A stretch of 42,432 bases of DNA from the NCBI GenBank assembly GCA_013001975.1, contig JABDKX010000183.1:1-42432 (forward strand). Reading direction: 5' to 3'. The translations under genes were made by a program, and so were the position numbers. Each line of letters opens with the position of its first letter. Position 1 is the first letter of the stretch. This stretch comes from Saprospiraceae bacterium (lineage in GTDB: Bacteria > Bacteroidota > Bacteroidia > Chitinophagales > Saprospiraceae). The notes below the pieces were generated by a model, which did not search any database, was not told where the DNA came from, and saw only the letters and a list, made by a program, of their open reading frames with translations. Below, one piece after another: positions 1-42,432 of the stretch.

Positions 1-1514
1 TTTTCATAAATGAAAGCGGCTTCTTCCATATTATTAGTCACGATATCAATGTCGCCATCATTATCTAGATCTGAAATAGATGCTCCGTTAGAAAAACTTG
101 CTTTAGTAAATCCCCATTCAGCAATTCTTTTTTTGAAATTGTAATTACCTAAGTTTTGGAAAATAAAATTAGTAGATTTTGTTGAGGGCGTAAGTTTGAA
201 GAACTCATCAACATCACTTATTTTTCCATTGTTATCTTTCAAATATTGTTGTCTCTTTATTGCAGAATCTTTATCATATACATCCCTTCGGTAACCGTTA
301 GAAACGAATAAGTCTCTTAATCCATCATTATCGAAGTCAGTCAGAAAGCACGCCCAGCTCCAATCTGTTTTGGAAGTACCTGTCAGTTGTGAAATTTCAC
401 TATAATTTCCATTACCTCGGTTAAGTTGCATTGAATTGTGCATGTATTGATAATGTAATCCATTGTCAACCATCGATTCAAATCTTTTGGTTGACATATT
501 AGCCATCATAGTTTTACTCCGTTTATAATCATCGGGAAGCATTTCTGAAACAAACAGATCTTCTAAACCGTCGTTATCGATATCAGCATAATCGCTGCCC
601 ATTGCAAAGAGCGAAATATGATTCATTGAAGATTTTAATGATTCTTTAAATGTGCCATCTTTTTGATTTAGAAAGAGGTAATCTCTTTGTGTGTAATCAT
701 TAGCTACATAAATGTCATCAAAGGAGTCACTATTAAAGTCAGCCGTAATTAAACTTAATCCAAACCCATAGTTTTTTCCAATTCCAGCTTTAAAAGTGAC
801 ATCAGTAAATTTTCCGTTCTCATTTTTATAAAGATGATCTTTATGAAACCAAGAGCCAGATTTCTCACCTTCAAGATAATCAGGAATATCTAAGAAACTT
901 TCCTTAGGATGATTTATAACATAAAGATCCAAATCATTATCATTATCATAATCAAAAAATGAAGCATGAAATGAATGGCCTTTATCATCGACACCATATT
1001 CTGCTGCTGCTTCTATAAATGTATTATCACCTTGATTAATAAACAATAAATTTTGACGTAATTCAGGGCTCGATACATAGCCACCACGACAAACATATAT
1101 GTCTAGAAAGCCATCACAATTAATGTCGATCATTACTGTTCCATTATGCCATCCTTCTCCACCTTCGACGCCTGCTGATTTAGAAATATCTTCAAATTTT
1201 AAATTTCCTTTATTGAGATATAATTTGTTCGGAACTTCGTTGCCAGTAAAATAGATGTCATCTAAACCATCATTATTGATGTCTCCAATTGCAACGCCTC
1301 CTCCATTGTAAATTGGGTTAAATACGTAATAACTTCTTTCTGGATCTTCGATGATTTTATTTTCAAACTGGATGCCAGAATGATTAGTATTAACAAGACT
1401 AAAAAGCTCTCCAGTTTCATCAGATGAACCTGATTTTATAGACTCATCTTGATTACAAGAAAATAGGATTAATACTAGAAAAGAAAGTAAAAACTTATAT
1501 CCATTATGGAACAT
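1..1514 (-). CDS. FG-GAP/VCBS-repeat lipoprotein, CRTAC1-like (3' end outside window)
   Basis: The reading frame starts at ATG 1514 and stays open to position 1, so about 504 residues are seen and the C-terminus is missing. The N-terminus has a hydrophobic stretch ending in LILFSC, a lipoprotein lipobox, so it is probably anchored in the outer membrane. The rest is a series of calcium-binding-like FG-GAP/VCBS blades with recurring Asp/Asn signatures such as GDINNDGLDDIYFTGN, MIDINCDGFLDIYVCRG, FDYDNDNDLDLYV, DIDNDGLEDLFVSEM and DLDNDGDIDIV, spaced roughly 60-100 residues apart. Such proteins in Bacteroidota are usually 1,000-1,200 residues and end in an ASPIC/UnbV domain, which would lie outside the window. 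They are predicted surface beta-propellers; the substrate is unknown and I do not assign one. Confidence 0.85.
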   Translation of the reverse strand, partial: MFHNGYKFLLSFLVLILFSCNQDESIKSGSSDETGELFSLVNTNHSGIQFENKIIEDPERSYYVFNPIYNGGGVAIGDINNDGLDDIYFTGNEVPNKLYLNKGNLKFEDISKSAGVEGGEGWHNGTVMIDINCDGFLDIYVCRGGYVSSPELRQNLLFINQGDNTFIEAAAEYGVDDKGHSFHASFFDYDNDNDLDLYVINHPKESFLDIPDYLEGEKSGSWFHKDHLYKNENGKFTDVTFKAGIGKNYGFGLSLITADFNSDSFDDIYVANDYTQRDYLFLNQKDGTFKESLKSSMNHISLFAMGSDYADIDNDGLEDLFVSEMLPDDYKRSKTMMANMSTKRFESMVDNGLHYQYMHNSMQLNRGNGNYSEISQLTGTSKTDWSWACFLTDFDNDGLRDLFVSNGYRRDVYDKDSAIKRQQYLKDNNGKISDVDEFFKLTPSTKSTNFIFQNLGNYNFKKRIAEWGFTKASFSNGASISDLDNDGDIDIVTNNMEEAAFIYE

Positions 1515-1536
1515 ATACCAGAATTTGATGTCGGCT

Positions 1537-1544
1537 CAAAATTA
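1537..1544 (-). promoter_or_regulatory. Possible -7 element for the CRTAC1-like gene
   Basis: On the minus strand TAATTTTG matches the Bacteroidota -7 consensus TAnnTTTG about 23 bases before the ATG at 1514. I see no good TTTG at the -33 distance, so this is only a weak candidate. Confidence 0.3.
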
Positions 1545-1651
1545 AAATTATTTTGGTGCTTGGTTCTTAATATTTAGCTATTTATGGATAATTCCTTACC
1601 AATATCTTAAATATTGATTTTTTAATAACTTTAAATTCTCAATTCACGTTA

Positions 1652-1659
1652 TATTTTCG
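1652..1659 (+). promoter_or_regulatory. Possible -7 element for the CAP-OstA-BatE-like run
   Basis: TATTTTCG is one mismatch from TAnnTTTG and lies 12 bases before the ATG at 1671, which would give a leader of only about five bases. The -33 position reads TTTA, not TTTG, so support is modest. Confidence 0.3.
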
Positions 1660-1670
1660 AAATTTAGCTT

Positions 1671-2201
1671 ATGGTTCGATTAACTATTATATTATTTGCA
1701 TTTACAAGCATACTTTTTTCTTGCTCAGATGCTTCTGGACAACGTGTGAAAAGCAACATTAAAGTTTCTGAGGCGTACATGTTAAAAAAAGTCAATCAAT
1801 TGAGGGCCAAGGGGTGTAAATGTGGAAGAACTTACTATGAGTCTGCTCCGACATTAAAGTGGAGTGAAACTTTAGAAGGTTCTGCTATGAGTCATGCTCG
1901 TGAAATGGACCGTTATAATTATTTTGGGCATCAATCTGTGGAAGGAAAGGATATTGGACAGCGACTTGATTTGATTGGATACAAGTGGCAATATGCAGGA
2001 GAAAACTTGGCTGTTGGTCAAAAGTCATTTGATGAGGCATTTCGAGATTGGATAAAAAGCCCTACACATTGTAAAATGTTAATGAATGCTAACATGACCG
2101 AAATGGGCATTTCTAGATATAGTAAGTATTGGGTTCAGCATTTTGGCAAACAAATGCCCCCTAAAACCAAACGCGTTAATGTCAGATATAGAGAGGGATA
2201 A
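1671..2201 (+). CDS. CAP (SCP/PR-1) domain lipoprotein
   Basis: This 176-residue protein begins with a signal peptide ending in LFSC, a lipobox, so it is predicted to be a periplasmic or outer-membrane lipoprotein. Most of the mature part is one CAP domain: the region around SHAREMDRYNYFGHQS has the conserved His and Glu and the F-x-H motif, followed by AGENLAVG, then WIKSPTHCKMLM and the C-terminal YWVQHFG strand. These are the family signatures of the cysteine-rich secretory/PR-1 superfamily. Bacterial members are thought to act in the envelope, but no general enzymatic activity is established. The 3' end overlaps the next gene by 23 bases if that gene starts at its ATG, which suggests co-transcription with the OstA-like gene. 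Confidence 0.88.
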   Translation: MVRLTIILFAFTSILFSCSDASGQRVKSNIKVSEAYMLKKVNQLRAKGCKCGRTYYESAPTLKWSETLEGSAMSHAREMDRYNYFGHQSVEGKDIGQRLDLIGYKWQYAGENLAVGQKSFDEAFRDWIKSPTHCKMLMNANMTEMGISRYSKYWVQHFGKQMPPKTKRVNVRYREG

Positions 2202-4140
2202 CACTTTTCATTTATCAGGCAGTCAATTAATACTTAAGTTGGGCTTCTTGGTTTTTGGATTTCTTCTGTCGTTTTCGATCGAAGGGCAAACGCCTGTTGA
2301 CACCTCAAAAAATGACAAAATACTTGTTGAAAACGCTGACAATTCAATTACGGAAATTGTAGATGATGTGCGTATTCAATATTTAAGAAATAATGTTAGG
2401 ATATTGCATGACAGCATTTTTATGTTTTGTGATTCAGCTAGAATCAAAGAGCAAGAAATGGTTGCTGTTGGAGAAGTCATTGTGATTCAAGATGATACCA
2501 TTCATATCTTTTCGGATTCTCTTTTCTATAACAGCGAGATTAAATTAGCTAAACTTTATTATGGTGTTGTCTTAGAAAATGGTGCAAAGCAATTATTTAC
2601 CGAAGCACTCATTTATAATGTTGATGATAAGTTTGCAACCTTTTACGACACAACAACGCTCATTCATAATACGATGCAATTGAGTAGTCTGCGTGGTAAT
2701 TATAATGTAAAAGAAAAGAGAGCTCGATTTTATGATGAGGTTACGATAATTGATGAAGACCTAAAGCTTAAAACGGATTCGTTATTGTATGATACCGATG
2801 TGGATAGAGCTTACTTTTTAGGTCCAACTTTTATTCTTCAAGGAGAAGATAAAATTTATTGTGAGGAAGGATATTATGATATCGTTCATAAAAAAGCATA
2901 TTTTGGTTCCAGTCCCATTATTACAAATAATGATCAAAAAGCGACAGGTGATAATATAAGATATGATGGCATTGATAGTACATTTATTATTACTGGAAAT
3001 GCAATGGTAGTAGATTCGGTAAGTATAGCAAAGGGACAAGTAATTACTAAAAACTCTAAGGAAGGTTGGATTAGGATAGAGGGTGATGGTTATTACGAAA
3101 ATGATGATCGTATCATTAAAGGACCAAACATATTTTATAATGAAAGTAAAGAGAACTTAATTTTAAATGGCAGAAGTGTCATTGAAGGTGAAAAAGGAAA
3201 TATTGAAGCGGATTCAATAACCTATAATAAATTAACTGATTTTGGATCGGCTGTTGGCAATGCGGTATGGAAAGATACTGTACAAAAAATAGTCGTTAAA
3301 GCTGATGTTTTTGATTATAAAGAAGAGCAATCATATTACAAAGCCTTAGCAGATCAAAAAAGACCTCTCTTTAGTCAAGTTATTGATGGTGATACTTTGT
3401 TTTTGAGTGCTGATACTTTAGTGAGCGAAAATCAAGGAGATACATTAAGTTATATGATTGCAATGAAGTTTGTGAAGATTTTTAAATCTGACATTCAAGC
3501 TGTTTGTGATTCTTTGTATTATGATGATATTGATTCAACTTTTGTGTTATTCGAAGATCCTATTTGTTGGTCGGATACGACACAGTTTTTGGGCGATACA
3601 TTATCAATCCAATTGGTTGATGATAATGTGAGCGATATTATTTCTTATTCTAATGCATTTATTAGTTCTGAAGATATTCATGGTTTTTATAATCAGATAA
3701 AGGGGAGATTTATACATTCTCATTTAGATAGCAATGTCTTAAAGACTATGCTGATTAACGGAAATGCTGAATCTATTTATTTTATTAAAGATGAAGAAGA
3801 TAAATATATAGGACCAAATTATACTGCTTGTAGCAAGATGAAGTTTTACTTTGACAATGATGAGTTAGTTGATGTCAAATATTATACAGAACCGTCTTCT
3901 AATATGACACCAATGGATAAAGCTGGCAAGGATAAATTGTTTTTGGATGGCTTTGAGTGGTACGTCAAAAATCGACCTAAGGATAGTCGATCAATTACAG
4001 AAAGGGTTTTTAGCATTACAAATAAGAGTGAAAATGATACAAAAGTCCCCGATCTTTTTCAGCAAACTGTAAATGATGCTATCTTTAAATCAGAAAGTAA
4101 AAAGCCAAAATCGCCAGATAAAAAGAAGCGTAAAAAATGA
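2179..4140 (+). CDS. OstA/LptA-like LPS transport protein
   Basis: The predicted product is about 653 residues if it starts at ATG 2179; an in-frame TTG at 2143 is possible but leaves a poor signal peptide. A hydrophobic segment (LILKLGFLVFGFLLSFSIEG) lies near the N-terminus, followed by Gln-Thr-Pro, typical of export in this phylum. The body is a long run of short beta repeats of the type DSLFYN..., YNVDDKFATFYD and DSLLYDTDVDRAYF, characteristic of the OstA/LptA beta-jellyroll. Bacteroidota encode a long OstA-like protein for the periplasmic LPS bridge, and lptC lies elsewhere in this window at 28187-28747. The C-terminal 20 residues are strongly basic (KKPKSPDKKKRKK). The stop codon overlaps the ATG of the next gene (ATGA), so the two are translationally coupled. 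Confidence 0.8.
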   Translation: MSDIERDNTFHLSGSQLILKLGFLVFGFLLSFSIEGQTPVDTSKNDKILVENADNSITEIVDDVRIQYLRNNVRILHDSIFMFCDSARIKEQEMVAVGEVIVIQDDTIHIFSDSLFYNSEIKLAKLYYGVVLENGAKQLFTEALIYNVDDKFATFYDTTTLIHNTMQLSSLRGNYNVKEKRARFYDEVTIIDEDLKLKTDSLLYDTDVDRAYFLGPTFILQGEDKIYCEEGYYDIVHKKAYFGSSPIITNNDQKATGDNIRYDGIDSTFIITGNAMVVDSVSIAKGQVITKNSKEGWIRIEGDGYYENDDRIIKGPNIFYNESKENLILNGRSVIEGEKGNIEADSITYNKLTDFGSAVGNAVWKDTVQKIVVKADVFDYKEEQSYYKALADQKRPLFSQVIDGDTLFLSADTLVSENQGDTLSYMIAMKFVKIFKSDIQAVCDSLYYDDIDSTFVLFEDPICWSDTTQFLGDTLSIQLVDDNVSDIISYSNAFISSEDIHGFYNQIKGRFIHSHLDSNVLKTMLINGNAESIYFIKDEEDKYIGPNYTACSKMKFYFDNDELVDVKYYTEPSSNMTPMDKAGKDKLFLDGFEWYVKNRPKDSRSITERVFSITNKSENDTKVPDLFQQTVNDAIFKSESKKPKSPDKKKRKK

Positions 4141-4895
4141 AAACCTTTTTATTAATAATTTTAATTTTTTCAATAAACATTTCATGGGCTTCTGACAAAA
4201 AGAATCCTTCATTGTTATTTAATGAAGGAAATGAATATTTTGAGTCTGAAGAATATGAACAAGCCATTGCTGCATATAAATCTATAGCCAATGACGGCTA
4301 TCATTCTGCAGAATTAAATAACAATTTGGGCACTGCATATTTTAAAATAGGCAAAATTGCTCATGCTGTTTTGGCTTTTGAAAGAGCAATATTATTAGAC
4401 CCTTCTGACAAAAAAATTAAACAAAATTTAGAATTAGCAAGATCACAAGTAGATTCAGAAATTATAGAAATTCCTGATTTTATTTTGGTTAGGATTTGGA
4501 GAGGCTTATCAAGTTTTCTTTCTCCTTTACAATGGATATTGTTACAAATAATATTTGCTGGCTTGTTGTTATTAAGTATTTACAAGTGGAAATTTGGAAA
4601 GACTGAAAATGAAAGATTAAAGGGCTTTGTATCGAGTACGCCTATCACATTGTGTTTAATTCTATTCATTTTAGCTGGATTTACTTCAGATAATTTGGCT
4701 CACCAAAAAGAATCAGCAATATTAATGCAATCAGTTGATTTAAAAACTGGACCTGATGCCAGAGCCAATGAAATTGAGAATTTACCTAAAGGCATTAAGT
4801 TGAAAATTAGAGATCAGATTGATGATTGGTATAAGGTTCAGCTCATTAACAAAGAAGAAGGGTGGGTTGAAAAAAGAGTTGTTGAGATTATTTAA
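4137..4895 (+). CDS. BatE-like TPR and SH3-domain membrane protein
   Basis: The 252-residue product has an N-terminal signal or membrane segment (residues 1-18), two or three TPR motifs (about residues 23-100, including YFESEEYEQAIAAYKSI and AELNNNLGTAYFKIGKIAHAVLAFERAI), two hydrophobic helices (about 130-150 and 165-183) and a C-terminal bacterial SH3 domain (about 190-252: SVDLKTGPDARANEIENLPKG, then the WYKVQL and GWVEKR motifs). This TPR-TM-TM-SH3 order is that of BatE, part of the Bacteroidota aerotolerance (Bat) operon. The other bat genes are not next to it here, so the role is inferred only from domain order. It overlaps the OstA-like gene by four bases. Confidence 0.75.
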   Translation: MKTFLLIILIFSINISWASDKKNPSLLFNEGNEYFESEEYEQAIAAYKSIANDGYHSAELNNNLGTAYFKIGKIAHAVLAFERAILLDPSDKKIKQNLELARSQVDSEIIEIPDFILVRIWRGLSSFLSPLQWILLQIIFAGLLLLSIYKWKFGKTENERLKGFVSSTPITLCLILFILAGFTSDNLAHQKESAILMQSVDLKTGPDARANEIENLPKGIKLKIRDQIDDWYKVQLINKEEGWVEKRVVEII

Positions 4896-4922
4896 GTGGC
4901 AACTTAAACATATTGCAAAAAA

Positions 4923-4947
4923 AAAGCGACCCCATAAGGATCGCTTT
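4923..4947. terminator. Bidirectional terminator between convergent genes
   Basis: AAAGCGA and TCGCTTT form a stem, extended by two more G-C pairs across one mismatch, around a short CATAA-type loop. A run of A precedes it, giving a U-run on the minus transcript. It sits between the BatE-like gene (plus) and rpmA (minus). Confidence 0.65.
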
Positions 4948-4963
4948 ACTCAATATATTCTTA

Positions 4964-4995
4964 ATTCTTCTATTCTTCTATTCTTCTATTCTTCT
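4964..4995. repeat. Four perfect tandem copies of an 8-bp unit
   Basis: ATTCTTCT is repeated exactly four times without interruption. The repeat overlaps the stop codon (4986-4988) and the last Glu codons of the minus-strand rpmA gene. The unit length is not a multiple of three, yet gain or loss of units downstream of the stop would not change the protein because the TAG lies in the first copy read. Confidence 0.9.
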
Positions 4996-5684
4996 TCAGA
5001 ACTATCAACAAGTTTTCCTCCTTCGATTCTATCTTGTAATGTTTTTAATTCATCCCATTTTCCAGCGGCAGCTAATTCAGATTGCATTGGCCAAGTACCC
5101 GGGTTATGAATCGCGTATCTTTTTCCTGCGTTATTTAAGATTTCTTGAAGAGCAGAAATTTCAGCTTTTGCTAAGTCAGCAAAAGTAACAATACCTGCAG
5201 CATTCAAGTGCTCAGCTATTTTAGGTCCGATGCCTTCAATTTTCTTTAAATCATCAGCTTTTCCTTTTGCTTCAGCTTTTGGCGCTGCTTTAGCAGGCGC
5301 TTTTTTAGCTTTTTTAGCTTCTTTAGCTGGTTTTGCTTCAGATGCAGCAGCTGGTGCAGCAGCTGGTGCAGCTTTTGCTGGGCTTGCTTTTTTAGTTCCT
5401 CCAATGTTTGCAACAGTTTCTTGAACTGCGTCCATTGGTGTAATGCTAACAAAAGTTCGTCCAAGTCTTTTTTTCTTGAAAGTTACAATGCCTTCAACTT
5501 GAGCATGAATTGTAAAGTCTCTACCCATGTATACATTGTTTCCTGGGTGAAACTTTGTTCCTCTTTGTCTGATAATAATGTTACCAGCTTTAGCATATTG
5601 GCCACCAAATAATTTTACGCCTAGTCGTTTACTATTACTATCACGTCCATTATCCGTACTACCAACTCCTTTTTTATGTGCCAT
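4986..5684 (-). CDS. rpmA: Ribosomal protein L27 fused to a helix-hairpin-helix domain
   Basis: Residues 1 to about 85 are a standard bacterial L27 ([20 protein letters not shown], then [18 protein letters not shown] and [12 protein letters not shown]). L27 is a large-subunit protein whose N-terminus reaches the peptidyl-transferase centre; here it starts directly with MAHKKG, with no cleavable extension. The usual protein ends near residue 85-90, but this one has 232 residues. An Ala/Lys/Pro-rich linker (about 95-140) leads to a compact C-terminal domain with a helix-hairpin-helix ([19 protein letters not shown]) and a following [17 protein letters not shown] segment, resembling the helix-3-turn-helix domain that some Bacteroidota fuse to ribosomal protein L21. 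Function of the extension is unknown. It is transcribed after rplU, with a 25-base gap. Confidence 0.95.
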
Positions 5685-5709
5685 TTCTTAAGAATTTCTT
5701 ATTTGAGAA

Positions 5710-6021
5710 TTATCCTACGATTGAATCAATTTTGATTTTCGTAAAATGTTGTCTGTGACCATTTTTTACTCTGTAACCTTTTCTTCTTTTCTTTTTGAAA
5801 ACGATTACTTTATCACCTTTTACGTGCTCAATAATAGTAGCATTAACTTTAGCGCTACTAATTGAAGGCGCACCAACAGCTGTTTTGCCATCGTTATCAG
5901 TTAATAAAACATTGTCAAAGCTTAATGAGTCACCAGCAGCACCTTGAAGTCTGTTAACAAAATACTCTTTGTCAGACTCTACTTTCATTTGATTTCCTGC
6001 TATTTCTACTATCGCAAACAT
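5710..6021 (-). CDS. rplU: 50S ribosomal protein L21
   Basis: The 103-residue product has the full L21 fold signature: MFAIVEIAGNQMKVESDKEY at the start, the DNVLL segment, GAPSISSAKVNATIIEHVKG, and the basic C-terminal FKKKRRKGYRVKNGHRQHFT that binds 23S rRNA. Length is normal for the family. In this organism the extra helix-hairpin-helix domain is on L27 and not on L21. The gene is first in a two-gene unit with rpmA and has a well-formed Bacteroidota promoter 32 bases upstream. Confidence 0.97.
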   Translation of the reverse strand: MFAIVEIAGNQMKVESDKEYFVNRLQGAAGDSLSFDNVLLTDNDGKTAVGAPSISSAKVNATIIEHVKGDKVIVFKKKRRKGYRVKNGHRQHFTKIKIDSIVG

Positions 6022-6052
6022 GCTATTATATTAGGTTTGAAAATTAGGACTG

Positions 6053-6083
6053 CAAAGATATATTTATTTTGCTTTAAAGCAAA
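6053..6083 (-). promoter_or_regulatory. Promoter of rplU-rpmA
   Basis: Read on the minus strand, TTTG (6083-6080), a 19-base spacer and TATCTTTG (6060-6053) give a perfect match to the Bacteroidota sigma-A-type consensus TTTG-N19-TAnnTTTG. The ATG of rplU lies 32 bases downstream of the -7 element. Confidence 0.75.
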
Positions 6084-6111
6084 TAGCGAAATGGCATTTT
6101 TTCACGTGTTT

Positions 6112-7371
6112 TTATGGCTTAGAATTTAACATATCACGTAAAATAATATGTGTTTTATACCGATGTCCATTACGTTCTAGTACCATTTTGATTTTCTTAC
6201 CTTCATTTTTCTGGAATTTTCTAGTAATAGCTCCTAAAGTGTAGAAATGAGCAGGCCAAAACCCTACTTTTTTGATCATATCTCCTTTTTGGATTCCTGC
6301 TTCTGAAGCAGGAGAGTTTTCGAGGATATCTTTTACAAAAAAGTTGTCGAGATTTGCTCCAAATGCATAAATAGTAAGACCACTTTTATCATATTCGAAT
6401 TTACGATTGTATTTTTTATTAGGTTTTAGGTACAAATTATTGCGAACAAAATCTATGGTGACATCAAATCGAGATAATATTGGGTTGCCAATTAAGCCAT
6501 TTCGATTCCGATAAACTTCTTCTGAGAAATTTTCAGGAACGGGTTGAAAGCTGGTCACAATATTGGTAAATTTGAATTCATCGGTGATAGACAGTTCTTT
6601 TAATTTACTTAAATAGCCTTCCAAGTCACCTCCCAATCCTTTACCAAGATTGCCTTTTATGAAGGTCTTTGGCAGGACCAAAGAAGGATGTGATTCCATA
6701 AATAATAAAAATGGCAATGCTGATCCAGTATCAATCAAAAGGTTAACGTCAATTTTTTCATTTTTATCATTGAGTAGGCTACAGTTGATATACGGTTTGT
6801 GACCTGTTATCTCAATAGGAATTTTTGTGTAGTTTTTTTGTTTGGTAGAATCGAATTTTTCAGAGTTAATCAGTTTTAATTTTTTCTTTCGATAGTTTAT
6901 TTCCATCACCAATCCTCTAAAAAAGCGACTGCCAACAATGCCATGGATGGCTTCTCCTGTAATTTCTTCTAAATGCAGAAAGTCTTCTTCCAAAACAATG
7001 ATGTCTCTTTTGACTGTTTTACATTCTTCTAGGGTCAGCGTAATATTTCGAGCTATAAATGCAAAAACCTCTTTTTCTAAATCAGAACCCACTAAGCTTA
7101 TGCGCTTTTCATATTGAATTCCTAAAATATCAGTTATGGTTTTATTAAATAAAATGACGTGTTCTGCACCTGTGTCTAATATAAATGTAAGTGGAAGAGA
7201 GTTATTAAATTTTACATCGACGAGTATAAATCCTTGGGCATATTTAAAATCTATTTTTACTTCATCTTTTTTATCCAATAATTCGAGGCCTAACACTTGA
7301 GCATTAGCTACAGGTACGAGGCACAGAAAACCAGCCCAAAAAATAAATAATGGTTTAAAAAGTTTTTTCAA
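6112..7371 (-). CDS. Retropepsin-like aspartyl protease with PDZ domain
   Basis: The 419-residue product has a cleavable signal peptide (residues 1-24, ending VANAQ). Two retropepsin-like halves follow, each with the catalytic Asp-Thr-Gly: FILDTGAEHVIL (Asp66) and NLLIDTGSALPF (Asp214), so the active site can form within one chain. A PDZ domain occupies about residues 330-405 (VKDILENSPASEAGIQKGDMIKKVGF). This architecture, a secreted aspartyl protease plus PDZ, is common in Bacteroidota and presumably acts in the periplasm or at the cell surface; no substrate is known. It is alone on its strand between rplU and the DUF937-OmpA gene, 90 bases from the former. Confidence 0.85.
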   Translation of the reverse strand: MKKLFKPLFIFWAGFLCLVPVANAQVLGLELLDKKDEVKIDFKYAQGFILVDVKFNNSLPLTFILDTGAEHVILFNKTITDILGIQYEKRISLVGSDLEKEVFAFIARNITLTLEECKTVKRDIIVLEEDFLHLEEITGEAIHGIVGSRFFRGLVMEINYRKKKLKLINSEKFDSTKQKNYTKIPIEITGHKPYINCSLLNDKNEKIDVNLLIDTGSALPFLLFMESHPSLVLPKTFIKGNLGKGLGGDLEGYLSKLKELSITDEFKFTNIVTSFQPVPENFSEEVYRNRNGLIGNPILSRFDVTIDFVRNNLYLKPNKKYNRKFEYDKSGLTIYAFGANLDNFFVKDILENSPASEAGIQKGDMIKKVGFWPAHFYTLGAITRKFQKNEGKKIKMVLERNGHRYKTHIILRDMLNSKP

Positions 7372-7466
7372 TTTTTGCCTATTGGCATTTGCTGATATTC
7401 TAAAGTTAGCAATTTTATATTATTAGAATGTCTTGGAAAAAATCAATTTTAGATTAGAGTAAAAAA

Positions 7467-7497
7467 AATCCCATTGATGTCTTCACCAATGGGATTT
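7467..7497. terminator. Terminator downstream of the DUF937-OmpA gene
   Basis: AAATCCCATTG and CAATGGGATTT form a perfect 11-base-pair stem with a nine-base loop. A run of eight A on the plus strand provides the U-tract for the minus transcript ending at 7517. Confidence 0.8.
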
Positions 7498-7516
7498 AAT
7501 ATATTTATAACGTCCC

Positions 7517-8842
7517 TTATTTGAGTAATGTTACTTCGATTCTTCTGTTTTTAGCTCTGCCTTCTTCTGTATCATTCGAAGCGACGGGATCAGCTGGTCC
7601 TTTACCTTCTGTTGCAATCCTATCATTGCTGATGCCTTGTGCCACCAATCTGTCTTTAACTGAAACTGATCTGGCATCAGAAAGTGACATGTTTGTTTCA
7701 GCGCTTCCAGTATTATCAGTATATCCTGTTATTTGAATCTTTAATGCTGGGTATGCTTTCAAAATAGCAGCTAAATTGTCGATTTCCATTCTTGAATCTG
7801 GAGAGATAACTGAAGAACCTGATTCAAAATTCAAGTTATTAAATTGGAATTTTGCATCGCCTTTAAATCCGTTATCTATGAAATTGGTCATTTGTTCTCC
7901 TATTGAGCCAGCTGTAAACTTGATGTTTGACAAAGCTTTTTTAGCTTCTTCATCAATTTTTCCAAAGGCATCTGAAACTAAGTTTCCTATATCTGAAGCT
8001 GCATCCATTGTTTTATCAGCCATTTCTTTAGTTCCTTCGGCTACCTTATCTGTCATATCACCTACTTTTTCGGTCATGTCTCCTATTGTGTCCGTAACAT
8101 CTCCACCTCCTCTTGTGAAGAAATATCCTAAAGCAGCCAGAACTAAGAATGCAGGTATCAACCATTTTAATAAAGATCCAGCGCCTTTTACGGTTTCTCC
8201 TGCCATTTCTGTTACATTTTCAGCTACATTACCAGCTACGTCTCCAACTTTGCCAACTGCCTTTGAAGCCTCATTTGTTAATCCAGATGCAGCAGATGTC
8301 ATGTTTCCTAAGAAAGAGCCACCTAATGTAGATAACAATCCTCCTGGCATAGCATCTTTAACTACAGATTTCTGAGAATCTAAAAGGTTGCCTAATCCTG
8401 CAACATCTAATGCTTTTTCTTTGATTTGTTTGCCGACCATAGCCATTAAAAAAGGAGCCGCCATCTTAATTAACGAAGAAGCTGCACTTCCTTTTAAGCC
8501 ACTGAATTGTGCGATCTTGTCTATTAGTCCACTTGTTGAGTTACCTAACAAAAGATTTAATACACCAGAACCTGAATTCATTAATTGAGCAATATTACCT
8601 GCTCCGCCACTGAAAAGACCACTTATATTATCTAGAATGCCTTTATCCATATTTGATGCCATATCAAATATCTTTTGCGTCCCATCTGCTTCTTCAGTTT
8701 TGTTAATCATTTGTCCTAATAGCGCAGGGAAAATGCCATCAACGGCTTTCGAGATTCCAGACTCATCAGCACCTAAAAATTTTGATGCCTGAGATACTAA
8801 AGATCCTCCTACTTGGTCTTTTAAAATATCTAATAAATTCAT
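7517..8842 (-). CDS. DUF937-transmembrane-OmpA family protein
   Basis: The 441-residue protein starts with a DUF937 domain (about residues 1-145, MNLLDILKDQVGGSLVSQAS and GIFPALLGQMINK). There is no signal peptide. A Gly/Ala/Val-rich region leads to one transmembrane helix at about 225-242 (LIPAFLVLAALGYFF), then an amphipathic repeat-rich stretch (DMTEKVGDMTDKVAEGTKEM), and an OmpA C-terminal peptidoglycan-binding domain at about 330-441 with ITGYTDNTGSAETNMSLSDA and RIATEGKGPADPVASN...NRRIEVTL. Topology is therefore N-in with the OmpA domain in the periplasm, a MotB-like arrangement. DUF937 function is unknown. The domain order suggests an inner-membrane protein gripping the cell wall. Confidence 0.88.
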   Translation of the reverse strand: MNLLDILKDQVGGSLVSQASKFLGADESGISKAVDGIFPALLGQMINKTEEADGTQKIFDMASNMDKGILDNISGLFSGGAGNIAQLMNSGSGVLNLLLGNSTSGLIDKIAQFSGLKGSAASSLIKMAAPFLMAMVGKQIKEKALDVAGLGNLLDSQKSVVKDAMPGGLLSTLGGSFLGNMTSAASGLTNEASKAVGKVGDVAGNVAENVTEMAGETVKGAGSLLKWLIPAFLVLAALGYFFTRGGGDVTDTIGDMTEKVGDMTDKVAEGTKEMADKTMDAASDIGNLVSDAFGKIDEEAKKALSNIKFTAGSIGEQMTNFIDNGFKGDAKFQFNNLNFESGSSVISPDSRMEIDNLAAILKAYPALKIQITGYTDNTGSAETNMSLSDARSVSVKDRLVAQGISNDRIATEGKGPADPVASNDTEEGRAKNRRIEVTLLK

Positions 8843-9109
8843 ATTTGTGTTGTTAATTTAGTTTATAAAAAAGTGTAATCGATGTCACACATTTATTTAT
8901 ACGATAAAAATTGGGTTAAGTCACAAATTATAAATGGAAAATGGGCACATTAAACCTATTATTCATAAAATAAGCTGACTTTATAAAGAAAAATCCAATT
9001 TTATTGGCATTTATAAATAAATTTTGAAAAATTGTAGATTCGAAAGCTTGGTAAACAAATAATTAATCACAACCGTGATCATATTATTTGACATTTAAAA
9101 TATTTAAAA

Positions 9110-12100
9110 TTGAAAAAACTCAATCAAGAACAGCTTGATACATTTATTAAAAGCTTTCAAAAGGTTCAATCCGTACATTGCGATCAAAAAGAATCTCTTT
9201 ATTATCTCTTTCAACTTTTTTCACTTTTTTTTGAAGGTATCACTAATCAGCAAAACATAAGCTTCACAACGTTGTTTTCAAGAATCGCTTATTCAAGTGT
9301 CCATTTTAATTTCAAGTCTTCACTTACAAAAGATAACCATCTGTTTCGTCGATTGGTGGAGCAAGGTGGTCTAAAGACTGAAGAGTTAAATTCTTTATAC
9401 CAACTTGGGGTCTTTGTGCTATGGCAAAATTTACAACATGTATATGATGTTTCGACTAATATTGAAATAAAGAGACCTCATTTAAAATTAGAAAAAGTAA
9501 AATCGGAACGTAAATCATCCTATCGCAGAGTCATCAAAGCATTTGTTGTTGATTACGAAGATTTAGAGGATCCAAAGTTTCATTTCTTCGATGAAAAACA
9601 ACCTCATCTAAAGAAGGTAGGTTTTTTGGAGAAAGGGCATTTTGCTAAACAGTTTAAAAGAATCATCAAATATGTTTCATTGCCTATAACTATTAATCTC
9701 ATTGATACTAATGTAAATGAGGAAAATCAATATTGGGCAAAGGCATTTGTATATAAACCAGATTTATTAATTGGGGTAACTTCTATAAGTGAATGTTTTC
9801 AAGCCGATGGAGAATCTTCTTTGTTTTATTTGGCAAAAAAGGTCTTGCCAAATACTGGGAGTATTTACATGTTGATTGGAAATATTGTAAATTATTTTCT
9901 GGATGAATTAATACATGACAGTGAATTATCTTTCAAGGAGGTTATTCCGACAATTTTTCAATTGGCACCTTTGGAGTTTGCAAAAATGCCTGATGATGCT
10001 TTGAGGAATCTCCTAAAGAAAGTTGAAGTTCATTTTGATAATCTAAAAAAGGTTGTTAAAAATGAATTGATCGATACAGGAATAACAAAGGAGAAAGCTT
10101 ATTTAGAACCAAGTTTTTTCTCCCCAGAATATGGGATTCAAGGGCGATTGGATTTGTATCATTTTGACAAAGCAAAAAAACAATCTGATATTGTCGAATT
10201 AAAAAGTGGTAAACTCTTTAAAGCTAATGGGTATGGTTTAAACGAAAACCACTATATCCAAACATTGCTTTATGATTTAATCATGGAATCTGTTTATAAT
10301 GGAAGAGTGAAGTCTAATAATTATATATTGTATTCGAGTCTGGATGCTAAAAGATTACGTTATGCCCCACGCGTCCGTTCAAAGCAATATAAATCATTGG
10401 AAATTCGAAATGATATAGTTTTGATTGAAGATTTATTATTAGATCAGAATCAAGAAGTTTTCGATAATATATTTAATGGATTACAACCTGATAAAGTACC
10501 AAAGACTTTTAATTTTCTTAAAAGAGATGCCAATGCTTTTCATGAAGTCTATAGTCAAAGTAATGCATTGGAAAAAGCTTATTACAAAAGTTTTTTCGCA
10601 TTTATAAATAGAGAATTTCAACATTCTAAAATAGGCAGACACGGTGTTCATGAAACAAACGGACTCGCTTCATTATGGCTGGACCCGATGAACGAAAAAA
10701 TTGAAAATTTTAGAATACTTTCCTACTTAGAAATTACGGAAAATCTTTCGCTAGAGAAACTTCCGATTATTCATCTTGAGATGTCAGAAAAATCAGCCAA
10801 GTTGAGCAGGTTTCGAATAGGTGATATTGCCGTCTTTTACCCAGATGATGGCACTGAAAAATCGGCCTTGAATAATCAATTGTTTAAGTGTACGCTAGTT
10901 GATATGAATGTAAATAAAGTATCAATCCGGTTAAGAGCTCGCCAAAAGAACTTGGAGATTTTCCAACAATTTAAATACTGGCATTTGGAATCTGACACAT
11001 TGGATGGTGGCTTTAAAGTACAATTCGACGGCATCTTTAACTTCCTTAAAAGTCCAGATGAATATAAGCAAAAAGTATTGGGATTATTGCCACCTGAAAA
11101 GTCAAAAAATCAAGTGTTCTATAACAACAGCAAGTTAACAGAGGAACAACATGAGATTGTTAATCGCGCTATTTCAAGTAAAGATTATTTCTTGTTGTGG
11201 GGACCACCAGGAACAGGAAAAACAAGTGTAATGATAAAGTCATTTGTTGATTATTATTATAATCAAACCGACTTAAATATTATTTTACTTGCCTATACAA
11301 ACAGAGCTGTTGATGAAATTTGCCAGTCAATTGATGCTTTGTTAGGGGGTGAGTATATCAGGATTGGTTCGAGATATGCTACGTTAGAAAAATTTAAACC
11401 TAGATTGTTGTCTTTAAAAACAGAAGGCATTCAGTCGAGAGGCGAATTACAGTGTTCATTAAAAAGTAATCGTGTTTTTGTCTCTACTGTCAGCTCGTTT
11501 CAAGGGCGCACTGATTTGTCAGGAATCACAGATTTTGACTTGGTTATCATTGATGAAGCTTCCCAATTATTAGAACCCATGTTGGTTGGATTTTTATCCA
11601 AGTTTAAAAAGTATATTTTAATTGGCGATCACAAGCAACTTCCTGCAGTTGTAGGACAAGATAAGGCTAAGACTGAAATCACTGATACTTTAATACTTGA
11701 AAAAACAAACCTATCTGATATGTCATGTTCATTATTTGAAAGGATGTATTCGATGAGTAAAATGTCGGGATGGGATTGGTCTTATGGAGGCCTAATGCAT
11801 CAAGGACGTATGCATCAGAAAATCTTAGATTTTGTGAGTCCTAATTTTTATGAAAATAAATTGGAGGTTATTGATGGTATAGACAGGTTGGTGGACAAAC
11901 CAACTTTTGAAAGCAAGGATGAACTGACAAATGTTTTAATTAATGAAAGAATGCTTTTTATAGACACGCCATTGGGTGAGGAGTTAACTAAAAAAACGAA
12001 TGAAGCTGAAGCCAATGTCGTTTCTAAATTAGCGGATATTTGGGTACGAATTTATCACGACAACAAAAGAGATTTGACAAGTAACGATATTGGTATCATT

Positions 12101-12436
12101 ACACCATTCAGATCTCAAATATCTATGATAGGTGATTTGATGAATCCCCAATTATCAAAAAAAATAACATTGGATACGATTGAAAGATATCAAGGAGGAT
12201 CTCGAAATCAAATTATAATTTCTTTTGCGGTAAGTCAGTATCAACTCTTAGATTCCATCAGTAATGTATCAGAGGAGGGTATAGATAGAAAACTGAATGT
12301 TGCTTTGACTAGAGCTAAAGAAAATGTAATTTTAATTGGATCCGCAGCTATTTTAAAGAAAAAGGAAATATATAAAAAATTAATAGATTACTGTTCGTTT
12401 ATCGATTACCAAGAAATATTAAATTACGAAATATAG
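9110..12436 (+). CDS. Dna2-like PD-(D/E)XK nuclease and SF1 helicase
   Basis: The 1,108-residue product starts at TTG 9110; no in-frame ATG occurs nearby upstream or for a long way downstream. An N-terminal helical region precedes a Cas4/RecB-like PD-(D/E)XK nuclease: YGIQGRLDLYHFDKA (Asp near 348) and DIVELKSGK (Glu and Lys near 363-365). A superfamily 1B helicase fills the C-terminal part: Walker A GPPGTGKTS near 698, AYTNRAVDEI, VIIDEASQLLEP near 812, IGDHKQLPAVVG near 838, ERYQGGSRNQIIISF and NVALTRAKENVIL near 1063. This nuclease-then-helicase order is that of Dna2. The four cysteines that bind an iron-sulfur cluster in Dna2/Cas4 are not present in the expected spacing. It likely processes DNA ends or flaps. 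Three bases separate it from the downstream phosphatase gene. Confidence 0.85.
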   Translation: MKKLNQEQLDTFIKSFQKVQSVHCDQKESLYYLFQLFSLFFEGITNQQNISFTTLFSRIAYSSVHFNFKSSLTKDNHLFRRLVEQGGLKTEELNSLYQLGVFVLWQNLQHVYDVSTNIEIKRPHLKLEKVKSERKSSYRRVIKAFVVDYEDLEDPKFHFFDEKQPHLKKVGFLEKGHFAKQFKRIIKYVSLPITINLIDTNVNEENQYWAKAFVYKPDLLIGVTSISECFQADGESSLFYLAKKVLPNTGSIYMLIGNIVNYFLDELIHDSELSFKEVIPTIFQLAPLEFAKMPDDALRNLLKKVEVHFDNLKKVVKNELIDTGITKEKAYLEPSFFSPEYGIQGRLDLYHFDKAKKQSDIVELKSGKLFKANGYGLNENHYIQTLLYDLIMESVYNGRVKSNNYILYSSLDAKRLRYAPRVRSKQYKSLEIRNDIVLIEDLLLDQNQEVFDNIFNGLQPDKVPKTFNFLKRDANAFHEVYSQSNALEKAYYKSFFAFINREFQHSKIGRHGVHETNGLASLWLDPMNEKIENFRILSYLEITENLSLEKLPIIHLEMSEKSAKLSRFRIGDIAVFYPDDGTEKSALNNQLFKCTLVDMNVNKVSIRLRARQKNLEIFQQFKYWHLESDTLDGGFKVQFDGIFNFLKSPDEYKQKVLGLLPPEKSKNQVFYNNSKLTEEQHEIVNRAISSKDYFLLWGPPGTGKTSVMIKSFVDYYYNQTDLNIILLAYTNRAVDEICQSIDALLGGEYIRIGSRYATLEKFKPRLLSLKTEGIQSRGELQCSLKSNRVFVSTVSSFQGRTDLSGITDFDLVIIDEASQLLEPMLVGFLSKFKKYILIGDHKQLPAVVGQDKAKTEITDTLILEKTNLSDMSCSLFERMYSMSKMSGWDWSYGGLMHQGRMHQKILDFVSPNFYENKLEVIDGIDRLVDKPTFESKDELTNVLINERMLFIDTPLGEELTKKTNEAEANVVSKLADIWVRIYHDNKRDLTSNDIGIITPFRSQISMIGDLMNPQLSKKITLDTIERYQGGSRNQIIISFAVSQYQLLDSISNVSEEGIDRKLNVALTRAKENVILIGSAAILKKKEIYKKLIDYCSFIDYQEILNYEI

Positions 12437-12439
12437 AAC

Positions 12440-12889
12440 ATGAAGATTTTGATGGTTTGTTTGGGAAACATTTGCAGATCTCCATTGGCACATGGCATTC
12501 TTGAAAGAGAAATACAAATGCAAAACCTAGACTGGGAAGTAGATAGTGCTGGAACCAGTGGTTGGCATGAGGGGGAGTTACCAGATCAAAGATCAATTGA
12601 AGTTGCTAAAGAAAATGGATTAGATATTACAAATCAAAGATCAAGAGCATTTACAAAAAAGGATTTTAAGGACTTCGATTTGATTGTGGTTATGGACAGT
12701 TCGAATTTCTCAAACGTCAAGTCATTAGCTGATAATGAAGCAGAAGAGGCTAAGATAAAGCTCTTATTAAATTATAGTTATCCTGGTGAAAATAGGGCAG
12801 TTCCAGATCCTTATTACCATGGCGGTTTTCCAAAGGTGTATTCGATGATCGAGGATGCTGTTTTAAACTTGATAAAACATCATGTATGA
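12440..12889 (+). CDS. Low-molecular-weight protein-tyrosine phosphatase
   Basis: The 149-residue product has the P-loop VCLGNICRSP at the N-terminus, with nucleophile Cys7 and phosphate-binding Arg13 (CX5R), and the general-acid loop VPDPYYHG near residue 117. Length and order are exactly those of the LMW-PTP family, which removes phosphate from tyrosine residues; Bacteroidota members are often linked to polysaccharide export kinases, but no such kinase is next to it here. It starts three bases after the helicase stop and overlaps the acylphosphatase start by four bases, so the three genes probably form one operon. Confidence 0.95.
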   Translation: MKILMVCLGNICRSPLAHGILEREIQMQNLDWEVDSAGTSGWHEGELPDQRSIEVAKENGLDITNQRSRAFTKKDFKDFDLIVVMDSSNFSNVKSLADNEAEEAKIKLLLNYSYPGENRAVPDPYYHGGFPKVYSMIEDAVLNLIKHHV

Positions 12890-13161
12890 GATTTGCTTTT
12901 CACATAAAAGTATTTGGTACAGTCCAGGGAGTTGGGTTTCGATATTATACAAAGCTTAAAGCTGATGAATTAAAAGTTATTGGTAATGTTCAAAACATGA
13001 GTGATGGATCCGTTGAGATTAATGTAAGCGGATCAGAGGATATTGTTTACTCATTTTTAGATTGGTGCCATAAAGGACCTGCTTCCTCTTTTGTATCTAA
13101 GTTGGAATATCAAAAAATTGATATTGACTTCCCATCTAATGAATTTCTAATATTGAGATAA
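12886..13161 (+). CDS. acyP: Acylphosphatase
   Basis: The 91-residue protein is a complete acylphosphatase: VFGTVQGVGFRYYT holds the phosphate-binding loop with catalytic Arg19, and GNVQNMSDGSVEINVSG holds the catalytic Asn37. The enzyme hydrolyses carboxyl-phosphate bonds such as acetyl or carbamoyl phosphate and is cytosolic. The ATGA overlap with the preceding phosphatase gene argues for translational coupling. A terminator follows directly. Confidence 0.95.
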   Translation: MRFAFHIKVFGTVQGVGFRYYTKLKADELKVIGNVQNMSDGSVEINVSGSEDIVYSFLDWCHKGPASSFVSKLEYQKIDIDFPSNEFLILR

Positions 13162-13169
13162 AAAATAAA

Positions 13170-13195
13170 AAGCCAAACCATTTCTGGCTTGGCTT
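13170..13195. terminator. Bidirectional terminator
   Basis: AAGCCAA and TTGGCTT form a stem, extended inward by CCA/TGG across one mismatch, with an A-run on the left side. It separates the acylphosphatase gene (plus) from the S74 fibre gene (minus). Confidence 0.7.
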
Positions 13196-13219
13196 TGAAA
13201 GTATATTTAATGAAACAAC

Positions 13220-14950
13220 TTATTCATCTAATCTGTCTAAAATTTCTTGATTAACTCTTATCAACTCATCAATTTGTTCTTGTTGAGAATTGATGATAGT
13301 CTGTTGTTCTTGGATGGCCTTTGTTAAGATAGGAATCATTCCAATTGAATTTAATGCTAGAACATCATATTCTTTAGTTTTAGGTGCCACACCTTCTTCA
13401 TTATGATTTGTAACAACGGTATGAGAATTTTCTTCTACTAATTCAGGAAAATGTTGCTGAACGTTTTGAGATATAAATCCTATTTGTGGACCACCAGCTA
13501 AGTGAAAATGTTCATAACTGTCATGGTCAAATTCGTAAGTTTTTGTTTCTAATGACATAACTTTATCTAAGACAGGATATAAATCTTCTATATTCTTTTT
13601 AAGTCTTTGATCTGACGGTGCTTGTAGCGTACCTGTGTACCATAAGTCACCATTAGCGTAAACACCCCATGAATCGGTATCTGTAGCATCAGATGTACCG
13701 TAAATAGCGATCTTATCTGGTCCTCCTGAAGGTGAAGCTGAATTGGTTACACCATATACAGCCCACTTATTTCCTGATGCTGTTGAGCTAGACATATTTC
13801 CATATACACCAAATATATTTTGAGCACCGGAATGCGCGTTAATACCTCTAGAAGCATAACTTGTCCCAGTTGTTTCTGCTCGCGCTTCAAATGCATATAA
13901 GTCATTGGTACTTCGAACTCTCATTCTATAATTTGTATTGGGGTCGATGTTAACACCTATTTCACCGTTAGAATCTATTTGAAGTCTCTCAGTTGTCCCT
14001 GTCATTAGGTTCAGATCATTAGCTGATTGAATATCTAAAGAGTGACCATCATTGTCATCATCGAAAATAAAGTGACTTCCTCCACCATTTGTTAACCACA
14101 CAGCTCTTGCATCACCGGTATCATCACCGCTTACTCGTATTCCATCAGAACCTGAAACATCAACATGTAACTTTTGAGCTGGAGAAGCAGTTCCAATTCC
14201 GAAACCTCCATCATCTTCATTATATACAGCTCTAGCAGATCCATTGTAATAAATTCCAATTACATGATCAGCTGTACTTCCTAAGTTTGCAGAAAGGGCC
14301 CATTTATCTGTGGGACTGTTAGAATTTTTAAAGAACAATCTTGCAAAATCATTGTCTTGAGTTTCGGTAAGACTTAGTGTTGGTGATGTACCATCTGAAT
14401 CATATACAACATCAAGAAGTGCAGTTGGATCATTGGTTCCAATACCAATTTCTCCAGTATTGTCAATGATTAATCTAGATTGCAACATTGTTTGAAAGTG
14501 CATTTGACCTAGTCCATTCATTCCGTATTTCATAGAATCTACATGGTGCCAAATGAATCCATAAGTAGGATCATTTTCATCTTGTCGCAAACTAAGCCAT
14601 GGATCAGAACCTGTTATTCTAAAGTTTTCACCAGCGCCATCTAAATGAAGAGATGTTGAAGGACTTGCTGTACCTATCCCAACATTTCCTGCTGTATAGT
14701 TGATATCGGATCCACTTACATTCCAAGGTGAAGTTCCACCACCTCCAGTAAGAGAAGTCCATGTTCCTGCTTTTCGTCCTTCGAAATCAGTACCGGTATA
14801 TCTGATTGTTCCATCAGTTGTTCCTGTGTTATTACCAACCGTGACACCTTCATCAGCGTCGATAGTTCCATTTTGGGCTTGAGCTGGAGTTGCAAACATT
14901 ACAAGCAACATAGCCAATGCCAATGTGTTTAAAATTTTAAGTGCTTTCAT
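13220..14950 (-). CDS. Secreted fibre-like protein with self-cleaving S74 chaperone domain
   Basis: Starting at ATG 14950 the product has 576 residues with a clear signal peptide (MKALKILNTLALAMLLVMFA, then TPAQAQ). A TTG at 14995 would overlap the upstream gene and bury the signal peptide. The middle contains four degenerate repeats of the phage-tail-spike type (GNVGIGTASPSTSLHL, GEIGIGTNDPTALLDV, GGFGIGTASPAQKLHV, GEIGVNIDPNTNYRM), expected to fold as beta-helical trimer. The last 131 residues are a peptidase S74 intramolecular chaperone domain: PSDQRLKKNIEDL with the Ser-Asp scissile site near residue 446, GFISQNVQQHFPELV, and a terminal coiled coil. In phage endosialidases this domain trimerises the fibre and cuts itself off. 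The gene follows the LuxR-type gene by 34 bases with no promoter visible between. Confidence 0.87.
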   Translation of the reverse strand: MKALKILNTLALAMLLVMFATPAQAQNGTIDADEGVTVGNNTGTTDGTIRYTGTDFEGRKAGTWTSLTGGGGTSPWNVSGSDINYTAGNVGIGTASPSTSLHLDGAGENFRITGSDPWLSLRQDENDPTYGFIWHHVDSMKYGMNGLGQMHFQTMLQSRLIIDNTGEIGIGTNDPTALLDVVYDSDGTSPTLSLTETQDNDFARLFFKNSNSPTDKWALSANLGSTADHVIGIYYNGSARAVYNEDDGGFGIGTASPAQKLHVDVSGSDGIRVSGDDTGDARAVWLTNGGGSHFIFDDDNDGHSLDIQSANDLNLMTGTTERLQIDSNGEIGVNIDPNTNYRMRVRSTNDLYAFEARAETTGTSYASRGINAHSGAQNIFGVYGNMSSSTASGNKWAVYGVTNSASPSGGPDKIAIYGTSDATDTDSWGVYANGDLWYTGTLQAPSDQRLKKNIEDLYPVLDKVMSLETKTYEFDHDSYEHFHLAGGPQIGFISQNVQQHFPELVEENSHTVVTNHNEEGVAPKTKEYDVLALNSIGMIPILTKAIQEQQTIINSQQEQIDELIRVNQEILDRLDE

Positions 14951-14984
14951 TATGATTTTTTTTAAATGTGTTTTAATTAAATAT

Positions 14985-15221
14985 TTAGCTAGCAAGTTCT
15001 AGTCGGTGAGAAGGTGATACACTTAAGTATCCTAATTCAAATCCCACTCTGACAAGCCCTGCAGAGTTTTTCGTTCCTAATTTTAGTAGCAAATTTTTGC
15101 GATGTGTCTTTGCTGTTTCTGCACTAATAAATAATTTCTGACCTATTTCGATTGTTGAAAAAGCCATACTTATCAGTTCCAATACTTCAAGCTCTCTGTT
15201 AGATATTCTCATCGTTTTCAT
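14985..15221 (-). CDS. Stand-alone LuxR/GerE-type HTH regulator
   Basis: The 78-residue protein consists almost entirely of one LuxR-family C-terminal helix-turn-helix: ISNRELEVLELISMAFSTIE, then the recognition part FISAETAKTHRKNLLLKLGT. There is no receiver, PAS or autoinducer domain, so it would be controlled by abundance or by dimerisation with a full-length regulator. Either ATG 15221 or ATG 15212 could be the start. Its 5' end overlaps the 58-residue gene by 23 bases and the fibre gene follows directly, so the three appear to be one operon. The HTH resembles that of the response regulator encoded at 17733-18344. Confidence 0.85.
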   Translation of the reverse strand: MKTMRISNRELEVLELISMAFSTIEIGQKLFISAETAKTHRKNLLLKLGTKNSAGLVRVGFELGYLSVSPSHRLELAS

Positions 15222-15375
15222 TTTCTTTTTTTATATGGTTATCAAGGTCTTTATCAATTGTGTTCAAGGTTTCGATAATAGCTTTAAAGAAAAGATTGTC
15301 GTCTGAATTAGGTTGATAACTTTTAATGTCTTCGATTAAATCTTCTGGCAACCATCTTTTAAAAACTATCTTCAT
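15199..15375 (-). CDS. 58-residue protein of unknown function, first gene of the fibre operon
   Basis: A 58-codon frame runs from ATG 15375 to TAA 15199. The product starts MKIVFKRWLPEDLIEDIKSY and ends in a very acidic/charged tail (KKENENDENI). It overlaps the LuxR-type gene by 23 bases and lies just downstream of the palindrome-plus-promoter at 15398-15445, which would have no other first gene. Those two facts support it as real. It has no membrane segment and no motif I recognise; a small helical protein that binds the downstream HTH protein would fit, but that is speculation. Confidence 0.6.
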   Translation of the reverse strand: MKIVFKRWLPEDLIEDIKSYQPNSDDNLFFKAIIETLNTIDKDLDNHIKKENENDENI

Positions 15376-15397
15376 ATACTGTTTATAGTATCTGCTA

Positions 15398-15445
15398 CAA
15401 ATATCAGACGGTACGTTGATGGTTTACCTATACTTTAGTACAGTT
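15398..15445 (-). promoter_or_regulatory. Promoter with palindromic operator, fibre operon
   Basis: Read on the minus strand, the imperfect palindrome at 15445-15426 (plus-strand form ACCTATACTTTAGTACAGTT) is followed by a 20-base spacer and GATATTTG (15405-15398), one mismatch from the -7 consensus TAnnTTTG. There is no TTTG at -33; the palindrome occupies that place. The ATG at 15375 lies 22 bases after the -7 element. The right half and centre of the palindrome are identical to the perfect copy at 19147-19166. Confidence 0.65.
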
Positions 15446-15555
15446 TTAAATCTTAAAGAGAGAAATTTTAAAAATTTGATAAGATTGGGCATAACAATTT
15501 TGTAATTGTTAGCTTCTTGAAAATCAAAAAATAATAATGAAAATAAGCTAATGAG

Positions 15556-17727
15556 TTAAGCCGCCTTGTTGTAGTTTTTAATGTTTAATTGGATACTTAA
15601 TCCATTATCAACATGCATTTGTAATTGTGCTTTTAGCTTTTGAGAAAAAGCTTTGATGAGTTCAAATCCGAATGACTTTCCATCAATTTCATCAGTGCTC
15701 TTAATGGAATTTCCGTTGTCCTTTACAACTAAAATAAGTTGGTCCTTGACTTCAGTTAATTTGATATAGATTTCGCCTTCAGTTTGATTTGCTTTAAAAG
15801 CATGTTTAAAAGCGTTACTTACAAGCTCATTAAGTACGAGGCCAAGAGGAATCATCGTGTCGACATCGAGGGTAATGTCTTCAACCTCCATTTTTAACTT
15901 TACGTCTTCTTCATTTATATTATAAGAATAGAAGAGATTGTCTATGAGGTGTTCGAAATAACTTGAGGTTGATACGCCAACCAAATTTTTGCCTTCATAC
16001 AAATCTTGATGTATTAGTGCCATCGAATGCACTCTGTCCTGGCCTTGTTTTAAGGCATTCAAAGCAGTGTCATCACTAATGTATTTAGATTGTAATGCTA
16101 ATAAAGAAGATATAACTTGAAGATTGTTTTTTACTCTGTGATGAATTTCTTTGAGTAGAACATCTTTTTCAGATAATGATTTTTCAACGACTAGTTTTTG
16201 AGATTTCACCTTTCCCAATAGTCTTGCAATGAAACTCAGTAAAATACCAAAAATGATGACTGCGAAAAGAGATCCATATATAATAAATCTTTGTTGTTTG
16301 AGTTGAACTGATTTAAGATTATTTTCATAAGCCAATAATGAGATTTGATTGTCCTGTTGATTCTTTTGATATTGTGCTTCTAAATCATGAACAAAATAAG
16401 ATTGTTCAATTTGATACAGTGAATCTTTTAGGGTATTGTATTCTTTTAGTTGATCTAATGCACCTTTATAATTTCCAATTTTATAATAGTACTCTGAGAG
16501 TAAATTTGACATACTGGTTTGAAGATGTAAGTTTGACATTTCAACAGCAGTAGATTGCGCATCCAAAATAAATGGTAAGGAGTTTCTGAAATCAGAATGG
16601 TATTTATAAAATGCTTGGGTTGATTTATAATTTAATAAAAGTCTTCCATCATCTAGATTGTTTAGAAGTTCTTTGACTTCCTTCAATAATAAATCGACTT
16701 TTGAGAAATCGTTGAGTTTCATTTTACAAGAAGCCATTCCCAAATTGATACGCGCCTTTAAGGACTTTCTTCCTTTACTCGCTGTTATGATGCTATCTGA
16801 TATTTCATAATAAGATAAAGCTTGTTGATAGTTCCCTCTTCGTTTATAAATTTTTCCAAGCGCATTATAGGGTCTTAGTTTTGAAGTTTTTAATCCTAGT
16901 TTCTCACAATACTCTAAGGATAATTTTGCATATTCTTCTGATTTTTGAAGATTGTTCATATTTAGAAATACAGCAGAAATTTCTGTGTATATTGAAGCAT
17001 ATTTAAACTTATCGATGACGGGGCGTAAATATGCTACAGCTTCAAATAAAATGGATATGGATTCTTCATAATTTCCTTTGTTGGATTTTATTCTAGCAAG
17101 ATTAGTGAGATTAAAAGGTAAACTAGAAGAATCCTTGTGCATCATATCAATATCAATTGCTTTTTGTAAATACGCTTCTTGATTTACTAGATCACCTTTA
17201 TTCTCATACACAAGAGAAATTGCTGAATAAGAATCAGAATAATAATCATGGCTCAAGTTTTCAGTGTTTAAAATTTCACGAGCTGCATATAAAATACTGT
17301 CTTCCTGATCTTTGAATTCATAGACGGATAATAAGGAGTTCATGGCCTCACCATATTGAACTTCCATATTATTTCTTTTTGCTAAAGTTATTGCTTCTCT
17401 GATGTAAATTTCAGCTGAATCTAATTTGAATTGATGCATAAGTCCTTTAAAAATGTGTCTCAATGCATTGATCTGAGCTACTTTATCATCATTTTTTATA
17501 TGAATGTCATTTGCTTTTTTCCACAGTTGAGTTGAACTTATATAATTTTTATTCTTAAATGCTTCAACTGCTTCCTTTTCTATATCTAAACCTTGTCCAA
17601 AAAGTATAATTGGACTGCAAAACATAAGTATGATCGTGCAGAAATGTTGCAGATAGAATTTATTTAAAACATTCAATTTGAGCATACTTTGTGTTAGGCG
17701 TTTGCTCCAAAATAGGGAATTTAACAT
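15556..17727 (-). CDS. TPR sensor histidine kinase (HisKA_2 type)
   Basis: The 723-residue product has an N-terminal signal segment (clearest if counted from the second Met at 17685: [18 protein letters not shown]), then a long periplasmic array of TPR-like helices (about 40-450, for example [30 protein letters not shown] and [15 protein letters not shown]). A coiled coil and one transmembrane helix (about 478-500, [20 protein letters not shown]) connect to a HisKA_2 dimerisation domain with [20 protein letters not shown] (phospho-His near 527) and a HATPase domain ([23 protein letters not shown]). The ATP-binding G1 box reads DNGNS where DNGKG is usual, so ATP binding may be weakened. It is third in the operon, five bases after the response regulator. 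Confidence 0.9.
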
Positions 17728-17732
17728 ACTTT

Positions 17733-18344
17733 TTATAGACCGAGCACTTTTTTAATTGCTGAAGTTCTGTTATTTACACCTAATTTTGAGTAGATATTTT
17801 GTGAATGAAATTTAATGGTACTTAAAGAAACAAATTGTTTCTTGGCGATCTGTGCATTGGTAAATCCTTCAGTAATATCTAATAAGACATCATATTCTTT
17901 TTGACTTAGTGGATCGACTGCTTTTTCATTGACTTGTTCTAGGCTTAAACTGTTGTCTGATTTTTTAAACTCATAATTATAAAGTCCAATTGTTATACTA
18001 GAAATCAGATCTCTTGTTTTGAAGGGTTTTACTATGTAGCCACTTGGATTTACTTTTTTTGCTCGGTCAAGTGTTTGGATATCGGACAGTGCTGTTAAGA
18101 ACATAAATGGTATATCGTAATTGGCTTTTAATACTTCTGCGACTTCGATGCCATCTTTGTTACCATCAATATTTATATCAAGAATTACAAATTCTGGAGA
18201 CCGATTAGCGATGTAATCAAGTGCTGTTTCACTGTCATGTGCGATACCGATAGGTAAGAAGTTGTTGCTTAATAAAGTGTCTTCTATGTGCTTGGCAATA
18301 AGCACTTCATCTTCAACTATTAAAACTTTTAGTTTTTTTTCCAT
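17733..18344 (-). CDS. Response regulator, receiver plus LuxR/NarL-type HTH
   Basis: The 203-residue protein has a complete receiver domain: acidic pocket VEDEVL (Glu11, Asp12), phosphoacceptor Asp56 in [16 protein letters not shown] with the switch Thr, and the Lys of YIVKPF. A short linker leads to a GerE-type HTH (about 143-203: [40 protein letters not shown]). It should bind DNA as a dimer once phosphorylated by one or both neighbouring kinases. It overlaps the upstream kinase gene and ends five bases before the TPR kinase gene. The inverted repeats at 19147-19166 and 15426-15445 are plausible targets, since NarL/LuxR-type proteins bind palindromes. Confidence 0.93.
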
Positions 18345-19102
18345 TATGCAGCAATTGTAAAATTTTTGATCTTTAAAGCTATACGCAGACCGGAGTCTGA
18401 ATTTACTTCAATATCAGCTTTTAATTTATTGGCGAATGCTTGAATCAATGCGTATCCAAAAGAATTTCTTTTAAGGTCGTCATGATTGTCCAATCCCTTG
18501 CCGTTATCTGATACCTCCAAAATTAAACAATCTTCTGCTTTTGTTAAGGCAACTTTAATTTTTCCTTCGTTCTTTTCCTCAAATGCATGTTTAAAAACAT
18601 TGCTTACAAGTTCATTTGTTATTAGTCCAAGTGGGATCATAGTATCTACATCTAACATCAACGCATCGATTTGAAGGTCTAAACAAATCTTCTCTTCATT
18701 TATATTATAAGAATCAAATAAATTGTCCAATATATTTTCGAAGTATTCTATACTAGAAACACCTTTTAAATTTTCAGCTGCATAAAGATCATTATGGATC
18801 AATGAAATTGTATGAACACGATTGTGTCCTTGTCGGATTGCGTCAAAAGCATTATTGTCTTGAATATAGTTGCTTTGTAATGAAAGTAACGAAGATATGA
18901 TTTGCAGATTATTTTTTACTCTATGATGAATCTCGGATATCAAAATCTCTTTTTCAGAATTGGCTTTGACTAATGCTTGATTTTGATTAATTATTCTCGA
19001 GCGAAGTTTATAGATTACATAAATCAACATAGTAACCAACACAACGCCTAAGTATATATACGCATTTTGAATACCTAACTTTATAAATAGCAGCAATTGC
19101 AT
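18344..19102 (-). CDS. Small membrane histidine kinase (HisKA_2 type)
   Basis: The 252-residue product has one N-terminal transmembrane helix (about residues 14-32, [19 protein letters not shown]), a short linker, a HisKA_2 domain ([20 protein letters not shown], phospho-His 59 or 60) and a HATPase domain with N box [15 protein letters not shown]1 box DNGKG and [15 protein letters not shown]. It lacks any sensory domain outside the membrane. Its kinase half is closely similar to that of the TPR kinase in the same operon (shared motifs TMIPLGL and SYNINEE), pointing to duplication. It starts the operon and has a promoter with a perfect palindrome 45 bases upstream. Confidence 0.92.
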
Positions 19103-19119
19103 CGTTGAGACTTGAATTT

Positions 19120-19166
19120 CAAAGTTAGAAATGAAAAAGTTAGATCAACTGTACTTTAGTACAGTT
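19120..19166 (-). promoter_or_regulatory. Promoter with perfect palindromic operator, kinase operon
   Basis: Plus-strand 19147-19166 is AACTGTACT-TT-AGTACAGTT, a perfect inverted repeat with 9-base arms. On the minus strand a 19-base spacer follows, then TAACTTTG (19127-19120), a perfect -7 element; the kinase ATG is at 19102. The -33 position has no TTTG and coincides with the inner edge of the palindrome, the layout of an activator-dependent promoter. The palindrome directly abuts the stop codon of the DUF1415 gene. Confidence 0.75.
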
Positions 19167-19700
19167 TTAATATAAATTTTTAAGTAAAAACTTAATTTTT
19201 TCGAGTCCCAGTGACTCAAGATGGGATATATTTCTGATTGGAATGTCATCAATGTTTGGATGTGAAGCCACAGCTTTACTTACTTCATCTACAGATAAAA
19301 TATGAATTATAGGGTATGGAGACCTGTTTGTATAATTAGAAACATCATCCTTGTCTTTATCCTTAAAAATATAGTCAGGATGAAAGCTTGCCAACTGATA
19401 TTTTTGATTTAATTCAGTATCCTCTAATAACCAATTTGCTTTATCTAAGATGTTTAAGTAGGCATCAAAGTCTTTGCAAGCTTGTTCTAGTATATATAAT
19501 GCAGAGTTGAATTTATCAGATTGATTTATGTCTAAAATGACTTTCCAAAAGGATTGCAATATGTCTAGTTCTTCAAGAGAATTGGTTGAATAAAAATGAA
19601 TGGAATCTAATTCTAATGCTTTAGCTGCAAAAGGACACAAATTCTGTCCAATTACAAAACGGTTAATCCATTGCTTGGTTTGGTCAATGCAATTATTCAA
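19167..19700 (-). CDS. DUF1415 family protein
   Basis: The 177-residue protein matches the DUF1415 family: WINRFVIGQNLCPFAAKAL at the N-terminus, then YQLASFHPDYIFKDKDKDD, SNYTNRSPYPIIHILSVDEV and the C-terminal LESLGLEKIKFLL. The conserved Cys in LCPFA and the FHP motif are present. The family is soluble and has no established function. It starts three bases after the stop of the saccharopine-dehydrogenase-like gene, so the two are co-transcribed. Confidence 0.85.
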   Translation of the reverse strand: MNNCIDQTKQWINRFVIGQNLCPFAAKALELDSIHFYSTNSLEELDILQSFWKVILDINQSDKFNSALYILEQACKDFDAYLNILDKANWLLEDTELNQKYQLASFHPDYIFKDKDKDDVSNYTNRSPYPIIHILSVDEVSKAVASHPNIDDIPIRNISHLESLGLEKIKFLLKNLY

Positions 19701-19703
19701 ACC

Positions 19704-20843
19704 TTAGTCAATCTTACCATAAATACTGCTTACAATTGGACCATTTAAAAAACTTTCAGTATCGATTCGACTTTGGAATACGGGGCCTTTATATTTTCCT
19801 TTCAGTAATAATAAAGCTGCTTCACATAATGGAGCTGCTGTCGTCGTTTGAATAGCTCTTAATGTTTTCTTTCCAACTTTCGAAGGATAAACACGTATGC
19901 TTTTTTCCATTGCTCTCAATATACCATTACTGTCTTTTCCTTTTACTGATGCAAATACAATAACAACATCGTCTTCAACGGCAGGTATGTTATTTAACAT
20001 GGTTGAATTTAGGTTGCTCACTTTATCTTTATCACTAGGTGTACTTTCAATGACAGATTTTGCCCAATTATAGTGACCAGGAAAACGGATTGTTTTATAA
20101 GTTAGGTTTTTTACTTTACCTGCTAATGCTTTTGGAAGATCAGCTGCTCCTCCTGAAGTATAATCATCTTCATATTCAATACCATCGATCAAAATTGTTT
20201 CGGTGGCTGATAATGAGGGAATAGATCTGGTTTCAAAATCTTGTACGATCAATGCGTCTTTTACATATTCAGTAGCAACACCAATTGGGCTCCAAGTAAA
20301 AGCGTAAAAATGTGGCGCTCTGGCATGTTTTGATAATGCCCCTACTTTCATGTCTAAACTTTCCACGACATCTACATTGTATAAAGCAGTAAATTTATTG
20401 AACAAATGATTTGCTATTACATTTATATATCCTGGTGCTAATCCTGTTTGTAAAATAAAGCCGGTGTCTGCACCCTCTGCAATTTCTGTCACCATATCAG
20501 TTTCTTTTACATATTCTGTCAGATTTGCGTAATGACATTTATAGTCTTTTGCATATTGTGCTAATCTGGGTGCTTGAGATCCTGGCAAACAATCTAATAT
20601 GATATCTGACTTTTTCAAAATAGCTTCCATATCAGAAGTTAATCCCTCTTCAGGTATAACAAATGGATCACACACTACTGCTTCTGAATTTTCATTGATT
20701 GTTTTGGCTACTCTGTTTGCAGATGAATCAAATCTATCACCAATATACAAATGACAATTTATAGACTCATTACTTGCTAAAATCAGACCAGCAGCTTCAC
20801 CAATACCTCCAGCTCCGGCAATTAATATATTATAAGTACTCAT
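19704..20843 (-). CDS. Saccharopine dehydrogenase-like oxidoreductase
   Basis: The 379-residue product opens with a Rossmann nucleotide-binding motif (ILIAGAGGIGEAAGLILASN) and follows the saccharopine dehydrogenase NAD(P)-binding/C-terminal domain pattern: ILDCLPGSQAPRLAQYAKDY, then YANLTEY, GFILQTGLAPGYINVIANHL and VGALSKHARAP. Related enzymes act in lysine metabolism or on other amino-acid derivatives; the true substrate here cannot be told. On the minus strand a TAAATTTG sequence at 20866-20859 could serve as its -7 element, 16 bases before the ATG, but no -33 box is seen. It shares its upstream region with the divergent ftsK. Confidence 0.8.
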   Translation of the reverse strand: MSTYNILIAGAGGIGEAAGLILASNESINCHLYIGDRFDSSANRVAKTINENSEAVVCDPFVIPEEGLTSDMEAILKKSDIILDCLPGSQAPRLAQYAKDYKCHYANLTEYVKETDMVTEIAEGADTGFILQTGLAPGYINVIANHLFNKFTALYNVDVVESLDMKVGALSKHARAPHFYAFTWSPIGVATEYVKDALIVQDFETRSIPSLSATETILIDGIEYEDDYTSGGAADLPKALAGKVKNLTYKTIRFPGHYNWAKSVIESTPSDKDKVSNLNSTMLNNIPAVEDDVVIVFASVKGKDSNGILRAMEKSIRVYPSKVGKKTLRAIQTTTAAPLCEAALLLLKGKYKGPVFQSRIDTESFLNGPIVSSIYGKID

Positions 20844-20989
20844 TTACTATATTTTACGCAAATTTAAAATTTAAAAAGTAGGGATAAAGCATAATTTACA
20901 GAATTAACTGATAATCATTGAATTATACATATTATTAATATTACCAATGTATAATATGCTGATAAACAGTGAAAAATAATTTAATAATT

Positions 20990-21019
20990 TTTGTAATATG
21001 AAAATTACGTCTATCTTCG
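20990..21019 (+). promoter_or_regulatory. Promoter of ftsK
   Basis: TTTG (20990-20993), an 18-base spacer and TATCTTCG (21012-21019, one mismatch to TAnnTTTG) form a Bacteroidota promoter. The ftsK ATG is 35 bases after the -7 element. Confidence 0.6.
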
Positions 21020-21053
21020 CATTGTAATTTTTAATCCTAACACCGATATTAAG

Positions 21054-23570
21054 ATGGCTAAGAAGTCTGCTAAGAGTTCCAAGGGCAAGAAGGGTAGTAC
21101 TATTAAGTTAAACGATGAGCGAATCGTCAAAATTGTTGGCGTTTTATGTTTATTTTTCTCTCTATACCTTACAATTGCTTTTATTTCCTATTGTTTTACA
21201 TGGCAATCAGACCAAGACAAAGTCCTTGACTTATCAACGGCGATTCTCTTTAATGGAGAGATAACAGTAGAAAATTGGCTTGGACGATTAGGGGCATATA
21301 CTTCCCATATGTTAGTATATTGGGGATTTGGTGTAAGTTCAGTTGGTGTCATCTTTTTACTTTTCAGGTTAGGATTAGATTTAATCAGTAGAGTTTCATT
21401 AATGAAGTTTTTCAATTTGTTGATGCAAATGATACTGTTAATGAGTTTCACTGCTGTAATCTTAGAATTTATTTTCCGATCTTCTTCATTCAGTTGGGGT
21501 GGATTAATGGGATATTCGATATATAGTTATTTGGCTAGTTTCTTAGGACAAATAGGATTGGTTTTATTAATGGTATTATTAATTATCGCTTCATTTATTT
21601 GGATAATTAATCCAATAATTCATTTAGACAGATTAAGAATGTCAACAGATTTGGGGCAATTTGCTGTTTCCAAACTTGATTTTTTACAAAGTTGGGGGCA
21701 AGCTGTTGATCAAACCTTAAAGCCAAGAGCAAGTAAGAAAAAAAGTAAGAGAGAACCACTTTTCGAAGAATTTGAAGGGGCCAATCCAAAAACCGAAATT
21801 AAAGATGATGGAAGTTTGAAACCTAATGACACTGGCATTGAGTTGAATCTTCCTGAATCTTTAGTGAGCTTTAAAAAAGCCCAAGCAAAAGCTAAAAGTA
21901 ATCCCGATTTAGAGCTTGAACTAGAAGAAGTGGTTCCGGAAGCACAATCTGATGCAACTGAAACGGTTTCACCAAAACCTGTTAAAAAGGCAGGTCCTGA
22001 TATGGACAGTGAGAAGCTTTATGTTGAGGAAGAAAACAAAGATGATTTCGAGCCTTACGATCCCACAAAAGAACTATCAAAATATCAGTTTCCAGGTTTT
22101 GATATTTTAGAAGATTATGCTGATCAAAAAGTAAAAATTAATAGAGAAGAACTTGAAGAGAATAAGAATCAAATCATCAAGACGCTATTAAATTATAATA
22201 TTAAGATTACTAAGATCAGAGCTACAATTGGTCCTACGGTTACACTATATGAAATTGTTCCGGCACCAGGAGTGAAGATTTCTTCGATTAAAAAGCTTGA
22301 GGATGATATCGCGTTATCACTTGCAGCATTAGGAATCAGAATTATCGCACCTATTCCAGGAAAAGGAACTGTTGGTATTGAAGTGCCAAATAAAAACAAG
22401 CAAATTGTATCTTTCAAAGAAGTTGTGACTTCTGATAAATTTCAGAATGCAAAAATGGATTTGCCAATTGTTTTGGGTAAAACTATTTCGAATGAAGTAT
22501 TTGTTGCGGACCTTGCAAAAATGCCTCACCTATTAATTGCAGGTGCAACTGGTCAAGGTAAGTCAGTAGGTATAAACACAATATTAATGTCGTTGCTTTA
22601 CAGGAAGCACCCATCACAAGTTAAGCTTGTTATGATAGATCCTAAAAAAGTAGAGCTTTTCCCATACAATAATTTGGATCGTCACTTCTTAGGATTTTTG
22701 CCTAATGAAGATGAAATGATTGTTACTGACACAAAGAAAGTAATTAAGACACTCCATTCCCTAACGGTAGAAATGGATGATCGGTATGACTTGCTGAAAA
22801 AGGCACGAGCAAGAAATATTAAAGAATACAACGCTAAGTATGTCAATAGAAAAATAAGTCCAAAGGATGGACATAGATTTTTACCTTTTATAGTTTTAGT
22901 TATTGATGAATTTGCTGACTTAATAATGACGGCTGGTAAAGAAATTGAAACGCCAATTGCCAGATTAGCACAATTAGCAAGGGCAATCGGTATACACCTC
23001 ATCATTGCAACACAAAGACCTTCTGTAAAAATCATTACAGGTATGATAAAAGCCAATTTCCCTGCTAGAATTGCTTTTAGAGTTACATCACAGATAGATT
23101 CAAGAACAATATTGGATGCTAAGGGAGCAGAACAATTAATTGGTAAAGGAGATATGTTATTAACAGTTGGTAGTGATATGGTAAGATTACAATGTGCTTT
23201 TGTAGATACACCAGAAGTTGAAGAAGCTATTGAATTTATTAGTAAGCAAAAAGGATTTGTTGAACCTTTCCATTTGCCTGAGGTAGCAGATGAATCATCA
23301 GAAATGGGCGGATCAAATTTAAAATGGTCTGACTTAGATCCTATGTTTGAAGAGGCAGCAAGATTGGTTGTAGGAAATCAACATGGATCCACATCAAATA
23401 TTCAACGTAAGTTACAATTGGGTTATAATCGTGCTGGAAGAATAATGGATCAAATGGAAGCATTGGGCATTGTCGGAGAATCTAATGGTAGTAAACCGCG
23501 TCAAGTTTTATTCGTTTCTGAAATTGAATTGATCAATTATATTGATCATTTAAAATCAGGAAAAGTATAA
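21054..23570 (+). CDS. ftsK: DNA translocase FtsK/SpoIIIE
   Basis: The 838-residue protein is a complete FtsK. After a basic N-terminus come four or five transmembrane segments (about 29-50, 83-107, 120-142 and 152-187), then an acidic low-complexity linker to about residue 330, the alpha-beta motor with Walker A AGATGQGKSVG near 497 and Walker B LVIDEFADLI near 615, IIATQRPSVKIITGMIKANF, and a C-terminal winged-helix gamma domain (SDLDPMFEEAARLVVGNQHG, RKLQLGYNRAGRIMDQME) that reads polarity sequences. It pumps the chromosome terminus through the division septum and activates XerCD. The linker is short compared with E. coli FtsK. It is followed by cvpA and lolA, a common Bacteroidota neighbourhood for lolA. 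Confidence 0.97.
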   Translation: MAKKSAKSSKGKKGSTIKLNDERIVKIVGVLCLFFSLYLTIAFISYCFTWQSDQDKVLDLSTAILFNGEITVENWLGRLGAYTSHMLVYWGFGVSSVGVIFLLFRLGLDLISRVSLMKFFNLLMQMILLMSFTAVILEFIFRSSSFSWGGLMGYSIYSYLASFLGQIGLVLLMVLLIIASFIWIINPIIHLDRLRMSTDLGQFAVSKLDFLQSWGQAVDQTLKPRASKKKSKREPLFEEFEGANPKTEIKDDGSLKPNDTGIELNLPESLVSFKKAQAKAKSNPDLELELEEVVPEAQSDATETVSPKPVKKAGPDMDSEKLYVEEENKDDFEPYDPTKELSKYQFPGFDILEDYADQKVKINREELEENKNQIIKTLLNYNIKITKIRATIGPTVTLYEIVPAPGVKISSIKKLEDDIALSLAALGIRIIAPIPGKGTVGIEVPNKNKQIVSFKEVVTSDKFQNAKMDLPIVLGKTISNEVFVADLAKMPHLLIAGATGQGKSVGINTILMSLLYRKHPSQVKLVMIDPKKVELFPYNNLDRHFLGFLPNEDEMIVTDTKKVIKTLHSLTVEMDDRYDLLKKARARNIKEYNAKYVNRKISPKDGHRFLPFIVLVIDEFADLIMTAGKEIETPIARLAQLARAIGIHLIIATQRPSVKIITGMIKANFPARIAFRVTSQIDSRTILDAKGAEQLIGKGDMLLTVGSDMVRLQCAFVDTPEVEEAIEFISKQKGFVEPFHLPEVADESSEMGGSNLKWSDLDPMFEEAARLVVGNQHGSTSNIQRKLQLGYNRAGRIMDQMEALGIVGESNGSKPRQVLFVSEIELINYIDHLKSGKV

Positions 23571-23690
23571 CAAAATTCATTTTATTTAGAATTAATAAAT
23601 GTTTTGTTTTATTGATTTGGTCTAAATTTATAATTAAACACCTCGGAATACCATATATTTATTGTTGGTAAATAAACATTACAATTATAC

Positions 23691-24251
23691 ATGGTATTAG
23701 ATATCATAACTTTACTTATAGTCGCTTTTGGATTCTATCAAGGATTTGCGAATGGGTTAATTAAAACGGTTTTTGCATCTTTATCGTTATTAATTGCAAT
23801 TGTTGCAGCATTAAAACTATCTCCAACTGTCATTAAATTACTCCAAAAAAATGTTGATATAAATGAAGGTGTTTTATTTGTCATCGGATTTGTTTTGACA
23901 TTTATTGGGACGATGGCATTGGTTCGGTTCCTTGGAAATAAGTTAGATAAATTGTCTAAGACACTTCAATTAAGCAGTGTTAACAAATTACTTGGTGGCG
24001 CTCTATTAGGTTTATTTTATGCGGTACTTATTAGTATTGGTGTCTATTTTGCTAATAAAGTAAGTTTGATTTCAGAACAACAAAAAAGCGCTTCGTTTAC
24101 CTATGCACTGTTAGAACCTTTACCTAGAATGACACAAAATGTTGGAGAAGCGCTTAAGCCTATGTTTAATGAGTTTTGGAACTCTCTTCTTGACACTATG
24201 GATGCCATAAAAGAGAAAGGCGACGAGATGTCTGATGCACAAGGCAATTGA
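23691..24251 (+). CDS. CvpA family membrane protein
   Basis: The 186-residue protein has four hydrophobic helices (about residues 2-22, 25-45, 62-85 and 101-123) and the CvpA pattern: MVLDIITLLIVAFGFYQGFA with the conserved Gly residues, then NKLLGGALLGLFYAVLISIG. CvpA was named for colicin V production and, in other bacteria, affects envelope stress resistance; the molecular role is not settled. The amphipathic C-terminal tail is predicted to be cytosolic. It lies 120 bases after ftsK, with no convincing promoter in the gap. Confidence 0.85.
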   Translation: MVLDIITLLIVAFGFYQGFANGLIKTVFASLSLLIAIVAALKLSPTVIKLLQKNVDINEGVLFVIGFVLTFIGTMALVRFLGNKLDKLSKTLQLSSVNKLLGGALLGLFYAVLISIGVYFANKVSLISEQQKSASFTYALLEPLPRMTQNVGEALKPMFNEFWNSLLDTMDAIKEKGDEMSDAQGN

Positions 24252-24353
24252 TTTATAAGAAATTATTGTCATAACTCCCCCTGTTGCAATTGTTAAAACC
24301 AACAAGTCTGCTTGATCATATGTTAATTAAATCATATAGGTAAAGTTATCAGA

Positions 24354-24902
24354 ATGAATATTTTATATATTTGTTTCATGATATCACAAAAAGCATTTGT
24401 ATTCCTCAAAAACGCATTCAAATCTCAATTTTCATTTATCTTCTTATCAGCATTTATATCAACGACGGTATATTGCAGCAATACTGAAATTGATACATTG
24501 CCCCGAGTGTTTCTAATTGGAGAACATGATACTGAATATGAAAAATTGGTGACTGATTGTAATAAACCGTTATTCTCTGTTTGTAATGAATCCATGGATC
24601 AAGCATATAAAGCGTGGTTAACTGTCTTAAAAGATATTGAAGACTATGCTATCGCTGATACTTTTGATATCAAAGGTGTGAAGGTTTGGATAAATGTATT
24701 TTGGGAGCAAGATGGGTCGATCAAACACATAACTTATTTTCCGAAACCAAATTCGAAGAATATTGATTATGACGATTTTTCAAAAATGTTGGTCTCATTT
24801 GCTGATCAATATAAGTTTTTGAAAACGTATTCTGGATGTTTCAGCCATTATGGAAGTGCAAGTTTTCCTACTCATGCAGACTTTTATTTGCAAAAGGAAT
24901 AA
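24354..24902 (+). CDS. Exported protein of unknown function
   Basis: I do not recognise this 182-residue protein. It has an N-terminal hydrophobic segment (FSFIFLSAFISTTVYCS) and is probably exported; the start may be ATG 24354 or ATG 24378, the latter giving a more usual signal peptide. The mature part has a TonB-C-like stretch (GVKVWINVFWEQDGSIKHIT, with FPKPNSKNIDYDDFSKML) that resembles the beta-alpha core of TonB C-terminal domains, but I see no glycine-proline spanner. Four cysteines could form disulfides. It lies between cvpA and lolA on the same strand. A TATATTTG sequence at 24366-24373 resembles a -7 element but would leave no leader. Confidence 0.65.
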   Translation: MNILYICFMISQKAFVFLKNAFKSQFSFIFLSAFISTTVYCSNTEIDTLPRVFLIGEHDTEYEKLVTDCNKPLFSVCNESMDQAYKAWLTVLKDIEDYAIADTFDIKGVKVWINVFWEQDGSIKHITYFPKPNSKNIDYDDFSKMLVSFADQYKFLKTYSGCFSHYGSASFPTHADFYLQKE

Positions 24903-24958
24903 TTCCAGATTATTTTAAATTTAACAAGGTTTTAAATAAAATTAAGGTGTTGACAACA

Positions 24959-24966
24959 TACCTTTG
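24959..24966 (+). promoter_or_regulatory. Probable -7 element of lolA
   Basis: TACCTTTG matches TAnnTTTG exactly, 56 bases before the lolA ATG. The -33 region is AT-rich without a clear TTTG. Confidence 0.4.
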
Positions 24967-25022
24967 CTCTGCATATTATGTTATTATTATGTAATGTAGT
25001 TTTATTAAAATAAATGAAGTAG

Positions 25023-25691
25023 ATGAAAGTTTTATTATTATTCTTCTTTTCTATTCCAAGTTTGATGTTTGCACAATCTTCTGTTGATGATGTTGAAATG
25101 TCTGATCCTGAAGCGCTTTCTATTTTGGAAGCCATTGAAAGTGATTTTGTAAATAATGGTGCTCATCTTATCGATTTCGAATATATAGTTGAATCACCAG
25201 GATATCCAAAAGAGACACAAAAGGGAAAACTTTTACAATCTGGAAATTCTTTTGAATTGGGCATTGGGTCTCGAGAAATTATATCGAATGATGAAACGGT
25301 TTGGGTGGTTTTAAAAGATGATAATGAAGTTCAAATAAATGATGCAGACTTTGGTGACGATGGTGAGTATCTGTCGCCTTCTACTGTATTCAGTTTATAT
25401 AAATCTAAAGATTATGTTTTTGCAGTTTCTTCTAATTTTAATGAAGCAGGGCAAGCTGTTACTCAGATCGAATGTAAGCCTATTGATGATGATTCTGATT
25501 ATTCCAAAATGAGATTAACAGTTGGTGATAAAAACAAAGATGTCAAGCGACTTAAAATATTTGTCAAAGATGGTAGTCGGATGACTATGAAAATAAACGA
25601 TCATAAGCGAAACGTTCAAACGACGGCTAGTAACTTCAATTTTGACGCTTCACAGTATCCTAATATTTTGATTGAAGACCTCAGGTTCTAA
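25023..25691 (+). CDS. lolA: LolA-like outer-membrane lipoprotein carrier
   Basis: The 222-residue protein has a short signal peptide (MKVLLLFFFSIPSLMFAQ) and then a single LolA-like half-barrel domain: DPEALSILEAIESDFVNNGA, a run of beta strands FEYIVESPGYPKETQKGKLL, FELGIGSREIISNDETVWVV, then MRLTVGDKNKDVKRLKIFVK. LolA ferries lipoproteins through the periplasm from LolCDE to the outer membrane, which fits the many lipoproteins in this window. The position a few genes after ftsK is typical of Bacteroidota. It ends directly against the convergent gene at 25692 with no intergenic base. Confidence 0.85.
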   Translation: MKVLLLFFFSIPSLMFAQSSVDDVEMSDPEALSILEAIESDFVNNGAHLIDFEYIVESPGYPKETQKGKLLQSGNSFELGIGSREIISNDETVWVVLKDDNEVQINDADFGDDGEYLSPSTVFSLYKSKDYVFAVSSNFNEAGQAVTQIECKPIDDDSDYSKMRLTVGDKNKDVKRLKIFVKDGSRMTMKINDHKRNVQTTASNFNFDASQYPNILIEDLRF

Positions 25692-26018
25692 CTAAGTAAA
25701 GTAATCATCATCTAAAATGTTTTCACTCGTACCTATTTTAGCATTGGTGAAAATCTTTTTAACCAGTAGGTATGTTAACCAACATGAAAGCAACCCGAAA
25801 GGAAGTGCAATAAAACTAAGTTCTAAGTTACCCAGATCATATATTGTTGTTTCCGTATACAATTCTAGATATATAGCGACTACAAACCCAGCGATAAACG
25901 TTCCAAAGTAATATGAAACAACACCAAGAATAGCATATCCCCACTTTGAGTGATTATGGTTTTTCGCTAAATCAAAGAATGCTTTTCCGATAAAGTAAAT
26001 GAGTAAAAATCCTAACAT
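25692..26018 (-). CDS. Small integral membrane protein, unknown
   Basis: This 108-residue protein has three predicted membrane helices: about residues 2-17 (LGFLLIYFIGKAFFDLA), 26-51 (WGYAILGVVSYYFGTFIAGF) and 67-88 (LSFIALPFGLLSCWLTYLLV). A soluble acidic tail ends in DDDYFT. I recognise no family. It is separated from the upstream DJ-1-like gene by ten bases on the same strand, so the two likely share a transcript, with this one second. Confidence 0.7.
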   Translation of the reverse strand: MLGFLLIYFIGKAFFDLAKNHNHSKWGYAILGVVSYYFGTFIAGFVVAIYLELYTETTIYDLGNLELSFIALPFGLLSCWLTYLLVKKIFTNAKIGTSENILDDDYFT

Positions 26019-26028
26019 GGAAGTGGTT

Positions 26029-26748
26029 TTATTTGACTTTAATATACTTTAAATTTTCTAATTGCCAATCTATGACCAGCCCTTGTGCTAAACGATCAGC
26101 AACTTCTTTTCCATATAAATATTCGCAAAGGTAAAGTGAAGCTTCAAATGATTTTGCACCTCCAGCAGAAGTAATATATTTACCATCATGGACAAATAAA
26201 ACGTCGGATATAACTTCCAATTCAGGAAATGTATTTTTGTATAGTTCTACATCAGAAGGGAATGTAGTTGATGCTGTATTGTTTAATAATCCCGCTTTAG
26301 CTAAGACGAAAGCCCCGTCACAATGCGATGTCACAAATTCGCATTTTTCAGCTGTCTGTTTCACCCATTCTATCATAACTTTGTCCTCAAGATCTGAGTC
26401 TAAATGGTGTTCTGCGCTGGGAACAACGAGTATGTCGATTTCAGGTACGTTTCCTTTTGTATACGCATAATCAGGAATAATTTTTAAACCTTCAAAACTT
26501 GTAATGATATCATTTGTTTTTGCTACAGTGAAAACGTTCATAGGCTTGATACCTTCTCGATATTTTGTATGTTGAAAAATATCAAAAGGAGCTGTTAATT
26601 CAGTATTGTAAACGCCATCCATGATAAGGAATCCAACGTTGTAAGCATTATCGATAAGTTCAGGAGGACTTATCATCTTATAGGCATCTTCTTGTTTACA
26701 ACCAATAAAGAAAATAAAAAGAATGAAAGCCGAAACTGACTGATTCAT
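26029..26748 (-). CDS. DJ-1/PfpI family lipoprotein
   Basis: Starting at ATG 26748 gives 239 residues with a lipobox (FILFIFFIGC, Cys17). An ATG further upstream at 26796 lies inside a terminator hairpin, so it is rejected. The mature protein is a glutamine-amidotransferase-like DJ-1/PfpI fold: VGFLIMDGVYNTELTAPFDI, then IDILVVPSAEHH and the nucleophile elbow FVTSHCDGAFVLAKAGLL with the likely catalytic Cys143, and SAGGAKSFEASLYLCEYLYG. The pattern is closest to isonitrile-hydratase and AraC-associated ThiJ proteins, normally cytosolic; here it seems to be exported and lipid-anchored. The activity (amidase, hydratase or glyoxalase-like) cannot be assigned from sequence. Confidence 0.82.
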   Translation of the reverse strand: MNQSVSAFILFIFFIGCKQEDAYKMISPPELIDNAYNVGFLIMDGVYNTELTAPFDIFQHTKYREGIKPMNVFTVAKTNDIITSFEGLKIIPDYAYTKGNVPEIDILVVPSAEHHLDSDLEDKVMIEWVKQTAEKCEFVTSHCDGAFVLAKAGLLNNTASTTFPSDVELYKNTFPELEVISDVLFVHDGKYITSAGGAKSFEASLYLCEYLYGKEVADRLAQGLVIDWQLENLKYIKVK

Positions 26749-26783
26749 TATATAAATTTTGATAAATATAAGGCATAAAATAA

Positions 26784-26814
26784 AATAGGCCTTCAATAAA
26801 CTTGAAGACCTATT
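26784..26814. terminator. Terminator downstream of the 391-residue lipoprotein gene
   Basis: AATAGGCCTTCAA and TTGAAGACCTATT pair over 13 positions with one mismatch and a five-base loop. An A-rich stretch on the left supplies U residues for the minus-strand transcript. Confidence 0.75.
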
Positions 26815-26833
26815 ACTAAATTGAAAAATCTAA

Positions 26834-28009
26834 CTATATATTCAAACTTCTTAATTCATCATTCAGTTGTAATTCTAGAATTGAGGTCGCATCAAGAATC
26901 ATATCGATGTCATGAGGAAACGGTAAAGGGTTTGCTTTGATTCTATGAATGTCATGTTCGCACAAGGCTCTTTTATCGCCATTAAATCTCAAAGCATAAT
27001 CGTTAAATTCGTTTTCTACTTCTATTGGAATAGATTTGACCAATCGGTTGCTGTTTACTTTAGAAACAGTTAATCTTCCTGCGACGAAACTGGATTTCTC
27101 TCTGATTATTTCAGTAACCCTAGCTTTCACCTTTTTGAAGATATCAATCTTAATTCGACTTCCAGTAGAATCGATTTTAAATTCACCATTTTTCTTTTTT
27201 GCATATTTAAATCCAGTTTTAATTTTCTTTTTATCCACATGATGAGAAACCGTTTCTCTTTCAGGACTTACATCGATATCTAAGATCTCAACTGTGGCGA
27301 TGTAATCCACTTTATCATGCAATGTCATATCAGTATGAAAATCTTTCCATTTTGTATCCAAATGATTAACTGGAACTTGATCCAGCAGATTTGTCATTTC
27401 GAAAGGAATGTATCCATAAGCATCATGTTCAAATTTTACCAGAATATGCGTAACACCTATTTTATAAGCTTGCGCTTCCAGTTCAATACTGTTTTTATAA
27501 TTAAATCTGTAATCACCAACATCTTTGAATGCAAAATATGCTCTTCTTGCCATAGATTTTTCGTTACTTTCAATAGCACGATCTAGAAGACTAACGGCAT
27601 GGTTGTATCTGAATTCAGCACCACTATCTAATGCCCTATGTTTTAAATCTCGTGTTTTAATAAATTTGAAGTGTGCTACATAACCTTCTTCACTCACCAA
27701 AGGTAAAAATGGCTTAACCTTATTTTGTCTGGCTTCGATTTTATTGGTTAATCTGATGGCATTGTCCCAAAGACCTGAATTCAAGTTATCACTCAGATAA
27801 TTCATCTCTTCATAGTCTCGTTCCGATACTTTTAAAAATGCGTCTTCTAATGCTTTTACATGAGAAGTCTTTTTGTTTTTCTTGCCTGCTAGTTTTTTTG
27901 TAGCATAGACGATGGCTTTGTCGTATTCACCTTTTTCGACCATCTTTTCTATGTTTTTACAACTAGTCAAAAGCAAAAACATGCTTAATGTGTAGAGTAA
28001 ATTTTTCAT
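26834..28009 (-). CDS. Lipoprotein of unknown function
   Basis: The 391-residue product has a lipoprotein signal peptide (MKNLLYTLSMFLLLTSC, Cys17). Directly after it comes a TPR-like helical stretch (IEKMVEKGEYDKAIVYATKK) and further helices to about residue 170, then a more beta-rich region with VDYIATVEILDIDVSPERET and a repeated basic segment. The C-terminus is short and acidic. I cannot name a family. It stands alone, with terminators or long gaps on either side, so the context gives no clue. Confidence 0.75.
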   Translation of the reverse strand: MKNLLYTLSMFLLLTSCKNIEKMVEKGEYDKAIVYATKKLAGKKNKKTSHVKALEDAFLKVSERDYEEMNYLSDNLNSGLWDNAIRLTNKIEARQNKVKPFLPLVSEEGYVAHFKFIKTRDLKHRALDSGAEFRYNHAVSLLDRAIESNEKSMARRAYFAFKDVGDYRFNYKNSIELEAQAYKIGVTHILVKFEHDAYGYIPFEMTNLLDQVPVNHLDTKWKDFHTDMTLHDKVDYIATVEILDIDVSPERETVSHHVDKKKIKTGFKYAKKKNGEFKIDSTGSRIKIDIFKKVKARVTEIIREKSSFVAGRLTVSKVNSNRLVKSIPIEVENEFNDYALRFNGDKRALCEHDIHRIKANPLPFPHDIDMILDATSILELQLNDELRSLNI

Positions 28010-28186
28010 AGGCCGATCATTTATTTATTAATAACTATTAAGGGAAAGATGGGGTAGAGGTATGGAATGTTACACAGAAAAATAGATTTAAGGAATGATT
28101 AACATGAATATAAATATTCATTAAAATTTAATTCTTTCACTCTAACGAGAATGTTTTATAACTATAATCTGTAAGAATTAAAGGCG

Positions 28187-28747
28187 CTATTTAATCGATT
28201 TGGTAAGTTCGTCTACTGTTTTAATGGCTGAAAAGCTGCGATTGATTTCGAATCTGGTAAATTCTTGGTCAGCTCTGAAACCAAATCCAAAACTTGTATC
28301 ACCTATTTCTGGTTGGGTGATTTTAATAGCTTTATTTGTATACACTTCTTCTTTGGCTTCATCCCAAACCAATTCTTCAGTGAAAAGTTTTTCGTTTCTT
28401 TTATTGTATAAGACGACATTGTCTTCGACATAAATTTTGCTGTCTTTATCTTTCCTGACAGCATAGTCTGCTTCTAACCAACTTGTTACTTGTTGATTTT
28501 CATTTAAAAATTCGACCAATAATCCTTCTGGGAACTCATCATATGTTTCTAGGTTGGTGTTGTATCGATTGAGTTTAGGGCTGATGATTCTTACTCGGAC
28601 TTTTGCAGAATCGCTGTAGAGCATTTCGATATTTTCTGCGACTTCAACTTTTAGATTATTTGAGGGTAGAATTTTTTTAACTTCAGATATATCATTTGAA
28701 CATGCTGTTAAAAAAAATAGGCAATATGCTATTAAAATGTACCTCAT
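28187..28747 (-). CDS. lptC: LPS export protein LptC
   Basis: The 186-residue protein has a lipoprotein signal peptide (LIAYCLFFLTAC) and a LptC/YrbK beta-jellyroll: YSDSAKVRVRIISPKLNRYN, TYDEFPEGLLVEFLNENQQV, WLEADYAVRKDKDSKIYVED and NEKLFTEELVWDEAKEEVYT. Bacteroidota LptC proteins are lipid-anchored, unlike the membrane-helix form of E. coli. It links the LptBFG transporter to the periplasmic OstA-like bridge, a candidate for which lies at 2179-4140. It starts three bases after the stop of the T9SS surface protein gene, so it is probably read from that gene's promoter. Confidence 0.9.
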   Translation of the reverse strand: MRYILIAYCLFFLTACSNDISEVKKILPSNNLKVEVAENIEMLYSDSAKVRVRIISPKLNRYNTNLETYDEFPEGLLVEFLNENQQVTSWLEADYAVRKDKDSKIYVEDNVVLYNKRNEKLFTEELVWDEAKEEVYTNKAIKITQPEIGDTSFGFGFRADQEFTRFEINRSFSAIKTVDELTKSIK

Positions 28748-28750
28748 ATT

Positions 28751-30865
28751 TTAGCGAAGAACTGTAACATCATCAATGTAAGGTAAGGTGACATTATCAA
28801 TAAACCTAACTTGAGCGACCCAAACAAAGACTCCGGGATTAACAAAATCTTGAAATGAACCGTTACAATCACCAAATCGACCATCCCATTCAAAGATTGG
28901 ATCTTGAGGATCAATGTTGTCACATTTAAAAATTGGATTTCCCCACCGATCAAATACAGTAAATTCTTCAATCAATTCTACTTGCGGTCCAAATTCTAAA
29001 GTAAAAACACTGTTTACATCATTAGAGGTTGGTGTAATCACATTTGGGTAATATAATGGTCGGACTAATTCCGTGGTAATTGTGACAGAATCTTGGTCTT
29101 CACATCCCATCTCATCAATGACTGTTAAGACATATGTGGTAGTTCCAGGTGCTAATGCTATTGGGTCTAGACAATCTGTACAACTTAATCCTTCTATCGG
29201 TGACCATGAAATAATATCACCAGGACTCATTGGTGTGTAATTACCAAAAAGTTGTGTTTCTTCTCCGAGATTTATTGTGACATCAGCTGAAACTGTGACT
29301 TCAATTGGTGGCGGTGAGTCTATGGTTACTGCATTAGTATTTGTGCATCCTTTAGTGTCAGTAATGGCTATGTCATAGACACCTGCTGCCAAACCGTTAA
29401 ATACTGTATTGGGTAAGAAATCGCCGCCATTTATACTATAGCTATATTCTGGATTGCCACCTGATCCTTGAACTGAAATAACACCTGTTTCGTCTCCAAA
29501 ACAGATAACATCTGTTGTTGTGGCATCAACCATTAAGTCTGAATTATTTTCACAACAAGGTTCGATTTCAATATTCATTATTTCAGAAACGACACATCCA
29601 TTTAATGTTTCAACAGTTAGAATAATTGATTTGGAGCCAATCGAAGCATATTCAATTTCGAATGGTCCCTGACCAAATTCAACTGGAGGTGTCGCGTCAA
29701 CACCAAAGTTCCAAGAATAATTTATAATTGGATCAGGTGAGACCAAAGAGGTATTCACTACTTCTAACTTTTTGTCACAATTTAACCCATCTAAATCGAT
29801 CACTTCAAAACTTGGCGATGGGCCCTGAAAAGTTCCGGTACCTCCAAATTCAATTGAGAAACCCAGACCGGTTCTGGAAAAATTCATTACAACTAAGGCG
29901 TATGATTTACCAGCTTCCATATTAATAGCATCAACAAAATTATTATCTCCACTATCTACACAACCAGGAAATTCACTTGTCATGCCATCGTTAATGGCTA
30001 ATCCTGTTGGGCCGCTGCATCTTTCCCATTCTTCAAAAGGGTCTTGAACAAAAATTCCATTTAGATCTATAGTACCATTAGCACCTGATGCCATACATCT
30101 GATCATTTCTTTAGCAAAACAATCGTCGATGCCATTTGGGAGTTCGAAAAGTGCAAAATCGATATCATCCGATGGCTCTCCCGGGACATAATTATTTGGT
30201 GTTAATGTAAAGGTCAAACTACCAGGTTGATCACATGTCCACCTATACCAACTCGAGTTAAATTCCTCCTGTAAACATTGACCTGGAAAGAGTGAATCTA
30301 ACTCGGTGATATCTTGGCCGGCTGTTGTTAAACTTTCAACTTGGAATCCGGATTTATCACAAAGGATAACGCCATCAACGCAATCGGATTCAGGCGAAGG
30401 GGGAGGAATAAAATCGTTAATACATAATCTGAATCTGCCGGTTTGAGAAGTCTCCACATATAAATAATATCTTAGTCCAATTGTCAACCCAGCTACCGTC
30501 AGCTCATCGTTAAATCGAGAGCTTCCTGGAGAACAACTTACAAGTGTCAAATTATTACAAGGACCTGTAAATAATGCCATTTTGGGATTTTCAACATTAC
30601 CTGCGATACCTCCACTTTGAATTTGAGCTGTTATTGCAGGTTCAGCTGGTGTAAATGAAAACCAAACGCCATTACTAAAGCCAATAAAACAACTGTTGGG
30701 AATCATCGGATCAGGATTTGAATCTGAATTTGAAAACTCACCATTTGAAGAACAATAATTATCAACAGAAGAAATTGCAGTTGCTGAGAAACAATCGTCA
30801 TTTATCGGTTGTGAAATAGCAATTGTTGATGTAGCTAATAAAATATATGTCAAATATTTTTGCAT
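28751..30865 (-). CDS. Surface protein with PKD, SprB-repeat and type B T9SS sorting domain
   Basis: Starting at ATG 30865 gives 704 residues with a signal peptide (YLTYILLATSTIAISQP). An in-frame TTG at 30895 falls inside the -7 element and is rejected. The N-terminal half has two jellyroll-like blocks rich in Cys pairs (NDDCFSATAI, GVWFSFTPAEPA, SWYRWTCDQPGSLTF). A PKD-like domain (INYSWNFGVDATPP) and an SprB-type repeat (DVICFGDETGVISVQGSGGN, YSYSINGGDF, VYDIAITDTKGC) follow. The last 95 residues are a CHU_C / type B sorting domain (YYPNVITPTSNDVNSVFTLE, FTVFDRWGNPIF, WDGRF, FVWVAQVRF). It is exported by Sec and T9SS and anchored to the surface, probably an adhesin. Confidence 0.9.
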   Translation of the reverse strand: MQKYLTYILLATSTIAISQPINDDCFSATAISSVDNYCSSNGEFSNSDSNPDPMIPNSCFIGFSNGVWFSFTPAEPAITAQIQSGGIAGNVENPKMALFTGPCNNLTLVSCSPGSSRFNDELTVAGLTIGLRYYLYVETSQTGRFRLCINDFIPPPSPESDCVDGVILCDKSGFQVESLTTAGQDITELDSLFPGQCLQEEFNSSWYRWTCDQPGSLTFTLTPNNYVPGEPSDDIDFALFELPNGIDDCFAKEMIRCMASGANGTIDLNGIFVQDPFEEWERCSGPTGLAINDGMTSEFPGCVDSGDNNFVDAINMEAGKSYALVVMNFSRTGLGFSIEFGGTGTFQGPSPSFEVIDLDGLNCDKKLEVVNTSLVSPDPIINYSWNFGVDATPPVEFGQGPFEIEYASIGSKSIILTVETLNGCVVSEIMNIEIEPCCENNSDLMVDATTTDVICFGDETGVISVQGSGGNPEYSYSINGGDFLPNTVFNGLAAGVYDIAITDTKGCTNTNAVTIDSPPPIEVTVSADVTINLGEETQLFGNYTPMSPGDIISWSPIEGLSCTDCLDPIALAPGTTTYVLTVIDEMGCEDQDSVTITTELVRPLYYPNVITPTSNDVNSVFTLEFGPQVELIEEFTVFDRWGNPIFKCDNIDPQDPIFEWDGRFGDCNGSFQDFVNPGVFVWVAQVRFIDNVTLPYIDDVTVLR

Positions 30866-30892
30866 TAAATCATGTCGTTTTTGTTCTAAACA

Positions 30893-30921
30893 CAAAGTTA
30901 TTCTAATAATAGAAAATCAAA
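30893..30921 (-). promoter_or_regulatory. Promoter of the surface protein-lptC unit
   Basis: On the minus strand TTTG (30921-30918), a 17-base spacer and TAACTTTG (30900-30893) match the Bacteroidota consensus, with the spacer slightly short. The chosen ATG at 30865 lies 27 bases further on. Confidence 0.6.
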
Positions 30922-31082
30922 ATACGATCTTGTATTATAATACTCACTAAACGCAATTAGTACAATTTTGATTAGTATTCATGGATAATTAAGATACTTT
31001 TAACCGATAAAATGTAGATTTGAGAATAAGACACTATCAAATGTCTTAGAAAATAAATATCACTTTTAACAAACCATGCTAT

Positions 31083-31754
31083 ATGCTTTATCTGGTCCCA
31101 ACGCCAATAGGAAATCTGGAAGATATTACAATTAGGGCTATAAATGTGCTCAAAGGGGTGGATGTTATTTTGGCTGAAGACACTAGAGTGACTAAGCGAC
31201 TTTTGGATAAATATGAAATTGACACGAGATTATCGGCATTTCATGCACATAATGAGCATCATAAATTGGAAGATGTGATTAATCAGCTAAATGATGGTAA
31301 AAATATGGCGTTGGTTAGTGATGCAGGTACGCCAGGAATTTCTGATCCTGGTTTTCTATTGGTTCGAGCAGCTGTTGAAGCTGATGTTCCTTTAACATGT
31401 TTACCTGGAGCTTCGGCACTCATACCTGCAGTAGTAATGAGTGGATTGCCGTGCGATAAATTTCATTATGAAGGTTTTTTGCCACAAAAAAAGGGTAAAA
31501 TGACCAGACTCAAGTATTTACTCAGCATTCCACACACTTTTGTAATCTATGAATCACCTTATCGCGTGTTGAAAACACTTAAAAAAATAGCGGAAATGTC
31601 TGAATTTGATCGATATATCTCAATTTCTCGTGAAATCTCAAAAATGTATGAGGAAAATATAAGAGGATTAAATTCCGAACTCATAAAAATTATTGAAGAA
31701 AGAAAGGCTGTCAAGGGAGAGATCGTGATGGTAGTCGAAGGATTAAGAGGTTAA
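31083..31754 (+). CDS. rsmI: 16S rRNA (cytidine1402-2'-O)-methyltransferase RsmI
   Basis: The 223-residue product matches RsmI throughout: LYLVPTPIGNLEDITIRAIN, LAEDTRVTKRLLDKYEI, FHAHNEHH, ALVSDAGTPGISDPGFLLVR, CLPGASALIPAVVMSGLPCD, FHYEGFLPQKKGK and YESPYRVLKTL. It uses S-adenosylmethionine to methylate the ribose of C1402 in the 16S decoding centre, together with RsmH. It is somewhat shorter than the E. coli enzyme (286 residues), lacking the C-terminal extension, as is common for Bacteroidota. A TAGATTTG sequence at 31015-31022 may be its -7 element, but no -33 box is evident. Confidence 0.97.
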   Translation: MLYLVPTPIGNLEDITIRAINVLKGVDVILAEDTRVTKRLLDKYEIDTRLSAFHAHNEHHKLEDVINQLNDGKNMALVSDAGTPGISDPGFLLVRAAVEADVPLTCLPGASALIPAVVMSGLPCDKFHYEGFLPQKKGKMTRLKYLLSIPHTFVIYESPYRVLKTLKKIAEMSEFDRYISISREISKMYEENIRGLNSELIKIIEERKAVKGEIVMVVEGLRG

Positions 31755-31791
31755 AATCAAGTACTTATAAATTTTAATTATTTACCATATG

Positions 31792-31914
31792 TTATTCCTG
31801 TATGGAAATATGAGTATCAACTATCCAAATTCTTGATAATAGCTTCAAATTTTCCCTTATATCATTTAAAAATTCATTAAAATTGCTCTCGAATTGATTG
31901 CGATGCTCATCCAT
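31792..31914 (-). CDS. Possible 40-residue protein, unknown
   Basis: In the 277-base gap between rsmI and the phosphatase-superfamily gene, the minus strand has a 40-codon frame from ATG 31914 to TAA 31792. The product begins MDEHRNQFESNFNEFLNDIR and continues ENLKLLSRIWIVDTHISIQE, an amphipathic helical peptide. No promoter or known motif supports it. Composition looks protein-like, but a frame of this length can occur by chance. Confidence 0.3.
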   Translation of the reverse strand: MDEHRNQFESNFNEFLNDIRENLKLLSRIWIVDTHISIQE

Positions 31915-32031
31915 AATGTTAATTTAAATTAGATCGCATTTTTAGAGGGTTATAAGTGATTATATCATTACTAATCAATAATTTTAACTTTTATTTGTAT
32001 GAGTATCTTTTTTGTAGTATTATAAAAGCAC

Positions 32032-33396
32032 ATGCCCGCGAGCAAACCAAAACACATAGTTGTAATAGTAGCGGATAGCTTACGTTTTGATTCTGTCTAT
32101 CAAAATGGAGAGGCTGGTGTGTCTTATATGGAGAAAAATGGCACTCAATTTACCAATGTAAGCTCTCCAGCTTGTTGGACTTTGCCTGCCACCGCAAGTA
32201 TGTTTACTGGTGACCTTCCACATACTCATCAAGCCACTACTCAAACAAGAGCGTTAAAAAAAGATGCATTAACACTTGCTCAAATTCTAAAGCAACAAGG
32301 ATATAGTACTTATCAAATGACATCTAATGTTGCAACCACAGAAATATTTGGTTTGGACAAAGGATTTGATCAGGTTATTAAAACGTGGGAATTAGCTGAA
32401 CAGAAAGGATTGAAAATTTCTCAATTACTGGTTTTACTAGGCAAACAACGGATAAGGAAAAAATTATTTTCAAGAGATGCCATTTCAGAAAGTTTATCGT
32501 CTGATTTAAGAGCTGGAAGTGTTTGGTTTAGGAGCTACTACAAATTACTATTCGATCATGCCAACCATATAATGGAAGATCATGATAAAAGAGGGGAGAG
32601 TGCATTCATTTTTATAAATTTAATGGAAACACATTTTCCATATCATATTGATCAGGAATTTAAATTCTCGAGCAAGAATCCTTTTAAAAATCTGAAAGAG
32701 TTAAAAACACTTTTCAGTATTATTAATCAAACTTTTTTAACAAAGGAAAATTCATTGCCGAATGGAAGTGGATTAAAAACTGTTAAGTCACGACAAAGCA
32801 AAAGTTGGGATCTGATAAAAGATGATTTGGATGAATTTGTTCGATCGATACATGAGGACAAAGAAAATTTGGTAGTATTTACATCTGATCATGGTGAAAA
32901 CTTTGGAGATCAAGATTGGGTCTATCATTTTTCAAATGTGACCGATGCTTGTACAAGGGTTCCTATTTTTTGGATGGATCACAATGGTATTACGCCAAGC
33001 ATTAAAGACCACAAAACAAGTTCAAGATTGTTGTTTCATTCTATTGCTAAAAAAGCTGGGTATACAGCTGTCAATGGTGAGGATCTCTTTAATAATAACA
33101 TTTATAATATTCCAATTTCCCAGAGTTATTGGTACAACAACCATGGTAAAACTTTAGATAAGTACAAGTACAATCAATTTTGTTTCCACTACGAGGGAAT
33201 GAGATATCTGAAGAAAAACGGATCTTGGGCGAGAGCTGCTTCCACAGCATACGAAGATGGAAAATCAGAAATGCCTTTTGAAAACCTTGGCGAAAATATT
33301 AATCCAATTCACGAAATTGTGGAAGATAATGAGGTCAAGGCATATTTAGAGCAACACTTAAAAGAATTCCTCGAATTTGAACAAAAGATCAAGTAA
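32032..33396 (+). CDS. Alkaline-phosphatase-superfamily (sulfatase-like) hydrolase or transferase
   Basis: The 454-residue protein has the sulfatase/alkaline phosphatase core: VVIVADSLRFDSV supplies the first metal Asp (Asp15), SSPACWTLPATASMFTG holds the nucleophile loop, and FTSDHGENFGDQDWVYH near 285 gives the second metal site (Asp, His and a later His). In true sulfatases the loop is C/S-x-P-x-R with a Cys or Ser made into formylglycine; here the aligned residues are Thr50-Leu-Pro-Ala-Thr, so formylglycine formation is not possible. Thr is the nucleophile in phosphoethanolamine transferases and some phosphodiesterases. There is no signal peptide, so it seems cytosolic. Substrate unknown. 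Confidence 0.78.
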   Translation: MPASKPKHIVVIVADSLRFDSVYQNGEAGVSYMEKNGTQFTNVSSPACWTLPATASMFTGDLPHTHQATTQTRALKKDALTLAQILKQQGYSTYQMTSNVATTEIFGLDKGFDQVIKTWELAEQKGLKISQLLVLLGKQRIRKKLFSRDAISESLSSDLRAGSVWFRSYYKLLFDHANHIMEDHDKRGESAFIFINLMETHFPYHIDQEFKFSSKNPFKNLKELKTLFSIINQTFLTKENSLPNGSGLKTVKSRQSKSWDLIKDDLDEFVRSIHEDKENLVVFTSDHGENFGDQDWVYHFSNVTDACTRVPIFWMDHNGITPSIKDHKTSSRLLFHSIAKKAGYTAVNGEDLFNNNIYNIPISQSYWYNNHGKTLDKYKYNQFCFHYEGMRYLKKNGSWARAASTAYEDGKSEMPFENLGENINPIHEIVEDNEVKAYLEQHLKEFLEFEQKIK

Positions 33397-33482
33397 GGCT
33401 TTTGATTGATCATTTCCACAATTTATTTTGGTTCATTCTGTTATTTAAATTGCAACCTCATAACTTCAATAATTAATCTATA

Positions 33483-34133
33483 ATGAAATCCAGATTAAAA
33501 GCGATAATATTTGATTGTGATGGTGTCTTAGTTGATAGTGAAATTTTATCTGCTTCGGTTTGGAGTGAAATGCTTCAAGAGCGCGGTGTTCAAATTTCAC
33601 CAAATGAAATTAATGAAGCTTTACAAGGTGGCAACATTTATACTTCTATTGATTATTTAGAGCAGTTTGTGAAGGTTTCCAATAGAATGGCTGTAGAGAC
33701 AGAATATAGAAAACGAAGTGCCATAAAATTTGCTAATGAATTGCAACCAGTCAAAGATATTGAATCATTGCTCAAGGATATTAATCTTCCGCGATGTGTG
33801 GCAAGTAATGGTCCTTTGAGTAAGATAAAGATGAATTTAAAAAACACTGACTTGGGTAAGTATTTTGATGCTGATCTTTTATTTTCAGGTTATGATTATG
33901 GTTTTAAACCAAAGCCTGATTTATTTTTACATGCATGTCAAGCTATTGGCTTTCTTCCAAATGAATGTCTTGTGATTGAAGATAGTTTGGTTGGAATACA
34001 AGCTGCAAAGGCTGCAAATATTCCTAGTATCTATTTTAACCATCAAGTGGAAACGGTTGATAAAGAAAATAAGATTTATGGCAATATGAAAGACGTAAGA
34101 ACTTACATATTATCGCAAATCAATTCTATGTAG
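33483..34133 (+). CDS. HAD-superfamily sugar-phosphatase or phosphoglucomutase-like protein
   Basis: The 216-residue protein is a subfamily IA haloacid-dehalogenase-like hydrolase: IIFDCDGVLVDSE has nucleophile Asp11 and acid Asp13, RCVASNGPLSKIKM the motif-II Ser/Asn region, GFKPKPDLFLHA the motif-III Lys, and CLVIEDSLVGIQAAKAA motif IV. The helical cap between about 20 and 85 is type C1, as in beta-phosphoglucomutase and 6-phosphogluconate phosphatase YieH. The exact sugar phosphate cannot be deduced. It converges with lpdA, with four bases between the stops, and lies 86 bases after the sulfatase-like gene. Confidence 0.88.
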   Translation: MKSRLKAIIFDCDGVLVDSEILSASVWSEMLQERGVQISPNEINEALQGGNIYTSIDYLEQFVKVSNRMAVETEYRKRSAIKFANELQPVKDIESLLKDINLPRCVASNGPLSKIKMNLKNTDLGKYFDADLLFSGYDYGFKPKPDLFLHACQAIGFLPNECLVIEDSLVGIQAAKAANIPSIYFNHQVETVDKENKIYGNMKDVRTYILSQINSM

Positions 34134-34137
34134 CATT

Positions 34138-35538
34138 CTATATGTGAATATATCTGTTTCCAGTAGCGCCCAATGCAGCTTCTTTTACTGCTTCGGAATA
34201 TGTAGGGTGAGGATGTGAAATCCGTGCCATATCTTCTGCGGATGCTCTGAACTCCATTAGGGCAACAGCTTCCATTATTAGGTCGGCTGCTCTTGCTCCA
34301 CACATATGTACGCCTAATATTTCATCAGTTTCTTCATGAGAAATTACTTTTATCGACCCTTCGATATCCATACTTGCTCTTGATCGTCCTAAGGCTTTCA
34401 TTGGAAATTTACCCACTTTATATGGGATATCTGATGCTTTGAGTTCTTCTTCTGTTTGCCCAACTGCAGAAACTTCTGGCCAAGTATATACAACGCCGGG
34501 AATCAAGTTATAATTGATGTGAGGTTTCTCACCTTTCATGTATTCAGCGACAAAAATACCTTCTTCTTCAGCTTTATGGGCGAGCATAGCTCCTTTGATA
34601 ACATCACCAATTGCAAAAATACCTTCAGCAGAAGTTTCCAAATGATCATTGACAACTATTCTTCCTTTGTCATCTGTTTCAACGCCAATGTTTTCAAGAC
34701 CAAGACTTTCGGTGTAAGGTTTTCTACCTATTGCTACTAAACAATAATCAGCTTTAATTTCTTGAATTTCTTCAGTGTCTCTTTTTTTGAATGAAATGGT
34801 AGCACTTTTAGCTGTTGCGCTTACAGTTGTTACTGCATGATTGAGATGGAATTTGATGCCTAATTTTTTCAGAGATCTTTGCAAGTCTTTTGTGACCGTT
34901 TTATCCATGCCTGCTAAAATTCTGTCTTGGAATTCTATGACTTCTACTTCAGTTCCGATTCTTGCAAATACGGATCCTAATTCAAGACCAATAACGCCTG
35001 CGCCAATAATGACCATTTTTTTAGGAATAGAAGTTATGTTGAGGGCTTCCGTTGATGTTATGACTCTTTTTTTATCATAGTTAAATGCATCTGGTGTTAT
35101 AGGTTTTGATCCAGTTGCAATAATGGCTTTGTCAAATTCTAAAACTTCTTCTTTCTCAGCTGATTTAACTATCAATTCACTTTTGGACTTAAAGCTACCG
35201 TGACCAGTGTATACGTCAATTTTATTTTTATTCATTAAAAACTTGACACCTCCGTTCGTTTGTTCTACTACAGAAGATTTACGTTTAATCATTTGCTTTA
35301 AATCAGCTGACACCTGACTTACTTTGACACCATGTTCTGCAAAATTTTTGACTGCATTATGGTAGTGTTCTGTTGAGTCTAAAAGTGCTTTTGAAGGAAT
35401 GCAACCTACATTTAAGCAAGTGCCACCTAAGACATCATATTTTTCAACTATAGCTGTTTTCATGCCAAGCTGCGCGCATCTTATTGCTCCAACATATCCG
35501 CCAGGACCTGAACCAATAATTACTACATCGTACTTCAT
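34138..35538 (-). CDS. lpdA: Dihydrolipoyl dehydrogenase (E3)
   Basis: The 466-residue flavoprotein has all family marks: FAD-binding VVIIGSGPGGYVGAIRCAQL, the redox disulfide GGTCLNVGCIPSKALLD (Cys41 and Cys46), the NAD-binding VIIGAGVIGLELGSVFARIG, the second FAD motif GIFAIGDVIKGAMLAHKAEE, and the C-terminal dimer-interface His-Glu pair in HPHPTYSEAVKEAAL. It reoxidises dihydrolipoamide in the pyruvate and 2-oxoglutarate dehydrogenase complexes and the glycine cleavage system. The genes of the other subunits are not in this window. It lies 30 bases downstream of ricT on the same strand and may be co-transcribed. Confidence 0.97.
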   Translation of the reverse strand: MKYDVVIIGSGPGGYVGAIRCAQLGMKTAIVEKYDVLGGTCLNVGCIPSKALLDSTEHYHNAVKNFAEHGVKVSQVSADLKQMIKRKSSVVEQTNGGVKFLMNKNKIDVYTGHGSFKSKSELIVKSAEKEEVLEFDKAIIATGSKPITPDAFNYDKKRVITSTEALNITSIPKKMVIIGAGVIGLELGSVFARIGTEVEVIEFQDRILAGMDKTVTKDLQRSLKKLGIKFHLNHAVTTVSATAKSATISFKKRDTEEIQEIKADYCLVAIGRKPYTESLGLENIGVETDDKGRIVVNDHLETSAEGIFAIGDVIKGAMLAHKAEEEGIFVAEYMKGEKPHINYNLIPGVVYTWPEVSAVGQTEEELKASDIPYKVGKFPMKALGRSRASMDIEGSIKVISHEETDEILGVHMCGARAADLIMEAVALMEFRASAEDMARISHPHPTYSEAVKEAALGATGNRYIHI

Positions 35539-35568
35539 AGGATTTTATTTTCTTAAACTGTATTAAGT

Positions 35569-36897
35569 TTATTTGTTGTTGTTGTTATTTGGATTGTCTT
35601 TATTCCGATTTTTATTATTAGGATTTCTTCGTTTATTTTTCTTTTTTGGATTGTTAGGTCCTCCAGATTTTTTATTCGAAGAGCTATCAGATTTTTTTGA
35701 TTCTGGATTGGCCTTCTTTTGATTGTTTTTATTATTTGAATCTTTTCTTTTGTTATTCTTCTTCCTTTTATTTTTTCTCTTGTTTCTTTTCTTTACATCA
35801 GGAAGTTCGATTTCCCCAGTTACATCAGCAAATTCCAATTCAATATTATCAAAATCAATATCTTTAGGTTGGATTTGTACTTCAAGCGCATCAATATTTT
35901 TAATCTTGATGCCATCTTTATTCATAGCAAGCAGTTTCTTTACTTTGGCGACGCTTAATGGCAATAAAGGACCTTTGATATTATCTCTTTGTATGGCATA
36001 ATACATGATTCCTTTAAAAATATCCGTTTTGATTAGAGTAGCTAAACCATTATCCAATCTTATTTTATCTGCATTTTTAGGGAAGTCAGCCAAAGCATCA
36101 ATATAAGTATCGAGCTCATAATTTAAGCAACACTTCAATCTTCCACATTGACCTGTAAGTTTGGTTTGATTGATAGCTAAGTTTTGATATCTGGCAGCTG
36201 TTGTATTCACTGTTTCAAAGTTAGACTTCCAGGTAGAACAACACAGTTCTCGGCCACATGTTCCAATGCCTCCAATGATTGAAGATTCTTGACGTGAGCC
36301 AATTTGCTTCATTTCAATTTTAACTCTGAATTCTTTAGCAAACACTCTTACAAGTTCTCTAAAATCGACTCTGCCTTCAGCTGTATAGTAGAAAGTAGCT
36401 TTTCTTTTATCACCTTGGTATTCGACATCACCAATTTTCATATTTAGATCCAAAGTTCTGGCGAGGACTCTTGCTCTTACCATAGCTTTTTTCTCCATAT
36501 TTCTCGCCTCTTCTAATTTTTCCAGATCACGATGATTGGCAATTCGAATGATTTTATGGATTACACTTGCTTCATCTTTCTTTTTCTTTTTCATTTGAAG
36601 GCGAACCAAATCTCCGGATAGAGAGACTCTTCCAACATCATATCCATTTGTTGATTCAACGACAACCATATCGCCGGTGATGGCATAGGTATGATCAGGA
36701 TTTAAGTAAAATCCTTTATGACTTCCTTTTTTAAATGAAACTTCGACTATTTTATACTCCATTGGATCATGAAGATCCAGGGTAGCGAGCCAATCGAAAG
36801 TATTTTTTTTATTACAAGAACCGCTTGTACAGTGTCCTTTATTTCCACATCCCTGAGGGACTCCATTTTTAGTTACTGAGCACGACGCACATCCCAT
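35569..36897 (-). CDS. ricT: RicT/YaaT-like PSP1-domain protein with long basic tail
   Basis: The 442-residue protein has a Cys-rich N-terminus (Cys3, 6, 17, 23 and 28), a PSP1 C-terminal domain (about 45-330: YKIVEVSFKKGSHKGFYLN, ARVLARTLDLNMKIGDVEYQ, FYYTAEGRVDFRELVRVFAK) and the signature pair GTCGRELCCSTW and TGQCGRLKCCLNYE that ligates iron-sulfur in the RicAFT complex of Bacillus. There the complex stimulates RNase Y-dependent mRNA maturation; whether that holds in Bacteroidota, which usually also have RNase Y, is unproven. The final 75 residues are a disordered Lys/Asn/Arg tail, likely RNA-binding. The holB gene lies upstream, a conserved Bacteroidota neighbour, with a 219-base gap. 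Confidence 0.9.
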   Translation of the reverse strand: MGCASCSVTKNGVPQGCGNKGHCTSGSCNKKNTFDWLATLDLHDPMEYKIVEVSFKKGSHKGFYLNPDHTYAITGDMVVVESTNGYDVGRVSLSGDLVRLQMKKKKKDEASVIHKIIRIANHRDLEKLEEARNMEKKAMVRARVLARTLDLNMKIGDVEYQGDKRKATFYYTAEGRVDFRELVRVFAKEFRVKIEMKQIGSRQESSIIGGIGTCGRELCCSTWKSNFETVNTTAARYQNLAINQTKLTGQCGRLKCCLNYELDTYIDALADFPKNADKIRLDNGLATLIKTDIFKGIMYYAIQRDNIKGPLLPLSVAKVKKLLAMNKDGIKIKNIDALEVQIQPKDIDFDNIELEFADVTGEIELPDVKKRNKRKNKRKKNNKRKDSNNKNNQKKANPESKKSDSSSNKKSGGPNNPKKKNKRRNPNNKNRNKDNPNNNNNK

Positions 36898-37116
36898 CTT
36901 TATACCATTTATATATACGCAGTCATTAAAAATCTCATTTTTAGAGATAAACTTTGACTGTTTAAAGTTTTAACGAAGTTGACTATCCATTGTTTTTCTC
37001 ATATTCCATTCAAATCGACATTTCTATTGTGAAAAGAACAATTCTTATGCCTCAAATGAAAAATTAACCTCGTATTGTTTGTAAATATCTGCAAACGCCT
37101 TCGTTTGAGATAAAAA

Positions 37117-38259
37117 TCACACAAATTTATTGACTTCTGACCTTAAAATCTCATTTATTTCGAAAGACATATTCATAATTAGGATTTTTATTGACAAATT
37201 TCTATCGATATAGCCTATATTTTTACTAAATAATCGCTCCAATAGTGCTGTTTTCTGCCTATTTATTATTTTTTGCATTTTCAGGATAACATTTTTCTCA
37301 TCTTGAGATAGTCTTAATCTGTTGGTTTCTCTCAGATTCAATCCTAAAAGATATTCTCTGAGGAAGTGTAATGTATAGCCCATAAAATTTTTCAGATCTT
37401 GCTTTGATTTACCTACCAGATAATCGGTCCATTTTGTCAAATCTTCAGGGTCTGCTTTATATGCAAACCTGAACCATGCCAGCATATCTTCAGAATAGTT
37501 CATTTGATTTTGAGCAGCCAATTGCATCGCTTTTCTCATATTGCCAGATGCCAAATATTTAATTTCTTCGGATTCACTTTCTTCTAAAGTAAAATGATTT
37601 TGCAAATGCATTCCAATTTTTTCATCATCAATAGGTGGGATACTTATTATTTGGCATCTTGATCTGATGGTGTTAAGAATGGCTGTACGATTAGAGCATA
37701 TCATTATAATTATGGTGTCAGGGGAAGGTTCTTCAATCAGTTTTAATAAACGATTACCTTCTTTTCTTAATGATTCAGCGTGCCAGATTATCTGGACTTT
37801 ATATTTCCCTTCATATGTTTTGAGACCTAAATTTTTAATAATGCTGTTGCATTCTGCCACATTAATGTTTGATACTTTGTCAGAAGCACCAATATGATTG
37901 AGCCAGTCATTTAAATTGCCAAAGCTGTTTGCTTGAAGAAATGATCGCCATTCTGGTAAAAAGTGGTTGCTTATGGTATCTTCCCGTTTGATTTTATCCA
38001 TTTTTACGACTGGAAAGGCAAAATGAATATCTGGATGAATATATTGAAGGCTTTTTGAGCAAGAACTGCAAGTGCCACAAGCTTCAAAATCAATTGGTTC
38101 TTTGCATTGAAGTAAGGTGGATAAACCTAATGCAAGTCCAAGAGGTCCAAATCCAGGTTGTCCAACCATTAATATAGCATGAGGTAATCTGTCTTCCGAC
38201 ACTACTTTTTTAAAATAAGCTTTAATTGATTCTTGACCTGGAAAATCTTGAAGGAGCAT
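37117..38259 (-). CDS. holB: DNA polymerase III delta-prime subunit
   Basis: The 380-residue protein has the AAA+ clamp-loader fold with zinc module: PGQESIKAYFKKVV, RLPHAILMVGQPGFGPLGLA at the Walker A place, where the Lys is missing, as is normal for delta-prime, then the cysteine set CKEPIDFEACGTCSSCSK. IHPDIHFAFPV, KVQIIWHAESLRKEGNRLLK and LIEEPSPDTIIIMICSNR with the SRCQ sensor (IRSRCQIISIPP) follow. It is the rigid stator of the clamp loader that opens the beta clamp. Some 133 bases separate it from the divergent pterin-synthase-like gene. Confidence 0.93.
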   Translation of the reverse strand: MLLQDFPGQESIKAYFKKVVSEDRLPHAILMVGQPGFGPLGLALGLSTLLQCKEPIDFEACGTCSSCSKSLQYIHPDIHFAFPVVKMDKIKREDTISNHFLPEWRSFLQANSFGNLNDWLNHIGASDKVSNINVAECNSIIKNLGLKTYEGKYKVQIIWHAESLRKEGNRLLKLIEEPSPDTIIIMICSNRTAILNTIRSRCQIISIPPIDDEKIGMHLQNHFTLEESESEEIKYLASGNMRKAMQLAAQNQMNYSEDMLAWFRFAYKADPEDLTKWTDYLVGKSKQDLKNFMGYTLHFLREYLLGLNLRETNRLRLSQDEKNVILKMQKIINRQKTALLERLFSKNIGYIDRNLSIKILIMNMSFEINEILRSEVNKFV

Positions 38260-38342
38260 TGAGAATTAAAATTTTCGCAATTTACGATTTTTTGTCTTGA
38301 GAGACTGATTAATATATTTAATCTCTTTGGATTGGTTAGACA

Positions 38343-38374
38343 TTTGAAAGTAGTTACAGATATGCTTAGATTTG
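38343..38374 (+). promoter_or_regulatory. Promoter of the pterin-synthase-like gene
   Basis: TTTG (38343-38346), a 20-base spacer and TAGATTTG (38367-38374) match the Bacteroidota consensus well. The ATG at 38393 leaves a leader of about 12 bases. Confidence 0.65.
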
Positions 38375-38392
38375 ATGAAAATTTGAAAAAAA

Positions 38393-38806
38393 ATGAGAAT
38401 TTCGATATACAGATGGGGACATTTTAACGCTGCACACAGATTACATAATGATCATTGGTCAGACGAAAAAAACAAAGAAGTATTTGGTAAATGTAATAAC
38501 CCGAATTTCCATGGACATAATTATGAAATGGAGGTAAGGTTAACAGGGGAATTAGATCCAGAGACTGGATATCTATTTGATTTGAGTGAATTGAAAAGAA
38601 TTATGAAGAGCGAAGTTGAAGATAGATACGATCATAAGAATCTAAATTTAGAGTGTTCAGAATTTAAAGATAAAAATCCTAGTGCCGAGTTAATTTGTTA
38701 CGAGATTTATAAAATTCTGAGAAATGTGATCGATAAGAAATATGACATTGGTGTCAAACTATGGGAAACACCAAGAAATTATGTTATGTATCCTGCAGAA
38801 CACTAA
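38393..38806 (+). CDS. 6-pyruvoyl-tetrahydropterin synthase / QueD family
   Basis: The 137-residue protein has the family's zinc ligands His15 (FNAAHRL), His40 and His42 (FHGHNY), catalytic Cys34 (FGKCNNPN) and the C-terminal Glu in WETPRNYVMYP. The CNNPNFHGHNYEMEV form is close to eukaryotic-type 6-pyruvoyl-tetrahydropterin synthase, while E. coli QueD (6-carboxytetrahydropterin synthase) uses a similar active site. Either queuosine biosynthesis or pterin cofactor synthesis is possible; no other queuosine or biopterin gene is nearby to decide. It converges with the metallohydrolase gene, 18 bases apart. Confidence 0.88.
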   Translation: MRISIYRWGHFNAAHRLHNDHWSDEKNKEVFGKCNNPNFHGHNYEMEVRLTGELDPETGYLFDLSELKRIMKSEVEDRYDHKNLNLECSEFKDKNPSAELICYEIYKILRNVIDKKYDIGVKLWETPRNYVMYPAEH

Positions 38807-38824
38807 TTTTTAAATAGTCACATT

Positions 38825-40231
38825 TTACAATTCTATTTCATCACCTAGACTAGGAATGATTACCTTTTCAAATCCGGCTTCTTCCAAGTACGCTTTAAAT
38901 TTTACTTGTCGATCAGGAACACCATGAACTAAAAATATCTTTTTAACTCTTTTTTGGTTTGATAAGAATTCTTTCATTTCTTTTCTGTCAGCATGAGCTG
39001 AAAATGAATCCATTGTTTTAACAGTTGCATTCACTTTTTTCTGTTTGCCAAAAAGCTTGATTACTTCGATTCCATCTCTCAGCATACCTCCCGGCGTATC
39101 TGGTGAACAATATCCTACAATTAAAAAAGTTGCATTGTGTTTTTCAATATTATTGAAAAGGTGATGTTTGACTCTTCCTGCATTCATCATACCACTGGAA
39201 CTGATAATGATACATGGCTTATTGGATGTATTTAGTGCTTTAGATTCTGCGACGTCTCTGATATACGTTAGGTCATTAAAACCAAATGGATTTGGATCCA
39301 TTAACATATATTCGTTCAAATCATTATCATAGCATTCTGGATGCGTACCATAAATGTGTGTTGCATTCACAGCTAATGGACTGTCAACATAAACAGGAAT
39401 TTTAGGCAAAAGACCATTGTTTTCCATTTGATCTAACATGTAAACAATTTCTTGAGTTCTTCCAATACTGAAAGCAGGAATTATCAGTTTACCTTTCTTT
39501 TCGCAACAAGCTTCTTTAACGATACTTAAAAAAGTTTGAGATTGTTGAGGAGGGGCTTCATGTTCTTTATCGCCGTATGTAGACTCACAAATAAGAAAGT
39601 CAACTTCAGGCATTTGAACAGGGTCTCTCAAAATAGGTCTTTCAGGTCTTCCTATGTCTCCTGTAAAACCAAACATCGTTTCTTTATCACCTTCTTTAAT
39701 TTTTACGGTGACACTTGCACTTCCTAGAATATGTCCTTGATCTTTAAAACAAACTTGAATATTTTTAGCGATGTGAAACCATTGGTTGTAGGCATGTCCA
39801 ACAAATTTATCCATGGCAGGAGAAACGTCTTCACTTTGATAGAGTGGCACTCTAAACTGTGAACTTTTTTTCTTTCTTTTCTTTCGTAATTTATTATTGT
39901 GCCATTCAACATCTCTTTCTTGAATTTTTGCTGAATCTAATAGCATAATAGCACACAGACTTCTTGTAGCATGAGTAGAATGAATAGGTCCGTCAAAACC
40001 ATCTTTTACCAGTTGAGGTATTCGGCCACTGTGATCGATATGTGCATGAGAAAGAATCATGACATCTATTGTTTTTGGATCAAAGTACCAAGTGTTATTC
40101 AAGTCCCAAACATGTTTTCCTTTTCCTTGGACTAATCCACAATCAAAAAGAATTCGAAATCCATTGGGTAAAGTAAGTACATGTGCACTTCCAGTTACCA
40201 TTCCAGCTGCTCCAGCAAATTTAATATGCAT
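38825..40231 (-). CDS. Beta-CASP metallo-beta-lactamase-fold RNA-processing hydrolase
   Basis: The 468-residue enzyme has the HxHxDH metal motif SHAHIDHSGRIPQL (His62, His64, Asp66, His67), GSASVTVKIKEG, FGFTGDIGRPERPIL with the bridging Asp, and a beta-CASP domain: FLICESTYGDKEH, LIIPAFSIGRTQEIVYMLD, IISSSGMMNAGRVKHHLFNN and FSAHADRKEMKEFLSNQK, ending in the RNA-specificity motif HGVPDRQVKFKAYLE. The family includes CPSF-73-like RNA endonucleases and 5'-exonucleases such as TTHA0252. It probably acts on RNA in the cytosol. It is alone on its strand. A TAACTTGC sequence near 40249 is a weak candidate for its -7 element. Confidence 0.93.
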   Translation of the reverse strand: MHIKFAGAAGMVTGSAHVLTLPNGFRILFDCGLVQGKGKHVWDLNNTWYFDPKTIDVMILSHAHIDHSGRIPQLVKDGFDGPIHSTHATRSLCAIMLLDSAKIQERDVEWHNNKLRKKRKKKSSQFRVPLYQSEDVSPAMDKFVGHAYNQWFHIAKNIQVCFKDQGHILGSASVTVKIKEGDKETMFGFTGDIGRPERPILRDPVQMPEVDFLICESTYGDKEHEAPPQQSQTFLSIVKEACCEKKGKLIIPAFSIGRTQEIVYMLDQMENNGLLPKIPVYVDSPLAVNATHIYGTHPECYDNDLNEYMLMDPNPFGFNDLTYIRDVAESKALNTSNKPCIIISSSGMMNAGRVKHHLFNNIEKHNATFLIVGYCSPDTPGGMLRDGIEVIKLFGKQKKVNATVKTMDSFSAHADRKEMKEFLSNQKRVKKIFLVHGVPDRQVKFKAYLEEAGFEKVIIPSLGDEIEL

Positions 40232-40390
40232 ATTGAAAAATTGTGAACTGCAAGTTATGTAAAATTTGATATTGTTAAGAATCTCAAGACTATTAAAGGA
40301 TTGCTAAACTTCGATTGTGCTTATGATTGACAAGATTATATTATTAAGTTTACAATAATAATCTCATCATTTAATGAATATTTAAATAGA

Positions 40391-41293
40391 ATGACTTTGA
40401 AGAATCCAGTTTTAGTTTTCATATTCTTTTGTTTGACTATAAATGCCCATTCGCAAGTTGAACCAACAACTCAAGCAGAAGAAAAGAAGGTTATGGTTAC
40501 AACAAAAGATGGCAGTGTTGTTTATGGAACTTTTGTGGAAAGAGATGATAATAGTTTGGTCGTTAAATCCATGTCCTTATCAACAGTTGTTATTCCCATT
40601 AGTGAAATTGAGGACATCATTTATTTGCGATCTAACAAATTGAAAGATAAGAAGGGTTTTAATATAGATTATCATAATTCAACTCGATATTTTATTTACC
40701 CTTCAGGTTATGGATTGAAAAAAGGTCAGAGTTATTATGAAAACGTTTGGATATTTTGGAATTCATATGCAGTAGGTGTATCAGATAATTTCACTTTTTC
40801 TGCCAGTTCTGAAATAGCAAGTTTATTGTTTGCATCTCAATTTCCAACCTTATTTTTAAATGGAAAATTTAGTATTCCTTTCGATGAAGATAAAGGAGCA
40901 TTTGGAATAAATTTAAGTTTTATTACAATACCAGGAGATGATTTTCAAAGCTATACCTTTTTGTCTGGGTCATTGACTGCAGGATCACGAAATCATAATG
41001 TTACATTAGGTATGGGAGGAGGATTTCATGTTGCCAATGGCATTACGGATGAAGTTATTCCAATTACTTTATCTTTTATGACAAGAGTCTCAAGTAAACT
41101 AAGTTTTGTAAGTGAAAACTGGTTGATTGCTCAAAATGATTTTAATGATTTTAACGGCATCGTTTCTGCAGGACTGAGAATCCATTTTAAAGAAACAGGG
41201 AACGCATTAAATATAGGACTGGTTAGACCATTGGATCTTGACAGTAGTTTTATTGGAATTCCGTTAGTGTCTGGTACTGTAAAGCTTAAATAA
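40391..41293 (+). CDS. Exported protein with Sm-like N-terminal part and barrel-like C-terminal part, unknown
   Basis: The 300-residue product has a signal peptide (VLVFIFFCLTINAHSQ). Residues about 32-80 (KVMVTTKDGSVVYGTFVERD, SLVVKSMSLSTVVIPISEIE) are a small five-stranded Sm-like barrel seen at the start of several Bacteroidota outer-membrane proteins. The rest is a series of alternating hydrophobic strands with Gly and aromatic girdles (YAVGVSDNFTFSASSEIAS, LNGKFSIPFDEDKGAFGINL, LGMGGGFHVANGITDEV), likely an eight- to ten-stranded outer-membrane barrel. The C-terminus is TVKLK, without a terminal Phe. I recognise no named family. It is monocistronic and ends in a strong terminator. Confidence 0.7.
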   Translation: MTLKNPVLVFIFFCLTINAHSQVEPTTQAEEKKVMVTTKDGSVVYGTFVERDDNSLVVKSMSLSTVVIPISEIEDIIYLRSNKLKDKKGFNIDYHNSTRYFIYPSGYGLKKGQSYYENVWIFWNSYAVGVSDNFTFSASSEIASLLFASQFPTLFLNGKFSIPFDEDKGAFGINLSFITIPGDDFQSYTFLSGSLTAGSRNHNVTLGMGGGFHVANGITDEVIPITLSFMTRVSSKLSFVSENWLIAQNDFNDFNGIVSAGLRIHFKETGNALNIGLVRPLDLDSSFIGIPLVSGTVKLK

Positions 41294-41306
41294 ATAAAAT
41301 AAAAAA

Positions 41307-41334
41307 ACCACCTCATAAGTAATTAGGAGGTGGT
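41307..41334. terminator. Bidirectional terminator between convergent genes
   Basis: ACCACCTC and GAGGTGGT form a perfect 8-base-pair stem with a 12-base loop, a run of T on the right and a run of A on the left. It serves both the plus-strand gene ending at 41293 and the minus-strand gene ending at 41356. Confidence 0.85.
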
Positions 41335-41355
41335 CTGATTTTTTTGAGGTTTATT

Positions 41356-42432
41356 CTAATTGTTTAAATAGATCAGTTTTCCTGATACCGTTAAATTTCT
41401 TGAATTGATTTTGTAATAATACAATCCTGGCATATTATTTAGGTGCTCACCTGAGATAGGGATGGCGTTTATTCTATTTTTCAAAGATATAGGACTATTA
41501 AAAACAATTCGTCCTGAAACATCAAAAATGGTTAAATTAGAATTCGAATATTGATTAAAATCATTTTCAATAATTATCTCACATCTGTTATTAAAAGGAT
41601 TTGGTTTAACATAGGTATTGAATATATTACTATCAACGAATTTATTTGATGAAATGACTTCGTAATCTAATTCTACACACGTAGTCGTTACGTTTGAACT
41701 TACGTATTCTGAATTAAGGTTGTCATTCGTTATACTTACAACATCACTCACCTTGCTATTTTCTAACACCTTGAATGTGAGTGTAAACAAGTTTTCATTA
41801 TTTTCTAATTGCTCACCTAATCCTGAAGCAGAAAACCAATTAGTAATCAGATATCCTTGTGTTAATAGGGCCTCGGAAAAATTGCCAGCTTCAAGTCCGG
41901 TTAAAGTGCTTGAGTGAAATCCATCATATTGTAACTTTTGGTTGTCAAAGCTTATCTCTAAAATAAAAGCAGCTACATCGGTAAAGTTGTCTGTTTTAAA
42001 TTTCAGATTGACAGTTTCACCGGCTTTTAAATCTTCTTCTTTAACAACAATATCTGTACAAGTACTTTTATTTATACTGATAGGATTTTTGTCATTTAGA
42101 TTAGCAGATCCATCTATATCTCCCATTTTAATTCCTGTAAAATCGGCCATGTCATATGAAGACGTCAAAGGAGTAAATGAAATGCTTTCTGGGTAATTTG
42201 AGTTAAGGATATTTGTTGGAGGAAATATAAACTTGCTATCTATAAATTTCCAGGAGTCTACAAATTCAAATTCTGGAGTGATGAAAACCAAAAGCTTTTG
42301 TAGTAAAAGCAAATCAGAAACTGTGATTGAATTGCTGTTGTCTAAATCAGCAGCGATCCATTCATGAGGATCAGTAAACCTTTCTATGAATACCAAATGT
42401 TTTTGTAATCTCAACAAGTCGCTGATATTGAC
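41356..42432 (-). CDS. Cohesin/dockerin-like T9SS type A surface protein (5' end outside window)
   Basis: The frame is open from the right edge to the stop at 41356, giving 359 visible codons; the true start lies outside, so the TTG at 42417 is not a start. At the visible N-terminus is a dockerin-like pair of EF-hand half motifs (ISDLLRLQKHLVF and DLDNSNSITVSDLLLLQKLL). A cohesin-like beta-sandwich follows (about 120-240: AGETVNLKFKTDNFTDVAAF, LQYDGFHSSTLTGLEAGNFS, NLFTLTFKVLEN). The last 80 residues are a type A T9SS sorting domain (YVKPNPFNNRCEIIIEN, LTIFDVSGRIVF, MPGLYYYKINS, GKLIYL). The protein is exported by T9SS to the cell surface. The product upstream and its activity cannot be seen. 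Confidence 0.85.
   Translation of the reverse strand, partial: VNISDLLRLQKHLVFIERFTDPHEWIAADLDNSNSITVSDLLLLQKLLVFITPEFEFVDSWKFIDSKFIFPPTNILNSNYPESISFTPLTSSYDMADFTGIKMGDIDGSANLNDKNPISINKSTCTDIVVKEEDLKAGETVNLKFKTDNFTDVAAFILEISFDNQKLQYDGFHSSTLTGLEAGNFSEALLTQGYLITNWFSASGLGEQLENNENLFTLTFKVLENSKVSDVVSITNDNLNSEYVSSNVTTTCVELDYEVISSNKFVDSNIFNTYVKPNPFNNRCEIIIENDFNQYSNSNLTIFDVSGRIVFNSPISLKNRINAIPISGEHLNNMPGLYYYKINSRNLTVSGKLIYLNN

Follow-up and report, generated by a model that had tools for sequence, protein, structure and literature searches.

A 20-bp palindrome in front of two neighboring operons of a Saprospiraceae bacterium as the probable operator of a NarL-type response regulator

Introduction

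Housekeeping promoters of Bacteroidota are described as carrying a TAnnTTTG element at −7 and a TTTG element at about −33 (PMC7366714). The lux box of the activator LuxR is a 20-nt dyad whose position is given as 42.5 bases ahead of the start (PMC7585371). DosR has been assayed on a 20-bp consensus fragment, with K179, K182, and N183 named as its core DNA-binding residues (PMC5999986), and CviR is reported to recognize CTGNCCNNNNGGNCAG (PMC12114271). Among the literature matches listed, none describes the Saprospiraceae box considered here or its regulator family.

The two promoters analyzed in this work lie in a 42,432-nt stretch of a Saprospiraceae contig (JABDKX010000183.1), which as a whole is referred to as the window. 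Their −7 elements are of the same type as those of the housekeeping promoters; the two promoters differ from these, however, in that a palindrome takes up the −33 position in both.

Results

The preliminary description of this DNA had reported a perfect 20-bp inverted repeat upstream of a kinase-regulator-kinase operon and a copy with two mismatches upstream of an operon encoding a 58-residue protein, a LuxR-type protein, and an S74 fibre. Both repeats were found where it had placed them. The features, from operator 1 downward, are as follows.

19147-19166, no strand: operator 1, perfect 20-bp palindrome AACTGTACTAAAGTACAGTT (minus strand), with the kinase-regulator-kinase operon downstream
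19120-19127, minus strand: −7-like element of operator 1, letters CAAAGTTA, read TAACTTTG on the minus strand, gap 19
18344-19102, minus strand: HisKA_2 histidine kinase, 252 aa (Pfam)
17733-18344, minus strand: NarL/FixJ-type response regulator, 203 aa, the proposed binder (Pfam: receiver and GerE HTH)
17805-17822, minus strand: recognition-helix stretch S-T-I-K-F-H, regulator codons 175-180 (orthologue alignment and helix comparison)
15556-17727, minus strand: TPR and HisKA_2 histidine kinase, 723 aa, third gene of operon 1 (Pfam)
15426-15445, no strand: operator 2, AACTGTACTAAAGTATAGGT (minus strand), with the 58-residue/LuxR/S74 operon downstream
15398-15405, minus strand: −7-like element of operator 2, letters CAAATATC, read GATATTTG on the minus strand, gap 20
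15199-15375, minus strand: 58-aa protein without Pfam match
14985-15221, minus strand: GerE-only (LuxR HTH) protein, 78 aa (Pfam)
13220-14950, minus strand: Peptidase_S74 fibre-like protein (Pfam; mechanical ORF 13220-14995)

The window boxes read CTGTAC-N4-GTACAG and CTGTAC-N4-GTATAG. Both mismatches of operator 2 fall in one arm, as had been described, namely the promoter-proximal one. The inner palindrome edge had been placed 19 or 20 bases from the −7 element, and the gaps are indeed 19 for operator 1 and 20 for operator 2. The two sites had also been said to share their orientation; a palindrome has none of its own, but the common position and center stand, the center being AA on the coding strand in both. 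Scanning the window with AACTGTACTNNAGTACAGTT at ≤3 mismatches returned exactly these two sites, in line with the earlier report of no further copy; 100 dinucleotide shuffles of the window gave a mean of 0.02 sites, and two sites occurred in none of them.

The regulator gene is flanked on both sides by HisKA_2 kinase genes, with which it is probably cotranscribed. Its product combines a receiver domain (PF00072, E value of 5.8e-19) with a C-terminal GerE/LuxR HTH (PF00196, E value of 4.5e-16), and residue D56, invariant in the alignment of four orthologues, is by family the likely phosphoacceptor aspartate. The S74 protein probably starts at 14950, ahead of an N-terminal signal-peptide-like stretch (both judged by eye).

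A whole-genome search for the box, which had been proposed earlier as a check, identified the two window sites as the sole good copies in the 4.2-Mb host genome (98.6 % complete), without stray copies in promoter position. The next-best sites had 3/18 mismatches and occurred at three places versus four for the reversed control; these (L003 to L005) were rejected as regulon members, as all lie within ORFs (339, 215, and 686 aa) and have no 5/6 element at gap 19-21. At ≤2 mismatches of CTRTACTWWAGTAYAG, the genome yielded 12 sites versus 37 for the reversed control. The ten weaker ones (L344 to L353, of which L346 is the same site as L005) were likewise discarded: none has a TAnnTTTG match of at least 5/6 at gap 19-21, and seven lie inside ORFs of at least 100 aa.

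Three other Saprospiraceae genomes encode close orthologues of the regulator (67 to 72 % to the window protein), and all have the box (4/4 with the window included, the four orthologues being one related group and not four independent events). Together, the four genomes contain 12 sites at ≤1 mismatch of CTRTACTWWAGTAYAG versus 7 for the reversed control. The spacing score was computed on ten of these; the two excluded sites, G199 C40 and G245 C235, lie inside ORFs of 1346 and 379 aa, respectively, and have no −7 element. One scored site, L125:11822, is inside a mechanical ORF yet upstream of the codon at which this ORF probably starts, a methionine followed by a signal-like stretch. TAnnTTTG was matched at 5 or 6 of 6 positions at gap 20 in nine of the ten sites and at 6/6 at gap 19 in the remaining one. 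The mean score was 5.0 at gap 20, 3.6 at gap 19, and ≤2.9 elsewhere, a signal reached by none of 5000 flank shuffles.

Conservation in front of orthologous operons, named earlier as a further check, was found in these relatives: the box precedes luxR-S74 in G245, a short ORF and S74 in G199, and a kinase gene and a 66-aa ORF in G295. In G295, box-plus-element sites precede other genes as well, which corrects the earlier picture of a small self-contained regulon. At the scan threshold used, no box was detected before the regulator gene of G245 itself, and autoregulation is therefore not universal. By eye, the short ORFs that come after the box in two relatives, of 60 aa in G199 and 66 aa in G295, resemble the 58-aa protein; the MAFFT alignment of the latter has two rows and includes the G199 ORF only.

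The box accompanies the type of recognition helix and not the 78-residue LuxR protein. In an HTH-model search, 28 of the 30 best loci had CTGTACTNNAGTACAG at ≤2/14 mismatches inside the locus (reversed control, 1/30), including 18 of the 19 loci with [SR]-T-[IV]-K-F-H regulators that were independent of the model building. The box was found in none of 26 other regulator relatives, and the helix was N-T-x-K in all 23 that were read. We also tabulated, without duplicates, 76 regulators of 150 to 299 aa that matched the window regulator at a blastp E value of ≤1e-30 and whose helix could be read. An exact CTRTAC-N4-GTAYAG lay close to the regulator gene in 4/4 STxKFH rows versus 0/72 others. In the preliminary description, both units had been placed under a single factor, and the regulator whose gene lies between the sites had been taken, from its proximity, as the simplest candidate. 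The company of the box with orthologues (4/4), its fixed distance to the −7 element, and the helix type argue in favor of this attribution.

The same palindrome also accompanies a GAF class of regulators, whose HTHs form a clade separate from the window-type HTHs (tree support of 100/100; 53 rows from 56 loci, three relatives without a helix match having been dropped). The common box is thus not a product of shared descent alone. Nor does it impose a single geometry: over nine GAF-class sites, the −7-like score was highest at gaps 44 and 9, with gap 20 fifth of 60, and over 25 sites (30 loci minus the four regulator orthologues and L308), the score at gap 20 equaled the mean.

Box sequence alone is not specific, since with 1 mismatch allowed a CTGTAC-like palindrome is also present in 2/58 NTxK[TSYHKV] rows and since four CTATAC-type sites adjoin HxlR-type genes, one of them (L248) with the element at gap 19. 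A family-wide box scan gave 32 sites in 24/398 genomes and is partly noise, the reversed control giving 15. Among 12 loci (L237 to L248), an element of at least 5/6 at gap 19-21 was seen in three, namely, in L242, where a luxR gene follows, in L243, where S74 follows, and in L248 beside its HxlR-type gene. Of two additional sites that were read, C543 of G278, ahead of a 153-aa gene, fits, whereas C600 of G127 does not. G278 thereby has two gap-20 sites, the other one preceding an S74 gene, and G152 has one, before a luxR gene, despite no HTH match in the [SR]TxKFH score class in either genome.

In relatives, the same geometry is found with other palindromes, namely, with TCACCC-N4-GGGTGA and, on the evidence of fewer cases, with CCATAC-N4-GTATGG (class C) and CTAYCC-N4-GGRTAG (class D). 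Classes C and D emerged from a motif search in seven loci per class, and the rows used for the later counts overlap with these loci, which makes their P values optimistic; the TCACCC class was likewise first noticed in loci counted afterwards. At 2 mismatches, the reversed control is of similar magnitude: class C was seen in 4/7 of its rows versus 2/7 for the control at an element score of ≥4 (3 versus 2 at ≥5) and class D in 3/7 versus 2/7 at ≥4. Window-class rows also match both classes at this threshold because CTATAC is within 2 mismatches, and only exact-match counts are clean. The locus had been described as a small self-contained regulon; as judged from sequence comparison, it most likely belongs instead, as a branch with switched specificity, to a promoter system of kinases and NarL-type regulators that is widespread in Bacteroidota and includes other palindromes in the same geometry.

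Discussion

We consider it probable that the regulator encoded at 17733-18344 has the palindrome as its operator and activates from it both its own operon, in a positive feedback, and the 58-residue/LuxR/S74-fibre operon. One or both HisKA_2 kinases would phosphorylate the regulator, and the LuxR-type HTH domains would bring about its dimerization on the 20-bp site. The operator center would lie about 42 bases upstream of the presumed transcriptional start, in place of the −33 box, and the bound regulator would recruit RNA polymerase to the TAnnTTTG −7 element. The argument is one from sequence, namely, from both sites, their conserved spacing, their conservation with orthologues, and the covariation of box and helix across relatives. 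CviR, in which S-E-R-T-V-K-F-H is the aligned stretch and which is reported to recognize CTGNCCNNNNGGNCAG, also speaks in favor of this reading.

Position alone would also allow a regulator that binds these sites but represses, or works both ways. We hold this to be rather unlikely, as the box sits in the −33 place and its spacing from the −7 element is conserved, as with the activator LuxR.

A second candidate binder is the 78-residue GerE-only protein, whose LuxR-type HTH is encoded within the controlled operon and which has a 70-aa homologue directly after the box in G245 and a 68-aa homologue after the gap-20 site in G152. That it controls both operons is nevertheless unlikely: its helix, E-T-A-K-T-H, is unlike that of the box-linked class, no small homologue was detected at the box-carrying G199 and G295 loci examined, and among 40 loci (L104 to L143, the window excluded), a small homologue was present in ten, only one of which had a CTRTAC box.

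The sites might instead be read by a different regulator of LuxR type encoded outside this locus, for example, a GAF-LuxR protein, given that in relatives GAF-LuxR proteins and GAF-kinase/regulator pairs carry the same palindrome, there adjoining either a glyoxalase-type gene or a pair of an SDR and a queuosine gene. This is very unlikely for the host, in whose genome (at 98.6 % completeness a gap is possible) the window regulator is the sole HTH match in the high-scoring class, the next best having an E value of 3e-21 versus 2e-31; moreover, the 15 host GerE genes include no open frame of 229 to 959 aa, the range in which GAF-LuxR genes (312 to 336 aa) fall. That the palindromes are RNA hairpins, terminators, or chance repeats is hardly credible, for although operator 1 directly adjoins the stop codon with which the DUF1415 gene before it ends and can fold (z of −2.5, minus strand), the terminator scan has no entry there, the folding of operator 2 does not exceed that of shuffled sequences (z of 0.08), and this reading is contradicted by the −7 spacing, which is conserved also at sites without a detected DUF1415 homologue nearby.

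The regulator family may follow a natural recognition code, a broader proposal that we put forward tentatively and rate at somewhat less than even. The promoter geometry would be fixed throughout a widespread family of Bacteroidota NarL-type regulators (20-bp palindrome, 20 bases, TAnnTTTG), and the half-site would be set by the residue on either side of T-[IV]-K in the recognition helix: N..T would specify TCACCC; N..Y or N..F, CTAYCC; N..W, CCATAC and perhaps CTATAC too; and [SR]..F, CTGTAC. The last specificity would have arisen twice, once among the GAF-LuxR regulators and once in the branch of the window, where the entire regulon would have exchanged an N-type box for CTGTAC. The comparison connects operator sequence with helix residues in natural regulators of one promoter geometry, making a change of DNA code by a two-component regulon directly testable. 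The predicted S74 fibre is tied to a defined two-component system, and the boxes can now be used for annotating such regulons in Saprospiraceae.

Among the known systems, DosR/DevR shares the receiver and GerE HTH with the window regulator, and DevR is among the solved relatives. In a placement by hand on the DosR sequence, K178 of the window regulator falls on K182, and S and F occupy the positions of K179 and N183, so that only the K182 equivalent is present. Unlike in that system, the window kinases are of the HisKA_2 type; the targets and the box differ too. With LuxR, the window sites share the 20-bp dyad, here with a gap of 19 to 20 to the −7 element. Pfam detected an autoinducer-binding domain neither in the window regulator nor in the 78-aa protein, and the likely input of the former is, in contrast to quorum-sensing LuxR, a kinase; the box differs as well, being CTGTAC-N4-GTACAG here. 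Neither window box matches the CviR-type box CTGNCCNNNNGGNCAG. CviR itself, aligned with the helix S-E-R-T-V-K-F-H, has in E-R-T-V-K-F-H a helix like that of the box-linked class.

Two neighboring probable operons preceded by one palindrome

The window is part of contig C40 of a 4.2-Mb assembly (98.6% complete) and contains the following features:

15556-19102, minus strand: genes for a 252-aa HisKA_2 kinase, a 203-aa NarL-type response regulator and a 723-aa TPR-HisKA_2 kinase, in this order
13220-15375, minus strand: genes for a 58-aa protein, a 78-aa GerE-only protein and a Peptidase_S74 protein, in this order
19147-19166: perfect palindrome (operator 1), upstream of the kinase-regulator-kinase unit
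15426-15445: two-mismatch copy (operator 2), upstream of the 58-aa/GerE/S74 unit
19121-19144: AAAGTTAGA, present twice as a direct repeat at a spacing of 15, in the stretch separating operator 1 from the kinase gene; it overlaps the −7 element downstream of operator 1

Because the genes inside each unit overlap or almost touch, the units likely represent two operons. With up to 3 mismatches allowed, the window contained the two operators only (0.02 sites expected), which bears out the preliminary description in its claim that there is no other copy. In the whole genome, 3 further places, all within ORFs, were found at 3 of 18 mismatches, and the reversed pattern gave 4. A search with up to 2 mismatches of CTRTACTWWAGTAYAG yielded 10 sites beyond the operators (control total, 37), 7 of them inside ORFs of at least 100 aa. 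None of the 10 had a TAnnTTTG score of at least 5 of 6 at a gap of 19 to 21 bases from the inner edge of the palindrome. The proposed genome-wide search thus returned weaker copies lacking a properly spaced −7 element, and the operator pair is special in this genome. Box-like sites at up to 2 mismatches were rarer than the reversed control (12 versus 37), which could be explained by avoidance or composition. On contig C211 of genome G000 (locus L105), a paralogous TPR-HisKA_2 kinase adjoins a regulator with a K-T-V-E-S-H helix; a weight-matrix scan of this contig found no CTGTAC-type site.

The box and its spacing are conserved with the regulator

Among 298 family genomes, close orthologues of the regulator were found in G245, G199 and G295 (74%, 71% and 68% over the matched part), after which the value drops to 61%. 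All three genomes carry the box, and the predicted recurrence upstream of orthologous operons was indeed observed: TACTGTACTAAAGTACAGTT precedes a 70-aa LuxR gene and S74 in G245, AACTATACTAAAGTACAGGT precedes a 60-aa ORF and S74 in G199, and at the regulator locus of G295 sites lie before the kinase gene, behind the regulator gene and before a divergent gene for an LRR/Ig/Por-secretion protein. Elsewhere in G295, three more sites stand before a thiolase gene, a 411-aa gene that had no Pfam match and a 66-aa ORF whose product is similar to the 58-residue protein of the window. A repeated cluster of thiolase-like genes and unplaced proteins in this genome (L154:4626-12510) holds two box-plus-gap-20 sites. 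The 61% relative has no box in its regulator locus and none genome-wide at up to 1 mismatch.

The four genomes together gave 12 box sites (reversed control, 7). Two sites deep within ORFs were set aside, and for the remaining ten a TAnnTTTG score was computed for all gaps between 0 and 59, reading toward the gene that follows the site. The mean score was 5.0 of 6 at gap 20, 3.6 at gap 19 and at most 2.9 elsewhere; nine of the ten sites scored at least 5 at gap 20, and one scored 6 at gap 19. Gap 20 was still top when both directions were permitted, none of 5000 flank shuffles matched either spacing measure, and only 1.4% of window positions score at least 5. The shared spacing noted for the two operators is therefore kept, at 19 to 20 bases, in ten sites of four genomes. 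Because TAnnTTTG constitutes the −7 element, as stated in an excerpt of PMC7366714, the palindrome is predicted to occupy the place of the −33 element, as had been proposed, with its center near −42 of the inferred transcript start. This predicted position agrees with the lux-box position 42.5 upstream of the start given in an excerpt of PMC7585371.

The recognition helix tracks the box

The recognition helix reads S-T-I-K-F-H in the window regulator and S-T-[IV]-K-F-H in its orthologues. Our initial palindrome scans also matched sites adjoining GAF-LuxR genes with R-T-[IV]-K-F-H, which stand before an SDR and queuosine gene pair or a glyoxalase-type gene; in G371, a GAF-HisKA_3 kinase and a response regulator (R-T-V-K-F-H) take the place of GAF-LuxR. 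An HTH model of eleven [SR]-T-[IV]-K-F-H-type domains was run over 398 genomes, and its 30 top loci, all with such helices, were examined for CTGTACTNNAGTACAG. When up to 2 mismatches were allowed, 28 of the 30 contained it; the exceptions were G245, where the box falls outside the locus concerned, and L308 of G127. It was found in 18 of the 19 loci outside the model-building set, of which three have an identical HTH sequence and one (G203) was first met via its palindrome. None of 26 other regulator loci contained it; the 23 helices read there all start with N-T. Controls gave 1/30 and 0/26 (reversed pattern) and 8/300 (random sequence). Six of these 23 helices from box-less loci carry F (five N-T-V-K-F-H) or Y (one K-Y-H) ahead of the H, so F on its own is not enough. 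The attribution of both operators to one factor, most simply the response regulator, is thus supported at the sequence level in that the box tracks the orthologues and helix type of this regulator.

The GAF class (L041, L043, L065, L068, L253 and most of L284-L313) has a conserved CTGTAC-type palindrome beside its regulators, which are either one-component GAF-LuxR proteins or members of GAF-kinase/regulator pairs. Its gap is not 20, the −7-like score peaking at gaps 44 and 9. In an HTH tree of 53 domains and 58 columns, with 21 of 48 forks open, the 26 GAF-class domains form a single clade (100/100), and the four window-type domains lie outside it, where they group with four N-T-x-K-W-H regulators (97/96). 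Despite the small number of columns and the open forks, this split has good support, and therefore the CTGTAC specificity with [SR]...F probably arose twice.

Sister boxes in related regulators

Palindromes at gaps 19 to 21 were sought in other regulator loci. We found TATCACCCAGGTGGGTGATA upstream of a luxR-S74 pair in G005, which belongs to the genus of the window, and a similar palindrome in G029. TCACCC-N4-GGGTGA was common: 55 copies with no more than 1 mismatch were found. Scored with either strand allowed, these averaged 4.58 at gap 20 versus 2.43 across gaps, and 39 scored 5 or 6 at gaps 19 to 21.

Counts of exact boxes at most 4.5 kb from the regulator gene, for 76 such genes. Fisher p values overstate the associations because the rows are phylogenetically related and the sister classes had initially been spotted in loci that then entered the counts.
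CTRTAC: 4/4 STxKFH versus 0/72 others (p = 7.8e-07)
TCACCC: 24/50 NTxK[TSHKV], including one H-T-V-K-T-H row, versus 2/26 others (p = 0.00028)
CCATAC: 4/7 NTxKW versus 0/69 others (p = 2.7e-05)
CTAYCC: 3/7 NTxKF (p = 0.0046) and 2/8 NTxKY (p = 0.083)

Shuffles gave 0 and reversed patterns one row. With mismatches permitted, the small sister classes were indistinguishable from the reversed control.

Some sites lack a matching regulator. In G278, gap-20 sites precede S74 and, at a second place, a 153-aa gene; in G152, one precedes a luxR gene. Neither genome, 85 and 92% complete, revealed a high-scoring HTH. The regulator may be absent from these incomplete assemblies; alternatively, a different helix may read CTATAC. 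The nearest regulator in G278 has N-T-I-K-W-H, a class that goes with CCATAC, one base from CTATAC. Four further CTATAC-type sites (L241, L245, L246 and L248) are CTATACTWWAGTATAG palindromes that immediately precede genes for HxlR-type regulators; these probably serve autoregulation unrelated to the present system and resemble the box by chance.

Proposed mechanism and comparison with known systems

In our best reading, the regulator of this two-component system would bind the palindrome as a dimer centered at about −42 and would activate both its own operon and the predicted surface-fibre operon. Less probably, the regulator would act as a repressor instead. The 58- and 78-residue proteins are presumably passengers or later-acting parts: among 40 loci of relatives (window excluded), 10 encode a small LuxR homologue and 9 of these lack the CTRTAC box, and the loci of G199 and G295 that do carry boxes yielded no such homologue.

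When the window regulator is placed against DosR, its residues S175, K178 and F179 presumably correspond to K179, K182 and N183 of DosR. Between box classes, the helix varies at two positions, 175 and 179. These DosR residues are core DNA contacts according to an excerpt of PMC5999986. CviR, whose HTH aligns with S-E-R-T-V-K-F-H and which is reported in an excerpt of PMC12114271 to use CTGNCCNNNNGGNCAG, provides an outside anchor for this helix type reading CTG. Among the literature matches listed, none described the box, the regulon or the helix-linked box series in Bacteroidota. The predicted architecture, a dyad at about −42, would be the one already known from NarL/LuxR-type activators.
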